Program-made: the position numbers and the translations under genes
The notes under the pieces: generated by a model
Database searches by the model: none
The model's input: only the letters and a program-made list of their open reading frames with translations
Told to the model about the DNA's origin: nothing
Origin: Polaribacter dokdonensis
Lineage (GTDB): Bacteria; Bacteroidota; Bacteroidia; Flavobacteriales; Flavobacteriaceae
Direction of reading: 5' to 3'
Assembly: GCF_024362345.1 (NCBI RefSeq)
Contig: NZ_CP101505.1
Location: forward strand, 2,873,501 to 2,937,500
Length of the DNA stretch: 64,000 nt
Part shown: positions 1-64,000 of the stretch, piece by piece
Layout of the letters: every line of letters starts with the position of its first letter
Position numbering within the stretch: position 1 is the first letter of the stretch

Positions 1-1086
1 TCCCTTTCCATTTACCAAATTATCACTAGCTGTATTACCAAAATACGCCCATCTGTCATCCGAGACTGCTTGAGAATTATCATAAGGAGCAAAGCTAACT
101 TCGCTACTTCCATTGGTTAGAAATGCATTATTGGCTATCATGCCTGTCATATCTTCACCATTGAATGGACTGGATACTAAATGCCATGACTTTGTAACAT
201 CTGGATCAATAGTAATTGTTCTATTATAAGTTAAATTTCCAGATGATGTGCCTGCAACTATTAATGAACCACCAGAACTTATTACTATTCCATCTGGTTC
301 TATAATAGTTAAATCATTAGCATACGCTTGAGCTGTTGTCCCAATAATTGGTGCTGTGGCCACATCTGGGATTGTAACATTGTAACCAATCGTTGGTATA
401 CCATTATTCCAGTTATCGGTATTTGTCCAATCAGAACTTGTACCTCCTGTCCATGTAGTTGTGTTTAGAGCAAAAGATTGAGCATTTACAGCTGTTGATA
501 AAGAAGCGCAATCTGCTCCATCTAAAGCGTTATTACCACCAAAAGTCCAATCACTAGCACTAAATGTAGCATTTGCAGCAACTAAATCATTTCTTTTTGC
601 ATAACTATCTTGATATGACCAAGTCATTGTAAAATCAGTGCTACTAGTAACATCTGAAGGTAAACCAAATGCATCTAAAACAGTATCAGATCCATCAGTA
701 ATATTTAGAGCTTCATTACCATTCATTGTACCAGAAAATGTAGTAAAAGTTGCATTGGGATATAAACTAGTAAATGTATCACTATCACCATCAGCAATTA
801 CATAAATAAAACTATCTGTTATCGTTCCTAACCCATCTAGTGTTTTTTTTACAAAAGAGCCGCCATTAGTAGAGAAACCCATACTATAACCATTGAAGTT
901 TATTGTTCCATCAACATAAAATTCTACAAATCTAGGATTAGTTGTTCCTGAACCTGCTCCACATTCACCAGTACTTAAAGTTCCATCAACTACAGTTGTT
1001 ATCATAACACTTTGAGCTAATGTTATAGATGTCGTTAAAATGAATGAAATAAATAAGGTGATTTTCAAATAGTTTTTTTGTTTCAT
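1..1086 (-). CDS. Secreted lamin-tail-like / T9SS-type surface protein (3' end outside window)
   Basis: This reading frame is open for all 362 codons from an ATG at 1086 to the window edge, so the C-terminus is missing. It starts with a signal peptide (MKQKNYLKITLF, cleaved about after SITLAQ). Next comes a region resembling a lamin-tail domain (NPRFVEFYVDG, then FIYVIADGDSDTF). A WTGGTSSDWTNTDNWNNG segment follows at about residues 204-221, and then HLVSSPFNGEDMTG. This architecture is common in large exported Flavobacteriia proteins that carry a C-terminal type IX sorting domain, but that domain would lie outside the window. Expected location is the cell surface or medium. No enzyme motif is visible and the function is unknown. 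Confidence 0.8.
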   Translation of the reverse strand, partial: MKQKNYLKITLFISFILTTSITLAQSVMITTVVDGTLSTGECGAGSGTTNPRFVEFYVDGTINFNGYSMGFSTNGGSFVKKTLDGLGTITDSFIYVIADGDSDTFTSLYPNATFTTFSGTMNGNEALNITDGSDTVLDAFGLPSDVTSSTDFTMTWSYQDSYAKRNDLVAANATFSASDWTFGGNNALDGADCASLSTAVNAQSFALNTTTWTGGTSSDWTNTDNWNNGIPTIGYNVTIPDVATAPIIGTTAQAYANDLTIIEPDGIVISSGGSLIVAGTSSGNLTYNRTITIDPDVTKSWHLVSSPFNGEDMTGMIANNAFLTNGSSEVSFAPYDNSQAVSDDRWAYFGNTASDNLVNGKG

Positions 1087-1561
1087 AGTTATGTTTTTAA
1101 GACTTTCAAATTACAACATTTGTAGATCAATTAAAAATCAAGGAAGTAGAATTTTTAAGATTTAATAATTTCTTAAAATAGAGGTCTATTATTAATAATT
1201 ATTTAATGCTTAGCGTAATTAAATAGATTTATTGATTTAAAAAATAGCAAGGGTTCTTTATCTTTTTAGGAAGTTGATTTTTAATGTCAAAAAAAGAAAT
1301 ATAATATAACTAAGTATACTCTTTTTGGTAAGTAAGGAAGCAAGTCGTACATACTTAACTATCTATTATTACATGGTTATAGTAATTTTATAAAAATATA
1401 GTAGATTAAAATATAAAATATACTAGTATATTTTAATAAACCTAGTAGTATAAATTAAAATTAGTTTACTAAGTAGTTAATAAAAGATACTGAACAAACA
1501 TAAAATAGTTTAGGAAGTACTATAGATTAAGTGTCGTAAAATTTATATTCAGTAAGTGCTA
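1087..1561. other. Gene-free AT-rich region with several small palindromes
   Basis: About 475 bases without a convincing gene, between the stop of trkH and the start of the secreted-protein gene, both on the minus strand. It should hold the trkH 3' end and the promoter of the next gene. I see short inverted repeats at 1153-1178 (TTTTAAGA arms), 1177-1190 (AATAGA-GG-TCTATT) and 1188-1199, and a longer one at 1414-1435. A perfect TAnnTTTG box (TATGTTTG, minus strand) lies at 1495-1502 but is about 400 nt from the downstream start. Base composition is extreme, so chance palindromes are expected. Confidence 0.6.
1414..1435. repeat. Perfect 22-bp palindrome
   Basis: The 22 bases centred on CTAG read identically on both strands (arms TAAAATATACT). 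It lies in the gene-free region upstream of the secreted-protein gene. It could be an operator or a hairpin; there is no T-run that would make it a clear terminator. Confidence 0.6.
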
Positions 1562-3061
1562 TTAATTCTTTCTCCAAAAGAAAGGCGTAAATAAAATAAG
1601 TACTGTAAACAGTTCTAGCCTACCTATTAACATTAAGAAAGAGCAAAACCATTTGGCAGGTGCAGTTAAATGAGCGAAGTTATCTACAGGACTTACAGAA
1701 CCAATTGCTGGCCCAATATTCCCTAATGAAGAGGCTGCAGCACCTAAGGCAGATAAAAAGTCTAACCCTAATAAAGTTAAGGTTACAGAGGCCATTATAA
1801 AAATAAGCATGTAGATAATAAAGAACGAAATAATGTTAAATACAATGGTCTGATTTACAGATTTACCATCATATCTTACAGGTATAATTGCATTAGGGTG
1901 TAATGCTTTCTTAAACTCTAAAAAACTGTTCTTCAACATTACAATATGCCTTACTACTTTTACACCACCACTTGTAGAACCAGCAGAACCACCTGTAAAG
2001 AATAAGGCAAAGAAAATTCCTGTTGCAAAGAAATTCCACATAGTAAAATCTGCAGACACAAAACCAGTAGTAGTTACTACAGAAGTTACCATAAATAACG
2101 AATGTCTTATAGCACTTTCTGTTTTACCAAATACCTCTGGATGTGCAAGTGTAGTAACCATAGTTTCATCTTTAAAGAAAATAATGATTACTGATATCAA
2201 AATAGAGATACTAAGTATTCCAAAAAAGTAATATCTAAACTCTTCACTTTCATACACTTTTTTCACTTTTCCTTTTAAAGCAAAGTAGGTAAGTACAAAG
2301 TTTGTACCTGCTATAAACATGAAAAAGATGATGATATACTGAATAATAGGCGATCCATTATAAAAAGCAATACTATCTGTTTTGGTAGAAAAACCACCTG
2401 TACTTACAGTAGCCATTGCATGGTTTATGGCATCAAACCAAGTCATTCCAGCCGCTTTTAATAAAAAGAACTCAGCAAAGGTTAATACTACATAAATAAG
2501 ATATAAACGTTTTGCAGTCTCTGTAATTCTTGGATGTAATTTATCTGCAGATGGGCCAGGAGCTTCAGCCATAAAAAGCTGCATACCTCCAATACCTAAA
2601 AGCGGTAAAATGGCTATGGTTAAAACGATAATTCCCATTCCTCCAATCCAATGTGTGGCACTTCTCCAAAAGAGAATTCCTTTAGGCATAGACTCTATAT
2701 TGGTTAGAATAGAAGACCCAGTTGTGGAATAACCAGAGATGGTTTCGAAAAAAGCGTTGGAAACACTAGGTATGGCACCAGACAATAAATAAGGCAACAT
2801 TCCTGTTATCGACAAAATTAACCAACCAAAAGTCACAATTAAATATCCTTCTTTTTTCTGAATATTTTTATGATCGGGTTTATTGAAAAAGAACAATAAT
2901 AAACCAATAAAAAAAGTGATAATACCAGCATTAAGAATTCCCCAACCTTCTTTTTCTCCAGAAAAAAAACTAAAAGGAAAAGCGATAAACATAAAACCTC
3001 CATTTAACATAGAAGTGATGCCTAAAAAACGGTATATGATCTTAAGGTTTAAGTTTCTCAT
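1562..3061 (-). CDS. trkH: Trk/Ktr-type potassium uptake transmembrane subunit TrkH
   Basis: Inner-membrane channel-like subunit for K+ uptake, gated by the cytosolic TrkA subunit encoded just upstream. The 499-residue protein is almost entirely hydrophobic helices. It shows the four-fold repeat of filter loops typical of the TrkH/TrkG/KtrB superfamily: TTGSS (113-117), STGGF (220-224), TTTGF (330-334) and LGNIG (446-450). The TrkH-typical GGSAGSTSGG segment lies at 357-366. Length is close to the usual 480-500 residues. The trkA stop is one base upstream, so the two are translated from one mRNA in the order trkA-trkH. Confidence 0.97.
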   Translation of the reverse strand: MRNLNLKIIYRFLGITSMLNGGFMFIAFPFSFFSGEKEGWGILNAGIITFFIGLLLFFFNKPDHKNIQKKEGYLIVTFGWLILSITGMLPYLLSGAIPSVSNAFFETISGYSTTGSSILTNIESMPKGILFWRSATHWIGGMGIIVLTIAILPLLGIGGMQLFMAEAPGPSADKLHPRITETAKRLYLIYVVLTFAEFFLLKAAGMTWFDAINHAMATVSTGGFSTKTDSIAFYNGSPIIQYIIIFFMFIAGTNFVLTYFALKGKVKKVYESEEFRYYFFGILSISILISVIIIFFKDETMVTTLAHPEVFGKTESAIRHSLFMVTSVVTTTGFVSADFTMWNFFATGIFFALFFTGGSAGSTSGGVKVVRHIVMLKNSFLEFKKALHPNAIIPVRYDGKSVNQTIVFNIISFFIIYMLIFIMASVTLTLLGLDFLSALGAAASSLGNIGPAIGSVSPVDNFAHLTAPAKWFCSFLMLIGRLELFTVLILFTPFFWRKN

Positions 3062-3062
3062 T

Positions 3063-4409
3063 TTAATTGAAAAAACGCTCTACAGTTCCTATAGCTTCAG
3101 GTAAACAGAATACGATTACCTTATCTCCACTTTGAATTTGCATGTCTCCAAAAGACATTAAAGCATTACCATCTCTAATAACTCCTCCAAAAACAGCTTC
3201 TCTTGGAAAACGCAAGTCTCTAATTGGGTGTTTGGTTACTTTGGCATTTGGTCTTACTTCAAACTCAAAAACTTCTGCATCAATATTGTGTAAGTTTGCT
3301 AATTCTAGGATTTCACCTTTTCTAATGTGCTTAAAAATATTACTAGCAGCAATTAGTTTTTTATTGATTAGTGACTGAATACCAATGGTTTGTGAAATGT
3401 CTATATAATCCATATTCTCTACAAGAGCTATGGTTTTTTTAACCCCTTTAGATTTTGCTACTAGGCAAGACATAATATTCGTCTCTGAATTACCTGTAAC
3501 AGCAATAAACGCGTCAGTTTCTCTAATATTTTCTTCTTCTAATAATTCTAAATCACGACCATCTCCATTGATAACTAAAGTATCACATAAGGTTTCTGCC
3601 AGCATTTCTGCTTTCTCTCTATTTTTTTCGATCAACTTTACTTTAAAGTTATCTTCACAAAGGCTTCTAGCTGTTTTTTCTCCAATACTACTACCTCCTA
3701 AAATAAGAACGTTTTTAATATCGAATTGCTTTTTACCAATAATTGGGTATAAATCTTCCATACTATAATTTGGTACAGAAAAATACACTTGATCATCTAT
3801 TTGATAGGTGGTGTCACCTCTAGGAATAATAGTTTGAGCAACGTTTTCACGTTTAATAGCAATGGTTATAAAATCTACATTAGAAAACTTCTGTTTCGCT
3901 TCTTTTACAGTTAAATCTACTAAAGGTGATTTGTAAGATAACTCAGTACCCATCACATTAAATAAACCACTTTCAAAAGCAACAGTATCGTTAAATGAAG
4001 ATTGATTCAGTAATAATTTAATTTCATTAGCCGCCAATTCTTGAGGCGATATCATAAAATCTAAACCAAACTTAGAAAAATCTACTTCACAGTCATTTAA
4101 AAACTCAGGATTGTCAATTCTTGCAATTGTTTTTTTAGCCCCTAAAGATTTACCAATAACAGAAATAGTAAAATTAGTGTTTTGGCTATCTGTTACAGCA
4201 ATAAGAAGGTCTGCAGAATCAATACCAATTTCTTTTAATAACTTAATAGAAGTAGCATCTCCTTTCTGAGTAATTACGTCTAAATGATTATTAATGTAGT
4301 TTAATTTTTCGCCATCAAAGTCGATGATATAAGTGTCTTGAGATTCGTAAGAAAGTAATTTTGCTAAATGAAAACCTACATCTCCAGCACCTGCTATTAT
4401 AATCTTCAT
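3063..4409 (-). CDS. trkA: Trk system potassium transporter TrkA
   Basis: Cytosolic NAD(H)-binding regulator of TrkH, 448 residues from the chosen start. Two tandem RCK halves are visible: a Rossmann motif GAGDVG at 7-12 with TrkA-C near 150-220, and a second (GGSSIG, about 238-243) with a C-terminal TrkA-C ending in KVIVFCLPE. The frame is open eight codons further upstream to 4433, but that codon lies inside a perfect -7 promoter box (4431-4438). The alignment of MKIIIAGAGDVG with the family also places the start at 4409. It is the first gene of the trkA-trkH operon and is divergent from radC. Confidence 0.97.
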   Translation of the reverse strand: MKIIIAGAGDVGFHLAKLLSYESQDTYIIDFDGEKLNYINNHLDVITQKGDATSIKLLKEIGIDSADLLIAVTDSQNTNFTISVIGKSLGAKKTIARIDNPEFLNDCEVDFSKFGLDFMISPQELAANEIKLLLNQSSFNDTVAFESGLFNVMGTELSYKSPLVDLTVKEAKQKFSNVDFITIAIKRENVAQTIIPRGDTTYQIDDQVYFSVPNYSMEDLYPIIGKKQFDIKNVLILGGSSIGEKTARSLCEDNFKVKLIEKNREKAEMLAETLCDTLVINGDGRDLELLEEENIRETDAFIAVTGNSETNIMSCLVAKSKGVKKTIALVENMDYIDISQTIGIQSLINKKLIAASNIFKHIRKGEILELANLHNIDAEVFEFEVRPNAKVTKHPIRDLRFPREAVFGGVIRDGNALMSFGDMQIQSGDKVIVFCLPEAIGTVERFFN

Positions 4410-4430
4410 ATAAAAAATAGATATCTGCTG

Positions 4431-4438
4431 CAAAGATA
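4431..4438 (-). promoter_or_regulatory. trkA promoter, -7 box
   Basis: On the minus strand this reads TATCTTTG, an exact match to the Bacteroidetes TAnnTTTG element, 21 nt upstream of the trkA ATG at 4409. No clear -33 TTTG partner was found at the usual distance. Confidence 0.7.
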
Positions 4439-4519
4439 CAAAAGTCTCTAAACACTTCTTTTAAAAAGATTTTTCTTTTTTAAAAGGGCATTTTTGGTAT
4501 TTTTAGAAAAAATTGATGA

Positions 4520-5206
4520 ATGGAAAAACTAACCATAAAAAGTTGGGCTTTAGATGATAGACCTCGTGAAAAACTATTAGCTAAAGGCAAAACAGCTTTA
4601 TCTGATGCAGAACTCATTGCTATTTTAATTGGTTCTGGAAATAGGCAAGAAAGTGCAGTTGCCTTATCTAAACGAATTTTACAAACGGTTGATGGTAACA
4701 TAAACGAACTTGCCAAACTCTCTGTAGAAAAGCTCTCTACCTTTAAAGGAATAGGAGGAGCCAAAGCAATTTCGATAATTACAGCTTTAGAATTAGGTAA
4801 AAGAAGACAATTAGAAAGGGCACTAGAGAAACCAAAAATTACCAGTAGCAAAGCAGTATTTGATTTAATGCAACCCATTATTGGAGATTTAGAGCATGAA
4901 GAGTTTTGGGTACTATTTTTAAACAATTCAAATAAAGTTTTGGCAAAAAACCAAATCAGTAAAGGAGGATTAAAGGCTACAATAGTAGACGTTAGGTTAT
5001 TGTTTAAAAGGGCTTTAGAATTGGCATCAGTTGGTATGATTGTGTGTCATAATCATCCATCAGGAAAATTAGAACCAAGCCAAGCAGATAAACAACTTAC
5101 AGAAAAAATAAAATTAGCTGGCTCAACTTTAGATATAAAACTCTTAGATCATCTTATAATTACCGAAAAATGGTATTTTAGCTTTGCAGATGAAGGGGTG
5201 CTTTAA
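4520..5206 (+). CDS. radC: RadC-family JAB/MPN protein
   Basis: RadC-family protein (228 residues; family usually 220-230). An N-terminal UPF0758 domain carries a helix-hairpin-helix-like FKGIGGAKAIS at 75-85. The C-terminal JAB/MPN metalloprotease-like fold has the metal motif HNHPSG at 177-182 and the matching Asp190 (SQAD). E127/E128 would be the upstream acid. The family was historically linked to DNA repair; its true biochemical role is unsettled. It is divergent from trkA and 30 nt upstream of the glycan genes, possibly sharing their transcript. Confidence 0.95.
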   Translation: MEKLTIKSWALDDRPREKLLAKGKTALSDAELIAILIGSGNRQESAVALSKRILQTVDGNINELAKLSVEKLSTFKGIGGAKAISIITALELGKRRQLERALEKPKITSSKAVFDLMQPIIGDLEHEEFWVLFLNNSNKVLAKNQISKGGLKATIVDVRLLFKRALELASVGMIVCHNHPSGKLEPSQADKQLTEKIKLAGSTLDIKLLDHLIITEKWYFSFADEGVL

Positions 5207-5236
5207 AAAGCATTCTATCCAATTTTAAATGTAGAT

Positions 5237-6541
5237 ATGATTTTAATTTACTCACATAAAATAACGCCTAGAGTTCGCTATATTTTTAAACATATAGTAA
5301 CAAGAACGCTATTGATTCCTGTGAGTTTTACAAGTAAAGTAGAAGAGTTTGTTGCACATAATGGGCCTAAAATTAGTTATACAAAAACGCCTTTAGGAAA
5401 TGAGTTTTTTATAAAAAGTAACGATTTGTTGTTTGAGCAAGGAGTGAATGATTTAGAGATAATCATTAACAAATGGGATAATGTGCCTTGCTTTTTTGCC
5501 ACCAATGTAAAATCTTCTATTCCTTTCGATATTTTTGCAGCCAGTTTTTATCTTATTTCACGTTATGAAGAATATTTACCTCATGTAAAAGATATTCATG
5601 GAAGGTTCACAGCAGAACAAAGTCTGGCTTTTAAAAAAGGATTTTTAGAAAAACCTGTAGTCGATATTTGGGCATTTAAATTCCTGCAAGTTTTAAAAGA
5701 GAATTTTCCAGATTATGAATATAGCAGAAGAAGCTATAATTATATTTCTACTGTAGATATAGACAATGCTTTTGCGTATAAAAACAAAAGTTTTGTGAGA
5801 AGTGTAGGTGGTTTTTTAAATGATATATTCAGATTTAGAATTCTAAATGTAATCAGCAGGCTTGCTGTTAATTTAAATATAAAAGCAGACCCTTATAACA
5901 CCTTCGATCAATTTTTAGCTTTAAAGAAAAAATACAAGGTTAAAACCATTTTCTTTTTCTTAGTTGGCGATTATACCACTTTTGATACCAATGTTTCTGT
6001 TGCTAAAAGCAAGTACAGATTGCTTATTAAAGAAATGGTAGATTATGCAAGAGTTGGTCTGCATCCTTCTTATTTTTCGATGCAAAACTCAGCCTTAATA
6101 AAAAAAGAAAAAGAACGTTTAGAGGGTATTACAAACACACCACTAAAAAGTTCTAGACAACATTATTTACGTTTTAGTTTACCAGAAACCTATCAACTTT
6201 TAATAGATTTAGAAATAGAGGAAGATTATTCAATGGGTTATGCAAGTAATGTAGGTTTTAGAGCTGGTACTTGTACCCCCTTTTATTTTTACGATTTAGA
6301 TTTTGAAATTCAAACTCCTTTAAAGGTTTTTCCATTTGCTTTAATGGATACCACTTTAAACGATTATATGAAACTTACCCCAAAACAATCTTTGGGTAGA
6401 ATAAGAGATTTAAGAAATGAGGTAAAAGCTGTAAATGGTACATTTATTACTTTATTTCATAATGAAACTTTAAGCGATTATTTACGTTGGAAAGGTTGGA
6501 AACGTTTGTACGAATCTATGCTTAAAATTGCAACATCTTAG
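5237..6541 (+). CDS. DUF7033/polysaccharide deacetylase-like protein
   Basis: A 434-residue cytoplasmic-looking protein without a signal peptide. The N-terminal half (RYIFKHI... SRYEEY, to about 150) matches what I know as the DUF7033 region that precedes deacetylase domains in Bacteroidota. The second half resembles a NodB-type barrel with STVDID at 171-176 in place of the usual catalytic TxDD, and GLHPSY at 274-279 in place of the HxxxH metal motif. The canonical residues are therefore altered, and activity on a glycan is only inferred. The stop abuts the ATG of the next gene, so the pair is co-translated. Confidence 0.8.
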   Translation: MILIYSHKITPRVRYIFKHIVTRTLLIPVSFTSKVEEFVAHNGPKISYTKTPLGNEFFIKSNDLLFEQGVNDLEIIINKWDNVPCFFATNVKSSIPFDIFAASFYLISRYEEYLPHVKDIHGRFTAEQSLAFKKGFLEKPVVDIWAFKFLQVLKENFPDYEYSRRSYNYISTVDIDNAFAYKNKSFVRSVGGFLNDIFRFRILNVISRLAVNLNIKADPYNTFDQFLALKKKYKVKTIFFFLVGDYTTFDTNVSVAKSKYRLLIKEMVDYARVGLHPSYFSMQNSALIKKEKERLEGITNTPLKSSRQHYLRFSLPETYQLLIDLEIEEDYSMGYASNVGFRAGTCTPFYFYDLDFEIQTPLKVFPFALMDTTLNDYMKLTPKQSLGRIRDLRNEVKAVNGTFITLFHNETLSDYLRWKGWKRLYESMLKIATS

Positions 6542-7450
6542 ATGATTAGGTATTTAGAAAGAACAGCTATAGATGAAGAAAAATATAATCTTTGTATAGA
6601 GAAATCTTTACAGAGTAGGCTTTCTGCGTACACTTGGTATTTAGATATTGTTGCAGAAAACTGGTCTGTTTTAGTATTAGAAGATTATAAAGCTGTTATG
6701 CCTATTTGTTGGCGTAAAAAAGGTTTTGTAAAATATGTGTATCCACCTTTTTGGGTATTGGAATTAGGTGTTTTTTCAGCTGAAGAGGCTATCGATTTTC
6801 AACAGTTTTATAAAGTGTTATTTTCGAAATTTAAATTTGCAGAAAGTAAATTAAATACTTGTAATAATATTCAGCAAAAGACTTCTTTTTTAGTCACTAG
6901 GCAAATGCAAATCCTAAATATAAGTGATGATGCTGATAAAATACTAGAGAGTTTTAGAAAGGACAGAAAAAAGGACTTGCAAAAAGCTGAGAAAGCAGAA
7001 CTACAGGTAAAATGGAATGATGATCCTAAAAAGTTAATACAATTATTTAAGAATAATGTTGGACAAAGAACACCTTTCTTAGTAGAGAAAGACTATTCTA
7101 ATTTATTACAATTATTAACCATTTGCATTGAAAAAAAAGTAGGAGAGGTGTTGTCTATTTACAATAGTGATAATGATTTGGTAGCTTCAGGATTTTTCTT
7201 AAAACATAAAAATACAGTAACAATATTAGTATCTTCTACCGATTTTAATTTTAGAAAAAATGGCGAAAATACATTTCTGATTCATACTGCTATTCAGAAG
7301 TATCATAACCAATATCAATTCTTTAATTTTGGAGGTTCTTCTATGGAAAGTATCGCTAATTATTTTTTAAGTTTTGGAGCAAAAACGAAAGAATATCAGC
7401 AAATAAAATACAATAATTTACCTAGTTTATTAAAAAAAATTAAGGGTTAG
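6542..7450 (+). CDS. FemAB/GNAT-like acyltransferase
   Basis: A 302-residue soluble protein of the BioF2/FemAB-like GNAT class. Recognisable features are an SFRKDRKKDLQKAEKA segment near 138-153 (typical of family members after the first domain) and the C-terminal FNFGGSSMESIANYF near 259-273. Such proteins transfer acyl or aminoacyl groups in cell-wall and exopolysaccharide pathways; the substrate cannot be told here. The ATG follows the stop of the upstream deacetylase-like gene directly. The 3' end overlaps the convergent asparagine-synthase-like gene by four bases. Confidence 0.8.
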   Translation: MIRYLERTAIDEEKYNLCIEKSLQSRLSAYTWYLDIVAENWSVLVLEDYKAVMPICWRKKGFVKYVYPPFWVLELGVFSAEEAIDFQQFYKVLFSKFKFAESKLNTCNNIQQKTSFLVTRQMQILNISDDADKILESFRKDRKKDLQKAEKAELQVKWNDDPKKLIQLFKNNVGQRTPFLVEKDYSNLLQLLTICIEKKVGEVLSIYNSDNDLVASGFFLKHKNTVTILVSSTDFNFRKNGENTFLIHTAIQKYHNQYQFFNFGGSSMESIANYFLSFGAKTKEYQQIKYNNLPSLLKKIKG

Positions 7451-9096
7451 TTTTGTAATTTATTCTCACAGAAATAAATATACCACTGAGAAATAATTTC
7501 ATTGTAGTCTTTATAACTTCTATTAACATTTAAACCATTTTGTTTTATTTGTAGAAGCATTTGTTTTGTAATTGGTTCGTAATTATTCCAATCGTGTTTT
7601 TTTAAGATTTTTGCTTTTAAAGAATCAGTTAAAAGTGGTTTGATTTTATCTTTAATTCGTTGTTTAACTAAATCAGAACTTTTTGGTTGAATTTCATTTT
7701 CAAAATTCACTTTGTGTTTTTCAAAGTATTCAGAAGTAAGAACATCATCATAAAACTTTTTCATTTTTTTATACTGAATAGGTAGCTCTTTAAAAAAGTT
7801 TAAAAGTTCTAAATCCCAATAAGGAAACCGAACTTCGAAACCAAAATAGAGATAATAGCTGGCTGAATTGAATATGTATTTTGCAATTCTTTCTTTTAGT
7901 ACATAATCTTCAAAAACTGTTGATGGAATTTTAGTTTCGTATCTTTTATCTATCTTTAGTACATTATTTTCCATCACTTCTTTTAATTTAGATTTTTCAG
8001 AATTAGATACTTTAAAATTATTTAGTTTAATATTTAAAATAGCATCAGCTATTTTTTCTGTTTTAAGATTTGTAGAAACTTTATTGTACTCACTACCACC
8101 TAAAAAATCGCCAGCAAAACCTGGTACAACAATAGAATCATTAGGAACATTAAGTTCCTCTTTTAAATACTTTACAGCGAAATATTCTTGTAAATATGGC
8201 ATAGATGAATATTTGCCAGCAAAATGAGCATATTCTAAAAATTCGTTTGTTTCTAAAAAATTTGCAATTAATTCAGTAGAGTACTCAATAAAGAACCACT
8301 TATATCCTAGTTGTTTGGCTGTTTTTTTAGAATTCTCTACCTCAAAATTTTGTTTTCTACCATAAGTAAAGCAAATTACGTTTTTGTAGTTGTGTTTTTT
8401 CAGAAATACAGCTAACAATCTAGAATCGAAACCACCACTTAAAGGTAGTAAAATAGTTTTGTTATTTATAGATTTTAGAAAACGTAGAAAGGTGCTCTCT
8501 ATTGTTTGAATAGCCTCAGATTTTAGTTTTTTAAAACTATTTGAACTTTCTTTTTTAATAGAATAATGAAATAAAAATTGATTATTTAATATGTTGATTT
8601 TATTAAATATGAGGTATTTACTAGCTTCTAATTGAAAAATATTTTTTAAAAGAGTTTTGTTACAATGAGTATGATTAGATGCTTTAAATTCTAACTTTGA
8701 AAGTTTATCAAATTGATTGGTTTTAATTTTTGATTTCAAAAGTTGAATATCATCGCTAACAAATAGAATGTCATTTTTAATTGTATAAAATAAAGGAAAA
8801 AGTCTAGTAACATCACAAACCATTTCTAAATGGTCTCCTTCAGAAATTAATATAGTAAAAACACCATTTAAGCGTTCAAAAATATCTTTTCTGTTATTAT
8901 GTGTTAGATTCTTATCTAAATAATTTAACGCTTCCTCTTTTTCATAGAAAACATCATCAACATAAAAATAACCTTTTACAGCTATAGATTTTGAGCTATA
9001 CCATTTGAAACCGAGGTTAAACTTTAAGTAAATATTTTTATTGGTAAGCAATCTTTTTTTCTTTTGATGTTTGCAGTAGATAGATAAAGATAACAA
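7447..9096 (-). CDS. Asparagine-synthase-like PP-loop protein lacking the N-terminal Cys
   Basis: ATP-pyrophosphatase (AsnB C-terminal) domain with the PP-loop SGGFDS at about 220-225 and a preceding degenerate Ntn-like region (LNGVFTILISEGDHLEMVCDV). True AsnB begins Met-Cys-Gly for glutamine hydrolysis; no such start is present, so it probably cannot use glutamine that way. The start is uncertain. The longest frame begins with TTG at 9096, 59 nt inside the upstream flippase gene, a TTG at 9051 is an alternative, and an in-frame stop lies at 9106-9108, so no ATG is available. Homologues adenylate carboxyl groups to make amides. With a flippase beside it, glycan or peptide amidation is an inference. 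Confidence 0.78.
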   Translation of the reverse strand: MLSLSIYCKHQKKKRLLTNKNIYLKFNLGFKWYSSKSIAVKGYFYVDDVFYEKEEALNYLDKNLTHNNRKDIFERLNGVFTILISEGDHLEMVCDVTRLFPLFYTIKNDILFVSDDIQLLKSKIKTNQFDKLSKLEFKASNHTHCNKTLLKNIFQLEASKYLIFNKINILNNQFLFHYSIKKESSNSFKKLKSEAIQTIESTFLRFLKSINNKTILLPLSGGFDSRLLAVFLKKHNYKNVICFTYGRKQNFEVENSKKTAKQLGYKWFFIEYSTELIANFLETNEFLEYAHFAGKYSSMPYLQEYFAVKYLKEELNVPNDSIVVPGFAGDFLGGSEYNKVSTNLKTEKIADAILNIKLNNFKVSNSEKSKLKEVMENNVLKIDKRYETKIPSTVFEDYVLKERIAKYIFNSASYYLYFGFEVRFPYWDLELLNFFKELPIQYKKMKKFYDDVLTSEYFEKHKVNFENEIQPKSSDLVKQRIKDKIKPLLTDSLKAKILKKHDWNNYEPITKQMLLQIKQNGLNVNRSYKDYNEIISQWYIYFCENKLQN

Positions 9097-10315
9097 TATT
9101 AAAAATCATGCCTACTATAGAAAATAAGGCTAAAGCTATAATAATATTATTATAAAAATAGTAACCACTAAATAATGCTAAAAATCGAAATACAAGTAAA
9201 GTAAGGTCTAAAACAACCATTGTTTTTTGCTTGTTTAAAATCAATATTAATGAGTTTAAAGGATTGCTTAAAAAAGCAAAAAATAACCATGGAATTAAAA
9301 TCCTTGCATATAAACCAACATTTGTCCAACCTTCTCCAAAAAGGAATTCTAAGTAAAATGATAAGATTAATAAAGGACTAAAAATTACTACACTAATTAC
9401 CAATAGGTGCTTGGCAGTTTTTAAAACAAGTTCGTATAAATTTCCTTGGTCATTATAGATTTTGGTTGCTTTATTAAAAAACACTTGGTTAACAGATTGT
9501 TGTACAACACCAATAGGTGCTCTCATAAACTTTACTGCTAAACCATAAATTCCTGAACTGGTTAAGCCAAAATATTTTGTAATCAATAAAACAGGCAATT
9601 CATTAGAGAGGTTATTGGTAAGGTTAATGATAGAATTAAAAATAGGAATGTCTTTATACTTTTTTGCCAACAAAATCATCTTAGAGAGAGATACCTTTTT
9701 AGATAAAACTTGTATACTATTAAAAGATGTTTTTAGTAAATACACCAATTGTAATAAGTGACCCAAAAGCATTCCAGGTATCAACCCAATAGTGGCATAG
9801 GTTGAATATCCAGTTGCTATTTGTGTGGCACTCATAGTAGATGATTTTACCAAAAGACCTTTAGATATGGCTTTAAAATTATCATTTCTATTATTCCAAT
9901 AATCGAAATTAGAAATTAATCCAAATAGAAAAACATTCAATGGTAGTAAGTAAATAAAGCTTGATAGAGATGATATATTAAAAAATGCTAAGATTTCAAT
10001 TTTAAAAATTACGATGATGAACAATAAAAGAAAGCAATACAAAATTAAGATCAATGTAGAAAAAGCAAATAAATTAATAGCATCTTCATCCTTTTTAGGT
10101 AAAACAATCGAAAATTCGAATTGTAAGGTAGCCAAAGGTTTTAGAATTATTGTGGCTGAAGAGAAGAGTACATAAATACCAAACAGCTCTGCAGAAAATA
10201 ATCTAGTAAGTAATAAAATAGAGGCATAAATAACAACCTGACTTAAAGCAGAGCCCGTAATTAATGTCAAAACATTTTTTACAAACTCTTTTTTTAAAAA
10301 AGAAAATAGTTGCAT
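9038..10315 (-). CDS. Oligosaccharide flippase family protein (Wzx-like)
   Basis: Polytopic inner-membrane protein (425 residues, about 12 hydrophobic segments) of the MOP superfamily, which flips lipid-linked oligosaccharides. The N-terminus (ALSQVVIYASILLLTRLFSA) is typical of Wzx/RfbX-type flippases. Transcription likely starts from a TATATTTG box at 10339-10346. The 3' end overlaps the asparagine-synthase-like gene by 59 nt in another frame, suggesting translational coupling. Length matches the family, so the overlap is not a frameshifted fusion. The lipid-linked substrate is unknown; no glycosyltransferase is adjacent. Confidence 0.9.
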   Translation of the reverse strand: MQLFSFLKKEFVKNVLTLITGSALSQVVIYASILLLTRLFSAELFGIYVLFSSATIILKPLATLQFEFSIVLPKKDEDAINLFAFSTLILILYCFLLLFIIVIFKIEILAFFNISSLSSFIYLLPLNVFLFGLISNFDYWNNRNDNFKAISKGLLVKSSTMSATQIATGYSTYATIGLIPGMLLGHLLQLVYLLKTSFNSIQVLSKKVSLSKMILLAKKYKDIPIFNSIINLTNNLSNELPVLLITKYFGLTSSGIYGLAVKFMRAPIGVVQQSVNQVFFNKATKIYNDQGNLYELVLKTAKHLLVISVVIFSPLLILSFYLEFLFGEGWTNVGLYARILIPWLFFAFLSNPLNSLILILNKQKTMVVLDLTLLVFRFLALFSGYYFYNNIIIALALFSIVGMIFNIVIFIYLLQTSKEKKIAYQ

Positions 10316-10338
10316 ATTACTTACCTAAATAGTGTATT

Positions 10339-10346
10339 CAAATATA
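10339..10346 (-). promoter_or_regulatory. Flippase gene promoter, -7 box
   Basis: Minus strand TATATTTG, a perfect TAnnTTTG, 24 nt upstream of the flippase ATG. It sits just 7 nt before the divergent yjjG ATG, so the two start regions overlap. Confidence 0.6.
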
Positions 10347-10353
10347 AAGGAAA

Positions 10354-11040
10354 ATGGCAAAGATAGAGCACGTATTTTTTGATTTAGATCACACACTTTG
10401 GGATTTTGAAAAAAATTCTGACTTGGCGTTTCAAAAAGTGTTTGAAAAACAAAACATAACAATTGATTTAGATAAGTTTTTAGAAGTCTACAAACCTTTG
10501 AACTTAGAGTTCTGGAGATTGTACAGAGAAGAAAAAATTACAAAGAGTGAGCTTAGATATTCTAGACTAAAAAATACTTTTGACGCTATCGATTTTGAAA
10601 TTTCTGATGAGGTAATAGATATGATCGCAATTGAATACATCGATTTTCTGCCCCATTTTAATCATTTATTTGATGGTACTTTCGAAATACTAGATTACCT
10701 AAAAGACAAGTATAACTTGCATATTATAACCAATGGATTTGAGGAAATTCAAGCTAAAAAGATGGAATCTTCTAAAATTTTAGATTATTTTGATGTTATT
10801 GTAACCTCAGAATCTGTAGGGGTTAAAAAGCCAAATCCTAGAGTTTTTGAATTTGCTTTAGAGAAAGCAAACGCAAATGCCAATAATTCAATTATGATTG
10901 GAGATAGTATTGAAGCAGATATCTATGGAGCAATTAATTCTGGAATAAAAGCAATTCATTGTAATTTTGAGAAAGAGGCTATTGAAAATTCAGATTTTGA
11001 AAGTATTACAGCACTGCATGAATTAAAGCAATATCTATAA
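10354..11040 (+). CDS. yjjG: YjjG-family noncanonical pyrimidine nucleotidase (HAD)
   Basis: HAD-superfamily phosphatase, 228 residues, the usual length for YjjG, which removes phosphate from pyrimidine nucleoside monophosphates including damaged ones. HAD motif I is DLDHT at 10-14 followed by the family-typical LWDF. Motif II is the Thr in HIITNGF, motif III the Lys in SVGVKKPNP, and motif IV is MIGDSIEADI. It is cytosolic. The gene is divergent from the flippase, and the next gene starts 32 nt downstream, so read-through into the envelope module is possible. Confidence 0.9.
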   Translation: MAKIEHVFFDLDHTLWDFEKNSDLAFQKVFEKQNITIDLDKFLEVYKPLNLEFWRLYREEKITKSELRYSRLKNTFDAIDFEISDEVIDMIAIEYIDFLPHFNHLFDGTFEILDYLKDKYNLHIITNGFEEIQAKKMESSKILDYFDVIVTSESVGVKKPNPRVFEFALEKANANANNSIMIGDSIEADIYGAINSGIKAIHCNFEKEAIENSDFESITALHELKQYL

Positions 11041-11072
11041 TTGTAATTACGTTAAGACTTAAACATTTAATT

Positions 11073-11618
11073 ATGAAAAATATACTTAGGTTAAGTATAA
11101 TTTGCTGTTTGCTGGTATTCAACTCTTGTTATGAAGAGTTAGATTTTGATCAAATTAATGATTATGTATACAAGCCAGTAATTACATCTTCACTAACTTT
11201 CTTCTCAGTAGTTCCAGGTCAGTTTTTTAATGCTGCAGGTGTTCAAGAAACGAGTATCACATCAGAATCAGATTTTAGAGTTTTCGAAGATTCTTTTGTA
11301 AAGAATGATATTGTTAAGATAGATTTTAATACGCTAATTAAAAACGAGTTTGATAGAGATGTTACTATTGATGTTTCTTTCTTAGATGATAATAATACAC
11401 TTTTATATCAATTTGCATCCATTGTAATTCCTGCAGGTGATTTAGAAAATACATTTACAGAGGAGGTTTTTATTAGTACAAATCCTGCAATTGTAAATAC
11501 AACCAAAGTAAGAATTAGAGCAGAGTTAGAAGATACAGGTGCAAGTATGAATCCTAATGATACTAGCGAGTTTGAGTTTAAATCTTCAGTAACACTTTAT
11601 ATAGAATCAGAACTTTAA
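11073..11618 (+). CDS. Putative lipoprotein of unknown function
   Basis: 181 residues with a lipoprotein signal (LVFNSCYEELDF; lipidated Cys at about residue 19). The rest is predicted beta-rich with no motif I recognise: TSSLTFFSVVPGQFF, then a segment DVTIDVSFLDDNNTLLYQF. It begins a tight three-gene operon: the DUF5723 gene starts one base after its stop. Likely exposed at the outer membrane. Conservation of this trio would support a shared envelope role; function is not assigned. Confidence 0.75.
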   Translation: MKNILRLSIICCLLVFNSCYEELDFDQINDYVYKPVITSSLTFFSVVPGQFFNAAGVQETSITSESDFRVFEDSFVKNDIVKIDFNTLIKNEFDRDVTIDVSFLDDNNTLLYQFASIVIPAGDLENTFTEEVFISTNPAIVNTTKVRIRAELEDTGASMNPNDTSEFEFKSSVTLYIESEL

Positions 11619-11619
11619 T

Positions 11620-12990
11620 ATGAAAAAACTTATTAACCTAGTTCTGTTTTTTATTGTGTTCCAAACCTTAGCTCAGAACAAACAGATTCTTTATAATTTT
11701 GCAGAACTACCACAAACTTTGCTGTTAAACCCTGCTTCAGAGGTGAACTATAAATTTCATGCTGGTGTGCCTTTGTTATCTGGAATATCATCAGACTTTG
11801 GATCGAAAGGAGTGGTATTGTCTGATATTTTTGCCAATGATAATCGCTCTATTAATGATAAAATTGCTGAAGCCATTGGTAATTTGTCTTATAGAGATTT
11901 TACCAAAATAAATACACAGATAGAAATTCTAAACGCAGGTTTTAGGCTAAAGGATGATTACTATTTAAGTTTTGGTTTTTATCAGGAATTAGATGCAATA
12001 GGGTATTACCCTAAAGATGCATTAGATTTTATTAGTGAAGGTAATGCACCTCATATAAATAGAGCTTTTAGCGCAGCAGGTATAAGGTATAAAGCAGATT
12101 TTTTAGGAGTCTTGCATGCAGGTATCTCTAAAAAAGTAGACGATAAATTAACAATAGGAGGTAGGTTTAAAATTTATTCTTCTGCCTTAAATGTAGAATC
12201 GAATAACAATACAGGTTTATTTACAACAACTGGTGGAACTAATAATATATACACCCACTATCTTACAGACGTAAACTTAAAGTTTAAAACATCTGGTTTA
12301 ATAGAAAATAATGAATACATCACAGATGTTAATTCTTATCTTAAAAATACATTTTTTGGCAGTAACTTAGGTTTGGGTATAGATGTAGGAGTAACCTATA
12401 GAATTACTCCACAATTGGAGTTTTCAGGAAGTATTTTAGATCTTGGTTTTATCAATCATAAGAAGAATACTAAGAACACAAGTATTACAGGAAATTTTGT
12501 TTTTGAAGGAGTTGCATTAGAATTTGATAACGATAATAATTTTGAAAATTGGGATGAAATAGATCAGCGATTTCAAGATGAAATTCCAATTACAGATGAT
12601 TTTGAATCTTATATTTCTTGGAGGCCAACAAAATTGAATCTAGCCTTAAAATATAGTTTTGGGGATTATAGAAGTAAAATCTGTTATGACAATACCTATA
12701 AAAATTTCTATACAGATGCAATTGGTGTGCAATTATATAATGTGTTTAGACCATTAAGTTCACAATTAGCTTTAACAGGTTTTTACGAAAAAGCAATCAC
12801 CAATAAAATTCATACTAAGGTTACTTATACTGTAGATGATTTTTCTTACTCCAATATTGGAGCAGGTTTATCTATTCAGTTAGGTAGCTTTAATTTTTAT
12901 GGATTGGTAGATAATTTATTAGAATATGGAGATTTGTCTTCTACAAATAGCGCTTCTTTTCAATTAGGATTTAACTTAATATTCAATTAA
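11620..12990 (+). CDS. DUF5723-family outer-membrane beta-barrel protein
   Basis: 456 residues with a signal peptide (FFIVFQTLAQNKQ) and the characteristic opening ILYNFAELPQTLLLNPA that I associate with DUF5723 proteins of Bacteroidota. The alternating hydrophobic pattern to the C-terminal SFQLGFNLIFN suggests an outer-membrane beta-barrel related to PorV/FadL-like families. It sits between a lipoprotein (1-nt gap) and a periplasmic protein gene (1-nt gap), so the three are co-expressed. Molecular function is not known. Confidence 0.8.
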   Translation: MKKLINLVLFFIVFQTLAQNKQILYNFAELPQTLLLNPASEVNYKFHAGVPLLSGISSDFGSKGVVLSDIFANDNRSINDKIAEAIGNLSYRDFTKINTQIEILNAGFRLKDDYYLSFGFYQELDAIGYYPKDALDFISEGNAPHINRAFSAAGIRYKADFLGVLHAGISKKVDDKLTIGGRFKIYSSALNVESNNNTGLFTTTGGTNNIYTHYLTDVNLKFKTSGLIENNEYITDVNSYLKNTFFGSNLGLGIDVGVTYRITPQLEFSGSILDLGFINHKKNTKNTSITGNFVFEGVALEFDNDNNFENWDEIDQRFQDEIPITDDFESYISWRPTKLNLALKYSFGDYRSKICYDNTYKNFYTDAIGVQLYNVFRPLSSQLALTGFYEKAITNKIHTKVTYTVDDFSYSNIGAGLSIQLGSFNFYGLVDNLLEYGDLSSTNSASFQLGFNLIFN

Positions 12991-12991
12991 A

Positions 12992-13783
12992 ATGATAAAA
13001 AAAATACTTTTTACTTTACTGCTTGGTGTGACAATGTGTATGCAGAGTCAGCAAAGTAATCTAGAGAAGTACCAATATATTATTGTACCAAATCAATTTG
13101 ATTTTGTTAATACTGCAGATGCTTATCAAACTAGTTCTCTCACAAAATTCTTACTACAGAAAAATGGCTTTCCTGTTTATTTGAGTAATGAAAGTATTTC
13201 AGATTCATTATCAGAAAATAAATGTGCAGCCTTAATAGTAACTATAAAAGATGATTCTTCTATGTTACAAACTAAAAGTTATTTCGAAGCTAAAGATTGC
13301 TTTGGTAAAGTAATTTATACTTCTGGAGTAGGTAAGAGCAAGTTTAAAGATTATAAGAAAGCCTATCATGAAAGTATAAGAAAGGCGCATAAAAGCATGA
13401 CTGATTTTAAATACAGTTATATAGATGTTGGTTTGATAAAGAGTAAAAATAAGGATGTAGTTGCTGCCAATATCTCTGATGAAGCATATGAGATAACCAT
13501 GAAGAGTAACAAACTAGCTAAAGAATTGAAGAAACAAAAGGTTGATAAAAAGGTAAAATCGGAATTAACTACAGATGTTCTTTATGCACAACCCATAATT
13601 AATGGTTTTCAATTGGTAAGTTCGAAACCAGAAATTGTTTATACTTTATTAAGAACCAGTAAAAGCAATGTATTTATCCTTAAAAATGAAAAAGGGATTG
13701 TATATGAAAAAGGAGGTAAGTGGATTGTAGAATACTATAAAGCATCAAACTTAATTCAAGAAGAACTACAGATAAAATTTTAG
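12992..13783 (+). CDS. Conserved exported protein of unknown function
   Basis: 263 residues with an N-terminal signal (LLLGVTMCMQSQQS). The mature part opens KYQYIIVPNQFDF, has an alpha/beta look up to a Lys-rich middle (SNKLAKELKKQKVDKKVKS), and ends VEYYKASNLIQEELQIKF. I do not recognise a domain. The opening resembles a repeated Flavobacteriia hypothetical found with DUF5723 genes. It is last in the 11073-13783 operon, and its stop overlaps the convergent rarA stop by four bases. Confidence 0.7.
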   Translation: MIKKILFTLLLGVTMCMQSQQSNLEKYQYIIVPNQFDFVNTADAYQTSSLTKFLLQKNGFPVYLSNESISDSLSENKCAALIVTIKDDSSMLQTKSYFEAKDCFGKVIYTSGVGKSKFKDYKKAYHESIRKAHKSMTDFKYSYIDVGLIKSKNKDVVAANISDEAYEITMKSNKLAKELKKQKVDKKVKSELTTDVLYAQPIINGFQLVSSKPEIVYTLLRTSKSNVFILKNEKGIVYEKGGKWIVEYYKASNLIQEELQIKF

Positions 13784-15051
13784 TAGTTGTACTTATTTTT
13801 CCAGCGCTTTTTTAGAATCTCATTAAACTGATTTTCTCTGGCATTATTTCCTGGTTCGTATAATTTAGTGCCAGCTATTTCTTCAGGTAAAAATTCTTGT
13901 TCAGTAAAATTATTAGGATAATCATGTGAGTACTTATAACTTTTACCATAATCTAAATCTTTCATTAGTTTGGTAGGAGCATTTCTTAAATGAAGAGGTA
14001 CAGACAAATCTCCAGTAGTTTTTACCAAGCTTTGTGCTTTATTTATGGCTAAATAAGAAGCATTACTTTTTGCTGAATTGGCTAGATAGACCACACATTG
14101 ACTTAAAATAATTCTAGATTCTGGATTACCAATAACAGCCACTGCCTGAAATGTATTATTTGCCAAAATTAATGCTGTAGGATTTGCATTTCCAATATCT
14201 TCAGAAGCTAAAATTAGTAATCTTCGTGCAATAAATTTTACATCTTCACCACCTTCAATCATTCTTGCTAAATAATATACAGCTGCATTAGGGTCACTAC
14301 CTCTTATAGATTTAATAAAAGCTGAAATAATGTCATAATGTTGTTCACCAGTTTTATCATATCTAGCTGTGTTCTGCTGAATTTTTTCTAAGACATAGTC
14401 GTTGGTAATTTCTACAGTTTCTTCTGCAGATACCAAGAGTTCAAAAATATTTAATAATTTTCGAGCATCTCCTCCAGAAACACGCAATAATGCATCAGTT
14501 TCTGTGAGTTTTATCTTTTTTGTAGCTAGAATGTCATCTTTCTGAATTGCGCGTTTTAGAAGCGCTATTAAGTCGTTTTTATCGAATGAATTTAAAATAT
14601 AAACCTGACATCTAGATAAAAGTGCAGGTATTACTTCCAAACTAGGATTTTCTGTAGTTGCTCCTATTAAAGTAACCCATCCTTTTTCTACGGCACCTAA
14701 TAAAGAATCTTGTTGCGATTTACTAAATCTATGTATTTCATCAATAAATAGGATAGGATTTTTGGCAGTAAATAATCCCCCACTTTTTTTAGCTTTTTCT
14801 ATAACTTCTCTTACATCTTTTACTCCAGAACTTATGGCACTTAAAGTGTAAAAAGGTCTATTAGATACTGTAGCAATAATATTAGCTAATGTGGTTTTCC
14901 CTATTCCTGGAGGTCCCCATAGAATAAGAGATGGAATAATACCTTGTTTTATAAGATTCGTTAATACACCTTTTGGCCCAACTAAATGTTGCTGACTAAT
15001 GTAATCCTCTAAAGTTTTAGGTCTTATTCTTTCTGCCAAAGGTTCATTCAT
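13780..15051 (-). CDS. rarA: Replication-associated recombination protein A (RarA/MgsA)
   Basis: AAA+ ATPase acting at stalled replication forks together with SSB. From MNEPLAERIRP (start at 15051, the family's conserved beginning) it is 423 residues. Walker A GPPGIGKT is at 46-53, Walker B/DEIH at 104-107, sensor 1 is GATTENPS, and a C-terminal tetramerisation part carries YKYSHDYPNNF. The frame opens five codons earlier (MYFCP) but that extension is not conserved. It is convergent with the envelope module and divergent from the rhomboid gene. Confidence 0.95.
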   Translation of the reverse strand: MNEPLAERIRPKTLEDYISQQHLVGPKGVLTNLIKQGIIPSLILWGPPGIGKTTLANIIATVSNRPFYTLSAISSGVKDVREVIEKAKKSGGLFTAKNPILFIDEIHRFSKSQQDSLLGAVEKGWVTLIGATTENPSLEVIPALLSRCQVYILNSFDKNDLIALLKRAIQKDDILATKKIKLTETDALLRVSGGDARKLLNIFELLVSAEETVEITNDYVLEKIQQNTARYDKTGEQHYDIISAFIKSIRGSDPNAAVYYLARMIEGGEDVKFIARRLLILASEDIGNANPTALILANNTFQAVAVIGNPESRIILSQCVVYLANSAKSNASYLAINKAQSLVKTTGDLSVPLHLRNAPTKLMKDLDYGKSYKYSHDYPNNFTEQEFLPEEIAGTKLYEPGNNARENQFNEILKKRWKNKYNY

Positions 15052-15086
15052 AGGACAAAAATACAAAGATTTATGACAGAAGTTGT

Positions 15087-15100
15087 CAAATTATAATTTG
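15087..15100. repeat. 14-bp palindrome in the rarA/rhomboid intergenic region
   Basis: CAAATTATAATTTG is identical on both strands and lies between the divergent rarA and rhomboid starts. A second imperfect inverted repeat (TGACA-N5-TGTCA) is directly adjacent. It could be an operator, but chance is plausible in such AT-rich DNA. Confidence 0.4.
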
Positions 15101-15125
15101 GTTAGGTTTTTGTATATTTTGGCAT

Positions 15126-15797
15126 ATGCAAGAAGCTGATTTACAAAATAAAACTTCTCCTTTTATAGTGCCTTCAATGTATATTCTATTGATTTGGGGA
15201 ATATATGCAGTTGAAATTAAGTATGGTTTTAATTTAAATAAGTATGGAGTATTTCCTAGAACAATAGAAGGCTTAAGAGGAATAGTGTTTACTCATTTTT
15301 TGCACAGTAATACAAGTCACTTATTTAACAATTCCATTCCCTTGTTTGTACTATTAAGTAGTTTGTTCTACTTCTATAAAGATATTGACTTTAAAATTTT
15401 AATAATAGGAGGTTTATTAACAGGTTTTGCTACTTGGCTAATAGCAAGAGATTCTTATCATATAGGTGCAAGTGGAATCGTTTATTTACTTTTTAGCTTT
15501 GTCTTTTTCAGCGGTATTATTCGAAAGCACTATAGGTTAGTTGCGTTATCCTTTATTGTAATTTTTCTTTATGGTAGTATGATTTGGTATGTGTTTCCCA
15601 TAAAAGATGGTATGTCTTGGGAAGGTCATTTATCTGGTTTTCTAGTTGGTTTGATATTAGCTTTTATTTACCGAAAAAATGGTTTAGTAAAAAAAGATTA
15701 TGAGTTTAGTACAACAGAGTTTGATTTGTTGTTTGATGAAAATGGCAATCTAATTCAAACTGAAGAATCTTATGAAAATTTTGATGTTAAAGATTAA
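15126..15797 (+). CDS. Rhomboid family intramembrane serine protease
   Basis: 223 residues with about six membrane segments. The catalytic Ser is in GASG (114-117, Ser116) and the His in GHLSG (His168), the rhomboid dyad. HFLHSNTSHLFNN at 57-69 is the conserved segment that forms the oxyanion region. A hydrophilic acidic tail follows the last helix. Substrate unknown. The last codons overlap the convergent rlmB gene by 11 bases. Confidence 0.93.
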   Translation: MQEADLQNKTSPFIVPSMYILLIWGIYAVEIKYGFNLNKYGVFPRTIEGLRGIVFTHFLHSNTSHLFNNSIPLFVLLSSLFYFYKDIDFKILIIGGLLTGFATWLIARDSYHIGASGIVYLLFSFVFFSGIIRKHYRLVALSFIVIFLYGSMIWYVFPIKDGMSWEGHLSGFLVGLILAFIYRKNGLVKKDYEFSTTEFDLLFDENGNLIQTEESYENFDVKD

Positions 15798-16533
15798 TAC
15801 TTCTTTGCCTCACAGTTTCGTATAAAAATACACCACAAGCTACAGATACGTTTAAAGATTCGATACTACCCAATAAAGGTAGTTTTGCCTTATAATCTAC
15901 CATTTTTAAAACTGATGGGTTAACACCTCTATGTTCAGAGCCCATAATTACTGCTATTGGTTGATTAAAGTTTACATCGTAGATAGAACTTTCTGTTTTC
16001 TCGGTAGCTGCAACTGTTTTAATATTAGATGCTTGTAAAATGAAGAGTGCATCTTTGATATGATCTACCTTACAAATAGGCATTTTAAAAGCTGCTCCTG
16101 CAGAGGTTTTTATAGTTTCTGCATTTACAGGAGCACTTCCATTTTTTTGGATTATGATACCATTAACTCCAGTACATTCTGCAGTTCTAATAATTGCTCC
16201 AAAGTTCCTTACATCAGACAACTGATCTAATATTAAGAAGAATGGAACTTTATTAGCTTCTAGTGTGTCATCTAACAATGTTTCTAGGTCGTAGAAATCT
16301 ATAGGAGATATTTGTGCTACAGCTCCTTGGTGGTTGCTGTTTTTAGATAATCTGTTCAATTTTTCTACAGGTACAGTGCTTGTAGCAATTTTAGAATCTT
16401 TAATTAGTTTATCTAACTCATAATATAAACTTCCTCTTAAGCCTTTTTGTAAGTAAATTTTATTAATTGTAGATCCGCTTTCTATTGCTTCAATAATTGC
16501 TCTTAATCCGAAAATGTTAGTAGTCTCTGTCAA
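15787..16533 (-). CDS. rlmB: 23S rRNA (guanosine-2'-O)-methyltransferase RlmB
   Basis: SpoU-family (SPOUT) methyltransferase that methylates the ribose of G2251 (E. coli numbering) in 23S rRNA. The N-terminal substrate-binding domain opens NIFGLRAIIEAIE. The C-terminal trefoil knot carries motif 1 NFGAIIRTAE, motif 2 IMGSEHRGV and motif 3 LGSIESLNVSVA. 248 residues, normal length. The start is TTG: an in-frame TAA lies three codons upstream and there is no ATG before the conserved N-terminus. A terminator for the preceding gene lies just upstream (16552-16582). Confidence 0.95.
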   Translation of the reverse strand: MTETTNIFGLRAIIEAIESGSTINKIYLQKGLRGSLYYELDKLIKDSKIATSTVPVEKLNRLSKNSNHQGAVAQISPIDFYDLETLLDDTLEANKVPFFLILDQLSDVRNFGAIIRTAECTGVNGIIIQKNGSAPVNAETIKTSAGAAFKMPICKVDHIKDALFILQASNIKTVAATEKTESSIYDVNFNQPIAVIMGSEHRGVNPSVLKMVDYKAKLPLLGSIESLNVSVACGVFLYETVRQRSINL

Positions 16534-16551
16534 AGTATTTTATTTAAATAA

Positions 16552-16582
16552 AAAAATCGTAATCAATATGATTACGATTTTT
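16552..16582 (-). terminator. Intrinsic terminator after the SusCD operon
   Basis: A perfect 13-bp stem (AAAAATCGTAATC with its complement) and a 5-nt AATAT loop, followed on the minus strand by a run of T. It lies 20 nt past the stop of the third gene of the susCD operon and separates it from rlmB. Confidence 0.9.
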
Positions 16583-16602
16583 AAAATATTGTAATGTTTT
16601 GT

Positions 16603-17337
16603 TTAGTTTACAACAAATGTACTAGATGTACCAGCACCATAAGCACCACTAGTTTGGAATACTTGTACTCCGTTAACAGTGATTTCAAATGCTCCAGCTC
16701 CATCTCCATATTGATCAAAAATATCAACTCTATAGTTACCATTTGTTAAACATGCAGCATCTCTTTGAGTTCCGCTTAAACCAGCATACCCACCATAAGC
16801 AGGAGAAGAATTGTTAGCCATTGCTGTTGCTCCAGTATCTGTGTTTACTATTCTCCAGTAAACTTCTTCTGGATAAGCATCTAATACTACAGCTACTTTA
16901 GCTTTACCCTGACCAGCAGGACAACCTTTAGCTACGTTTAAAGAAATTCCATCACCAACAATTACGTTTTCGCTAGCAACCATTTCTATATTTAAAGTTT
17001 TATCAACAATAATATCTAAGTCATTTTCATTAAACGTTAAGTTTAATACTGCCTCGTTAGAGTTTGCAGGAATAGTAATTGAAGTAGGCATTGTATAAGA
17101 GGCAGCTGAAATAGTACCAGTTGCAGTTAAATCAATAGTTCTATCTTCTCCTGTAATATTCGCAGAGTAAATGCTAATAGATTTGTTAAAAGTTTCTCCA
17201 GGTGTTACAGTTACATCAGTAGCAAAGTAAGACTCGAAAGAAGCATAAGGTGTTCCAGGCGCTTCAACATCTTCCTCACAACTTGTGAATAATGCAATAC
17301 TTAAGAAAATTAAAGTGTAAAGTTTTATTTGTTTCAT
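16603..17337 (-). CDS. Lipoprotein of the SusCD operon
   Basis: 244 residues with a lipoprotein signal (ALFTSCEEDVEAP, Cys at about residue 20). Residues about 35-130 form a Calx-beta-like strand-rich region (TPGETFNKSISIYS... LNLTFNENDLDI). The C-terminal part (VVLDAYPEEVYWRIV... YRVDIFDQYGDG) matches a small domain seen at the ends of many Flavobacteriia secreted proteins. It follows susD by 63 nt with an intercistronic hairpin, so it is likely an accessory surface lipoprotein of the uptake system. Substrate unknown. Confidence 0.75.
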   Translation of the reverse strand: MKQIKLYTLIFLSIALFTSCEEDVEAPGTPYASFESYFATDVTVTPGETFNKSISIYSANITGEDRTIDLTATGTISAASYTMPTSITIPANSNEAVLNLTFNENDLDIIVDKTLNIEMVASENVIVGDGISLNVAKGCPAGQGKAKVAVVLDAYPEEVYWRIVNTDTGATAMANNSSPAYGGYAGLSGTQRDAACLTNGNYRVDIFDQYGDGAGAFEITVNGVQVFQTSGAYGAGTSSTFVVN

Positions 17338-17357
17338 TTTTTAGGCATTTAAAATGA

Positions 17358-17385
17358 GAATAGGAGACTTTTACATCTCCTATTC
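17358..17385 (-). other. Intercistronic stem-loop between susD and the lipoprotein gene
   Basis: A perfect 10-bp inverted repeat (GAATAGGAGA and its complement) with an 8-nt loop in the gap between susD and the downstream lipoprotein gene. There is no T-run after it, so it is more likely an mRNA-stability or processing hairpin than a terminator. Confidence 0.7.
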
Positions 17386-17400
17386 AATATTAATTAATTA

Positions 17401-18891
17401 TTAGTTATTCTGAGTAGAGATGAATGGGTTAAATTGAATCTCTCCTTCTGGAATTTCAAAAGTCATTCTCTCATCGTTATAAGGAATTGTAGTACCTACA
17501 AAAGATAAGTGGTTAGATCCTCTTGTAACTGAAGCTTTGTTTCTTTTTAAAGCTAAATAACTTTTTCCTTCACCCCATAACTCAATTCTAGTTTGTAAGT
17601 GAATTTCGTTCTTCAATTGTTGTCCTGATAATCCATCAATGTAAGATGCATCTGGTACTCTTTGACTAACGATAGCTTTTAATTCTGTTCTAGCCTGAGC
17701 ATCGTTTCCAGAGAAAGCAGCATATTCTGCAGCTAATAAATGCATTTCAGCAACTCTCATGTATACATAATCATCTTGTACAATTCTAGTTACACCATAA
17801 CGTGTTCTAGCAGCATTGTAAAATTTGTTTAATGGCATTAAGTGAGTATATGCACCTGGGTTATCTACAAATTGATCCTTTCTAAAGTCATTTGCAGGAA
17901 TCGCGTCATATAAGTTTTGATCCATAGATTTAGCATCTCCGAATGCAGGGTAACTGTATGCGAAATAATCCATTTGACCCCACCATGAAACTAATCCTAA
18001 ACCAATTTCATCATTTAAGTCAACACCCCACATCCATCCTGGAGTATTTACATTTGTAAATCCACCAGTAATTTCTGAAGAACTCATTAAAGTATATCCA
18101 GTCATAGCAGCTTTTGCCATGTTGTATGCTTTAGTGTAATCTGTACCTCTTGCACCTAATACATAAGCATAAATACCTTGAGCAACTTGTTTGTTGATTT
18201 CAGTTTTATTAGATCTTGAATAGCCGTCTAAATAAGAGATAGCTTCAGTTAAATCTTGCTCCATTAAGTCATATATTTCAGAAGCAGCTACTTTAGGACC
18301 ATTTAAGTCTGTTGCACTTCTATAGATAGGTAGAATTTCTTCTGCTCCATCATATTCTTTTTGGAAATACTGAGCTAAGTAAAAGTAAGAATGAGCACGT
18401 AAAGCTTTTGCTTGACCCATAATTGCTTTGTTTGCTGCACTTTCTGGTACAACATCTGTTCCTCCTAAACCATCAATTACTTCGTTACAACCTCTTACAA
18501 TTCTGAAGTAGTGTCTCCAAACTTGTCTGTTGTCACCAAATGTAAAGTCTAATGGTGCTTGATATTCAGTAATAGAAGCTCTATACCATCCGTAAGTACT
18601 TGTACTTAGGGCCATATCACTTGATAACATATCACCAAAAATATCATAAGCCTTCTGTCCAAAGTCATCATGTCCTGATGTACCTCCAGAACCGAAAGTA
18701 AATGTTAAAGTATAAACACCACCCATTAATGCTCCTGTTACTTCAGGATCAATATTAGATGCCTGCTCTAATTGAGCAGATGTTAAAGAAGCTGACCCTT
18801 CAAGGGCTGGCTTCTCTAGAAAATCGTCTCCACAGCTCACTGTTGATATCGCTAATGCAGAGAGTAATCCGAATTTAATTAATTTATTCAT
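17401..18891 (-). CDS. SusD/RagB-family nutrient-binding lipoprotein
   Basis: Outer-membrane lipoprotein that acts as the lid on the SusC channel and captures substrate. 496 residues with a lipobox (AISTVSCGDDFLEKP, Cys20). The tetratricopeptide-like helical core includes QVWRHYFRIVRGCNEVIDGL and AKALRAHSYFYLAQYFQ, and the C-terminal SusD segment has RMTFEIPEGEIQFNP. It lies 25 nt downstream of susC in the same transcript. No glycoside hydrolase or peptidase is nearby, so the ligand class cannot be read from context. Confidence 0.95.
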   Translation of the reverse strand: MNKLIKFGLLSALAISTVSCGDDFLEKPALEGSASLTSAQLEQASNIDPEVTGALMGGVYTLTFTFGSGGTSGHDDFGQKAYDIFGDMLSSDMALSTSTYGWYRASITEYQAPLDFTFGDNRQVWRHYFRIVRGCNEVIDGLGGTDVVPESAANKAIMGQAKALRAHSYFYLAQYFQKEYDGAEEILPIYRSATDLNGPKVAASEIYDLMEQDLTEAISYLDGYSRSNKTEINKQVAQGIYAYVLGARGTDYTKAYNMAKAAMTGYTLMSSSEITGGFTNVNTPGWMWGVDLNDEIGLGLVSWWGQMDYFAYSYPAFGDAKSMDQNLYDAIPANDFRKDQFVDNPGAYTHLMPLNKFYNAARTRYGVTRIVQDDYVYMRVAEMHLLAAEYAAFSGNDAQARTELKAIVSQRVPDASYIDGLSGQQLKNEIHLQTRIELWGEGKSYLALKRNKASVTRGSNHLSFVGTTIPYNDERMTFEIPEGEIQFNPFISTQNN

Positions 18892-18916
18892 GTTTTTTTA
18901 AATTTAAATTTTATTA

Positions 18917-21900
18917 TTAAAATTTCACTCTAACACCTAATGTCATTGTAGTCATTGGTGCATATAATCTTCGACCAGAGTTTCCTGACTCACTTGTGCT
19001 TGGTAGGAAACCTTGACGTGCAGTAGCATTAAATAAGTTATCTGCAGAGAACCAAATATTCACTGTTTGTACAGATATTTTATCTAAATATTGTTTTGGT
19101 ATGTTATATCCGATATTTACGTTGTTTAATGCAATGAAATCTGTTGATGTAATAAATCTAGTTGAAGTAGAAGTACCGTTTACAATCGCGTTATCTGTTA
19201 AAGCAGGAACATCAGTAATGTCTCCTGGGTTTTGCCATCTGTTAGCTATATCTTTGTGGTAATTGTTACCTACTGCTCCAAAACGATCAGACATTAATTC
19301 TGCGTATTGAGCATCGTAAGCGTAACCTCCTAAACTATAAGTAAACTGAGTTCCAAAGTTAAAGTTACCTAATTTACCAGATAAACGGAAAGCACCTCTT
19401 ACATCAGCAATTGCAGATTTATCTGCATATACATCAGATGCATCAGAATAAGTCTTTGTTACAGTCTTCTTGATGTTTGCACCAGGAACTTTAATTTGGT
19501 ATTCTACGATAGAACCAGTGTTATTGATTACTGCAGGATCTGCAGGAACCCAAGATCCACTAGAGTATGAAGATGGCTCACCAGCGTCTAAAACACCGTT
19601 GTTGTTAACATCATCATAGTATTGGTACCACATTGGAGCACCATCAGCAGGATCTACACCAGCCCACTCTCTCATATAGAAGTCAAAGATTGATCTTCCT
19701 TCTGATCTTGCATAAAAACCACTTGGAGTTAATAATTGAGGCTCGTTAGTAGCTGGATCTAATGGCATAGTTAAGATTTCGTTATTTACGATTTCACCAT
19801 TAACAGATAAATCTAAAGTAAAATCTTTGTTGTCCACTAAATGTCCAGTAATATCAAATTCTAAACCAGAGTTAACTAATTCACCATCATTTACTGTAAT
19901 TGAAGAGATACCTTGAGAAGGACCTACAAAACGGTTAAAGATTAAGTTATCAGTTAATTTATTATAGTAATCTAAATTTACATCTAAATATTTACCAAAG
20001 CTCATTTCAGCACCAACTTGGAACTGGTTTGTAGTTTCCCAAGTTAAATCTGGGTTACCATTTGCACCTGGAGCTAAAGAAATACTTCCTCCTAAGTTAC
20101 CACCGTTAAATGTATTGTATCCTGAGAAGAATCCAACACCAGCTTGATCACCAGTAATACCATAAGATGCTTTTAATTTTAAATAGCTTATGAAACTGTC
20201 TTGTAAAAAGTCTTCGTTACTTACAATCCAAGAAGCACCTACAGAACCAAAAGTTCCCCATTTGTCATTCACGAATCTTGAAGATCCATCCGCTCTTACA
20301 GAAGCAGAGAAGTAATACTTTTGATCAAAGTTGTAGTTAAACTGGCTAAAGTAAGACTCAATAGTAAATCCACTTGTAGAACCAGAAGGTAAACCTAAAC
20401 TAGACTGAAAGTTGTCTAAATCATATAAGAATGGACTAATTTGTAATCCTTTAGAAGCAGAAGCAAAATTTTGCTCAAAGTCATTACTTTCATGGGCTAC
20501 TAAAGCATCAAATGAATGATTTCCCCAAGTATTGTTATACTTAATGATTTGTAAAATATTTTGTGTTAAACTAGAAAAGTCATTGATTGTAATGTCTCCA
20601 CTTGTTGCTTGACCACCACCATAAAATTTATTTGTGTAGTCTCTGTTCTTTTGTGTAGCATATTGTACACCATATCTAATTTCAGCAGATAAATTGTCAG
20701 TAAATTTGAAAGTAGCTGAGAAGTTACCATTCATTTCATGACGATCAGTTCCGTTAAAATCATATTTTGCAGATCCAATTGGGTTTAATCCATTTGCATT
20801 TGGTCTATCTCTAAAACCAGATAAAGAACCATAATCATATTGGAATCCTCCATAAAATAAATCTGGTACTAATTCAGCGTTATCGTCTCTTAAAAATACA
20901 GGGAAGATAGGCGCCATTTTATCAGCAAATTCGAATACGTTTTCAGAACCAGCAATTTGACCATTTGCAATATTTTCTGAATATGCATAACCAATGTTAC
21001 TGTTTAACTTTAACCATGGTTTAACATCACTAGTTAAGTTTAAACGAGTAGTATATCTCTTGAAACTAGTGTTAATTGAATATCCGTTATCATCTAAGTA
21101 ACCAAAAGAAGCAAAATATCTAGTATCTTGATTTCCTCCACCCATTCTTAAGTTTGTTTCAGTTCTAATCGCTGAATCAAATGCAACATCTGCATATCTT
21201 AAAGGAGTGTATTTTCTTGTAACTCCTGGACGAACTGTACCTGTTGTTGGATCGATTAAATCTGCACCACTTGTTACATTCCACATGTTGTATCCTGGAG
21301 CAACGTAGTTACCTGTAAATAAATTTGCATTTGCAAATGCTACTGGATCAGGGTTTCCTGTTACAACTCCTCTGTTCTTAATACCTTCCCAAACATAACC
21401 AATATATTCTTCAGGGTTAGTAACAACATCATATCTTGGAATTAATTGATCGTTAACACCTGTTTTGATATCTACCTCAATATATGAGTTTGAAGCACTA
21501 CCACCTTTAGTAGTAATTAATACAACACCATTTGCACCTCTAGAACCGTAAATTGCAGTTGCAGTTGCATCTTTTAAGATCGTTGTACTAGCAATGTCAC
21601 TTGGGTTAATAGAATTGATACTACCAGAAAAAGGCACACCATCAACAACGTATAATGGAGCTCTGTTACCATTTACAGACCCATAACCTCTAATTCTAAT
21701 TGCACCTACAGTACCTGGTTGTCCAGAACTGTTAATTACAGTTACCCCTGCAACCTCACCTGTTAAGGCTTGAGACACATTAGAGAAGTTTTTTACTTCT
21801 AATTGCTCTTGTTTTACAACTGCAGCTGTACCAACGAAAGCTTGTTTTGTTGAAGTACCATAACCTACAACAACAATCTCATCTAAAACATTTGCATCTT

Positions 21901-22186
21901 CTGCTAACTTTACGTTAATAACGTTAGAAGATCCAACTGTTCTTTCACTTGCTTTGTACCCTAAGTATCTAAATACTAAAACATCTCCTGTTTTAGCTTG
22001 GATAGAATACTTACCGTCAAAATCAGTTTCTGTACCTTTAGTACTTCCTTTAATTATAACACTAACTCCTGGTAAACTTCCTGATTCATCAGAAACCGTA
22101 CCTGAAACAGTCTTTTCTTGTGCAAAGGATATTTGCACGACAAACGCTAGTAATAGCGTTAAAATTCCATTAAACTTTGTCTTCAT
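18917..22186 (-). CDS. SusC/RagA-family TonB-linked outer-membrane transporter
   Basis: TonB-dependent outer-membrane channel, 1089 residues. Order: signal peptide (LLAFVVQISFAQ), carboxypeptidase-D-like domain (VSGTVSDESGSLPGVSV to about 100), TonB contact region with DEIVVVGYG, plug domain (IRIRGYGSVNG) and a 22-strand barrel ending LGVRVKF. The frame is open 23 codons further upstream from a TTG at 22255, but only the ATG at 22186 puts the signal peptide at the N-terminus. It is first in the susC-susD-lipoprotein operon. Linked to uptake of an oligosaccharide or peptide; no ECF sigma/anti-sigma pair is adjacent. Confidence 0.95.
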   Translation of the reverse strand: MKTKFNGILTLLLAFVVQISFAQEKTVSGTVSDESGSLPGVSVIIKGSTKGTETDFDGKYSIQAKTGDVLVFRYLGYKASERTVGSSNVINVKLAEDANVLDEIVVVGYGTSTKQAFVGTAAVVKQEQLEVKNFSNVSQALTGEVAGVTVINSSGQPGTVGAIRIRGYGSVNGNRAPLYVVDGVPFSGSINSINPSDIASTTILKDATATAIYGSRGANGVVLITTKGGSASNSYIEVDIKTGVNDQLIPRYDVVTNPEEYIGYVWEGIKNRGVVTGNPDPVAFANANLFTGNYVAPGYNMWNVTSGADLIDPTTGTVRPGVTRKYTPLRYADVAFDSAIRTETNLRMGGGNQDTRYFASFGYLDDNGYSINTSFKRYTTRLNLTSDVKPWLKLNSNIGYAYSENIANGQIAGSENVFEFADKMAPIFPVFLRDDNAELVPDLFYGGFQYDYGSLSGFRDRPNANGLNPIGSAKYDFNGTDRHEMNGNFSATFKFTDNLSAEIRYGVQYATQKNRDYTNKFYGGGQATSGDITINDFSSLTQNILQIIKYNNTWGNHSFDALVAHESNDFEQNFASASKGLQISPFLYDLDNFQSSLGLPSGSTSGFTIESYFSQFNYNFDQKYYFSASVRADGSSRFVNDKWGTFGSVGASWIVSNEDFLQDSFISYLKLKASYGITGDQAGVGFFSGYNTFNGGNLGGSISLAPGANGNPDLTWETTNQFQVGAEMSFGKYLDVNLDYYNKLTDNLIFNRFVGPSQGISSITVNDGELVNSGLEFDITGHLVDNKDFTLDLSVNGEIVNNEILTMPLDPATNEPQLLTPSGFYARSEGRSIFDFYMREWAGVDPADGAPMWYQYYDDVNNNGVLDAGEPSSYSSGSWVPADPAVINNTGSIVEYQIKVPGANIKKTVTKTYSDASDVYADKSAIADVRGAFRLSGKLGNFNFGTQFTYSLGGYAYDAQYAELMSDRFGAVGNNYHKDIANRWQNPGDITDVPALTDNAIVNGTSTSTRFITSTDFIALNNVNIGYNIPKQYLDKISVQTVNIWFSADNLFNATARQGFLPSTSESGNSGRRLYAPMTTMTLGVRVKF

Positions 22187-22527
22187 TGTATAATTATTTG
22201 AATTAATTAATGCCAAAAGTCTTAAATAAAACTTAAAAAAACAATTTTTTAACAATAATTTCTTTAAAATAATTTCATTATCTCAGTTATAGACGAAATG
22301 TTTTCAATATCCTTTCATTTAATACAGATATTTGTATTTGTTATTTTATTAAGATCCTTTTAAATGATTGGGTAAAGTGCTGTAAATGAAATTTGTATAG
22401 CTGTTCTTGATGGTTGAAAATTTCTTTTTTGGTTTAAAAAAATTTGTTGGTGATGTTTTAAATCTTTTGAATTAATGTTTACAATTAACGGAAGAATTGA
22501 TGTGGTTGATAAAAATTTAACACAATG
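22187..22527. other. Upstream region of the SusCD operon, no gene
   Basis: About 340 bases between the start of susC and the stop of the Omp85-like gene, both minus strand. It should carry the operon promoter. I did not find a perfect TAnnTTTG box in the right orientation. A weak hairpin at its distal end may terminate the upstream gene. Confidence 0.5.
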
Positions 22528-22532
22528 TTAAA
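22516..22532 (-). terminator. Possible weak terminator of the Omp85-like gene
   Basis: TTTAACA and TGTTAAA arms of 7 bp around a 3-nt loop overlap the stop codon, followed on the minus strand by TTTTTATC. All base pairs but two are A-T, so stability is low. Confidence 0.35.
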
Positions 22533-24192
22533 AATAATTTATCCAACTAATTAAAAATTTTGTGTTTTGTAATTCAAGTTTTGATGAATCGAATTTACCA
22601 GTAGCTAATGCTAAATTGATGGTGTATTTATCATTGCCAAATAAATATCCAAAACCTAAACCTATAAGAGATTTGTAATTGTTTTCTTGTTTGTAGCCTC
22701 CTATGTCTGTTATAGTGTATAGGTAAGAATTTTGGTTAGTTATGAAGCGATATTCAAAATTGAAAAAGGAAAATTGCTTTGCAAATATGCTTTGTTCGTT
22801 AAATCCTCTTATGGAGTTTGCGCCCCCAATTCTTAATAACTCATTAGTTAAGTAGTTTTTAGATTCCAACAATCCTGTTTTATTGCGAATATAAAATTGA
22901 TTTCTTTGATTGAATTTGATTAAGAAAGATAATGAGCTTTTGAAATTATATTGTTGAAACGATTGATTATCGCTTTTTCTTGATCCTATTCCAGTGGATA
23001 TTGAAAAACTCAATTCATTGTAAATGGTTTTCTCTTTAAGATTGTTGTAGTCATAATTTAATCCTATAAAATAATTATCATATTCTTTTATATCGTTGGT
23101 TATTGATTCTAGGTTTTCGGAGTTTTCTATTGAGTAAAAAGCAGAAACACTATTCTTATCATTTAAATTATATGATAAAGATGTTTTGAAATTGATATTT
23201 GTAAAAGAGCTATCTTGTCTATATAAGGAGAATGCAATTTGTGGAGTAATATTACTCTTAAATATATATGGTATGCTCGTTGATAATTTAAACTCTTGCC
23301 TTTCTTGGCCAATTCTATTCCAAAATAATTTAAATTGTTCACCGGAATTAAGAATATTGTTTAATTCTAGGTCTATATTTCCATTTAAAAGAAAGTCTCC
23401 ATTTTCTTCTGTGGCAAAATTCACTAAGGCATCTAAACTGTTATTTTGATTTTTTCTTAGGTATATATATAGGATAGTCGAGTCTTTGGTGAATAATATT
23501 TCTGGTTCTTTAATTTGATCTATAAAACTTAATCTTTTAGTTAGATTTGATGTTCTTTTAATTAAGTCTTCATTAAAAATATCGCCTTTCTTTATTCTTA
23601 AATACATTTTAAGGTATACTTGCGAGAATTGCTCATAACCTCTTATGGTTATTTTATCTATTGTCCTTTTTTTAGACTCCTTGATTACTAACAATCCAAA
23701 TAGTTCATCTTTATTAAGTATAATGTTATTTATTTCTACAGAAGAAAATGATTTACCCTGTTTGTCTAGTTTAGAAGTAATGCTGGAAAGTAGTTTGTCT
23801 AGATTTTCAATGGGGATTTTTATTTTGTTGTTTTTTAATTTGTTCTTGTTAAAGTAAACAAGATAGGATGGTTTTATTTCTAAAATTATAGATGTAATTT
23901 TTTCTTTTAATGAAAAATATGCTTTAACTTTTCTATTAGTATAAATTATACTGTCTACTGTGTTTAGGAAGTATCCCCTTTTTTTTAGCTGGTTTGTTAC
24001 TCTTGTAATCTCATTTTCTATCGATGTTGAATCTTTGTGTTTATTCGGATAATTAATTTCAGATAAAACAATGTTTTCTTTCTTAACTTTTGAAAGTAAT
24101 TTTAATTCAAAATCCTGGCTATTAATTTCAGTTATATTATATAGTATGAATACAATAGTGATAAGAAAAGCAAGTTTTGTGTTTGAATTCAT
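22528..24192 (-). CDS. Omp85/BamA-superfamily outer-membrane protein
   Basis: 554 residues with a signal peptide (ending about NSQDF), a POTRA-like stretch at about 180-250 (KKRTIDKITIRGYEQF... GDIFNEDL) preceded by a less clear repeat, and a C-terminal 16-strand barrel. The Omp85 lid-loop motif is IRGF in GGANSIRGFNEQS. It is shorter than BamA (five POTRA, about 800 residues), so it is more likely a TamA- or TpsB-like Omp85 relative. Partner and cargo are unknown. Monocistronic from a TACTTTTG box at 24214-24221. Confidence 0.85.
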   Translation of the reverse strand: MNSNTKLAFLITIVFILYNITEINSQDFELKLLSKVKKENIVLSEINYPNKHKDSTSIENEITRVTNQLKKRGYFLNTVDSIIYTNRKVKAYFSLKEKITSIILEIKPSYLVYFNKNKLKNNKIKIPIENLDKLLSSITSKLDKQGKSFSSVEINNIILNKDELFGLLVIKESKKRTIDKITIRGYEQFSQVYLKMYLRIKKGDIFNEDLIKRTSNLTKRLSFIDQIKEPEILFTKDSTILYIYLRKNQNNSLDALVNFATEENGDFLLNGNIDLELNNILNSGEQFKLFWNRIGQERQEFKLSTSIPYIFKSNITPQIAFSLYRQDSSFTNINFKTSLSYNLNDKNSVSAFYSIENSENLESITNDIKEYDNYFIGLNYDYNNLKEKTIYNELSFSISTGIGSRKSDNQSFQQYNFKSSLSFLIKFNQRNQFYIRNKTGLLESKNYLTNELLRIGGANSIRGFNEQSIFAKQFSFFNFEYRFITNQNSYLYTITDIGGYKQENNYKSLIGLGFGYLFGNDKYTINLALATGKFDSSKLELQNTKFLISWINYF

Positions 24193-24213
24193 GATTTATT
24201 GAAGAGTACTTTT

Positions 24214-24221
24214 CAAAAGTA
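24214..24221 (-). promoter_or_regulatory. Promoter of the Omp85-like gene
   Basis: Minus-strand TACTTTTG, a perfect -7 box, 21 nt upstream of the ATG. A TTTG (-33-like, plus-strand CAAA at 24243-24246) lies 21 nt further upstream, within the usual spacing. Confidence 0.7.
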
Positions 24222-24277
24222 AATGTTTTGTTTTAAACAACTCAAAAAAATGATTTTTAAAAAATAACTTACTGATA

Positions 24278-24308
24278 TTTGAATAATTAGAAATTAATCG
24301 TACATTTG
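24278..24308 (+). promoter_or_regulatory. Promoter of the rpsL-rpsG-fusA-rpsJ operon
   Basis: TTTG at 24278-24281, a 19-nt spacer, then TACATTTG at 24301-24308: both elements of the Bacteroidetes housekeeping promoter, 57 nt before the rpsL ATG. Confidence 0.88.
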
Positions 24309-24365
24309 CGGACTCTTAAAAAAGAGCAGAGTTTAATTATAAACGAAAAACAGTAATTATTTAGT

Positions 24366-24740
24366 ATGCCAACTATTCAACAATTAGTTCGTAAAGGAAG
24401 AACCAAAATAACTAAGAAGAGTAAATCGGCTGCTTTGCAGGGAAGTCCTCAAAGACGTGGAGTTTGTACACGTGTTTACACTACAACACCAAAGAAACCT
24501 AATTCAGCAATGCGTAAAGTTGCCAGAGTTAGATTAACAAATGGTAATGAGATAAACGCATACATTCCAGGTGAGGGTCATAACTTACAAGAGCACTCGA
24601 TAGTATTAGTTAGAGGTGGAAGGGTAAAAGATTTACCAGGTGTTAAATATCACGTGGTACGTGGAGCATTAGATACAGCAGGTGTTGAGGGTAGAACTCA
24701 ACGTAGGTCTAAGTATGGTGCAAAACGCCCAAAAAAGTAA
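24366..24740 (+). CDS. rpsL: 30S ribosomal protein S12
   Basis: 124 residues, the normal length. It lies at the decoding centre of the 30S subunit. The conserved loop [12 protein letters not shown] has Lys at both central positions, the wild-type state at the site where streptomycin-resistance substitutions occur, and [11 protein letters not shown] is also intact. First gene of the str operon, directly behind a strong promoter; rpsG follows after 26 nt. Confidence 0.99.
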
Positions 24741-24766
24741 AATTAGTAACTTTTTTAATGTAAAAC

Positions 24767-25246
24767 ATGAGAAAAAGAGCAGCAAAAAAAAGAGTCTTAT
24801 TACCAGATCCAAAATTTAATGATCAGTTAGTAACACGTTTCGTGAATAACTTAATGTGGAGTGGTAAGAAGTCAGTAGCATTCAAAGTATTTTATGATGC
24901 GTTAGATATCGTAGAAGAAAGAAAAGGAGAAGGTGAGGAGAAATCTGCCTTAGAGATTTGGAAAGATGGTTTATCTAATGTTATGCCTCACGTAGAAGTT
25001 CGTTCAAGACGAGTTGGTGGAGCAACATTTCAGATACCAATGCAAATTAGACCAGACAGAAAAGTGTCTATGGCAATTAAATGGATGATTTTATATACTC
25101 GTAAGAGAAATGAAAAAACCATGGCACAGCGTTTAGCAGCTGAAATTTTAGCTGCGGCTAAAGAAGAAGGTGCTGCTGTTAAGAAAAGAGTAGATACTCA
25201 TAAAATGGCAGAAGCAAACAAAGCATTCTCACACTTTAGATTTTAA
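24767..25246 (+). CDS. rpsG: 30S ribosomal protein S7
   Basis: 159 residues. Organises the head of the 30S subunit and the E-site exit. It starts [17 protein letters not shown], and the conserved [16 protein letters not shown] binds 16S rRNA. fusA begins 5 nt downstream, the usual str-operon order. Confidence 0.99.
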
Positions 25247-25251
25247 TAGAA

Positions 25252-27369
25252 ATGGCTAGAGATTTAAAATATACAAGAAATATTGGTATTGCAGCACACA
25301 TTGATGCTGGTAAGACAACAACTACAGAGCGTGTATTGTATTATACAGGGGTTTCTCATAAGATTGGAGAAGTTCATGATGGTGCAGCTACTATGGACTG
25401 GATGGAGCAAGAGCAAGAAAGAGGTATTACAATTACTTCTGCTGCTACAACTTGTACTTGGCAGTTTCCATTAGAAAACGCTGAGCCAACACCAGAAACA
25501 AAAGGATATCATTTTAATATTATTGATACTCCTGGTCACGTAGATTTTACTGTTGAGGTAAATAGATCATTACGTGTATTAGATGGTTTGGTTTTCTTGT
25601 TTTCTGCTGTTGATGGTGTAGAGCCGCAATCAGAAACAAACTGGAGATTAGCTGATAACTATAAAGTTCCAAGAATTGGGTTCGTTAACAAAATGGATCG
25701 ACAAGGTTCTGACTTTTTAGGTGTTTGTCAGCAAGTAAAAGATATGTTAAAATCTAATGCTGTACCAATCGTTTTAAACATTGGTGAAGAGGATGATTTT
25801 AAAGGAATTATTGATTTAGTAAAAAATCGTGCTATTGTATGGCATGATCATACTCAAGGAGCAACTTTCGATGTTATCGAAATTCCTGAGGAGTTAAAAG
25901 CTGAAGCAAAAAAATATAGAGCTTTATTAATTGAAGAAGTAGCAAGTTACGATGAGAACTTACTAGAAAAATTCATGGAGGATGAAGATTCTATTACAGA
26001 AGAAGAAGTGCATGCTGCATTAAGAGCTGCTGTTATGGATATGGCTATCATACCTATGATTTGTGGTTCAGCATTCAAAAATAAAGGTGTTCAGTTCTTA
26101 TTAGATGCTGTTTGTCGTTATTTACCTTCTCCTACAGATAAAGAAGGTATTGTGGGTGTTAACCCAGATACAGATGAGCAAGAATTACGTAAGCCAGATG
26201 TAAAAGAGCCTTTTGCTGCTTTAGCATTTAAGATTGCTACAGATCCTTTTGTAGGTCGTTTAGCATTTTTTAGAGCTTATTCAGGTCGTTTAGATGCTGG
26301 TTCTTATGTTTTAAATAACAGATCTAACAAGAAAGAGCGTATTTCACGTATTTATCAAATGCATGCTAATAAGCAAAATGCAATTGACTTTATTGAGGCT
26401 GGAGATATTGGTGCTGCTGTAGGTTTTAAATCTATTAAAACAGGAGATACTTTATCTGATGAAAAGCATCCTATTGTTTTAGAATCTATGGATTTTCCAG
26501 ATCCAGTAATAGGTATCGCTGTTGAGCCAAAAACTAAAGCGGACGTGGATAAGTTAGGTATTGGTTTAGGTAAATTAGCAGAAGAAGATCCTACGTTTAC
26601 AGTAAGAACAGATGAAGCTTCAGGTCAGACAATTATTTCTGGTATGGGTGAATTACACTTAGACGTAATTGTAGATCGTTTAAAGCGTGAATTTAAGGTT
26701 GAAGTTAATCAAGGACAACCACAAGTAGAGTATAAAGAAGCTATTACAGCATCTGCAGATCACAGAGAGGTTTATAAAAAACAATCTGGAGGACGTGGAA
26801 AATTTGCTGATATCGTATTTACTATGGAGCCTGCAGATGAAGGTGTTCAAGGATTACAGTTTGAGTCTATTATTAAAGGTGGTAACGTTCCTAAAGAATT
26901 TGTTCCTTCTGTAGAAAAAGGATTCAAAGAAGCTATGAGAAATGGTCCTTTAGCTGGTTATGAGATGGACTCTATGAAGGTTACTTTAAAGGATGGATCA
27001 TTCCATGCAGTGGATTCAGATCAACTATCTTTTGAGTTAGCTGCAAAATTAGGATTTAAAGCTGCTGCAAAAGCTGCAAAAGCGAAAATCATGGAGCCGT
27101 TAATGAAGTTAGAAGTATTAACTCCAGAGGAAAACATGGGAGATATTGTTGGTGATCTTAACAGAAGAAGAGGTCAAGTAAATGATATGTCAGATAGAGC
27201 TGGTGCTAAAGTTGTAAAAGCTGTAGTTCCATTATCAGAAATGTTTGGTTATGTTACTGCTTTAAGAACAATGTCTTCAGGTAGAGCAACATCAACAATG
27301 GAATTTTCTCACTATGCAGAAACTCCTTCTAATATTTCAGAAGAAGTAATAGCTGCTGCTAAAGGATAA
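25252..27369 (+). CDS. fusA: Elongation factor G
   Basis: Translocation GTPase, 705 residues. G1 is AHIDAGKTT near 15-23, G2 the RGITI switch, G3 DTPGH and G4 NKMDR; domain IV and the C-terminal domain V ([17 protein letters not shown]) are complete. It is flanked by rpsG and rpsJ in one operon. A single copy is seen in this window. Confidence 0.99.
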
Positions 27370-27387
27370 TCTACTAAAATAAATAAG

Positions 27388-27693
27388 ATGAGTCAAAAAA
27401 TTAGAATAAAATTAAAGTCTTACGATTATAATTTGGTAGATAAATCTGCTGAAAAAATTGTAAAGACTGTTAAAAGTACTGGTGCTATTGTTAATGGTCC
27501 AATACCTTTACCAACACATAAAAAGATTTTTACGGTTTTACGTTCACCTCACGTGAATAAAAAATCTAGAGAGCAATTTCAATTAGCTGCTTACAAAAGA
27601 TTATTAGACATTTATAGTTCTTCTTCGAAAACTATTGATGCTTTAATGAAGCTTGAGTTACCAAGTGGTGTTGAAGTTGAAATCAAAGTATAA
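27388..27693 (+). CDS. rpsJ: 30S ribosomal protein S10
   Basis: 101 residues, with the conserved [20 protein letters not shown] loop. It also serves as NusE in transcription antitermination. Here it ends the str operon: a strong terminator follows and rplC has its own promoter, so S10 is transcriptionally separated from the rest of the 'S10 operon'. Confidence 0.99.
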
Positions 27694-27703
27694 GTAACGT
27701 TTT

Positions 27704-27745
27704 AAAACTTTTGATTTAACAATTTTGTTAAATCAAAAGTTTTTT
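27704..27745 (+). terminator. Terminator of the str operon
   Basis: A perfect 18-bp stem (arms 27704-27721 and 27726-27743; the first reads AAAACTTTTGATTTAACA) with an ATTT loop, 10 nt after the rpsJ stop. The 3' arm ends in a T-run that merges with the -7 box of the next operon. Confidence 0.92.
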
Positions 27746-27754
27746 ATACTTTTG
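27723..27754 (+). promoter_or_regulatory. Promoter of the rplC (S10/spc) operon
   Basis: TTTTG at 27723-27727 (within the terminator loop), a 19-nt spacer and a perfect TACTTTTG -7 box at 27747-27754. The -33 element therefore overlaps the terminator hairpin of the upstream operon. Confidence 0.85.
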
Positions 27755-27981
27755 CAACCCGAAATAGAGTAGGGTAAACAATTTTTTACTTTTTTAGAGG
27801 TAAAAAGTTACATGTCCAGAGCGTTTCGCAAAGGAAAAACGGAAAAAACAAAATCAGCGTTGAATTTGTTTTGGCGCTTTTTTTTTGTGTGAATGTTAAG
27901 GATAACAAGAAACATTTGTTTCAAACAATTAATAGAAATAGACGCGCTGGAAAATGATCTATCGTCTTAAATTTAAAATTA
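27755..27981 (+). promoter_or_regulatory. Structured 5' leader of the rplC operon
   Basis: About 220 nt of untranslated leader. I see CGTTT/AAACG arms near 27821-27840, a GC-rich stem AGCGTT/GGCGCT (27856-27861 with 27873-27878) followed by nine T, and AAAACAAA/TTTGTTTT (27845-27852 with 27865-27872). The last two interleave as an H-type pseudoknot. Near the start codon, AGACG and CGTCT can also pair. It may be an autoregulatory leader; L4, encoded second in this operon, is the known regulator in E. coli. The T-run also allows an attenuator. No RNA family is recognised by eye. Confidence 0.6.
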
Positions 27982-28599
27982 ATGTCTGGGTTAATAGGTA
28001 GAAAAATTGGAATGACCAGCTTATTTGATGAAAATGGGAAGAATATTCCTTGTACAGTAATCGAAGCAGGTCCTTGTGTTGTTACCCAAGTCAGAACCGA
28101 AGAGGTTGACGGATACAATGCGTTACAACTTGGTTTCGATGACAAAAAAGCAAAGAGTTCTAACAAAGCGTTAGACGGTCACTTTAAGAAAGCTGGCACC
28201 ACTGCTAAGAAAAAAGTTGTTGAATTCCAAGGGTTTGAAGAAGAGTATAAATTGGGAGATGCCATTACTGTAGAGCATTTTACAGAAGGTGAGTTCGTAG
28301 ATATTTCTGGAACTTCTAAAGGTAAAGGTTTTCAGGGTGTTGTTAAGCGTCATGGTTTCGCGGGTGTAGGTCAAGCTACTCACGGTCAGCATAACCGTTT
28401 AAGAGCTCCAGGTTCTATTGGTGCTGCATCTTATCCTGCAAGAGTATTCAAAGGAATGCGTATGGCAGGTAGAATGGGAGGAGAGAAAGTGAAAGTACAA
28501 AACTTAAAAGTGTTAAAAGTAGTTGCTGAAAAGAACTTACTAGTTGTTAAGGGAGCAATACCTGGACATAAAAACGCTTTTGTAACTATTCAGAAATAA
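27982..28599 (+). CDS. rplC: 50S ribosomal protein L3
   Basis: 205 residues, near the peptidyl-transferase centre. It starts [15 protein letters not shown] and keeps the conserved GHQ-region equivalent, here [16 protein letters not shown]. First gene of the S10/spc transcript behind a long structured leader. Its stop overlaps the ATG of rplD by one base. Confidence 0.99.
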
Positions 28600-29228
28600 T
28601 GAAAGTAGCAGTTTTAGATATTACAGGAAAAGATACAGGTAGAAAGGTTGAGCTTTCTAAAGATGTATTTGGTGTAGAGCCTAATGATCATGCAATTTAT
28701 TTAGATGTGAAACAATACTTAGCTAATCAGCGTCAAGGTACTCATAAGTCTAAAGAGAGAGCAGAGATTGTAGGTTCAACTAGAAAGATAAAAAAACAAA
28801 AGGGTACAGGTACTGCTAGAGCAGGGTCCATTAAGTCTGGTGTTTTTAGAGGTGGAGGACGTATGTTCGGACCTAGACCTAGAAACTATTCTTTCAAGTT
28901 AAATAAGAACTTAAAGCGTTTGGCGAGAAAGTCAGCTTTAAGTATTCAGGCAAATGATAAGAATTTAGTAGTTATAGAAGATTTTAATTTTGAAACTCCA
29001 AAGACAAAGAACTTTGTAGATGTGTTAAAGTCTTTAGAGCTTGATACTAAGAAGTCATTATTTGTTTTAGATGGTGAAAATTCAAATGTTTATTTGTCTT
29101 CACGTAATATAAAAAATTCTAAGGTAATTAAGGCTTCAGAAATTTATACTTATGGTGTTTTAAATGCTAATAAGATAGTAATAACAGAAGGTTCTTTAGA
29201 AGGAATTAATTCAAATTTAAGCAAATAG
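28599..29228 (+). CDS. rplD: 50S ribosomal protein L4
   Basis: 209 residues. The globular domain plus the extended loop [19 protein letters not shown] that lines the exit tunnel, where macrolide-resistance changes map, are intact. In Gammaproteobacteria L4 represses its own operon through the leader; whether that holds here is inference. It starts inside the rplC stop codon (TAATG), indicating coupling. Confidence 0.99.
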
Positions 29229-29232
29229 GGAA

Positions 29233-29523
29233 ATGAGTATTTTAATTAAACCTATTATCACGGAAAAAGCAACGAACGATAGTGAATTATTTAATCGTTA
29301 TGCATTTGTTGTAGATAAAAACGCTAATAAACTAGAAATTAAAGGTGCTGTTGAGTCAGCATATGGAGTTTCTATTTCAAGTGTAAAAACTTTAAATTAT
29401 CCAATTCAGAGAAATACTAAGTATACTAAGAAAGGTCTAGTAACTGGTGTTAAAAGCGGATATAAGAAAGCGATTGTACAATTAGCAGAAGGAGAAAGTA
29501 TTGATTTTTATAACAATCTTTAA
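29233..29523 (+). CDS. rplW: 50S ribosomal protein L23
   Basis: 96 residues. Sits at the tunnel exit, where trigger factor and SRP dock. It opens [15 protein letters not shown], the family's signature start. 4 nt after rplD. Confidence 0.99.
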
Positions 29524-29534
29524 GAAAAGACAGA

Positions 29535-30359
29535 ATGTCAGTTAGAAAATTAAAACCAATAACACCAGGTCAGCGTTTTAGAGTTGTAAATGGGTTCGAC
29601 GCCATAACAACTGATAAGCCGGAAAAGTCATTATTGGCACCGAAAAAAAGATCTGGAGGTCGAAACAGTCAAGGTAGAATGACTACACGTAACATAGGTG
29701 GTGGTCATAAGCAGAAATATCGTATTATCGATTTCAAAAGAGATAAAAAAGATGTTCCTGCTACAGTTAAAACTATAGAGTACGATCCAAATCGTACTGC
29801 ATTTATTGCTTTACTTAGTTATGCTGATGGTGAAAAAAGATATGTAATTGCTCAAAATGGTTTGACTGTTGGTCAAACGGTTGTTTCAGGAAGTGGTATT
29901 ACTCCTGAAATCGGTAATGCAATGCCTTTAAGTGAAATTCCTTTAGGAACAACAATTTCATGTATTGAATTACGTCCTGGTCAGGGTGCTGTTATGGCGA
30001 GATCTGCAGGTTCTTTTGCTCAGTTAATGGCAAGAGATGGTAAGTATGCTACTGTGAAGTTACCTTCAGGAGAGACAAGATTAATCTTACTAACTTGTAT
30101 GGCTACAATTGGTGTTGTATCTAATTCGGACCACCAATTATTAGTTTCTGGTAAAGCTGGTAGAAGAAGATGGTTAGGTAGAAGGCCAAGAGTTAACGCA
30201 GTAAGAATGAACCCTGTAGATCACCCAATGGGAGGTGGTGAAGGTCGTTCTTCTGGAGGTCATCCAAGATCAAGAAATGGTATACCTGCTAAAGGTTACA
30301 AAACTAGATCTAAGACTAAAGCTAGTAATAAGTATATCATAGAACGTAGAAAGAAATAA
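29535..30359 (+). CDS. rplB: 50S ribosomal protein L2
   Basis: 274 residues, the largest 50S core protein here. The C-terminal motif [17 protein letters not shown], which holds the His important for peptidyl transfer, is complete. Placed between rplW and rpsS as in most bacteria. Confidence 0.99.
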
Positions 30360-30366
30360 TTAAGTT

Positions 30367-30645
30367 ATGGCAAGATCATTAAAAAAAGGACCTTACGTTC
30401 ACTATAAATTAGAGAGAAAAGTGTTAGCTAATGTAGAAGCTGGTAATAAAACAGTTATCAAAACTTGGTCAAGAGCAAGTATGATTACTCCAGATTTCGT
30501 TGGTCAAACAATTGCTGTTCATAATGGACGCCAGTTTGTTCCAGTTTACGTTACAGAAAACATGGTAGGGCATAAATTAGGCGAATTTTCACCAACACGT
30601 TCTTTTAGAGGACATGCAGGTGCAAAAAATAAAGGTAAAAAATAG
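30367..30645 (+). CDS. rpsS: 30S ribosomal protein S19
   Basis: 92 residues, exactly the usual length. Binds with S13 in the 30S head. It opens [16 protein letters not shown], and [18 protein letters not shown] is conserved. Confidence 0.99.
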
Positions 30646-30651
30646 TAGGAA

Positions 30652-31056
30652 ATGGGAGTTCGTAAAAAAAATATGGCAGATCAGTTAAAAGCAGATAGAA
30701 AGCAACGTGCTTTCGCTAAGCTTACTAACTGTCCTACATCACCAAGAAAAATGCGTTTAGTTGCTGATCAGGTAAGAGGCGTTGAAGTTGAAAAAGCTTT
30801 ACAAATTTTAAAATTCAGTCCTAAAGAGGCATCTATTAATTTAGAGAAGTTATTGTTATCTGCAATTGCAAATTGGCAAGCAAAGAATGAAGATTCATCG
30901 ATTGAAGATGCTGGTTTATTCGTAAAGTCTATTTGTGTAGATAGCGCAGGTATGTTAAAAAGATTAAGACCAGCTCCACAAGGTCGTGCTCATAGAATTC
31001 GTAAGCGTTCTAATCACGTAACTTTAGAGTTAGGTAGTAAAAATTTAAGTAATTAA
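30652..31056 (+). CDS. rplV: 50S ribosomal protein L22
   Basis: 134 residues, about 20 more than E. coli L22, with a basic N-terminal extension [20 protein letters not shown] second in-frame Met lies at residue 8, but the longer start fits Bacteroidota relatives. The beta-hairpin loop for the exit tunnel ([19 protein letters not shown]) is intact. Confidence 0.98.
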
Positions 31057-31067
31057 TCAAAGTAGAA

Positions 31068-31784
31068 ATGGGACAAAAAACAAATCCAATTGGGAATCGT
31101 TTAGGAATCATCAGAGGTTGGGAATCTAACTGGTATGGTGGAAATGACTACGGAGATAAAATTGCTGAAGATGATAAGATAAGAAAGTATATTCATGCTA
31201 GATTATCTAAAGCAAGTGTTTCTAGAGTAATTATAGAGCGTACTTTAAAACTTGTAACCGTTACTATTACAACTGCACGTCCAGGAATCATTATTGGTAA
31301 AGGAGGTCAGGAAGTAGACAAGTTGAAAGAAGAGCTTAAAAAAATTACAGGTAAAGAAGTTCAAATTAATATTTTTGAAATTAAACGTCCGGAATTAGAT
31401 GCAAGATTAGTTGCAACTAGTGTGGCTCGTCAAATTGAAAATAGAATTTCTTACAAGAGAGCTATAAAAATGGCAATTGCTGCTACTATGCGTATGAATG
31501 CTGAAGGAATAAAAATTCAGATTTCAGGTCGTTTAAATGGTGCAGAGATGGCTAGATCAGAACATTTTAAAGAAGGTAGAATTCCTCTTTCTACTTTCAG
31601 AGCTGACATAGATTATGCTTTAGTTGAAGCGCATACGACCTATGGTAGATTAGGTGTAAAAGTATGGATAATGAAAGGTGAGGTTTATGGAAAAAGAGAA
31701 TTATCTCCGTTAGTTGGCTTGTCGAAAAAACAAGGTGGTAAAGGTGGTGATAGATCTAAACGTCAACCACGTAGAAGAAAATAA
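31068..31784 (+). CDS. rpsC: 30S ribosomal protein S3
   Basis: 238 residues. Forms the mRNA entry with S4 and S5. The KH domain motif [13 protein letters not shown] and the C-terminal [13 protein letters not shown] are present, with a basic tail ([10 protein letters not shown]). Confidence 0.99.
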
Positions 31785-31805
31785 TTTTTAAACTAGAAAT
31801 TAAAA

Positions 31806-32237
31806 ATGTTACAGCCAAAAAGAGTAAAATATCGTAAGGTACAGAAAGGCAAAGGAAATATGTCTGGAAACTCTCAAAGAGGTAATCAACTTTCTAACGG
31901 AATGTTTGGTATAAAATCTTTGGACCAGAATTTATTAACTTCACGTCAGATTGAAGCAGCTCGTATTGCAGCTACTCGTCATATGAAAAGAGAAGGTCAG
32001 TTATGGATTAAAATCTTTCCGGATAAACCTATTACAAAGAAGCCTTTAGAGGTTCGTATGGGTAAGGGTAAGGGTGCTCCAGATCATTTCGTAGCAGTAA
32101 TTAAACCAGGTAGAATTTTGTTTGAAGTTGGTGGAGTACCAATGGATGTTGCAAAAGAGGCACTTCGTTTAGCTGCACAAAAACTTCCTGTAAGAACGAA
32201 GTTTGTAATCGCAAGAGATTTTGATATTAACGCATAA
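31806..32237 (+). CDS. rplP: 50S ribosomal protein L16
   Basis: 143 residues. Positions tRNA near the A site. The start [11 protein letters not shown] and motifs [12 protein letters not shown] and [13 protein letters not shown] (the loop whose Arg is hydroxylated in some bacteria) are conserved. Confidence 0.99.
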
Positions 32238-32248
32238 TTCTAAATAAA

Positions 32249-32440
32249 ATGAAACAATCAGAAATTAAAGAATTATCTACAGCTGATCTTAATGAAAAGT
32301 TGGTAGCGTTGCAAAAAAATTATACCGATCTTAAAATGGCTCACGCAATAACTCCTATGGAGAATCCATTGCAATTGAGAAGTTTAAGAAGAACTGTAGC
32401 AAGAATTGCAACAGAATTAACAAAAAGAGAATTACAATAA
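32249..32440 (+). CDS. rpmC: 50S ribosomal protein L29
   Basis: 63 residues, two helices at the tunnel exit next to L23. Recognised by the opening MKQSEIKELSTADLNEKL and a C-terminal RRTVARIATE segment. Placed between rplP and rpsQ as usual. Confidence 0.98.
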   Translation: MKQSEIKELSTADLNEKLVALQKNYTDLKMAHAITPMENPLQLRSLRRTVARIATELTKRELQ

Positions 32441-32460
32441 TTCTATAGTCAGTTTTAAAG

Positions 32461-32718
32461 ATGGAAAAAAGAAATCTTAGAAAAGAGAGAATTGGTGTTG
32501 TTTCTAGTAGCAAAATGGAGAAATCTATTGTTGTTTCTGAAACGAAAAGAGTAAAGCACCCAATGTACGGTAAATTCGTTTTAAAAACGAAAAAGTATGT
32601 TGCACACGACGAACAGAATGATTGCAACGAAGGGGATACTGTTAGGATCATGGAAACAAGACCTATGAGTAAATCTAAGCGTTGGAGATTAGTAGAAATC
32701 CTAGAAAGAGCTAAATAA
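32461..32718 (+). CDS. rpsQ: 30S ribosomal protein S17
   Basis: 85 residues, an OB-fold primary 16S binder. It has [16 protein letters not shown] and HPMYGKFV, then the C-terminal [16 protein letters not shown]. rplN starts 1 nt after its stop. Confidence 0.99.
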
Positions 32719-32719
32719 T

Positions 32720-33088
32720 ATGTTACAGACAGAATCAAGATTAAAAGTAGCAGACAATACTGGAGCAAAAGAAGTTTTAGTAATTAGAGTTTTAGGAGGG
32801 ACAAAAAAACGTTACGCAAGCATTGGAGACAAAATTGTTGTATCTGTTAAATCTGCAACTCCAAACGGAACTGTAAAGAAAGGTCAAGTATCTAGAGCAG
32901 TTGTTGTAAGAACTAAAAAAGAAGTTAGACGTAAAGACGGATCTTATATTAGATTTGACGATAACGCTTGTGTACTTTTAAATCCTACAGAGGAAATGAG
33001 AGGAACTCGTGTTTTTGGACCTGTTGCACGTGAGCTTCGTGATAAGCAATTTATGAAAATTGTATCATTAGCACCTGAAGTGCTTTAA
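32720..33088 (+). CDS. rplN: 50S ribosomal protein L14
   Basis: 122 residues. Part of the 30S-50S bridge and the RsfS docking site. It opens [18 protein letters not shown], a near-invariant signature. Confidence 0.99.
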
Positions 33089-33100
33089 ACTATTACACAA

Positions 33101-33403
33101 ATGAAGAAGTTCAAATTAAAATCAGGAGATACTGTAAAAGTTATTGCAGGTGATCATAAAGGATCTGAAGGTAAGGTTTTACAAATTATCAAAGATAAGG
33201 ATAGAGTATTAGTAGAAGGTGTGAATTTAGTTTCTAAACACACTAAGCCAAGTGCTCAAAGTCCTCAAGGTGGTATTGTAAAGAAAGAAGCATCATTGCA
33301 TATTTCTAACGTTATGTTGGTGGAAGATGGTGTAGCTGTAAGAGTTGGTTATAATGTTGATGGGGAGTCTAAGACTAGAATCTCTAAAAAAACGAATAAA
33401 TAG
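33101..33403 (+). CDS. rplX: 50S ribosomal protein L24
   Basis: 100 residues. Assembly initiator of the large subunit with a KOW motif ([19 protein letters not shown]). Followed by rplE after 8 nt. Confidence 0.99.
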
Positions 33404-33411
33404 AATTAATC

Positions 33412-33963
33412 ATGAGTTACGTACCAAGATTAAAAGCAGAATATAAAGAAAGAGTTATTAAAAGTCTTACTGAAGAATTCAGCTATAAGAATGTAATGCA
33501 AGTACCTAAATTAGAAAAGATTGTTGTTTCTAAAGGTGTTGGTGCTGCAATTGCGGATAAGAAATTAATAGATTATGCTGTAGAAGAGTTGACTAAGATT
33601 ACTGGTCAGAAGGCAATTTCTACTATGTCTAAAAAAGATGTTGCATCTTTTAAATTACGTAAGGGAATGCCGATTGGTGTAAAAGTTACGTTAAGGGGTG
33701 ATAAAATGTATGAGTTTTTAGACAGATTAGTTACTGCTTCTTTACCTCGTGTTAGAGACTTTAACGGTATAAAAGCTAATGGATTCGATGGGAGAGGTAA
33801 TTATAATTTAGGTATTACTGAACAAATTATTTACCCAGAGATTAATATAGACCAAGTTAAGAAAATCAATGGAATGGATATTACTTTTGTAACATCTGCT
33901 GAAACTGATAAAGAGGCTAAGTCATTATTAGGAGAATTAGGTTTACCATTCAAAAAAAATTAA
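33412..33963 (+). CDS. rplE: 50S ribosomal protein L5
   Basis: 183 residues. Holds 5S rRNA in the central protuberance. It has the motif [20 protein letters not shown] and [12 protein letters not shown]. rpsN starts 3 nt after its stop. Confidence 0.99.
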
Positions 33964-33966
33964 GAA

Positions 33967-34236
33967 ATGGCTAAAGAATCAATGAAAGCGCGTGAGCGCA
34001 AAAGAGAACGTACTGTTGCAAAATATGCTGAGAAAAGAAAAGCTTTAAAGGAAGCTGGAGATTACGAAGCATTGCAGAAATTACCAAAAAATGCTTCACC
34101 AATTAGATTACATAATAGATGTAAATTAACTGGTCGTCCAAAAGGGTATATGAGACAATTTGGTATTTCTCGTGTAACATTTCGTGAAATGGCTAATCAA
34201 GGATTAATACCAGGAGTCAAAAAGGCTAGTTGGTAG
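33967..34236 (+). CDS. rpsN: 30S ribosomal protein S14, zinc-free long form
   Basis: 89 residues. The paired CxxC motifs of zinc-binding S14 are absent (only one Cys, in HNRCKLTGR), so this is the zinc-independent paralogue group. The C-terminal core [17 protein letters not shown] is conserved. The gene is followed by a hairpin terminator/promoter unit before rpsH. Confidence 0.98.
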
Positions 34237-34260
34237 AAATTTAATTATAAGTCTTTTATT

Positions 34261-34299
34261 AAAAATAGAATGTGTATCTTTGCACGCTCTATTTTTTTT
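34261..34299 (+). terminator. Hairpin terminator after rpsN (with a promoter inside)
   Basis: AAAAATAGA at 34261-34269 pairs with TCTATTTTT at 34288-34296, with an inner GTG/CAC extension, followed by more T. The loop holds a perfect -7 promoter box (34275-34282). It can work as a partial terminator for the upstream genes. Confidence 0.65.
34275..34282 (+). promoter_or_regulatory. Internal promoter before rpsH, -7 box
   Basis: TATCTTTG, a perfect TAnnTTTG, in the loop of the rpsN hairpin and 116 nt before the rpsH ATG. The upstream -33 is not obvious (a TTTT stretch near 34254). It would separate expression of rpsH-rplQ from the front of the cluster. Confidence 0.7.
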
Positions 34300-34398
34300 G
34301 AGTATTAGAATTTTAACTGATTAAAGGTTCAATTTTCACAGAGTAATCTGTAGTATAAATAGAGGAAGTTGAAAACCATAATCGCAATTTAAATAAAT
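34283..34398 (+). promoter_or_regulatory. Leader of the rpsH-rplQ transcript
   Basis: About 110 nt untranslated. It contains a perfect small hairpin ACAGA-GTAA-TCTGT at 34338-34351 with a GNRA-type loop. That hairpin sits inside possible outer pairing of GGTTCAA with TTGAAAACC (2-nt bulge). The next gene encodes S8, which in E. coli represses this operon via an RNA mimic of 16S helix 21; a similar role here is an inference. Confidence 0.45.
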
Positions 34399-34797
34399 AT
34401 GTATACAGATCCAATTGCGGATTTTCTTACTAGAGTAAGAAATGCTATTGCAGCAGGACACAGAGTTGTAGAAATTCCAGCTTCAAATTTGAAGAAGGAA
34501 ATGACTAAAATTTTGTTTGATCAAGGTTATATTTTAAGCTATCAGTTCAATGACGATAAAGTTCAAGGAACAATTAAGATCGCTTTAAAATATGATAGAG
34601 AAACAAAAGAGTCAGTAATTAGAAAAATTCAACGTATCAGTACACCTGGTTTACGTAAATACGTAGGTTCTTCAGAGATGCCTAGAGTATTAAACGGTCT
34701 TGGTATTGCTATAGTTTCAACATCTAAAGGTGTGATGACTAATAAGAAAGCAAAACAAGAGAATGTTGGAGGAGAAGTTTTATGTTACGTTTATTAA
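34399..34797 (+). CDS. rpsH: 30S ribosomal protein S8
   Basis: 132 residues. Primary 16S-binding protein and known spc-operon autoregulator in E. coli. It has the opening MYTDPIADFLTRVRNA and the C-terminal STSKGVMTNKKAKQ. First gene after the internal promoter. Confidence 0.99.
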   Translation: MYTDPIADFLTRVRNAIAAGHRVVEIPASNLKKEMTKILFDQGYILSYQFNDDKVQGTIKIALKYDRETKESVIRKIQRISTPGLRKYVGSSEMPRVLNGLGIAIVSTSKGVMTNKKAKQENVGGEVLCYVY

Positions 34798-34806
34798 ACC
34801 TAAGAG

Positions 34807-35352
34807 ATGAGTAGAATTGGAAAAAACCCAGTTAGCATCGCACAAGGTGTAGATGTAAACATTAAGGATAACGTAATTACTGTTAAAGGAAAGTTGGGTG
34901 AATTATCACAAACTATTTCTGATGGTATTACAGTAAAAATTGAAGACGAAACTATTATTTTAGAAAGAGCTTCAGAGAGTAAAGACCATAAAGCACAACA
35001 TGGTTTAATGAGAGCCTTGATTCATAATATGATTGAAGGTGTATCTAAAGGTTGGACTAAGGACTTAGAATTGGTTGGTGTAGGTTATAGAGCATCTAAT
35101 CAAGGTCAAAAATTAGATTTAGCTTTAGGTTTCTCTCATAATATTGTTTTAAACTTAGCTCCAGAGGTTAAAGTAGAAACAATATCAGAGAAAGGGAAAA
35201 ACCCAATCATTAAATTATCTTCGTTTGACAAACAATTAGTTGGTCAAGTTGCTGCAAAGATTCGTTCTTTCAGAGCTCCAGAACCTTATAAAGGTAAAGG
35301 GGTTAAGTTTGTTGGTGAAGTATTAAGAAGAAAAGCAGGTAAGTCTGCATAA
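34807..35352 (+). CDS. rplF: 50S ribosomal protein L6
   Basis: 181 residues, two similar domains near the factor-binding site. It opens [11 protein letters not shown] and ends in the conserved [19 protein letters not shown] region. Confidence 0.99.
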
Positions 35353-35363
35353 TATATAGCATT

Positions 35364-35714
35364 ATGGCATTATCAAAGCTACAAAGAAGAGCTAGAATTA
35401 AGCGTAGAATTAGAAAAATCGTTTCTGGTACTGCTACTAAACCAAGATTATCGGTTTATAGAAGTAACAAAGAGATTTATGCGCAACTAGTAGACGATGT
35501 TAATGGAGTTACATTGGCTTCAGTATCATCTAGAGATAAAGATTTAAAAGCAAGTTCAAAAGCTGAGGCAGCTACTGCAGTGGGGAAATCAATTGCAGAA
35601 AAAGCTATCAAATCAGGTGTTGAAACAGTTGCTTTCGATAGAAATGGTTATTTATACCATGGTAGAGTTAAAGTATTAGCAGAAGCTGCAAGAGAAGCTG
35701 GTTTAAAATTTTAA
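35364..35714 (+). CDS. rplR: 50S ribosomal protein L18
   Basis: 116 residues. 5S rRNA binder with L5. It has the typical [18 protein letters not shown] and the final [19 protein letters not shown]. Confidence 0.99.
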
Positions 35715-35720
35715 GAAATT

Positions 35721-36242
35721 ATGCAAGGTTATAAAAACGTAGAAAGAGTTAAACCAAGCGGATTAGAGCTTGTAGATAGATTAGTTGGTGTACAACGTGT
35801 AACCAAGGTAACAAAAGGTGGTAGAGCATTTGGTTTCTCTGCTATTGTTGTTGTTGGTGATGGTAATGGTGTTGTAGGTCATGGACTAGGAAAATCTAAG
35901 GATGTTTCTTCAGCAATTGCTAAGGCAGTGGAAGATGCAAAAAAGAATTTAGTAAGAATACCAATTTTAGAAGGTACTTTACCTCATGAGCAAAAAGGGA
36001 AGTTTGGTGGTGCAAAAGTATTTATCAAACCTGCATCTCCTGGTACAGGGGTTATTGCTGGTGGGGCAGTACGTGCAGTATTAGAATCAGTTGGGGTACA
36101 TGATGTATTATCAAAATCTCAAGGATCTTCTAACCCTCACAATGCAGTAAAAGCTACTTTTGACGCTTTACTTCAGTTAAGAAGTGCAGCTGCAATTGCT
36201 AAGCAAAGAGGTATATCTTTAGAAAAAGTATTTAACGGATAA
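35721..36242 (+). CDS. rpsE: 30S ribosomal protein S5
   Basis: 173 residues. Decoding fidelity protein at the mRNA entry. The RNA-binding loop [19 protein letters not shown] (spectinomycin-site loop) is intact, and [17 protein letters not shown] follows. Confidence 0.99.
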
Positions 36243-36253
36243 ATCTAGAAGAG

Positions 36254-36436
36254 ATGGCAAAAATTAAAGTTACACAAGTAAAAAGTCAAATCGGGCGTTT
36301 AAAGAATCAGAAAAGAACTTTAGAGGCATTAGGTTTACGTAGAATGAACCAAACTGTTGAGCATGAGGCAACTCCATCAATTGTTGGTATGGTAAATAAA
36401 GTTTCACATTTGGTTTCTGTAGAGGAATCGAAATAA
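36254..36436 (+). CDS. rpmD: 50S ribosomal protein L30
   Basis: 60 residues, standard bacterial short form. It has [20 protein letters not shown], which defines the family. Lies between rpsE and rplO. Confidence 0.98.
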
Positions 36437-36446
36437 GATATTTAAA

Positions 36447-36899
36447 ATGAGTAGTTTACATAACTTAACACCAGCAGAAGGATCTGTTAAAAAAGGGAAA
36501 AGAATCGCACGTGGTGAAGGTTCTGGTCATGGAGGAACTTCTACTAGAGGTCACAAAGGGGCTAAATCTCGTTCAGGTTATTCTAGGAAAATAGGTTTTG
36601 AAGGTGGTCAAATGCCACTTCAAAGACGTGTGCCAAAATTTGGTTTCACAAACCTTAACAGGAAAGAATATCAAGGTATCAATTTAGATAAATTACAATC
36701 TTTAGTTGATGCAGGGAAAATAAAAGATACAGTTGATTTAGATATATTAGTAGCTAATAGATTAGCAGGTAAGAATGACTTGGTAAAAATATTAGGTAAT
36801 GGTGAATTAAAAGCTAAATTAAATATAACTGTACATAAATTTACAGCATCAGCAAAAGCAGCAATTGAAGCTGCTGGAGGAGAAGCTGTTACTTTATAA
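36447..36899 (+). CDS. rplO: 50S ribosomal protein L15
   Basis: 150 residues. The glycine-rich N-terminal tail RGEGSGHGGTSTRGHKGAKS penetrates 23S rRNA, and GFEGGQMPLQRRVPKFGF is conserved. Just upstream of secY. Confidence 0.99.
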   Translation: MSSLHNLTPAEGSVKKGKRIARGEGSGHGGTSTRGHKGAKSRSGYSRKIGFEGGQMPLQRRVPKFGFTNLNRKEYQGINLDKLQSLVDAGKIKDTVDLDILVANRLAGKNDLVKILGNGELKAKLNITVHKFTASAKAAIEAAGGEAVTL

Positions 36900-36909
36900 G
36901 ATCTCGTAA

Positions 36910-38235
36910 ATGATGAATTTTATTAATAGATTAAAAGACATTTTCAGTATTGAAGAATTAAAAAACAAGATTCTTCTAACAATCGGTTTAATTGCTGTGT
37001 ATCGTTTTATGGCTGCTGTTCCTTTACCAGGAGTAGATCCATTACAACTTGCAGCTTTAAAAGAAAGTACGGATGGTGGTCTTTTAGGTTTATTGAATGC
37101 ATTTACAGGAGGGGCATTTGCCAGAGCGTCAGTAATGGCACTTGGTATTATGCCATATATTTCTGCTTCTATTGTAGTTCAGTTAATGGGAATAGCAGTT
37201 CCTTATTTACAAAAGTTACAAAAAGATGGAGAAAGTGGACGTAAAAAAATTACACAAATAACAAGATGGTTAACAATAGCTATTACGTTGGTGCAAGCAC
37301 CAACATATATTACTGCTATTAAAACTCAGTTTGGATTAGGACCGGAAGCTTTTTTAGTTAGTGGTGCTACATTTTGGGTTTCATCAATTATCATTTTAAC
37401 AGCAGGTACAATTTTTGCTATGTGGTTAGGAGAGCGTATTACCGATAAAGGAGTAGGTAATGGAATATCATTGCTTATTACTGTTGGTATTATTGCTAAT
37501 TTTCCTGCAGCATTTTTACAAGAATTTGTTGCTAAAACAACAAATGCTGGTGCAGGTGGTGTTATGATGATTTTAATTGAAATCATTGTTTGGTTTGTAG
37601 TTATTTTACTTACTGTTTTATTAGTTACAGCTGTAAGAAAAATTGCAGTTCAGTATGCTAGAAGAACAGTTGTAGGAAATGTACAAAATGTTGCAGGAAG
37701 TAGAGATTATATTCCATTAAAATTGAATGCAGCTGGTGTAATGCCAATTATTTTTGCACAGGCGATAATGTTTATACCTATGGCATTAGCTCAAAGGTTT
37801 CCATTTATGGCTAGTTTGCAAGATATTAATGGTTTAGGTTATAATGTGATTTTTGCATTATTGATTATCATTTTTAGTTTTTTCTATACAGCAATTACTA
37901 TTCCTACGAATAAAATGGCTGAAGACTTAAAAAGAAGTGGTGGTTTTATACCAGGAATAAGACCAGGAAAGGATACAGCAGAACGTCTAGATTCTGTTTT
38001 ATCGAGAATTACTTTTCCAGGGTCTTTATTTTTAGCTGCTTTATCAATTTTACCAGCAATTGTAGTTCAGTTTGGAGTACAACAAAGTTGGGCAATGTTT
38101 TACGGAGGTACATCACTTATCATTATGGTTGGTGTGGCTATAGATACATTACAACAAATTAATTCCTATTTATTAAATCGTCATTATGATGGTTTAATGA
38201 AAACAGGAAATAGCAATAGAAAATCGAATAAATAA
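36910..38235 (+). CDS. secY: Sec translocase channel subunit SecY
   Basis: 441 residues with ten membrane helices; the protein-conducting channel of the Sec pathway. Conserved parts include the plug region ([13 protein letters not shown]) and the cytosolic loop [13 protein letters not shown] that contacts ribosome and SecA. A double Met start (MM) makes the exact start ambiguous by one codon. infA follows 1 nt after its stop, with no map or adk between them. Confidence 0.99.
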
Positions 38236-38236
38236 T

Positions 38237-38452
38237 ATGGCTAAACAATCAGCAATTCAGCAAGATGGGACAATTACAGAAGCATTATCAAATGCAATGT
38301 TTCGTGTAGAATTAGAAAACGGTCATATTGTTACGGCTCATATATCTGGTAAGATGCGCATGCATTATATTAAACTTTTGCCTGGAGACAAGGTGAAACT
38401 AGAGATGAGTCCATACGATTTAACGAAAGCAAGAATTACTTACAGATACTAA
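38237..38452 (+). CDS. infA: Translation initiation factor IF-1
   Basis: 71 residues, OB-fold; blocks the A site during initiation. Motifs [20 protein letters not shown] and [14 protein letters not shown] are typical. Followed by rpmJ after 11 nt. Confidence 0.98.
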
Positions 38453-38463
38453 AAACAAAACAG

Positions 38464-38580
38464 ATGAAAGTTAGAGCATCAGTTAAAAAGAGAAGTGCCG
38501 ACTGCAAAATAGTGCGCAGAAAAGGTAGATTATACGTGATTAATAAACAAAATCCTAGATTTAAACAAAGACAAGGGTAA
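38464..38580 (+). CDS. rpmJ: 50S ribosomal protein L36 (zinc-free form)
   Basis: A 38-codon gene: [16 protein letters not shown], then [21 protein letters not shown]. In zinc-ribbon L36 four ligands occur (Cys11, Cys14, Cys27, His33). Here only Cys14 remains, and the others are Ser, Asn and Phe, so it is the zinc-independent type. The stop overlaps the rpsM ATG by one base (TAATG). Confidence 0.96.
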
Positions 38581-38945
38581 TGGCAAGAATAGCAGGTATT
38601 GATATTCCAAAGAATAAAAGGGGAGTTATTGCTTTAACTTACATCTTTGGTATAGGAGACAGCAGAGCTAAAAAAGTTTTAGCAGAAGCTAAGGTTGACG
38701 AAAGCATTAAAGTTCAAGATTGGACTGATGAGCAAATCGCAGCAATTAGAGAGCAAGTAGGATCTTTCACAATTGAAGGTGAATTACGTTCTGAGGTACA
38801 AATAAACATCAAACGTTTGATGGATATTGGTTGTCAAAGAGGTATTCGTCATAGATTAGGGCTTCCTTTAAGAGGACAAAGAACTAAAAACAATTCTCGT
38901 ACAAGAAAAGGTAAGAGAAAAACAGTAGCTAACAAGAAGAAATAA
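38580..38945 (+). CDS. rpsM: 30S ribosomal protein S13
   Basis: 121 residues. Contacts P-site tRNA and forms bridge B1. It opens [16 protein letters not shown], with the conserved [16 protein letters not shown]. First of the alpha-operon genes, translationally coupled to rpmJ. Confidence 0.99.
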
Positions 38946-39031
38946 GTTAGAGATTAAATGAGTTATTAACTTATAGTGTGCCGTATTTTTTATGCAATTT
39001 ACTATAAAGTGATATCTGAACAACAAATATT

Positions 39032-39415
39032 ATGGCAAAAGCAAGTTCAAAAAAACGTAAAGTTATAATTGATGCTATTGGTGAGGCGCACGTAAGTGCA
39101 ACTTTCAACAACATCATTATTTCGTTAACAAATAAAAAAGGTGATGTAATTTCATGGTCATCTGCAGGTAAAATGGGTTTTAGAGGTTCTAAGAAGAATA
39201 CTCCATATGCAGCTCAATTAGCAGCAGAAGATTGTGCAAATGTTGCAAAAGAAGCAGGTTTACGTAAAGTAAAAGTTTATGTTAAAGGACCAGGTAATGG
39301 TAGAGAATCTGCAATCCGATCAATTCATAACGCAGGTATTGAAGTAACTGAAATTATTGATGTTACTCCTATTCCTCACAATGGATGTCGCCCACCAAAA
39401 AGAAGAAGAGTATAA
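39032..39415 (+). CDS. rpsK: 30S ribosomal protein S11
   Basis: 127 residues. Platform protein beside the mRNA exit. [18 protein letters not shown] and [13 protein letters not shown] are conserved. The 86-nt gap before it contains distant TATAGT/ACTATA arms (38972-38977, 39001-39006), of unknown meaning. Confidence 0.99.
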
Positions 39416-39493
39416 TTATATTTTAATCGATTAGGAATAAGATTTTCGAAGGATAAGCCTTAATTCATAATCCCTGATCATAACAAAAAAGAA

Positions 39494-40099
39494 ATGGCAA
39501 GATATACAGGACCAAAAACCAAAATAGCTCGTAAATTTGGCGAAGCAATTTTTGGCGAAGATAAAAACTTCGAAAAAAGAAATTTCCCTCCAGGACAACA
39601 TGGAAATGCTAGGAGAAGAGGAAAGAAGTCTGAATATGCAACTCAATTAATGGAGAAGCAAAAAGCTAAATATACGTATGGTATATTGGAGCGTCAATTC
39701 AGTAACTTATTCAAAAAAGCATCAGCTTCTCAAGGAATTACTGGTGAGATTTTATTACAATTATGTGAATCGCGTTTAGACAACGTAGTTTATAGAATGG
39801 GAGTTTCTAACTCTAGAAGTGGAGCTCGTCAATTAGTATCTCACAGACATATTACAGTTAATGGAGAAATCGTTAACATACCATCTTATAGTTTAAAAGA
39901 AGGTGATGTAGTTGCAGTAAGAGAAAAATCTAAGTCTTTAGTAGCTATCGAGGATGCATTAGCATCTAACAATAATGTATTCGAATGGTTAACTTGGAAT
40001 AATGACACAAAAACTGGAACTTTTGTAAAAGTACCAGAAAGATTACAGATTCCTGAGAACATTAAAGAGCAATTAATCGTAGAATTATATTCTAAGTAA
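39494..40099 (+). CDS. rpsD: 30S ribosomal protein S4 (cysteine-poor form)
   Basis: 201 residues. Primary 16S binder with an S4 RNA-binding domain ([16 protein letters not shown]... HITVNGEIV). The N-terminal CxxC zinc motif of some S4 proteins is absent ([13 protein letters not shown] instead). Next gene is rpoA, 94 nt downstream. Confidence 0.99.
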
Positions 40100-40129
40100 T
40101 AAATTAATCATATTGGTATTTAGCCAAAG

Positions 40130-40160
40130 GGTTTTTAGTACTTCTTCACACTTAAAAACC
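40130..40160 (+). other. Stem-loop between rpsD and rpoA
   Basis: GGTTTTTA (40130-40137) and TAAAAACC (40153-40160) form an 8-bp stem with a 15-nt loop. There is no T-run, so not a terminator. It could be an mRNA-processing or regulatory hairpin that sets the rpoA level. Confidence 0.5.
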
Positions 40161-40193
40161 GCGCAACTAAATAACAATTAAAAAGAAGAACAA

Positions 40194-41186
40194 ATGGCAA
40201 TTTTAAATTTTCAGAAACCAGATAAAGTAATAATGATTGAATCTACAGATTTTTCTGGTAGATTTGAGTTTAGACCTTTAGAACCTGGTTTTGGATTAAC
40301 AGTAGGTAATGCTTTAAGAAGAGTTTTATTATCTTCATTAGAAGGTTTTGCAATTACATCATTAAGAATTGATGGTGTAGAGCATGAGTTTTCGACAGTT
40401 TCAGGAATTGTAGAAGACGTTACCGAAATTATATTAAACTTAAAACAAGTTCGTTTTAAGAAACAGATTGATGAAACAGATAGAGAAACTGTATCAGTTT
40501 CAGTATCTGGTCAAGAGCAGTTTACTGCTGGAGATTTACAGAAGTTTATTTCAGGTTTTCAGGTATTGAATCCAGATTTAGTAATTTGTAACATGGATAA
40601 ATCTGTTAAATTAAACGCAGAAATCACGATTGAAAAAGGTAGAGGATTTGTACCAGCAGAAGAAAATAAGAAAGCTTCAGCTCCAATAGGAACTATCTTT
40701 ACAGATTCTATTTACACTCCTATAAAGAATGTAAAATATGCAATCGAAAACTTTCGTGTTGAGCAAAAAACAGATTATGAGAAATTAGTTTTTGATATCG
40801 ATACTGATGGATCAATTAATCCTAAAGATGCCTTAACAGAAGCTGCAAAAATATTAATTCACCACTTTATGTTATTCTCTGATGAGCGTATTACTTTAGA
40901 GGCTGATGAAATTGCACAAACTGAAACATATGATGAAGAATCATTGCACATGCGTCAGTTATTAAAAACTAGATTAATCGATATGGATTTATCTGTAAGA
41001 GCTTTAAACTGTTTAAAAGCTGCAGAAGTAGATACATTAGGAGATTTAGTTTCTTTTAATAAGAGTGATTTAATGAAGTTTAGAAACTTTGGTAAAAAGT
41101 CATTAACAGAGCTAGAAGAATTAGTTATTGTTAAAGGTTTAAGTTTCGGAATGGATTTAACAAAATATAAATTAGATAGAGATTAA
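40194..41186 (+). CDS. rpoA: RNA polymerase alpha subunit
   Basis: 330 residues. The N-terminal dimerisation domain ([21 protein letters not shown]) and C-terminal domain ([18 protein letters not shown]... [14 protein letters not shown]) are both complete, so it is full length. Part of the alpha operon with rplQ next. Confidence 0.99.
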
Positions 41187-41245
41187 CCTTTCATAGTTTG
41201 CTCCTCAAAATGAGTAGATGCAAGATGAAAGAATAAACAAACGTC

Positions 41246-41728
41246 ATGAGACACGGAAAAAAACACAATCATTTAGGTAGAAAGACAGCGCACAGAAAAG
41301 CGATGTTAGCAAATATGGCTTGTTCTTTAATAGAGCACAAACGTATTAATACTACAGTTGCAAAAGCAAAAGCATTAAGAGTTTTTGTAGAGCCATTAAT
41401 TACTAAATCTAAAGCAGATACAACTCACAACAGACGTATTGTATTTTCTTATTTACGTGATAAGTATGCAGTAACAGAACTTTTTAGAGAAATCTCTGTA
41501 AAAGTTGCTGACAGACCAGGTGGTTATATTCGTATTATTAAGTTAGGAAATCGTCAAGGAGATAATGCTCCTATGGCTATGGTTGAGTTAGTTGATTACA
41601 ACGAACTTTACAACCCTAAAGGTGCGAAAGCTAAAAAGTCTACACGTAGAAGTAGAAGAGGAGGTTCTAATAAAGCAGAAACTGCTCAAGTAGAAGCTAC
41701 TTCAACTGAAGAGAAGTCAGAAGAATAA
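41246..41728 (+). CDS. rplQ: 50S ribosomal protein L17
   Basis: 160 residues, with the standard core [17 protein letters not shown] to about 125 and a Bacteroidota-type extra tail of about 35 residues. That tail is basic, then acidic ([14 protein letters not shown], then [11 protein letters not shown]). Last gene of the long ribosomal cluster, followed by a strong terminator. Confidence 0.98.
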
Positions 41729-41752
41729 AAAATGAAAATTTTTTAAACATAT

Positions 41753-41786
41753 AAAGGGATAAGCGTTTACGTTTATCCCTTTTTTT
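41753..41786 (+). terminator. Terminator of the ribosomal/alpha operon
   Basis: A 13-bp stem (AAAGGGATAAGCG with its complement, one G-U pair), TTTA tetraloop and a T-run, 24 nt after the rplQ stop. Confidence 0.93.
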
Positions 41787-41833
41787 GTAAATAAAAAGTA
41801 ATAACTCTTTTAGCTTAAAATTATCAATAAGCT

Positions 41834-41841
41834 TATTTTTG
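41834..41841 (+). promoter_or_regulatory. carA promoter, -7 box
   Basis: TATTTTTG, perfect TAnnTTTG, 42 nt before the carA ATG. It overlaps a small AATAAGCTTATT palindrome. Confidence 0.7.
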
Positions 41842-41883
41842 TAAAACTTTTTCTGTATGAGCAGAAAATTAACAGAATTATAA

Positions 41884-43008
41884 ATGAAATATCAACAAAG
41901 AAAAAAGGCATTAGTATTATTAGCAGATGGTACAATCTTCTATGGTAAATCTGTTGGAATAGATGGATCAGCCACAGGTGAAATATGTTTTAATACTGGA
42001 ATGACTGGTTATCAGGAGATTTTTACAGATCCTTCTTATTTTGGTCAGTTAATGGTAACAACCAATGCTCATATTGGTAACTATGGTGTAAATGATTTAG
42101 AGGTAGAATCTGATTCGATTAAAATTTCTGGTTTAATATGTAGAAATTTTAGTTTCACACATTCAAGAGTAGATTCAGATAGCAACTTATTTGACTGGTT
42201 TAAAAAACATAATTTAGTTGCAATTTCTGATGTAGATACTAGAGCCCTTGTATCTTATATTAGAGATAATGGTGCTATGAACGCAATCATCTCTACAGAT
42301 GTTGATAATATAGATGAACTTAAAAAGCAATTGGCAGCTGTACCAAGTATGGAAGGTTTAGAATTGGCTTCAAAAGTTTCTACAAAAGAACCATATTTTA
42401 TTGGAGATGAAAATGCTCCAATCAAAATATCTGCATTAGATATTGGTATTAAAAAGAATATTTTAAGAAATCTTTCAAAGAGAGGTGCCTATATTAAAGT
42501 ATTTCCTTATAATTCAAATTTTGCAGATTTGGAAAGTTTTAATCCTGATGGATATTTTATATCAAATGGACCTGGAGATCCTGAACCTTTAAAAGAAGCA
42601 ATTGAATTGGCAAAAGAAATTATTAAAAGAGATTTACCTCTTTTTGGAATTTGTTTAGGGCATCAAGTAATTGCATTAGCTAACGGAATTTCTACTTACA
42701 AAATGCACAATGGTCATCGAGGAATCAATCATCCAATTAAAAATCTTTTAACAGGTAAGGGAGAAATAACTTCTCAAAACCATGGTTTTGCTATTAACAG
42801 AGAGGAAACAGAAGCTAATCAAAATGTAGAAATTACTCATATTCACTTAAATGATAATACAGTAGCAGGTATTCGTTTAAAAAATAAGAATGTATTTTCG
42901 GTACAATACCACCCAGAAGCTAGTCCAGGACCAAATGACTCAGTTTACTTATTTGATCAGTTTATAGAAATTTTAGGCAAGAATAAAGAAGTTTCGTCTA
43001 CACTTTAA
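41884..43008 (+). CDS. carA: Carbamoyl-phosphate synthase small chain
   Basis: Glutaminase subunit that feeds ammonia to CarB for pyrimidine and arginine synthesis; 374 residues. N-terminal CPSase domain (GEICFNTGMTGYQEI) and class-I amidotransferase with the nucleophile in FGICLGHQ and His-Glu in YHPEASPGP. carB is not in this window. Monocistronic, with its own promoter. Confidence 0.98.
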   Translation: MKYQQRKKALVLLADGTIFYGKSVGIDGSATGEICFNTGMTGYQEIFTDPSYFGQLMVTTNAHIGNYGVNDLEVESDSIKISGLICRNFSFTHSRVDSDSNLFDWFKKHNLVAISDVDTRALVSYIRDNGAMNAIISTDVDNIDELKKQLAAVPSMEGLELASKVSTKEPYFIGDENAPIKISALDIGIKKNILRNLSKRGAYIKVFPYNSNFADLESFNPDGYFISNGPGDPEPLKEAIELAKEIIKRDLPLFGICLGHQVIALANGISTYKMHNGHRGINHPIKNLLTGKGEITSQNHGFAINREETEANQNVEITHIHLNDNTVAGIRLKNKNVFSVQYHPEASPGPNDSVYLFDQFIEILGKNKEVSSTL

Positions 43009-43071
43009 GGTTATTAGTCGAAATTTACCTGTTTTTCAGGTGGTATTAATTCCTGATTTATAATATAATAG

Positions 43072-43079
43072 TATCTTTG
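43072..43079 (+). promoter_or_regulatory. Promoter upstream of eno, -7 box
   Basis: TATCTTTG, an exact -7 box, about 200 nt before the enolase ATG and only 43 nt before a strong terminator at 43122-43150. It can drive either an attenuated eno leader or a separate short RNA. Confidence 0.65.
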
Positions 43080-43083
43080 AAGT

Positions 43084-43150
43084 GTGATGTAAAAATCACA
43101 TTTCTTTTTCATAGCAATTTTCCCACTCAATTTTATTGAGTGGGTTTTTT
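43084..43150 (+). ncRNA. Candidate small RNA or attenuator leader before eno
   Basis: If transcription starts about 5-7 nt after the -7 box at 43072-43079, a transcript of about 65 nt ends at the terminator. It would carry a 5' hairpin (TGTGAT/ATCACA, 43083-43100) and a 3' terminator hairpin, a typical compact layout. Alternatives are the terminator of carA plus an unrelated promoter, or an attenuated eno leader. Confidence 0.4.
43122..43150 (+). terminator. Intrinsic terminator between carA and eno
   Basis: CCCACTCAA and TTGAGTGGG form a perfect 9-bp stem with loop TTTTA, followed by TTTTTT. Confidence 0.9.
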
Positions 43151-43183
43151 GTTTATGGTGATGTTTAGCAAACGTTTTCGTAA

Positions 43184-44563
<1,380 letters not shown>

Positions 44564-44585
44564 TTAAAAAAGTAGTATATATTTA

Positions 44586-44614
44586 AAAACCTTGCAATAT
44601 TCTTGCAAGGTTTT
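44586..44614 (+). terminator. Terminator of eno
   Basis: A perfect 12-bp stem (AAAACCTTGCAA) with loop TATTC and a T-rich tail, 22 nt after the eno stop. Confidence 0.92.
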
Positions 44615-44706
44615 CTTATTTATTAAGGTATTGTTAAATAAATCAATTTTATATTTTAATACTAAAAATCTATATCTGTATCCTTTTAAAATATTTTTAA
44701 ATATGG

Positions 44707-44714
44707 TATCTTCG
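44707..44714 (+). promoter_or_regulatory. gltA promoter, degenerate -7 box
   Basis: TATCTTCG, one mismatch from TAnnTTTG, 32 nt before the gltA ATG. Confidence 0.45.
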
Positions 44715-44746
44715 TGCAAAGAAAAATTTTATTAAAAAATAGATAA

Positions 44747-46033
44747 ATGCCAGATATAGCTAATTTAAAAATTGGAGATAATTCTTACGAATTTCCTCTA
44801 ATAAAAGGAACAGAAGATGAAGTTGCAATTGATATAAAATCATTAAGAGGTGCAACAAATGGAGTAATTACAATAGATCCTGGATTTAAAAACACAGGTT
44901 CTTGTGAAAGTGCTATTACATTTTTAGATGGTGAAAAAGGTATTTTAAGATATAGAGGTTATCCAATAGAACAATTAGCGGAAAAAGCAGACTTTTTAGA
45001 AGTAGCTTACGCTTTAATTTTTGGTGATTTACCTACAAAAGAACAATTAGAAAAGTTTCATGCAGACATTAAATCTAAATCAGTTGTAGATGATGATGTA
45101 AAAAAGATTTTGGATGCTTTTCCAAAGACAGCTCACCCAATGGGTATCTTGTCTTCTTTAACAAGTGCATTAACAGCATTTAATCCTTCTTCTGTGAATG
45201 TTGATTCAGAAGAGGATATGTACAGAGCTATTGTTAAAATATTAGGTAAGTTTCCTGTTTTAGTTGCATGGACAATGCGTAAAAAACAAGGATTACCTTT
45301 AAACTACGGTTCTAAATCTTTAGGTTATGTAGAAAACATTATGAAAATGATGTTCGAGCAGCCAAATGAAGATTATGAAATGAATACAATAGTAAAAGAT
45401 GCTTTAGATAAATTATTAATCTTACATGCAGATCATGAGCAAAACTGTTCTACATCAACAGTAAGGATTGTAGGTTCATCTCATGCTGGTTTATTCGCAT
45501 CTTTATCTGCGGGTATTTCTGCACTTTGGGGCCCATTACATGGTGGGGCTAATCAAGCTGTGCTAGAAATGTTAGAAGCTATTAAAGAAGATGGAGGTGA
45601 TACAAAAAAATACATGGCTAAAGCTAAAGATAAAAGTGATCCATTTAGATTAATGGGCTTTGGACATAGAGTTTATAAAAACTTTGATCCTAGAGCAAAA
45701 ATCATTAAAAAAGCAGCTGATGAAGTTTTGAATAATTTAGGTGTTGATGATCCAATTTTAGAAATTGCTAAAGGATTAGAAAAAGAAGCTTTAAATGATC
45801 CTTATTTTGTAGACCGTAAATTATATCCTAATGTAGATTTCTATTCTGGTATTATTTATAGAGCTATGGGTATTCCAGTAGAAATGTTTACAGTTATGTT
45901 CGCTTTAGGGCGTTTACCTGGTTGGATTGCTCAATGGAAAGAAATGAGATTAAATAAAGAACCAATTGGTAGACCTCGTCAAATTTATACTGGTGAAACA
46001 GAAAGATCTTTTACACCCATTGAAAACAGATAA
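44747..46033 (+). CDS. gltA: Citrate synthase
   Basis: First enzyme of the TCA cycle, oxaloacetate + acetyl-CoA to citrate. 428 residues, type II length. Catalytic His in SHAGLFASLSAGISALWGPLHGG and MGFGHRVYK, and the Asp in PNVDFYSG. Cytosolic. Separated from eno by a terminator and followed by its own. Confidence 0.98.
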   Translation: MPDIANLKIGDNSYEFPLIKGTEDEVAIDIKSLRGATNGVITIDPGFKNTGSCESAITFLDGEKGILRYRGYPIEQLAEKADFLEVAYALIFGDLPTKEQLEKFHADIKSKSVVDDDVKKILDAFPKTAHPMGILSSLTSALTAFNPSSVNVDSEEDMYRAIVKILGKFPVLVAWTMRKKQGLPLNYGSKSLGYVENIMKMMFEQPNEDYEMNTIVKDALDKLLILHADHEQNCSTSTVRIVGSSHAGLFASLSAGISALWGPLHGGANQAVLEMLEAIKEDGGDTKKYMAKAKDKSDPFRLMGFGHRVYKNFDPRAKIIKKAADEVLNNLGVDDPILEIAKGLEKEALNDPYFVDRKLYPNVDFYSGIIYRAMGIPVEMFTVMFALGRLPGWIAQWKEMRLNKEPIGRPRQIYTGETERSFTPIENR

Positions 46034-46060
46034 TAAAATATTATTTTTACTATAAAATTG

Positions 46061-46089
46061 AAAGCTTCATAATTTATGAAGCTTTTTTT
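46061..46089 (+). terminator. Terminator of gltA
   Basis: AAAGCTTCAT and ATGAAGCTTT, a 10-bp perfect stem, loop AATTT, then T7. It lies 13 nt before the next gene's ATG. Confidence 0.9.
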
Positions 46090-46101
46090 ATAATTACTAA
46101 A

Positions 46102-47016
46102 ATGCTAGAATTAAATATTATTAACGAAACATCTAAGTTAAAAGCTGTTATTTTAGGTACTGCAAAAAGTAATGGACCTGTTCCTAAACCAGAAGACTGT
46201 TATGACCCTAAAAGTCTAGAGCATGTCTTGGCTGGCACATATCCCACAGAAGAAGATATGGTTCAGGAAATGGAGGAAGTATCTGCAATATTATCGAAAT
46301 ATAATGTAGATGTATATAGGCCTAAAGTCATAGAGAATTATAATCAAATATTTTCTAGAGACATCGCTTTTGTGATTGATAATAAATTGGTAAAAGCTAA
46401 TATTTTACCTGATAGAGAAAAAGAATATTTGGCTATTCAGCATGTTTTGGACTTGATTAAACCAGAAAATATAATTGAACTTCCAGAAGAATGTCATGTA
46501 GAAGGAGGAGATGTAATGCCTTGGAATGAATATTTGTTTGTTGGAACTTATTCTGGAGAAGATTATCCAGATTTTATTACTGCAAGAACAAATACAGCAG
46601 CAGTTAAAGCTTTACAAGAGAATTTTCCTAATAAAAGTGTAAAGCCTTTTCAGCTTCGTAAGTCCAATACAAACGCAAAAGAAAATGCCTTGCATTTAGA
46701 TTGTTGTTTTCAGCCTGTAGGAAAAAACAAAGCAATTCTTCATAAAAATGGATTTTTATTAGAAAGTGAATATAATTGGTTGAAAAATTATTTTGGAGCA
46801 GACAATGTATTCGAAATTACCAAAGAAGAAATGTATAATATGAATAGCAATGTCTTCTCGATTTCTGAAGATGTAGTTATTTCTGAAGTAGGTTTTACAA
46901 GATTAAATACTTGGTTAAGAGAAAATGGCTTTACTGTAGAAGAAGTTCATTATTCAGAAATAGCAAAACAAGAAGGCCTGTTGAGATGTTCAACCATGCC
47001 ATTAATAAGAGCGTAA
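46102..47016 (+). CDS. Dimethylarginine dimethylaminohydrolase-like / amidinotransferase-fold hydrolase
   Basis: 304 residues, the amidinotransferase/arginine-deiminase fold. Visible signatures: FSRD (84-87), EGGD (134-137), the catalytic-type His in HLDCCF (about 198) and the C-terminal nucleophile Cys in LLRCSTMPL (Cys296). It probably hydrolyses or rearranges a guanidino compound such as arginine or dimethylarginine. It sits behind gltA's terminator and shares a bidirectional terminator with the fasciclin gene. Confidence 0.85.
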   Translation: MLELNIINETSKLKAVILGTAKSNGPVPKPEDCYDPKSLEHVLAGTYPTEEDMVQEMEEVSAILSKYNVDVYRPKVIENYNQIFSRDIAFVIDNKLVKANILPDREKEYLAIQHVLDLIKPENIIELPEECHVEGGDVMPWNEYLFVGTYSGEDYPDFITARTNTAAVKALQENFPNKSVKPFQLRKSNTNAKENALHLDCCFQPVGKNKAILHKNGFLLESEYNWLKNYFGADNVFEITKEEMYNMNSNVFSISEDVVISEVGFTRLNTWLRENGFTVEEVHYSEIAKQEGLLRCSTMPLIRA

Positions 47017-47020
47017 AAAA

Positions 47021-47045
47021 AAAAAGCTGCATTAAGCAGCTTTTT
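47021..47045. terminator. Bidirectional terminator between convergent genes
   Basis: AAAAAGCTGC and GCAGCTTTTT around an ATTAA loop. It is flanked by A-run and T-run, so it can end both the upstream plus-strand gene and the minus-strand fasciclin gene. Confidence 0.92.
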
Positions 47046-47067
47046 CTTTTTATAATAATTCTCTTAA

Positions 47068-48018
47068 TTATGGCAATAAAACTGTATCAATAGCATGTAC
47101 AACACCATTTGTACCTTGAACATCATTAGTTGCTGGGCTAACAATAATATTCACTGTTTGATTACTAGTAGTTTTTATTTGAACTCCAGTACTTAAATCA
47201 ATTGTTATACTTCCACCTAAAACAGAAACATCTCCATTAGATAATTGGTTTCCTTGTACATTAGCACCATTTACTACATGGTATTTTAAAACTGCATCTA
47301 AAGTTGCAATTGGCACGTCTGCTAAAGAATTCCAACTCTGATCAGAATCTAATAAATCTTGAAAAGCGTCATTAGTTGGTGCAAAAACTGTAAAAGGTCC
47401 ATCACCATTTAAAATAGACACAAAATCTGTAGTATGTCTAGAATCTGTTAATGCAGCTACAAGACTGGTAAAACCATCATTGTTCAAGGCAAGTGTAACA
47501 ACATTTGGTGGCAACATAACTTTATCAATTACATGTACAACTCCATTAGAAGCTGCTACATCTGTTGTTAAAGGTGTTGCATCTCCATTAAATAAAACAC
47601 TACCTGTTACTTCTACCTGCAAAGATAAAGGCTCATCATTTGGCCCAGAAGACAATGTGTTTACATAGGTGTTAGATAAATCTGTAGACATTACTTCTCC
47701 TTCTAAAACGTGAAATAAAAGCACAGACCTTAAAGTTTCTACAGGAATATCATCTATGCTATTCCAATTAGCATTAGAATCTAATAAATCTTGAAAAGCA
47801 TCATTAGTTGGTGCAAATACAGTAAAAGATCCATTACTAGATAAAGTACTAACCAAATCTGCTCTAGTTACTGCAGCCACTAAACTACTTAAGTTATTGT
47901 TTACTGCAACATCTACAATTGTGTTTGTTTCTAGCGTAATTGTATCATTGTCATCTTCACATGATGAGAAAAATACTACTACTAATAAAATCGATAAAAA
48001 TTTTGAAATTGTTTTCAT
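47068..48018 (-). CDS. Lipoprotein with two fasciclin (FAS1) domains
   Basis: 316 residues: lipoprotein signal (VVFFSSCEDDND, Cys20) then two FAS1 domains at about 34-170 and 172-316. Each has FTVFAPTNDAFQDLL and a final SNGVVHVID / TNGVVHAID H2 motif. FAS1 domains mediate adhesion at the cell surface. The encoding DNA contains a nearly identical 59-bp repeat at 47344-47402 and 47776-47834. Its promoter is at 48059-48066. Confidence 0.93.
   Translation of the reverse strand: MKTISKFLSILLVVVFFSSCEDDNDTITLETNTIVDVAVNNNLSSLVAAVTRADLVSTLSSNGSFTVFAPTNDAFQDLLDSNANWNSIDDIPVETLRSVLLFHVLEGEVMSTDLSNTYVNTLSSGPNDEPLSLQVEVTGSVLFNGDATPLTTDVAASNGVVHVIDKVMLPPNVVTLALNNDGFTSLVAALTDSRHTTDFVSILNGDGPFTVFAPTNDAFQDLLDSDQSWNSLADVPIATLDAVLKYHVVNGANVQGNQLSNGDVSVLGGSITIDLSTGVQIKTTSNQTVNIIVSPATNDVQGTNGVVHAIDTVLLP
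47344..47402 (-). repeat. FAS1 DNA repeat, copy 1
   Basis: 59-bp segment repeated 432 bp downstream at 47776-47834 with only four mismatches; encodes DAFQDLLDS in both domains. Confidence 0.85.
47776..47834 (-). repeat. FAS1 DNA repeat, copy 2
   Basis: Partner of the segment at 47344-47402 in the first-encoded FAS1 domain; four differences in 59 bases. Confidence 0.85.
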
Positions 48019-48058
48019 TTGAATTGGGGATATTAATTAATGTTTAATTATTTTTAAA

Positions 48059-48066
48059 CAAAGTTA
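48059..48066 (-). promoter_or_regulatory. Promoter of the fasciclin gene, -7 box
   Basis: Minus-strand TAACTTTG, perfect TAnnTTTG, 40 nt upstream of the ATG. No clear -33 partner at 17-23 nt. Confidence 0.65.
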
Positions 48067-48182
48067 AACAGAATAGAAATATTGAGTTGTTAAACAAATG
48101 ATAAAATTTAGTGTATAATATTGATAATACTTATTCATACTGTTAAATAAAAAGCATAATTTTACACTTTAATTAGAAATTA

Positions 48183-49115
48183 ATGCAACAAACTACGAAT
48201 TCCATACTTATGATTCGTCCTGTAAGTTTTAGGATGAATGAGCAAACTGCTGTGAATAATTACTACCAAGAAGATTTAAGTATTAAGAATGCAGAAATTA
48301 ATGAAAAGGCACAATTAGAGTTCGATGATTATGTAGATAAACTAAAGTCTTTTGGAATAAATGTTATCGTAATTTCAGATACTTTAGAAAATGATACACC
48401 AGATTCTATTTTTCCAAATAATTGGATTTCTTTTCATGAAAATGGTACAATTGCCATTTACCCAATGTTTGCAGAAAATAGAAGATTGGAAAGAAGAGAA
48501 GATGTTTTAGATACACTTGAAAAAAATGGATTTCTGATAGAGAATGTTATAGATTATACTTCTGCAGAAGAGCAAAATGTATTTCTAGAAGGCACAGGAA
48601 GTATGATTTTAGATAGACAAAATCAAAAGGCATATTGTGCATTATCTCCAAGAGCAGATGAAGAATTATTTATAGAGTTTTGTGAAGATTTTGAATATAC
48701 ACCAGTAATTTTCACTGCAAATCAAACCGTAAATGGTACTAGAGAAGCTATTTATCATACTAATGTTATGATGTGTGTTGCAGAAACATTTGCTGTAATT
48801 TGTTTGTCATCTATAGACGATAAAAAAGAACGTAAACAAGTTTTAAAATCATTAAAAGAAGACAAAAAAGATATTATTGATATCTCTGAAGAACAGGTTA
48901 CTAATTTTGCAGGGAATATGTTGCAAGTTCAAGGTAGTAATAATGAGCGTTTTTTAATTATGAGTCAAGCTGCTTATGATTCTTTAACAAAAGATCAAAT
49001 TAACAGAATTGAGAAGCACTGCAAAATAATTTCTAGCTCATTATCAACCATAGAAACTTGTGGAGGTGGAAGTGCAAGATGTATGATGGCTGAAGTATTT
49101 TTACCAAAACAATAA
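48183..49115 (+). CDS. ctlX: Citrulline utilization hydrolase CtlX-type protein
   Basis: 310 residues, arginine-deiminase-related. It carries the family's TPDSIFPNNWISFH segment, YHTNVMM near 198-204 and a C-terminal nucleophile in GGGSARCMMAEVF (Cys300). CtlX proteins hydrolyse citrulline or a related amide; the exact substrate here is inferred from similarity. It is divergent from the fasciclin gene and 7 nt upstream of the PrsW-like gene. Confidence 0.88.
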   Translation: MQQTTNSILMIRPVSFRMNEQTAVNNYYQEDLSIKNAEINEKAQLEFDDYVDKLKSFGINVIVISDTLENDTPDSIFPNNWISFHENGTIAIYPMFAENRRLERREDVLDTLEKNGFLIENVIDYTSAEEQNVFLEGTGSMILDRQNQKAYCALSPRADEELFIEFCEDFEYTPVIFTANQTVNGTREAIYHTNVMMCVAETFAVICLSSIDDKKERKQVLKSLKEDKKDIIDISEEQVTNFAGNMLQVQGSNNERFLIMSQAAYDSLTKDQINRIEKHCKIISSSLSTIETCGGGSARCMMAEVFLPKQ

Positions 49116-49122
49116 TAAAAAA

Positions 49123-49797
49123 ATGACTTTATTATTGCTTGCTCTGGCCCCAATTGTAGTTATTTTAATTTACATTTATGTAAAAGATAAATACGAAAAG
49201 GAACCAATTGGTTTATTGCTTAAAAACTTTTTTTTAGGAGCTGTAGTTAGTATAATAATAACCTTAGTTCTTGGTTTTGCAGCCAATATTATCTTTCCTA
49301 TAACAGATGAAAAAAGTATTTTACAACAATTTGTTAAAGCCTTTTTTGTTGTTGCTTTGGTAGAAGAATTTTCTAAATATATTATTGTAAAATACTATGC
49401 ACAAAAGAAAACTGATTTTAACGAACCTTTTGATGGTATTGTATATGCAGTAGTTGTTTCTATGGGTTTTGCAGCTTTAGAAAATGTATTGTATGTATTT
49501 CAATATGGAGTAACAACAGGTTTAACTAGAGCATTTACAGCAGTTCCTGCACATGCTACTTTCGGAATTTTAATGGGCTATTTTATGGGTAAGGCTAAGT
49601 TTTCTAATAATAGAGTAAAATACAATTTACTTGGTTTGTTAATTGCAACATTATTTCATGGAGCTTATGACTTTTTTCTATTCATCAACTTTATTCCAGG
49701 TATTGCAATTGGAGCTTTTGTTTCTTTAATAATTGGCATTGTATTATCTCAAAAAGCAATTAAAAAGCATCAACGAATTTCTCACTTTAAAGCTTAA
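49123..49797 (+). CDS. PrsW-family intramembrane metalloprotease
   Basis: 224 residues, several membrane helices. PrsW motifs are present: EE at 81-82 (VEEFSKY), MGFAALEN, then His144 in AVPAHATFG and His179 in LFHGAYDF. In Bacillus PrsW initiates regulated proteolysis of an anti-sigma factor, but no such partner is seen here. It shares a transcript with ctlX and its 3' end overlaps the T9SS cargo gene by 11 bases. Confidence 0.9.
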   Translation: MTLLLLALAPIVVILIYIYVKDKYEKEPIGLLLKNFFLGAVVSIIITLVLGFAANIIFPITDEKSILQQFVKAFFVVALVEEFSKYIIVKYYAQKKTDFNEPFDGIVYAVVVSMGFAALENVLYVFQYGVTTGLTRAFTAVPAHATFGILMGYFMGKAKFSNNRVKYNLLGLLIATLFHGAYDFFLFINFIPGIAIGAFVSLIIGIVLSQKAIKKHQRISHFKA

Positions 49798-50920
49798 TTA
49801 ATTTCTTAATTATTGTTGATGAATCTTTAAAACGAACCCTCATTAAATACATCCCTTTAGGTAATTGACTAATATCTACTTGAGAATTAACAGTCGATTG
49901 TTGAATAACTTCTTTCCCTAAAGCATTATAAATTGATAGACTAAATATATTCTCTGAATTAGAAATATTTATAATCCCTGAAGTTGGATTAGGAGAAATT
50001 TCTAAATCTTTTAACTGATGCTTATCTGTACTTAAGGTTTTTAATCTATCATCTTTAAATTCATATAGTTTTTGAGGTAGATTAATTCCATTTCTATCAA
50101 CTTTTTCTCTAGAGATATAGAACTTTCCATTATCAAATGCAGTTATCGCTTCAACTTGACTGAATTGTTCCATTTGAGAAGATGATAATGTAGTTTTATC
50201 AAAACCTGCAAAAAAGATATCTTCACTAAATATAGGGCTTCTTCTTATGTAAATTATAAAAGGATTTCCAGTAGAATCAGAACCACAGAGTAAATATGCT
50301 TCTGTATTTACAGTAGCTCCAGTTATAAGGCCATTAACATTTCCTGTACTTATTTTCTCAGCTGTATAATTTCCGATTGTTTTTGGTATTTTATAAAGAT
50401 TACTTTTAAAATCTGACCAATTTTTAGAAAAAATATATAAAGAATTATCTATAACCACAAAAGCTTCAGCATCAAAATTATGCATGTTAATTCTTTCAGT
50501 AAAATCAGTTTGGTCTTCGTATGCAAAACTTATAGTTTCAGCTGTAACAGAATCACTTGCTAAATAGTCAGATTTTGCAATTCGATAAATTTTTAAATCT
50601 TTTCTATTTCCAACATTATTACCAAAATCGCCAATATAAATATAGGTTTCATCTTCTGTAATATCTTCCCAATCTATATTTGTTGCATTAGAGATATTTA
50701 TGGTTCTAAGTAAATTGCCAGTTAAACTATCTAATTCATAAAGATTTGCAGCATCTCCACTATCATTATGAGTTATAATTTTGCCATTTAAAAACAATAA
50801 CCCAGAAGTTTCTGAAACATCATTTGGTAATTCAAATTTATCTTTGAAATCTTCAATTTGAGAAAAACTGAAAGTAATGTTTAAAACAAAAACAATTATT
50901 AAAGCAATTTTTTTAAGCAT
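49787..50920 (-). CDS. Secreted protein with T9SS type A sorting domain
   Basis: 377 residues: signal peptide (VLNITFSFSQIEDF), an unassigned central region with a WEDITEDETYIYIGDFGNN segment, possibly a beta-propeller-like domain (residues about 25-300), and a C-terminal sorting domain from about 300 (LEISPNPTSGIINISN... GMYLMRVRF). Cargo for the type IX secretion system, hence cell surface or medium. It follows pafA by 3 nt in the same operon. Confidence 0.85.
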   Translation of the reverse strand: MLKKIALIIVFVLNITFSFSQIEDFKDKFELPNDVSETSGLLFLNGKIITHNDSGDAANLYELDSLTGNLLRTINISNATNIDWEDITEDETYIYIGDFGNNVGNRKDLKIYRIAKSDYLASDSVTAETISFAYEDQTDFTERINMHNFDAEAFVVIDNSLYIFSKNWSDFKSNLYKIPKTIGNYTAEKISTGNVNGLITGATVNTEAYLLCGSDSTGNPFIIYIRRSPIFSEDIFFAGFDKTTLSSSQMEQFSQVEAITAFDNGKFYISREKVDRNGINLPQKLYEFKDDRLKTLSTDKHQLKDLEISPNPTSGIINISNSENIFSLSIYNALGKEVIQQSTVNSQVDISQLPKGMYLMRVRFKDSSTIIKKLIKL

Positions 50921-50923
50921 AGT

Positions 50924-52561
50924 TTAATTTTTAAGTGCTTCAGTTACTATTTTACCAGTAGATGAATTTGGGGCTTCAATACCAAGTAAATTAGCCAATG
51001 TTGGAGCAATATCTATAATTTCATATCTTTTTTTAGAGACACCTTTTTTAATTCCTTTACCATAAAATATTATTGGTATGTGTGTGTCATAAGAATAACC
51101 TGACCCATGAGAAGTACCTGTTTTAGATCTTGACAATGTTGCAGGATAAGGAATAAGCATAACATCTCCAGATAACTTTTGGTTGTATCCATTTTGAAGC
51201 GAATTCATCAATCCTTCAGAAAAATGGTTAGTTTGTAATGTTTTTGCAGTTACAGCTTTATAAATTCCTTCTAAATTTTCTAGCTCACTTACTATTTTAT
51301 CAGCAACTTGATTTTTAGAGAAACCCAATGCTTCAATTTTCTCTTTATTCAAGAAAATTTGATAGTTAGAAATGTTATTTACAAACTCAACCGAATTAAA
51401 ATACTTTTTGGTAATAGATGAAATAGAATCTCTAAGTTGATTTATTTTGAGGTAATGAGCAGGAATTTTTAAAGATTGTAAATACGAAGGTACATGAACA
51501 GCAGCATGATCTGCAGTTAAAAAAAGTGTGTAATTATCTTTACCAACCTTATTGTCTAAGAATTTAAAGAAATTAGCTAAATCTCTATCTAACTTTAAGT
51601 AGGTGTCTTCTATTTCTACTGATGCTGGTCCATATTGATGACCAATATAGTCTGTAGAAGAAAAGCTTATTGCTAAAAAATCAGTGTGATTAGATTTTCC
51701 TAATTTTTCTCCAAGTATTGCTGCTTTAGCAAAATCTACAGTTAATGTATTGCCTTCAGGTATTCCTTTAAGAATACTATAATTCCCATTTTGATTCCTC
51801 AATTGTGGAATGTTGTGAGGAAAAGTAGGTGTTGTTTCACCTCTAAATAAACCTTCGAATTTGTTGTCGTCAGCAATACTATTTACATAGGTATTTATAT
51901 CAAAAAGAGTTTTCCATGGTTTAAGCAAATAGCTATTTGCTTTACCAGATAAATTAAATGTATTTACCCAATGTGGTAATTCAGTCATGTAAAATGAACT
52001 CGATATAAATTTACCTTCATTACCACCATCAAACCAGTAAGCACCATTTGCAGTATGTCCTGCAGGTAAAATTGCAGACCTATCTTTAATGGCAATTCCT
52101 ATTGATTTTCCTTTAGAAACTTGATGCAGTTTAAGTTGATCTCCTAATGTAGAGGTAAATAATCTGTGAGGAGATTTTTTACCTGCTTTTCCATTATTTC
52201 CAATAGTTTCGTAATTGTCATCATCAACACAGTAAATGGTTTTGTTCAAGAATTTATCATACCAGTTGTTAGAAATAATTCCATGGTTGTTTGGGGTAGT
52301 TCCACTATAAATGGTAGCATGCCCAACAGCAGTATAAGTTGGTATTAAATTGTAATGTGCATTTTCTAAGGAAAAGCCATCATTTAGAAGACGTTTAAAT
52401 CCATCCTCTGAAAAACGATCTGAAAAACGGGTTAAATAATCATATCGCATTTGGTCTATTACAATACCAATTACTAATTTAGGTTTGTTCTTTTTAGTTT
52501 CATTAGCCGTAAAACTTAAAAAAAATAGAGAGGTTAATAGGTATAATATTGATTTCTTCAT
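50924..52561 (-). CDS. pafA: PafA-type alkaline phosphatase
   Basis: Secreted/periplasmic Zn2+ phosphomonoesterase of the alkaline phosphatase superfamily; 545 residues with signal peptide (SLFFLSFTAN). Metal ligand Asp36 (VIDQMRYDY), nucleophile Thr in PTYTAVGHA (about 77), STDYIGH, TADHA and the final SHGSGYSYDTH. Threonine rather than serine as nucleophile is typical of PafA. The promoter is a TACTTTTG at 52585-52592, and the operon continues into the T9SS cargo gene. Confidence 0.93.
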   Translation of the reverse strand: MKKSILYLLTSLFFLSFTANETKKNKPKLVIGIVIDQMRYDYLTRFSDRFSEDGFKRLLNDGFSLENAHYNLIPTYTAVGHATIYSGTTPNNHGIISNNWYDKFLNKTIYCVDDDNYETIGNNGKAGKKSPHRLFTSTLGDQLKLHQVSKGKSIGIAIKDRSAILPAGHTANGAYWFDGGNEGKFISSSFYMTELPHWVNTFNLSGKANSYLLKPWKTLFDINTYVNSIADDNKFEGLFRGETTPTFPHNIPQLRNQNGNYSILKGIPEGNTLTVDFAKAAILGEKLGKSNHTDFLAISFSSTDYIGHQYGPASVEIEDTYLKLDRDLANFFKFLDNKVGKDNYTLFLTADHAAVHVPSYLQSLKIPAHYLKINQLRDSISSITKKYFNSVEFVNNISNYQIFLNKEKIEALGFSKNQVADKIVSELENLEGIYKAVTAKTLQTNHFSEGLMNSLQNGYNQKLSGDVMLIPYPATLSRSKTGTSHGSGYSYDTHIPIIFYGKGIKKGVSKKRYEIIDIAPTLANLLGIEAPNSSTGKIVTEALKN

Positions 52562-52584
52562 GCGTTCATTTATCTTTTATATGT

Positions 52585-52592
52585 CAAAAGTA
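52585..52592 (-). promoter_or_regulatory. pafA promoter, -7 box
   Basis: Minus-strand TACTTTTG, perfect -7 box, 23 nt upstream of the pafA ATG. No obvious pho-type repeat was recognised. Confidence 0.65.
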
Positions 52593-52667
52593 AATATTTT
52601 TTATTTTGAATACACGATTTAGATATTGTCTAAATGTTATTTCTTAATTTAGCGTAAAAATTAATCT

Positions 52668-53408
52668 GTGAATTACATAGAACACATAGGTAAATATTAT
52701 TTAATGCTCAAGCAGGTTTTTAAAAGGCCTCAAAAAGCGAGGGTGTTTTATGATGCTTTACTTAAGGAAATTGAGGAGTTAGGCTTGAAATCTTTAGGTA
52801 TTATTTTATTTATTTCTTTTTTTATTGGAGGTGTAATTGCCTTGCAGACAGCTTTAAATTTAGATAGTGCTTTTATTCCTAGGTCTTTAATTGGTTTCGC
52901 AGCAAAAAGGTCTATCATTTTAGAATTTGCACCTACTTTTTGTTCTATAATTTTAGCAGGTAAAGTAGGTTCTTATATAACTTCTAGTATTGGGACTATG
53001 AGAGTTACAGAACAAATTGATGCACTTGAAGTAATGGGTATTAATTCTTTAAATCACTTAGTGCTTCCAAAAGTAATTGCCACAGTATTCTTTTATCCTT
53101 TCCTTATAACTTTAGGAATGTTTTTGGGAATGTTAGGTGGGTATTTAGCAGGAGTACTTTCAGGTTTATTTAGTGGGGTAAATTATATAGAGGGTCTACA
53201 GACAGATTTTCAACCATTTTTAATAGTCTATGCAATTATTAAAACTTTGGTTTTTGCATTTCTTATAGCAACAGTTCCTTCATACCATGGTTACTATGTT
53301 AAAGGAGGATCTATAGCAGTGGGTAAAGCAAGTACTCAATCTGTTGTTTGGACAACTATATTAATTGTTATTGCGAATTACTTTTTAACCCAAATGCTAT
53401 TAACATAA
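52668..53408 (+). CDS. mlaE: MlaE-type ABC transporter permease
   Basis: 246 residues, five or six membrane segments. The MlaE/YrbE family feature GTMRVTEQIDALEVMGI (near 107-123) is present. Part of a phospholipid/sterol trafficking ABC system. The start is GTG at 52668, giving the conserved NYIEHIGKYY opening; the next Met is at residue 13. The ATP-binding gene follows directly. No mlaD-like gene is adjacent. Confidence 0.92.
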   Translation: MNYIEHIGKYYLMLKQVFKRPQKARVFYDALLKEIEELGLKSLGIILFISFFIGGVIALQTALNLDSAFIPRSLIGFAAKRSIILEFAPTFCSIILAGKVGSYITSSIGTMRVTEQIDALEVMGINSLNHLVLPKVIATVFFYPFLITLGMFLGMLGGYLAGVLSGLFSGVNYIEGLQTDFQPFLIVYAIIKTLVFAFLIATVPSYHGYYVKGGSIAVGKASTQSVVWTTILIVIANYFLTQMLLT

Positions 53409-54176
53409 ATGATAGAGGTAAAAGATTTACGAAAAGGCTTTGGAGATGTTGAAGTATTAAAAGGTATTTCTACAACTTTTCATCCAGGAAAAACAAGTTT
53501 AATTATCGGTCAAAGTGGTGCAGGAAAAACAGTTTTTCTGAAGTCATTAATTGGATTACATAAGCCAGAAGGAGGAACGATATCTTTTGATGGACGAATA
53601 AATACTAATTTTAGTATTGAGGAAAAAAGACAGTGGAGACAAGAAATAGGTATGGTTTTTCAAGGAAGTGCGCTTTTTGATTCACAAACAGTAGAAGAAA
53701 ATGTAATGTTTCCTTTAAAAATGTTTACCAAACAATCCCAAGCAGAAATGTTAGAACGGGTTAATTTTGTCTTAGATAGAGTAAATCTTAAAGATTCTAA
53801 TGATAGATTTCCAGCAGAACTTTCTGGAGGAATGCAAAAAAGAGTTGCTATTGCAAGAGCAATTGTAATGAAACCAAAATATCTTTTTTGTGATGAACCT
53901 AATTCAGGATTAGATCCACAAACAGCTACAGTAATAGATAATTTAATTCAAGAAATTACGGATGAATACCAAATTACAACGGTTATTAATACCCATGATA
54001 TGAATTCTGTAATGGAAATTGGAGAAAAAATTATTTTTTTAAAGGATGGTAAAAAAGAGTGGGAAGGTAGTAGTGAAGAGATGTTTAAAACTGATAATGA
54101 AGCTGTTGTAGGTTTTGTGTATTCTTCTAATTTATTTAAGAAAGTTAGAGAAGCATATTTAAATGAAACAAATTAG
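53409..54176 (+). CDS. mlaF: MlaF/Mkl-type ABC ATP-binding protein
   Basis: 255 residues. Walker A GQSGAGKT (34-41), signature LSGGMQKR near 139 and Walker B YLFCDEPNSGLDP; the GMQKR variant is typical of MlaF/Mkl. It starts where the MlaE gene stops (no gap). Energises lipid transport to or from the outer membrane. Confidence 0.93.
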   Translation: MIEVKDLRKGFGDVEVLKGISTTFHPGKTSLIIGQSGAGKTVFLKSLIGLHKPEGGTISFDGRINTNFSIEEKRQWRQEIGMVFQGSALFDSQTVEENVMFPLKMFTKQSQAEMLERVNFVLDRVNLKDSNDRFPAELSGGMQKRVAIARAIVMKPKYLFCDEPNSGLDPQTATVIDNLIQEITDEYQITTVINTHDMNSVMEIGEKIIFLKDGKKEWEGSSEEMFKTDNEAVVGFVYSSNLFKKVREAYLNETN

Positions 54177-54184
54177 TAAAAACG

Positions 54185-54215
54185 TTTGTTTTTTATAAAA
54201 TAACATATATATTTG
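54185..54215 (+). promoter_or_regulatory. tRNA-Lys promoter
   Basis: TTTG (54185-54188), 19-nt spacer, TATATTTG (54208-54215); 22 nt before the tRNA 5' end. Confidence 0.85.
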
Positions 54216-54237
54216 CACCCGCTTAAACGAAAAGAAT

Positions 54238-54310
54238 GACCTGGTAGCTCAGTTGGTAGAGCATCTCCCTTTTAAGGAGAGGGTCCTGGGTTCGAGCCCC
54301 AGCCCGGTCA
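54238..54310 (+). tRNA. tRNA-Lys (UUU)
   Basis: 73-nt cloverleaf: acceptor GACCTGG pairs with CCCGGTC (one T-G), D-arm with AGTTGGTAGAG, anticodon stem TCTCC/GGAGA around loop CTTTTAA (anticodon TTT), T-loop TTCGAGC. CCA is not encoded. A terminator follows. Confidence 0.97.
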
Positions 54311-54313
54311 CTG

Positions 54314-54343
54314 AAAACTCTGCAAGAAATTGCAGAGTTTTTT
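54314..54343 (+). terminator. Terminator of tRNA-Lys
   Basis: AAAACTCTGCAA and TTGCAGAGTTTT, a perfect 12-bp stem with a GAAA tetraloop and a trailing T-run, 4 nt after the tRNA. Confidence 0.92.
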
Positions 54344-54384
54344 ATTTACTAGAAGTTTTACTTTGAATTTCTTAATTTTGATTC

Positions 54385-54921
54385 ATGATAAAATCTTTAG
54401 TTTACGTCTTAATTCTTTATTTTATGGGTAGTTCATCTTATATGTTATTTAACTTTTCGAAAGACACGAATATCTCTGCATGGAAAATAGTTGATGATGT
54501 TGTTATGGGAGGAAGATCTAATGGTTCTTTTAAACTGAATGAAAACGGTAATGGTTTATTTTATGGGGAAATATCATTAAAAAATAATGGAGGTTTTTCA
54601 TCTGTAAGATATTCTTTTAATAAAATAGATATCTCAGCCTATACAAAAGTGGTTTTAAGAATAAAAGGTGATGGAAAAGAATATCAGTTTAGGGTGAAAG
54701 ACGATAATAGCCAATATTATTCTTTTATAAAAAAGTTTGATACTACAGGAGATTGGCAGACGATTGAAATACCCTTTGAAGAAATGTATCCAGCATTTAG
54801 AGGAAGAAAATTAAATATCCAAAATTTTTCATCCACAACATTGGCACAAATTGCTTTTTTGATTGGTAATAAAAAAGAAGAGGTTTTTCAGCTAGAAATA
54901 GATCAAATTTATCTTCAATAA
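54385..54921 (+). CDS. CIA30-family protein
   Basis: 178 residues; the CIA30 domain (NADH:ubiquinone oxidoreductase intermediate-associated protein family) spans about 20-178, with the family hallmarks WKIVDDVVMGGRSNG and GGFSSVRYSF. Residues 1-20 are hydrophobic. A perfect TAATTTTG box lies only 4 nt before the ATG, so the mRNA may be leaderless or translation may begin at Met20. Role in bacteria unclear. Confidence 0.85.
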   Translation: MIKSLVYVLILYFMGSSSYMLFNFSKDTNISAWKIVDDVVMGGRSNGSFKLNENGNGLFYGEISLKNNGGFSSVRYSFNKIDISAYTKVVLRIKGDGKEYQFRVKDDNSQYYSFIKKFDTTGDWQTIEIPFEEMYPAFRGRKLNIQNFSSTTLAQIAFLIGNKKEEVFQLEIDQIYLQ

Positions 54922-54978
54922 CATTCCGATTTTCAGAAACTTTTTTTTGTATCTTTCCAAAGCTATTTTAACTATTTC

Positions 54979-56457
54979 ATGGAAGAAGACATTCAAAAGA
55001 ATATAAAACCACATCCGCCAAAAGAAGATAATGCTACTCAAAATGTTAAGGAGGATGCAAAGGGTTTATTTGTTAGTATAAGACAATTTTTAATAGAGTT
55101 ATTTGACTTTAGAGATGATACAGATCATGAAGCTACATTAGAAGCTATAAAGGCAGATATTCCGTTTAAAGGAGCAACAGCTTGGATTTTAATTTTTGCT
55201 GTTTTTGTGGCGTCTATAGGCTTAAATGCAGACTCTACTGCAGTTGTAATTGGAGCCATGTTAATATCTCCTTTAATGGGTCCAATATTGGGTATTGGTA
55301 TGTCTTTTGCGTTAAACGATATTGAAACGTTTAAGAAATCCTTAATCAATCTAGGAATAATGATTGGTTTAAGTTTGTTCGCATCATTTTTATTCTTTTA
55401 CTTTTTTCCTTTAAGTGAAGATAATTCTGAGTTATTAGGAAGAGTTAGCCCAGACATTAGAGATGTTCTCATCGCATTTTTTGGAGGTTTAGCGCTTATG
55501 GTAGCTCGTACAAAACGTGGTACTATTGCTTCAGTTATTTTTGGTGTAGCCATTGCCACTGCTTTAATGCCACCTTTATGTACTGCTGGTTATGGTTTGG
55601 CTAAAGCTAATTTCTCTTACTTTTTTGGAGCCATGTATTTATTTACGATAAATACTATTTTTATAGCATTAGCTACATTTTTGGTGATGAAGTTACTTCG
55701 TTTCCCAATGCATAAATATGCAAATGCAGCCAAACGAAAACGTTATTCAACCATTGCAACAGTTGTAGGTGTAGCTGTAATGATTCCTGCTATTTTTACT
55801 TTTTTAAAGGTATTTGAAGAAAGTCAAATTAACAATCAGTTTGATAATTTCGTTAAGAATGAAATTAAGGAAATAGATGGATTTCAACTTATTGGTGCAC
55901 CTGAATTAAGCATAAAGGATAAAGAGATTAAAATGAGTTTCTTTAACGAGGTTAGTGATGGAGAAAGAAATTTAATTAAAAATCAATTAAACAATAAAGA
56001 ATATATAAAAATTAAGGATTTCGATATTAAAATTAAAGGTAGTGATACTAAAAGTTTTGAGTTAATTACAACTGCTTACAAGGAGAAAAGAGAGGAGTTG
56101 CAAGAAAGTGAAAACATTATTGATGGACTGCATAAACAGATAACTGAATTAAAGGAAACAATTTCCTCTCTAAATAATAGAATTGAGCAAGATGCTTTAA
56201 ACAAAAATCAACAAGCTATAGCATTTAATTCAATCATCAAAGAAGCAAAAATAAGATACAATAATATTGAGTCTATTGCTTTTTCTAGAGAATTGTATTC
56301 TAAAGATTTTATTAAAATTGATACAATTCCTGTGGCAACGATTAATTGGAACGATAAAATAAAAGACTCAGTTTTAATTAAAAAGGAATTAGAGTTTAGA
56401 GCTTGGTTACAAAAAGAAATGAAGTTAGACACGCTCTTTATAAAGCGTCAAGAATAA
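54979..56457 (+). CDS. DUF389-domain membrane protein
   Basis: 492 residues. DUF389 (about 50-270) with multiple helices: STAVVIGAMLISPLMGPILG and IATALMPPLCTAGYGLA are the diagnostic segments. It is followed by a soluble region (290-360) and a predicted coiled coil (KREELQESENIIDGLHKQ, about 370-410). Typical transporter-like family of unknown substrate; the long C-terminal extension is a Bacteroidota variant. Near-consensus promoter box TATCTTTC at 54950-54957. Confidence 0.85.
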   Translation: MEEDIQKNIKPHPPKEDNATQNVKEDAKGLFVSIRQFLIELFDFRDDTDHEATLEAIKADIPFKGATAWILIFAVFVASIGLNADSTAVVIGAMLISPLMGPILGIGMSFALNDIETFKKSLINLGIMIGLSLFASFLFFYFFPLSEDNSELLGRVSPDIRDVLIAFFGGLALMVARTKRGTIASVIFGVAIATALMPPLCTAGYGLAKANFSYFFGAMYLFTINTIFIALATFLVMKLLRFPMHKYANAAKRKRYSTIATVVGVAVMIPAIFTFLKVFEESQINNQFDNFVKNEIKEIDGFQLIGAPELSIKDKEIKMSFFNEVSDGERNLIKNQLNNKEYIKIKDFDIKIKGSDTKSFELITTAYKEKREELQESENIIDGLHKQITELKETISSLNNRIEQDALNKNQQAIAFNSIIKEAKIRYNNIESIAFSRELYSKDFIKIDTIPVATINWNDKIKDSVLIKKELEFRAWLQKEMKLDTLFIKRQE

Positions 56458-56461
56458 ATTT

Positions 56462-57055
56462 TTAAATAGTTTCTACCTCTACATTTTGATTAAAGAGATA
56501 AACTTTTTGATTATCGGTGTTTAAGCACTCAAAACGAGTTCGTCTTTTATTGCCTCTTTTATAAATAGTATTTTTAAATAGAAAAGTTTGTCCAAAAGGT
56601 AAATCAAATACAAAATGTTTGCCTGAGCTTGGTTTAAATTCTCTTAAAGCTAAAGATAATTTTGCGTCAGAATCTGTACTTGCTTTTGGGTTTTTTAAAT
56701 AGTTGGCTAAATGAGGTAGCATTTCATATTTAAAAATATCTGGTTTTAAAAACGGCAGCATTAAGTGCTGAAAAACTTTTTTCCATTCTTTTCCATGAGG
56801 TTGAACTCTACCAAATTTTTGATGTGTAATATGATGTGCAATCTCATGCACAAGCGTTAATAAAAACTGATATTGATTAAGATTGTTATTTACAGTAATT
56901 TGAAAAGTCCCATCAGGCATTTTTCTAAAATCGCCATGTTTGGTTTCTCTCTGATTTACAATTTTTAAGCTAAAATTATTTTGTTCAATTAAATATTGAA
57001 CCATCATAATAGCATTTTCTGGAATGTATTTAGATAAAATAGAATTCAAAGGCAT
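56462..57055 (-). CDS. SprT-like metalloprotease domain protein
   Basis: 197 residues. Zinc signature HEIAH at 70-74 with a third ligand region in GRVQPHGKEWKKVFQHL, the SprT/Spartan N-terminal type. A C-terminal part with GKHFVFDLPFGQTFLF is seen in Bacteroidota relatives. Likely cytosolic; role unknown. Begins 4 nt after the SDR stop, so it shares that transcript. Confidence 0.85.
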   Translation of the reverse strand: MPLNSILSKYIPENAIMMVQYLIEQNNFSLKIVNQRETKHGDFRKMPDGTFQITVNNNLNQYQFLLTLVHEIAHHITHQKFGRVQPHGKEWKKVFQHLMLPFLKPDIFKYEMLPHLANYLKNPKASTDSDAKLSLALREFKPSSGKHFVFDLPFGQTFLFKNTIYKRGNKRRTRFECLNTDNQKVYLFNQNVEVETI

Positions 57056-57059
57056 TAAT

Positions 57060-57740
57060 TTATGGAGTAGAACTAGATACTTCTAGAATCTTACCATTAT
57101 AAAATTTATTACCTGTTAATGAAAAATTGTAAATATAATCTGCCATTTCTTTTGCAGATAATGGTGCTTTATAATCAGGGAAAGCCTCTTCTAACATTTC
57201 TGTTTGTACGGCTCCAAGTGCCAAAACATTAAATGCAATTCCAGTATCTTTATATTCCTCTGCTAATAACTCAGATAAGGTAATAACTGCGCCTTTTGCA
57301 GAGCTATATGCAGCTAAGCCAGGAAACTTCATGCTACCTTGTACACCACCCATAGAACTTATGGTAACTACGTGGCTATTTTGTTTCAAAAACGGAATCA
57401 TTGCTTTGGTTAATTCAGCTACCCCAAAAACATTAACTTTGTATACTTCTAAAAAATCATCAGTAGAAAGTTCTGTAAATGGTTTATTAATCAATTTACC
57501 TGCATTATTAATTAAAATATCTACATTTTTCCAGTTCTCATTTACAAATGAAGTAACTTTTTGAATATCTGATTCAACTCCCAAATCAACAGAAAGAGTT
57601 GTAATATTTTTATGATTTAGATCTTTTAAAGGTTTATCATTTCTAGATAACGCAAGCACCTTACAATCATTATTGGCAAATTGTTGAGCCAGCTCAAAAC
57701 CAATTCCTCTACTTGTACCTGTTATAACAACATTCTTCAT
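57060..57740 (-). CDS. SDR family oxidoreductase
   Basis: 226 residues, classical short-chain dehydrogenase: nucleotide motif TGTSRGIG (7-14), NNAG (78-81), catalytic Ser about 129, Tyr145 and Lys149 (YSSAK). Substrate not predictable. Upstream gene of the SDR-sprT pair; divergent from the amidohydrolase. Confidence 0.92.
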   Translation of the reverse strand: MKNVVITGTSRGIGFELAQQFANNDCKVLALSRNDKPLKDLNHKNITTLSVDLGVESDIQKVTSFVNENWKNVDILINNAGKLINKPFTELSTDDFLEVYKVNVFGVAELTKAMIPFLKQNSHVVTISSMGGVQGSMKFPGLAAYSSAKGAVITLSELLAEEYKDTGIAFNVLALGAVQTEMLEEAFPDYKAPLSAKEMADYIYNFSLTGNKFYNGKILEVSSSTP

Positions 57741-57811
57741 TATCGCTTCATATTTATAATTAATAGCAAATTACTTATTTTTTCATACATTTAAGAATTA
57801 AATTAAGATAA

Positions 57812-59104
57812 ATGAAGAAATTATTTCTAATCGTTTTTACGATTTTAATTGCACAAACTATTTCAGCACAAACTATTTCAGCACAAACTAGCTATATTTT
57901 ATGTGGTAAATTGATAGATACCAAGTCTGGAAAAATATATAAAGAAAAAACTATTGTAGTAAAAGATAACAAAATTACAGCAGTAAAAGATGGGTATATC
58001 ACGCCTAAAAATGCCAATTTAATTGATCTAAGAGATAAGGTTGTTATGCCAGGATTGATAGATATGCACGTGCATTTAGAAATGGAGTATGATGATAAAA
58101 CTAGGATCAATAAATATATTTTAGATGAGGCAGATGTTGCTTATAATTCCGTGAAATTTGCAGAAACAACATTAAAAAATGGTTTTACGACTGTTAGAGA
58201 TTTAGGAGGTTCAGGTGTAAATATATCGCTAAGAAATGCAATTAATGCAGGTAAAATTCCTGGCCCACGTGTTTTTACAGCAGGTAAGTCTTTGGCAACA
58301 ACAGGTGGTCATGCAGATCCAACAAATGGTAGTAGTAGAGTTTTAATTGGCAATCCAGGACCTAAGGAAGGTGTTGTAAACTCTGTAGAAGATGGTAGAA
58401 AAGCAGTTAGACAACGTTATAAAAACGGAGCAGATTGTATTAAAATTACAGCTACTGGTGGAGTGTTGAGTGTAGCTAAATCAGGAGATAATCCTCAATT
58501 TACGATTGAAGAAATTAAAGCAATTTGTGAAATGGCTAAAGATTATGGAATGCATGTAGCTGCACATGCACATGGAGATGAAGGTATGCAAAGAGCTATA
58601 ATTGGAGGAGTTAAAACTATTGAGCATGGAACATACATGAGCGAAGAAACTATGAACTTAATGATAAAATACGATGCCTATTTAGTGCCAACAATTACAG
58701 CAGGTAAAGAGGTTGCTGAAAAAGCAAAAATAGATGGGTTTTATCCAGATATTGTAGTGCCAAAGGCTTTAGCTGTTGGGCCTCAAATACAAGGTACCTT
58801 TGGTAGAGCTTATAAAAAAGGTGTAGGTATTGCTTTTGGTACAGATGCAGGTGTTTTTAAACATGGTGTAAATGGTAAAGAATTTGGTTTTATGGTAGAA
58901 GGTGGTATGCCAGCAATGGAAACTATTCAAGCAGCTACAATTACAAATGCAATGATTTTAAAAATGTCTAACGAAATTGGTCAGATTGCAGAAGGATTTT
59001 TTGCAGATATAATTGCTGTGAATGATGATCCTACAGAAAAAATTGCAACAATGGAAAACGTGGTTTTTGTAATGAAAAATGGAATTGTTTATAAAAATAA
59101 ATAG
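57812..59104 (+). CDS. Exported amidohydrolase (imidazolonepropionase-like)
   Basis: 430 residues with a signal peptide. Metal-dependent hydrolase barrel: HVH at 86-88, carboxylated-Lys site ADCIKITATGG, AAHAHG, EHGTYMS and FGTDAGV. Related proteins cleave prolyl dipeptides or imides; substrate unknown. The signal-peptide cleavage region is duplicated (ISAQT repeated) by a 15-bp tandem repeat. Confidence 0.9.
   Translation: MKKLFLIVFTILIAQTISAQTISAQTSYILCGKLIDTKSGKIYKEKTIVVKDNKITAVKDGYITPKNANLIDLRDKVVMPGLIDMHVHLEMEYDDKTRINKYILDEADVAYNSVKFAETTLKNGFTTVRDLGGSGVNISLRNAINAGKIPGPRVFTAGKSLATTGGHADPTNGSSRVLIGNPGPKEGVVNSVEDGRKAVRQRYKNGADCIKITATGGVLSVAKSGDNPQFTIEEIKAICEMAKDYGMHVAAHAHGDEGMQRAIIGGVKTIEHGTYMSEETMNLMIKYDAYLVPTITAGKEVAEKAKIDGFYPDIVVPKALAVGPQIQGTFGRAYKKGVGIAFGTDAGVFKHGVNGKEFGFMVEGGMPAMETIQAATITNAMILKMSNEIGQIAEGFFADIIAVNDDPTEKIATMENVVFVMKNGIVYKNK
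57851..57890 (+). repeat. 15-bp tandem repeat in the signal peptide
   Basis: Unit GCACAAACTATTTCA occurs twice in full (57851-57865, 57866-57880) plus 10 bases of a third. It is in frame and encodes repeated AQTIS, giving several possible signal-peptidase sites. Confidence 0.9.
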
Positions 59105-59133
59105 TTAACATCTTTAAGTTGAGAATAATTATC

Positions 59134-59141
59134 TATATTTG
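59134..59141 (+). promoter_or_regulatory. Promoter of the small membrane protein gene, -7 box
   Basis: TATATTTG, perfect -7 box, 43 nt before the ATG. Confidence 0.6.
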
Positions 59142-59184
59142 AACTAAGTAGATAATTTCCCCCAAGAAATATTTATACATTATA

Positions 59185-59391
59185 ATGAATAGAAAATATT
59201 TAAACATTTTCTGGGCTTTTCTAGGGATAATAATCATTCTGAACGAATTCGTAATTGGTAAAATTGAATTCGTAGCTCTAAGTCAAATTAAATTTGGATC
59301 TTGGGTATTTATCTTGCTTTGGTCTACAATTGCAATCAAAAACTTATATTCTTACTTTTCTGGCAAAACCACAGTAGCCAACAAGAAGTAA
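59185..59391 (+). CDS. Small membrane protein
   Basis: 68 residues with two predicted helices (about 5-22 and 38-58: SWVFILLWSTIAIKNLY) and a basic tail. I recognise no family. Its own promoter box and a clean start support it being real. The 3' end faces the convergent beta-helix gene. Confidence 0.6.
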   Translation: MNRKYLNIFWAFLGIIIILNEFVIGKIEFVALSQIKFGSWVFILLWSTIAIKNLYSYFSGKTTVANKK

Positions 59392-59436
59392 TTCTTCCAT
59401 AGTGATTTTTTTCTTTTAAATGTTTATGATTTTATC

Positions 59437-60939
59437 TTAAAAAATAATATGCTGATATGCGCCTATTGCAGGATTGGTTGTTCTGTCTACTCCTAATAAA
59501 TCCTGTGTAAATGGAGTTGGAATAGCATTACTTCTAGCACTAGAATTTTCACCGATAATAAAGTCTTCATTTTGGTTGTTTCTAAAATCAGCAGTGCCAT
59601 TTAAAATTATGTTTTGGTAATTTGGATTATTAAAATCCATTTCTGCATTACCATCAAAAGAATTGTTAGAGTCATTGAATGAAATTAGACAATTTTGAAT
59701 GCTGTAATTAAAAGCACTTCCATCCACTTTATCAAGTAAGAATTCAATATTGTTATTTCCATCAAAAATACAATTGGTAAAATTTGCTGCATTTAAATCT
59801 CTGGTAGCTGTGGTTTCATTTCCATTGGCATCAATAAAAACAAAGAAATTGTTTACTAAAACTGCTGGTAATTGCCTTATGCCATTATTCCAAAAATTTG
59901 CAAATGTAGAATGTGTAAAATTATAAGTACCACCAACTGTGGCAGCTAATGATGCTTGACCTGCAGAACCTACAACTATATTATGTGCTTCAATATTGGT
60001 TTCTCTAGCCAAAATTCCAAAATTGGAATTGTTGTAAATTTCTGAGTTTTCTAGTTTTAGAGTAGGTGAGGTGTCTGAACCTAAACTATCAATTAAAATA
60101 CCTATAATTCCATTTCTTATTTGAGCGTGCTTAATTTCGTTGTTTTTGCTTCCTGCACGCATCCAAATGGTTCCCCATTGACCAGGAACTTTACTAAAAC
60201 TGTTTTCTAAACGATCTCCTTGAAAAGTAACCTTTTCACTAAGTGTACCATTTACTTGTAATGTTGCTTCTTTATCTATAATTAAACCAGAATTAGTATG
60301 AAAGTAAATTTGCGAACCAGCATTTATAGTTAGTGTTTTATTTGCAGAAACAGCTGCATAACCATAAATAACAGTTGGTTTTGTATTTGTTATTGTAAGT
60401 TCTGAGTCTTCTAAAAATCGACCTTTAATGGTGGTTGCTTGGCCATCCAAAGTTAGGCTATCAATCTTCATTGATAAAGGATCTTTACCAGGAAATATAA
60501 AGTTGGCATCTTGTACCAAAGTTACTAAATCTACATCTTGTTGATTTGTTCCAGTATCAAACAAAATACGATCTGTATATAATGGATTTGTTATAGAGCT
60601 AGCATCAATGGTAGTTTCTACGAAAACAAATATGCTATCTTCTGCAAGAATATCTATGTTGTTAAATTCTTTGCCAGGAATACCATCTACATTTAATCTG
60701 TAGTTAGAAGAGGTTCCGTTTTCTAGTGCAATTCTAGGTATTGTAATAGCATTATTTCCTCTATTGTAAACTTTTAAGTTATAAGTTGCAGAACCAATAT
60801 TAGTGAAAACTGTATCTAAAAAAACAGTGTCTTTAGAAAATTCTAAACTGCCAAAATTGGGTATGGTAGAAAAATCTTTTCTACAAGAACTAACTGTAAT
60901 TAAAGCAACACAAATTAGAAAAGAAATAAAATAACGCAT
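59437..60939 (-). CDS. Beta-helix lipoprotein
   Basis: 500 residues with a lipoprotein signal (LITVSSCRKDFST, Cys19). Residues about 30-130 have an ASH-like look (SATYNLKVYNRGNN). About 190-430 form a right-handed parallel beta-helix with repeating turns such as IRNGIIGILIDS and LENSEIYNNSNFGI. The C-terminus ends in a short T-rich segment (LLGVDRTTNPAIGAYQH) typical of such proteins. Surface role likely; substrate unknown. 44 nt after the cyclotransferase gene. Confidence 0.8.
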   Translation of the reverse strand: MRYFISFLICVALITVSSCRKDFSTIPNFGSLEFSKDTVFLDTVFTNIGSATYNLKVYNRGNNAITIPRIALENGTSSNYRLNVDGIPGKEFNNIDILAEDSIFVFVETTIDASSITNPLYTDRILFDTGTNQQDVDLVTLVQDANFIFPGKDPLSMKIDSLTLDGQATTIKGRFLEDSELTITNTKPTVIYGYAAVSANKTLTINAGSQIYFHTNSGLIIDKEATLQVNGTLSEKVTFQGDRLENSFSKVPGQWGTIWMRAGSKNNEIKHAQIRNGIIGILIDSLGSDTSPTLKLENSEIYNNSNFGILARETNIEAHNIVVGSAGQASLAATVGGTYNFTHSTFANFWNNGIRQLPAVLVNNFFVFIDANGNETTATRDLNAANFTNCIFDGNNNIEFLLDKVDGSAFNYSIQNCLISFNDSNNSFDGNAEMDFNNPNYQNIILNGTADFRNNQNEDFIIGENSSARSNAIPTPFTQDLLGVDRTTNPAIGAYQHIIF

Positions 60940-60983
60940 AAATCAGTTTTGTATAAAAATAGAACTTTTAAATGATTGATTTA

Positions 60984-62018
60984 TTATTTTTTGGTCAATT
61001 TGATTTCATATAAATTACCCCAATTTTTACCAGTTACAAAGAGTCTGTCATTTTTGTTATCATAGGCAATACCATTTAAGACTTCATCACCCTCCACAAG
61101 CTTTTGAGTTTTTTTCATCTCAGTTTCTAATCCTTTTAAATTAATTAGCCCTTCTACAACTCCATTATTAGGATTAATAATTGCTATAATTGGTTTTTGG
61201 TAATAGTTAGCATACAATTTACCTTTAATTAATTCTAACTCATTTAATTGTTTCAAAGCTCTATCATGTGAATAAGCTTGTATTGCTCTTTTTTCTTTTT
61301 GAGTTTCTTTGTCTAAGAACCAAATTTTATTGGTTCCATCAGATTTTATTAATTCAGTTTCATTTTGAGTTAAGCCCCAACCTTCTTTGCTTTGGTTGTA
61401 GCTAAACTCGCTAATTTGTTTAAAACTATTCAGATCGTAAACAAAACCTTTGTTATTTTGCCAAGTTAACCAAATGATTTTATTATTTACAATGGTCATT
61501 CCCTCACCAAAATATTTTTCATCTAAATCGGCTTTTTGCAATACTTTGCCAGTCTTTATTTCTACCTTTCTTAAAGTAGATTGACCTCTTCTACCTGTAG
61601 TTTCGTACAAGAAGCCATCAAAATATTCTAAACCCTGGGTATATGCTTTTTTATCATGAGGATAAGTATTTACTATTTCATAACCATATATAATTGGTTT
61701 AGAATTTGCAAAAACTTCAAATGAATTATTTACCTTTTTCGTTTTACCAGGTATAAATGCCAAAGCAGATACTTGGTGCTTACCTAAGCCAAAATCTGCA
61801 GTATTTATAGTTAAAGAATTACCATTTGCTTCAATTTCTTTACCATCTATGTAGTACTGAACTTTGTCTATTGGTTTGTTGTTCTTTTCATTTAAAGTTA
61901 TTGTAATTTCTTTATTTAAAATTGTTTTGTTGTCTACTTTTAATTTTAAATTATAAGTATCATCACAACTAGTGAATAATAGAACAATAAGTGAGGCTAA
62001 AATGGCTAACTTTTTCAT
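60984..62018 (-). CDS. Glutaminyl-peptide cyclotransferase-like lipoprotein
   Basis: 344 residues with a lipoprotein signal (LIVLLFTSCDDTYN). The C-terminal five-bladed propeller matches bacterial/plant-type glutaminyl cyclase (AYTQGLEYFDGFLYETTGRRGQS; EGWGLTQNETELIKSDGT), and a small Ig-like domain (about 20-110) precedes it. The family converts N-terminal Gln to pyroglutamate. T9SS cargo in Bacteroidota often have pyroglutamate, making a periplasmic role plausible. Confidence 0.9.
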   Translation of the reverse strand: MKKLAILASLIVLLFTSCDDTYNLKLKVDNKTILNKEITITLNEKNNKPIDKVQYYIDGKEIEANGNSLTINTADFGLGKHQVSALAFIPGKTKKVNNSFEVFANSKPIIYGYEIVNTYPHDKKAYTQGLEYFDGFLYETTGRRGQSTLRKVEIKTGKVLQKADLDEKYFGEGMTIVNNKIIWLTWQNNKGFVYDLNSFKQISEFSYNQSKEGWGLTQNETELIKSDGTNKIWFLDKETQKEKRAIQAYSHDRALKQLNELELIKGKLYANYYQKPIIAIINPNNGVVEGLINLKGLETEMKKTQKLVEGDEVLNGIAYDNKNDRLFVTGKNWGNLYEIKLTKK

Positions 62019-62120
62019 TTTTTATAGATTGTAATTCTTGCTTTAATTAATTTTATGCGATTAATTTGCAAAGGTTTAGATGTAATTTGATTGTAATTGT
62101 AAATAAAAGTAATTTATTTA

Positions 62121-62150
62121 TTTGTATATTAAAAAATATCGTTAAATTTG
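62121..62150 (+). promoter_or_regulatory. rpmE2 promoter
   Basis: TTTG (62121-62124), 18-nt spacer, TAAATTTG (62143-62150). Confidence 0.82.
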
Positions 62151-62246
62151 CATCCTCAAAATAGCAAAATCTGTTTTGATATTTAGAATGAAACTTTACC
62201 AACTTTATTCTGCAAACATAACATTTAAGAATTAAAATATTATAAA
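62151..62246 (+). promoter_or_regulatory. 5' leader of rpmE2 with small hairpin
   Basis: About 90 nt untranslated. TCAAAA (62156-62161) and TTTTGA (62174-62179) form a 6-bp hairpin near the transcript start. L31 leaders are known in other phyla, so this is a candidate only. Confidence 0.35.
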
Positions 62247-62498
62247 ATGAAAAAAGGAATTCATCCAGAAAATTATAGAATGGTAGCTTTTAAAGACATG
62301 TCTAATGAAGATGTTTTTTTAACACGTTCTACTGTAGACACTAAAGAAACTTTAGAAGTTGATGGTGTTGAGTATCCTTTAGTAAAATTAGAGATTTCTA
62401 GAACTTCTCACCCATTTTACACTGGTAAATCTAAACTTATTGATGCTGCAGGACGTATTGATAAATTTAAAAACAAATACAAGAAATTCAAAAAGTAA
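62247..62498 (+). CDS. rpmE2: 50S ribosomal protein L31 type B
   Basis: 83 residues. The zinc-free type B form: no CxxC, with [18 protein letters not shown] and [19 protein letters not shown]. Bridges the subunits. Monocistronic between its own promoter and a strong terminator. Confidence 0.97.
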
Positions 62499-62524
62499 GC
62501 TTTTTAGAATTCTTAAAAATATAG

Positions 62525-62556
62525 AAACTCCAACATTAATTTGTTGGAGTTTTTTT
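62525..62556 (+). terminator. Terminator of rpmE2
   Basis: An 11-bp stem (AAACTCCAACA) with a 6-nt loop and a T-run, 26 nt after the rpmE2 stop. Confidence 0.92.
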
Positions 62557-62647
62557 GTGCTCTAAGACATATTTTATTAATCCACATCAGATTGTGGTTT
62601 CCAAGTGAGCGTTTAAAGTATTATTTTTACTACACCAAATTTTAACT

Positions 62648-64000
62648 ATGAAAAAAACAATACTAACCACGTTCGCTTTACTTACTATTTCTACTGGAAT
62701 ATTGCTATATTTTGTAAGGGAAGCAGGCAGTGTAATTTTGTTCTCTATTTGTTTAATGCTTTTTATTATGGCTATTTATGATTCTTTACAGCGTAAACAT
62801 TCGTTGTTAAGATCTTTTCCATTGGTAGCTAGATTACGTTGGGTTTTTGAAGAGGAAAGAGAAAAGATTAGGCAATATTTTATAGAGAATGATTTAAATG
62901 GAACACCTCTAAGTAGAGAACAAAGAAGTTTAGTGTATCAAAGAGCTAAAAAGCAAACTGAAACAATACCTTTTGGTACGCAACATAATTTGTATAATGA
63001 TGGTTATGAGTTTGTAAAACATTCATTGTTTCCAAAAGACCATCATGATGTTATTGGAGATAGAATTGTTTATGGTTCAGATAAATGTTCTCAAAAATTA
63101 GAAACTTCGATTTTAGGAATTTCTGCTATGTCTTTTGGCTCATTAAGTAAGAATGCCATTTTAGCTTTAAATCAAGGAGCAAAAATGGGAGGTTTCACAC
63201 ATAATACTGGTGAAGGTGGAGTGTCTCCTTACCATTTACAGGGAGGAGATTTGGTTTTTCAAGTAGGTACAGGTTACTTTGGTGCAGGTAAAACAAATGA
63301 TGGGGGTAAAAGAGTTTTTGATGCAGAAATATTTCAAGAAAATGCTAATAAGACAGAGGTAAAAATGATAGAGATAAAACTATCTCAAGGAGCAAAGCCA
63401 GGTCATGGAGGTATTTTACCAGCAAAGAAAAACACAAAAGAGATTGCAGAAATTCGAGTAGTAGAAGAAGGTACAGATGTTTTATCACCTCCTTCACATT
63501 CTGCTTTTTCTAATTTTAAAGAAATGGTTTCTTTTTTACAACAAGTGAGAGAATTATCTGGAGGAAAACCTATAGGTATAAAATTATGTGTAGGAAATAA
63601 TGAAGAAATTGAAGAAATGATAGCAACATTTTCTAAGCTTAATAACTATCCTGATTATATTGCAGTTGATGGAGGTGAAGGAGGTACAGGAGCTGCACCT
63701 TTAGAATTCACCAATTACATAGGTACACCATTGTTAGAAGGTCTGTTATTTATGAATAGAACCTTAGAAAAATATAATTTAAGAAATCAAATAAAAATAA
63801 TTGCAAGTGGTAAAGCTATGAATGCTTTTGATGTAGTTCGATTATTAGCTTTAGGAGCAGATGCTGTTGGTATGGCTCGTAGTTTTATGCTAAGTTTAGG
63901 TTGTATACAAGCCAGAGAGTGTAACATGGATACCTGTCCTGTTGGAGTAGCTACACAAGATGAAGACTTAAATAAAGCATTAGTAGTAGCTAAGAAAAAC
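62648..64000 (+). CDS. FMN-binding glutamate-synthase-family protein (3' end outside window)
   Basis: Open for 451 codons to the edge. An N-terminal pair of membrane segments (about 5-45) precedes a glutamate synthase central/FMN domain: GGFTHNTGEGGVSPYH, PGHGGILPAKK, GEGGTGAAP and ASGKAMNAFDVVRLLALGADAVG. A 3Fe-4S-type Cys set is visible (Cys419, Cys425, Cys430). These membrane-anchored GltS-like proteins lack the glutaminase domain, so the reaction is uncertain. About 90 nt upstream contain a CCACA-N6-TGTGG inverted repeat (62582-62597). Confidence 0.92.
   Translation, partial: MKKTILTTFALLTISTGILLYFVREAGSVILFSICLMLFIMAIYDSLQRKHSLLRSFPLVARLRWVFEEEREKIRQYFIENDLNGTPLSREQRSLVYQRAKKQTETIPFGTQHNLYNDGYEFVKHSLFPKDHHDVIGDRIVYGSDKCSQKLETSILGISAMSFGSLSKNAILALNQGAKMGGFTHNTGEGGVSPYHLQGGDLVFQVGTGYFGAGKTNDGGKRVFDAEIFQENANKTEVKMIEIKLSQGAKPGHGGILPAKKNTKEIAEIRVVEEGTDVLSPPSHSAFSNFKEMVSFLQQVRELSGGKPIGIKLCVGNNEEIEEMIATFSKLNNYPDYIAVDGGEGGTGAAPLEFTNYIGTPLLEGLLFMNRTLEKYNLRNQIKIIASGKAMNAFDVVRLLALGADAVGMARSFMLSLGCIQARECNMDTCPVGVATQDEDLNKALVVAKKN

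Follow-up and report, generated by a model that had tools for sequence, protein, structure and literature searches.

The locus lies in Polaribacter dokdonensis, whose genome is a single contig of 3.09 Mb and which has Polaribacter and Tenacibaculum among its nearest relatives in an rplC search. The window, by which we mean the whole 64,000-nucleotide stretch of DNA that was analyzed, carries in its ORF list the gene order rpsL-rpsG-fusA-rpsJ, a 288-base gap, rplC-rplD-rplW-rplB, and further S10/spc genes. These and their neighbors we take to be the genes so named from recognition of the ORF translations. The gap holds an inverted repeat with a T run, an overlapping Bacteroidetes-type promoter, and a leader (Table 1). 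With the window's rpsJ translation as tblastn query, rpsJ was found 5′ of rplC in the 36 strong element matches described below and in most of 80 relatives; it was not found in the fetched stretch of the Pedobacter and Sphingobacterium loci or of locus L082.

A terminator of the str cluster with a perfect stem had been proposed from the sequence of the window and is confirmed here. The repeat has arms at 27704–27722 and 27725–27743 with 18 counted pairs, and between 27380 and 28000 it is one of two terminator-like sites, the other being the base of hairpin S2, against 0.2 (sd 0.5) in shuffles. The claim that a −33 element sits within this terminator also holds on reading the sequence, since TTTTG falls at the junction of loop and 3′ arm. 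Together with the −7 box it makes a Bacteroidetes-type promoter readable between rpsJ and the leader, and transcription would be expected to start at about 27759–27760, given that 4–5 nt separate a −7 box from its start site (PMC6847099). Among 20 same-genus loci read by eye, the window's own copy included, 14 have TTTTG in the terminator loop, two have T only in the loop, and four show no overlapping terminator in the 130 nt shown. At the expected start, ACCC...GGGU at 27757–27775 could form a 5′-end hairpin if transcription began early enough; sister species have a ACACCGAAA...UUUCGGAGUGU-type repeat instead.

Table 1. Features at the junction of rpsJ and rplC (window coordinates)
Feature	Position	Strand	Evidence
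rpsJ (S10), last gene of the rpsL-rpsG-fusA-rpsJ cluster	27388..27693	+	ORF, tblastn
Intrinsic terminator of the rpsL-rpsJ cluster, perfect 18–19 bp stem	27704..27743	+	Inverted repeat; 16/20 genus loci by eye
Predicted promoter: −33-like TTTTG 27723–27727, 19-nt spacer, −7 TACTTTTG 27747–27754	27723..27754	+	Sequence reading
P1 5′ flank ACAUGUC, near-invariant	27810..27816	+	Alignment
P1 hairpin, outer UCC/GGA and inner GC/GC pairs, purine-rich middle	27815..27835	+	Covariation
Conserved linker AAAAACGG	27835..27842	+	Invariant and nearly invariant alignment columns
S1, antiterminator-like hairpin: 27845–27852/27865–27872, tip 27854–27856/27861–27863	27845..27872	+	Folding, covariation
S2, terminator-like hairpin: 27856–27864/27870–27878, loop 27865–27869	27856..27878	+	Terminator scan, covariation
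U tract directly 3′ of S2, eight U	27879..27886	+	Sequence
P3 hairpin GAAAC/GUUUC (GAAAC-N4-GUUUC), window's genus	27909..27922	+	Seen in genus copies
P4 hairpin UAGACGCGCUGGA...AUCUAUCGUCUUA, just before the rplC start, window's genus	27939..27969	+	Pattern search
rplC (L3), first of the putatively controlled run rplC-rplD-rplW-rplB-rpsS-rplV-rpsC...	27982..28599	+	ORF

The leader contains a conserved RNA of ∼75 nt, in which a hairpin, P1, with near-invariant flanks is followed by two alternative hairpins, S1 and S2. In relatives the common pattern is CAUGUCC or a close variant, the short P1 hairpin, GGAAAAACGG, and two overlapping inverted repeats. AUGUC is invariant in all 42 sequences of our alignment, and its AUG is absent in one later, divergent copy (L137). 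A typical S1 reads AAAAUAC-a-UUCA-GGGU-UGAA-GUAUUUU, and a typical S2 reads CAGGGUUGAA-loop-UUYRACCCUG followed by U. In the window, S2 has 9 bp, three of them G-U pairs; like an intrinsic terminator, it contains G and C and runs straight into a U tract. The sequence-only reading had drawn two interleaving pairings here, 27845–27852 with 27865–27872 and 27856–27861 with 27873–27878, and both are present. The first stands as drawn once the tip that completes S1 is added; the second exists as the base of the longer hairpin S2. The nine T that were said to follow do form a run at 27878–27886, of which the first base is paired in S2 and eight are left as the tract. In this species AGCGUU occurs twice, at 27820–27825 in P1 and at 27856–27861 in the 5′ arm of S2, so that the 3′ arm of S2 is able to pair with P1; the predicted fold of the window element cut after a few U has this pairing.

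Our starting set comprised 81 rplC upstream regions, from 80 relatives and the window, and 42 of them carry the element pattern; regions without it included those of Flavobacterium, Sphingobacteriales, and Bacteroidales. At E ≤ 0.01, a covariance model built from the 42 pattern-bearing sequences has matches in 317 of the 397 Flavobacteriaceae genomes sampled and none in the other 80. By our count from the list, 312 genomes match at E ≤ 5.1e-9 once five weak matches are set aside. Among 40 genomes searched again, the best match reached at least 52.7 bits in 35; no other match exceeded 34.9 bits, and this holds for the top match in each of the five weak genomes too. Strong matches were confined to Flavobacteriaceae both in a class draw of 345 genomes (6 matches) and in an order draw of 246 (17 matches). 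Outside the family none exceeded 39 bits in these draws, under search filters that can lose weak matches; seven matches in the order draw scored 30–38 bits. By eye, the six class-level matches of 32–39 bits read as ordinary terminators near other genes, and so do L119 and L120, which are weak matches from the genome of the window itself. Genus g128 had no match among those listed for the order draw.

The position of the element is also consistent, and lies 5′ of r-protein genes as expected of an r-protein leader (r-leader). All 36 strong matches first fetched, the window's own included, sit between rpsJ and rplC, and rplC was found in each of 100 matching loci fetched later; taken together, all 135 matching loci from other genomes have rplC just 3′ of the element. 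Because most loci were chosen for their match to the model, presence of the element in them is no independent evidence; pairing and gene context are. The resulting 177 loci are not strictly nonredundant, since some come from the same or sister species, and 176 elements were parsed and counted (L171 could not be parsed). Their distance from the rpsJ stop varies: 7–11 nt in 23 of 176 loci, <40 nt in 120, and at least 60 nt in 44, the window among the last. An exact TAnnTTTG box lies between rpsJ and the element in 16 of 176, in a scan that began 20 nt inside rpsJ and misses imperfect boxes or promoters further upstream. An interposed terminator and promoter are seen in the window's genus and, from the boxes listed, apparently in a few others, such as L038. 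Judged by these boxes, the element across the family does not depend on a promoter of the window's type, and the short spacings together with the rarity of the box make read-through from upstream genes probable in most relatives. In Flavobacterium and Avrilella loci (L017, L035, L041, L044, L047–L052, L055, L058, L059) the element is absent and other leader sequences precede rplC; the rplC promoter of Flavobacterium hibernum serves as a tool promoter (PMC6847099).

The by-eye pairings had been left to be judged by whether they covary or drift in relatives. Both helices covary, as seen in the alignment, in a permutation test, and on an rplC tree, giving the leader the covariation-backed RNA structure expected of an r-leader. 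In the 42-sequence alignment (A1), 92.6% of S2 cells are paired and seven of its 10 pairs change on both sides. For P1, 71.1% of cells are paired and both partners change in five of eight pairs. Its outer and inner pairs persist; in its purine-rich middle, two pairs are nonstandard in 37 and 35 of the 42 sequences, and a minority of sequences have standard pairs there instead. In slid controls, the paired share of P1 and S2 combined falls from 83.1% to 27.6–52.3%. On the rplC tree of 157 sequences, of which 155 were counted, S2 shows 61 compensatory and 91 one-sided events against seven losses. In the same analysis 1528 of 1537 S2 cells are paired, a figure that is partly so by construction because hairpins parsed sequence by sequence supplied the partners.

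For S1, the register is chosen for each sequence, which inflates a parsimony count of the outer helix; its 116 compensatory events were therefore set aside in favor of permutation. The outer arms pair with a score of 12.08 within their own sequence; swapping arms among sequences lowers the mean to 8.15 (sd 0.44), and the observed score was not reached in any of 2000 permutations. This test used 157 of 176 elements (19 left out) with 82 distinct arm combinations; permuted pairs also chose their register, and relatedness among sequences remains in the statistic. For ten of the 157 sequences, the allowed geometry yielded no outer helix with three pairs. Exchanged arms include AAAAUAC/GUAUUUU, AAAACAAA/UUUGUUUU, AAAAUUAA/UUAAUUUU, and AACAC/GUGUU; the outer pairs covary as G-C or C-G in L006, L057, and L097, and grouping the elements by architecture displays exchanged inner S1 letters. 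At the tip of S1, losses (16) exceed compensations (8) on the tree.

The two hairpins have several bases in common, in particular UGAA and a U stretch. In 165 of 175 elements the overlap of S1 and S2 amounts to four bases or more, and the median is nine (the mis-parsed L213 left out); this count does not speak to the other 10. Because of this sharing, the hairpins are mutually exclusive alternatives, like an antiterminator and a terminator. In structure, the leader has what is expected of an attenuator: an exclusive alternative hairpin that overlaps the terminator-like one and is conserved by compensation.

Folding predictions follow the same pattern. S1 hairpins exceed dinucleotide-shuffled sequences in stability, with a mean z of −3.05, and mean energies are −13.8 kcal/mol for S2 versus −5.6 kcal/mol for S1. 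Both figures come from 153 of 176 sequences, a set in which elements with weak U tracts are underrepresented because the other 23 were dropped for short stems or for having no TTT tail. When the RNA is cut before the last arm, S1 is predicted in 171 of 176 elements; in the complete RNA, S2 is predicted in 136 and missing from 40, and S1 is kept in 43. This is the order of events expected if an antiterminator formed first and a terminator could then take its place. The window itself is borderline, at −7.8 kcal/mol for S2 versus −6.1 for S1, and its predicted minimum-energy fold retains S1 even after the U tract has been added. In 136 of 176 elements, five or more consecutive T occur within 10 nt 3′ of the final G or C of S2. 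The remaining 40, many with GAATTTTAA or GAAUUUUAA, have a run of at most four, a few of them through parse errors (L145, L146, and L153, for example). With so short a run, termination would be weak or factor-dependent, and these elements are a real weakness of the terminator reading.

We propose that the element probably acts in cis as a transcription attenuator, placed where the str cluster (rpsL-rpsG-fusA-rpsJ) meets the S10 cluster (rplC and the genes after it). In this model P1 would fold first during transcription and S1 second; once the last arm was made, S2 and the U tract would displace S1, and transcription would stop before rplC. From the folding and terminator predictions, S2 is likely to be a stop signal for transcription, and therefore the RNA probably controls the output of a large block of r-protein genes. 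The element would in this way separate control of the S10 cluster from that of rpsJ and the str genes. The sequence-only reading had offered an autoregulatory RNA or an attenuator built on a pseudoknot. The attenuator branch is the better supported, by alternative folds that both covary; the pseudoknot part does not stand.

What the attenuator might sense can be approached by analogy. Negative feedback by a protein encoded in the operon is the usual logic of r-leaders, and the element here probably senses an r-protein such as L4, our first candidate among the products of the operon. The near-invariant bases around P1 would be a natural site for the putative ligand, which by binding P1 and its flanks could shift the balance between S1 and S2. 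If recognition of the P1 flank blocked the 5′ arm of S1, S2 would form, excess ligand would favor S2, and the operon would be repressed, which is the right sign for feedback. S10 is, by position alone, a less likely ligand because rpsJ lies upstream and an attenuator at this site would control rplC onwards rather than rpsJ. Resemblance to the protein's rRNA site is frequent in r-leaders and not obligatory. When our model was run with filters off against the 5.8-kb stretch that holds the genome's own 23S gene, a coarse comparison with a stretch that may not take in all rRNA, the best match was 6.2 bits (E 3.2), so that mimicry indicates no ligand. An exact search found none of the conserved words of the element in that stretch; the P4 word GCGCTG occurs there once, without the rest of the hairpin sequence. 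Nor was an anti-antiterminator complementary to the 5′ arm of S1 noticed, in inspection that was not systematic. There is an unlikely but serious prospect that the element is a family-wide switch, its middle strand doubly covarying because antiterminator and terminator draw on the same bases, that separates the S10 cluster from the str cluster on a cue other than classical L4 feedback; examples would be the state of assembly, a nucleotide, or the traffic of ribosomes at the rpsJ stop.

The pseudoknot deserves separate comment because its H-type arm order, a-b-a′-b′, is indeed present and both of its helices covary. S1 and S2 together, recognized by an r-protein or by the ribosome, could in principle form such a fold, which we consider very unlikely. 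Coexistence of the two helices is contradicted in most elements by the bases that they share. In the window, the 3′ arm of S1 runs directly into the 3′ arm of the second pairing as first drawn: no base lies between 27872 and 27873 and yet an 8-bp helix would have to be crossed, so that S1 at full length cannot take part in a classical H-type pseudoknot there. S1 is not simply shortened to make room either, since its outer pairs covary. What looks like a pseudoknot by eye is here two alternative folds. Another reading starts from the open frame at 27812–27892, 26 codons and a stop in the window, which begins at the conserved AUG and could encode a leader peptide that acts by translational attenuation. 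The third codon is UGA or UAA in many relatives (AUG UCC UGA or UAA), and the AUG itself is missing in L137; these immediate stops refute a leader peptide as a general mechanism and leave the idea scarcely conceivable for the element.

Two simpler or differently wired devices compete more closely with the attenuator. S2 could be a partial terminator, or a 3′-end stabilizing or processing hairpin, that fixes the ratio of the rpsL-rpsJ to the rplC transcripts, with P1 and S1 affecting only timing and no ligand involved. The short T runs of 40 elements and the likely read-through from upstream across most loci, where the rpsJ stop is near, agree with this, but a pure timing device would not need the near-invariant sequence flanking P1, and S1 would hardly be kept by compensatory change; we regard it as unlikely. 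A small-molecule or ribosome-sensing switch, responding to a ppGpp-like signal or to ribosomes that end at the rpsJ stop rather than to an r-protein, would suit the closeness of the element to that stop and the lack of rRNA mimicry in the genome's own 23S stretch. Translation of rpsJ cannot be required everywhere, however, because the spacing is long in a quarter of the loci (44/176) and the window has a terminator and a promoter in between, which makes such a switch distinctly improbable.

The element, as we class it, is a new case of an r-protein operon attenuator, with r-protein binding putative. It matches no Rfam 15 family above threshold. A search of window positions 26500–29000 gave four matches at E ≤ 1, all far below gathering scores, and a search of 18 relatives' loci, 13 of them with the element, gave one at E ≤ 0.5, below its gathering score and in a locus without the element. 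In Escherichia coli, rpsJ is the first gene of the S10 operon. The leader of that operon is regulated by L4, which is thought to stabilize a paused complex, and contains a Rho-independent site (PMC10931766). The two leaders are alike in belonging to an operon that encodes L3 and L4 and in having a terminator-like site; they are set apart, by published description only, in that the E. coli leader precedes rpsJ whereas the element follows rpsJ and has a covarying antiterminator-like alternative. The Bacillus subtilis L20 (infC-rpmI-rplT) and L10(L12)4 (rplJL) leaders are r-protein-controlled attenuators with alternative terminator and antiterminator (PMC10931766). They too have two exclusive structures, one of them terminator-like, 5′ of r-protein genes, as far as that account describes them; they serve other operons, whereas the element lacks an Rfam leader match, shows no noticed anti-antiterminator, and has a putative ligand only.

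Closer in phylogeny are the predicted r-leaders of Flavobacteria and Bacteroidia for S4, S15, S16, and L13, of which Table 1 of that survey gives those for S4, S15, and S16 under Flavobacteria (Eckert and Weinberg 2020, PMC7247131). In outline they resemble the element, being lineage-specific covarying structures 5′ of r-protein genes in the same phylum. An rplC leader of this phylum is absent among the 20 motifs in Table 1 of this main r-leader survey, whose L4 motif is archaeal, from Archaeoglobi (PMC7247131). The sections consulted of a 2010 survey (PMC2864571) and of a 2024 survey do not mention one either; our literature search was limited, and earlier publication is possible. One 2010 candidate, the GUCCY-hairpin of Bacteroidetes and Proteobacteria, has no Rfam accession in the table of that survey (PMC2864571); its name recalls the conserved GUCC of P1 and its phylum fits, a comparison by name and phylum alone. 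Most initiation in Bacteroidota occurs without Shine-Dalgarno pairing (PMC6847099, PMC10931766), which makes r-protein balancing in this phylum an interesting question. A covarying candidate attenuator before one of the largest r-protein clusters, present in 312 of 397 genomes, offers a concrete and testable regulatory site, and it would add an RNA family unmatched by Rfam 15.

Further hairpins lie between the element and rplC. In the window's genus, the P4 pattern occurs in 21 of 36 genomes, and it was met once in a genome from another family of the order. In all 20 fetched copies, including the window's, P4 ends 13–15 nt before the rplC start codon, a position that suggests an additional, possibly translational, control site. 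The two genus-specific hairpins, P3 and P4, could be a translational operator just upstream of the rplC start codon. Seven Pedobacter and Sphingobacterium loci have another hairpin 5′ of rplC, GAAGCCCUACUGCUUCGAUGG, which is conserved exactly among them (L067, L068, L070, L074, L076, L077, L081). It gave no Rfam match in the two loci scanned. Ending 19–25 bases before rplC, it is a second candidate leader for the rplC operon.
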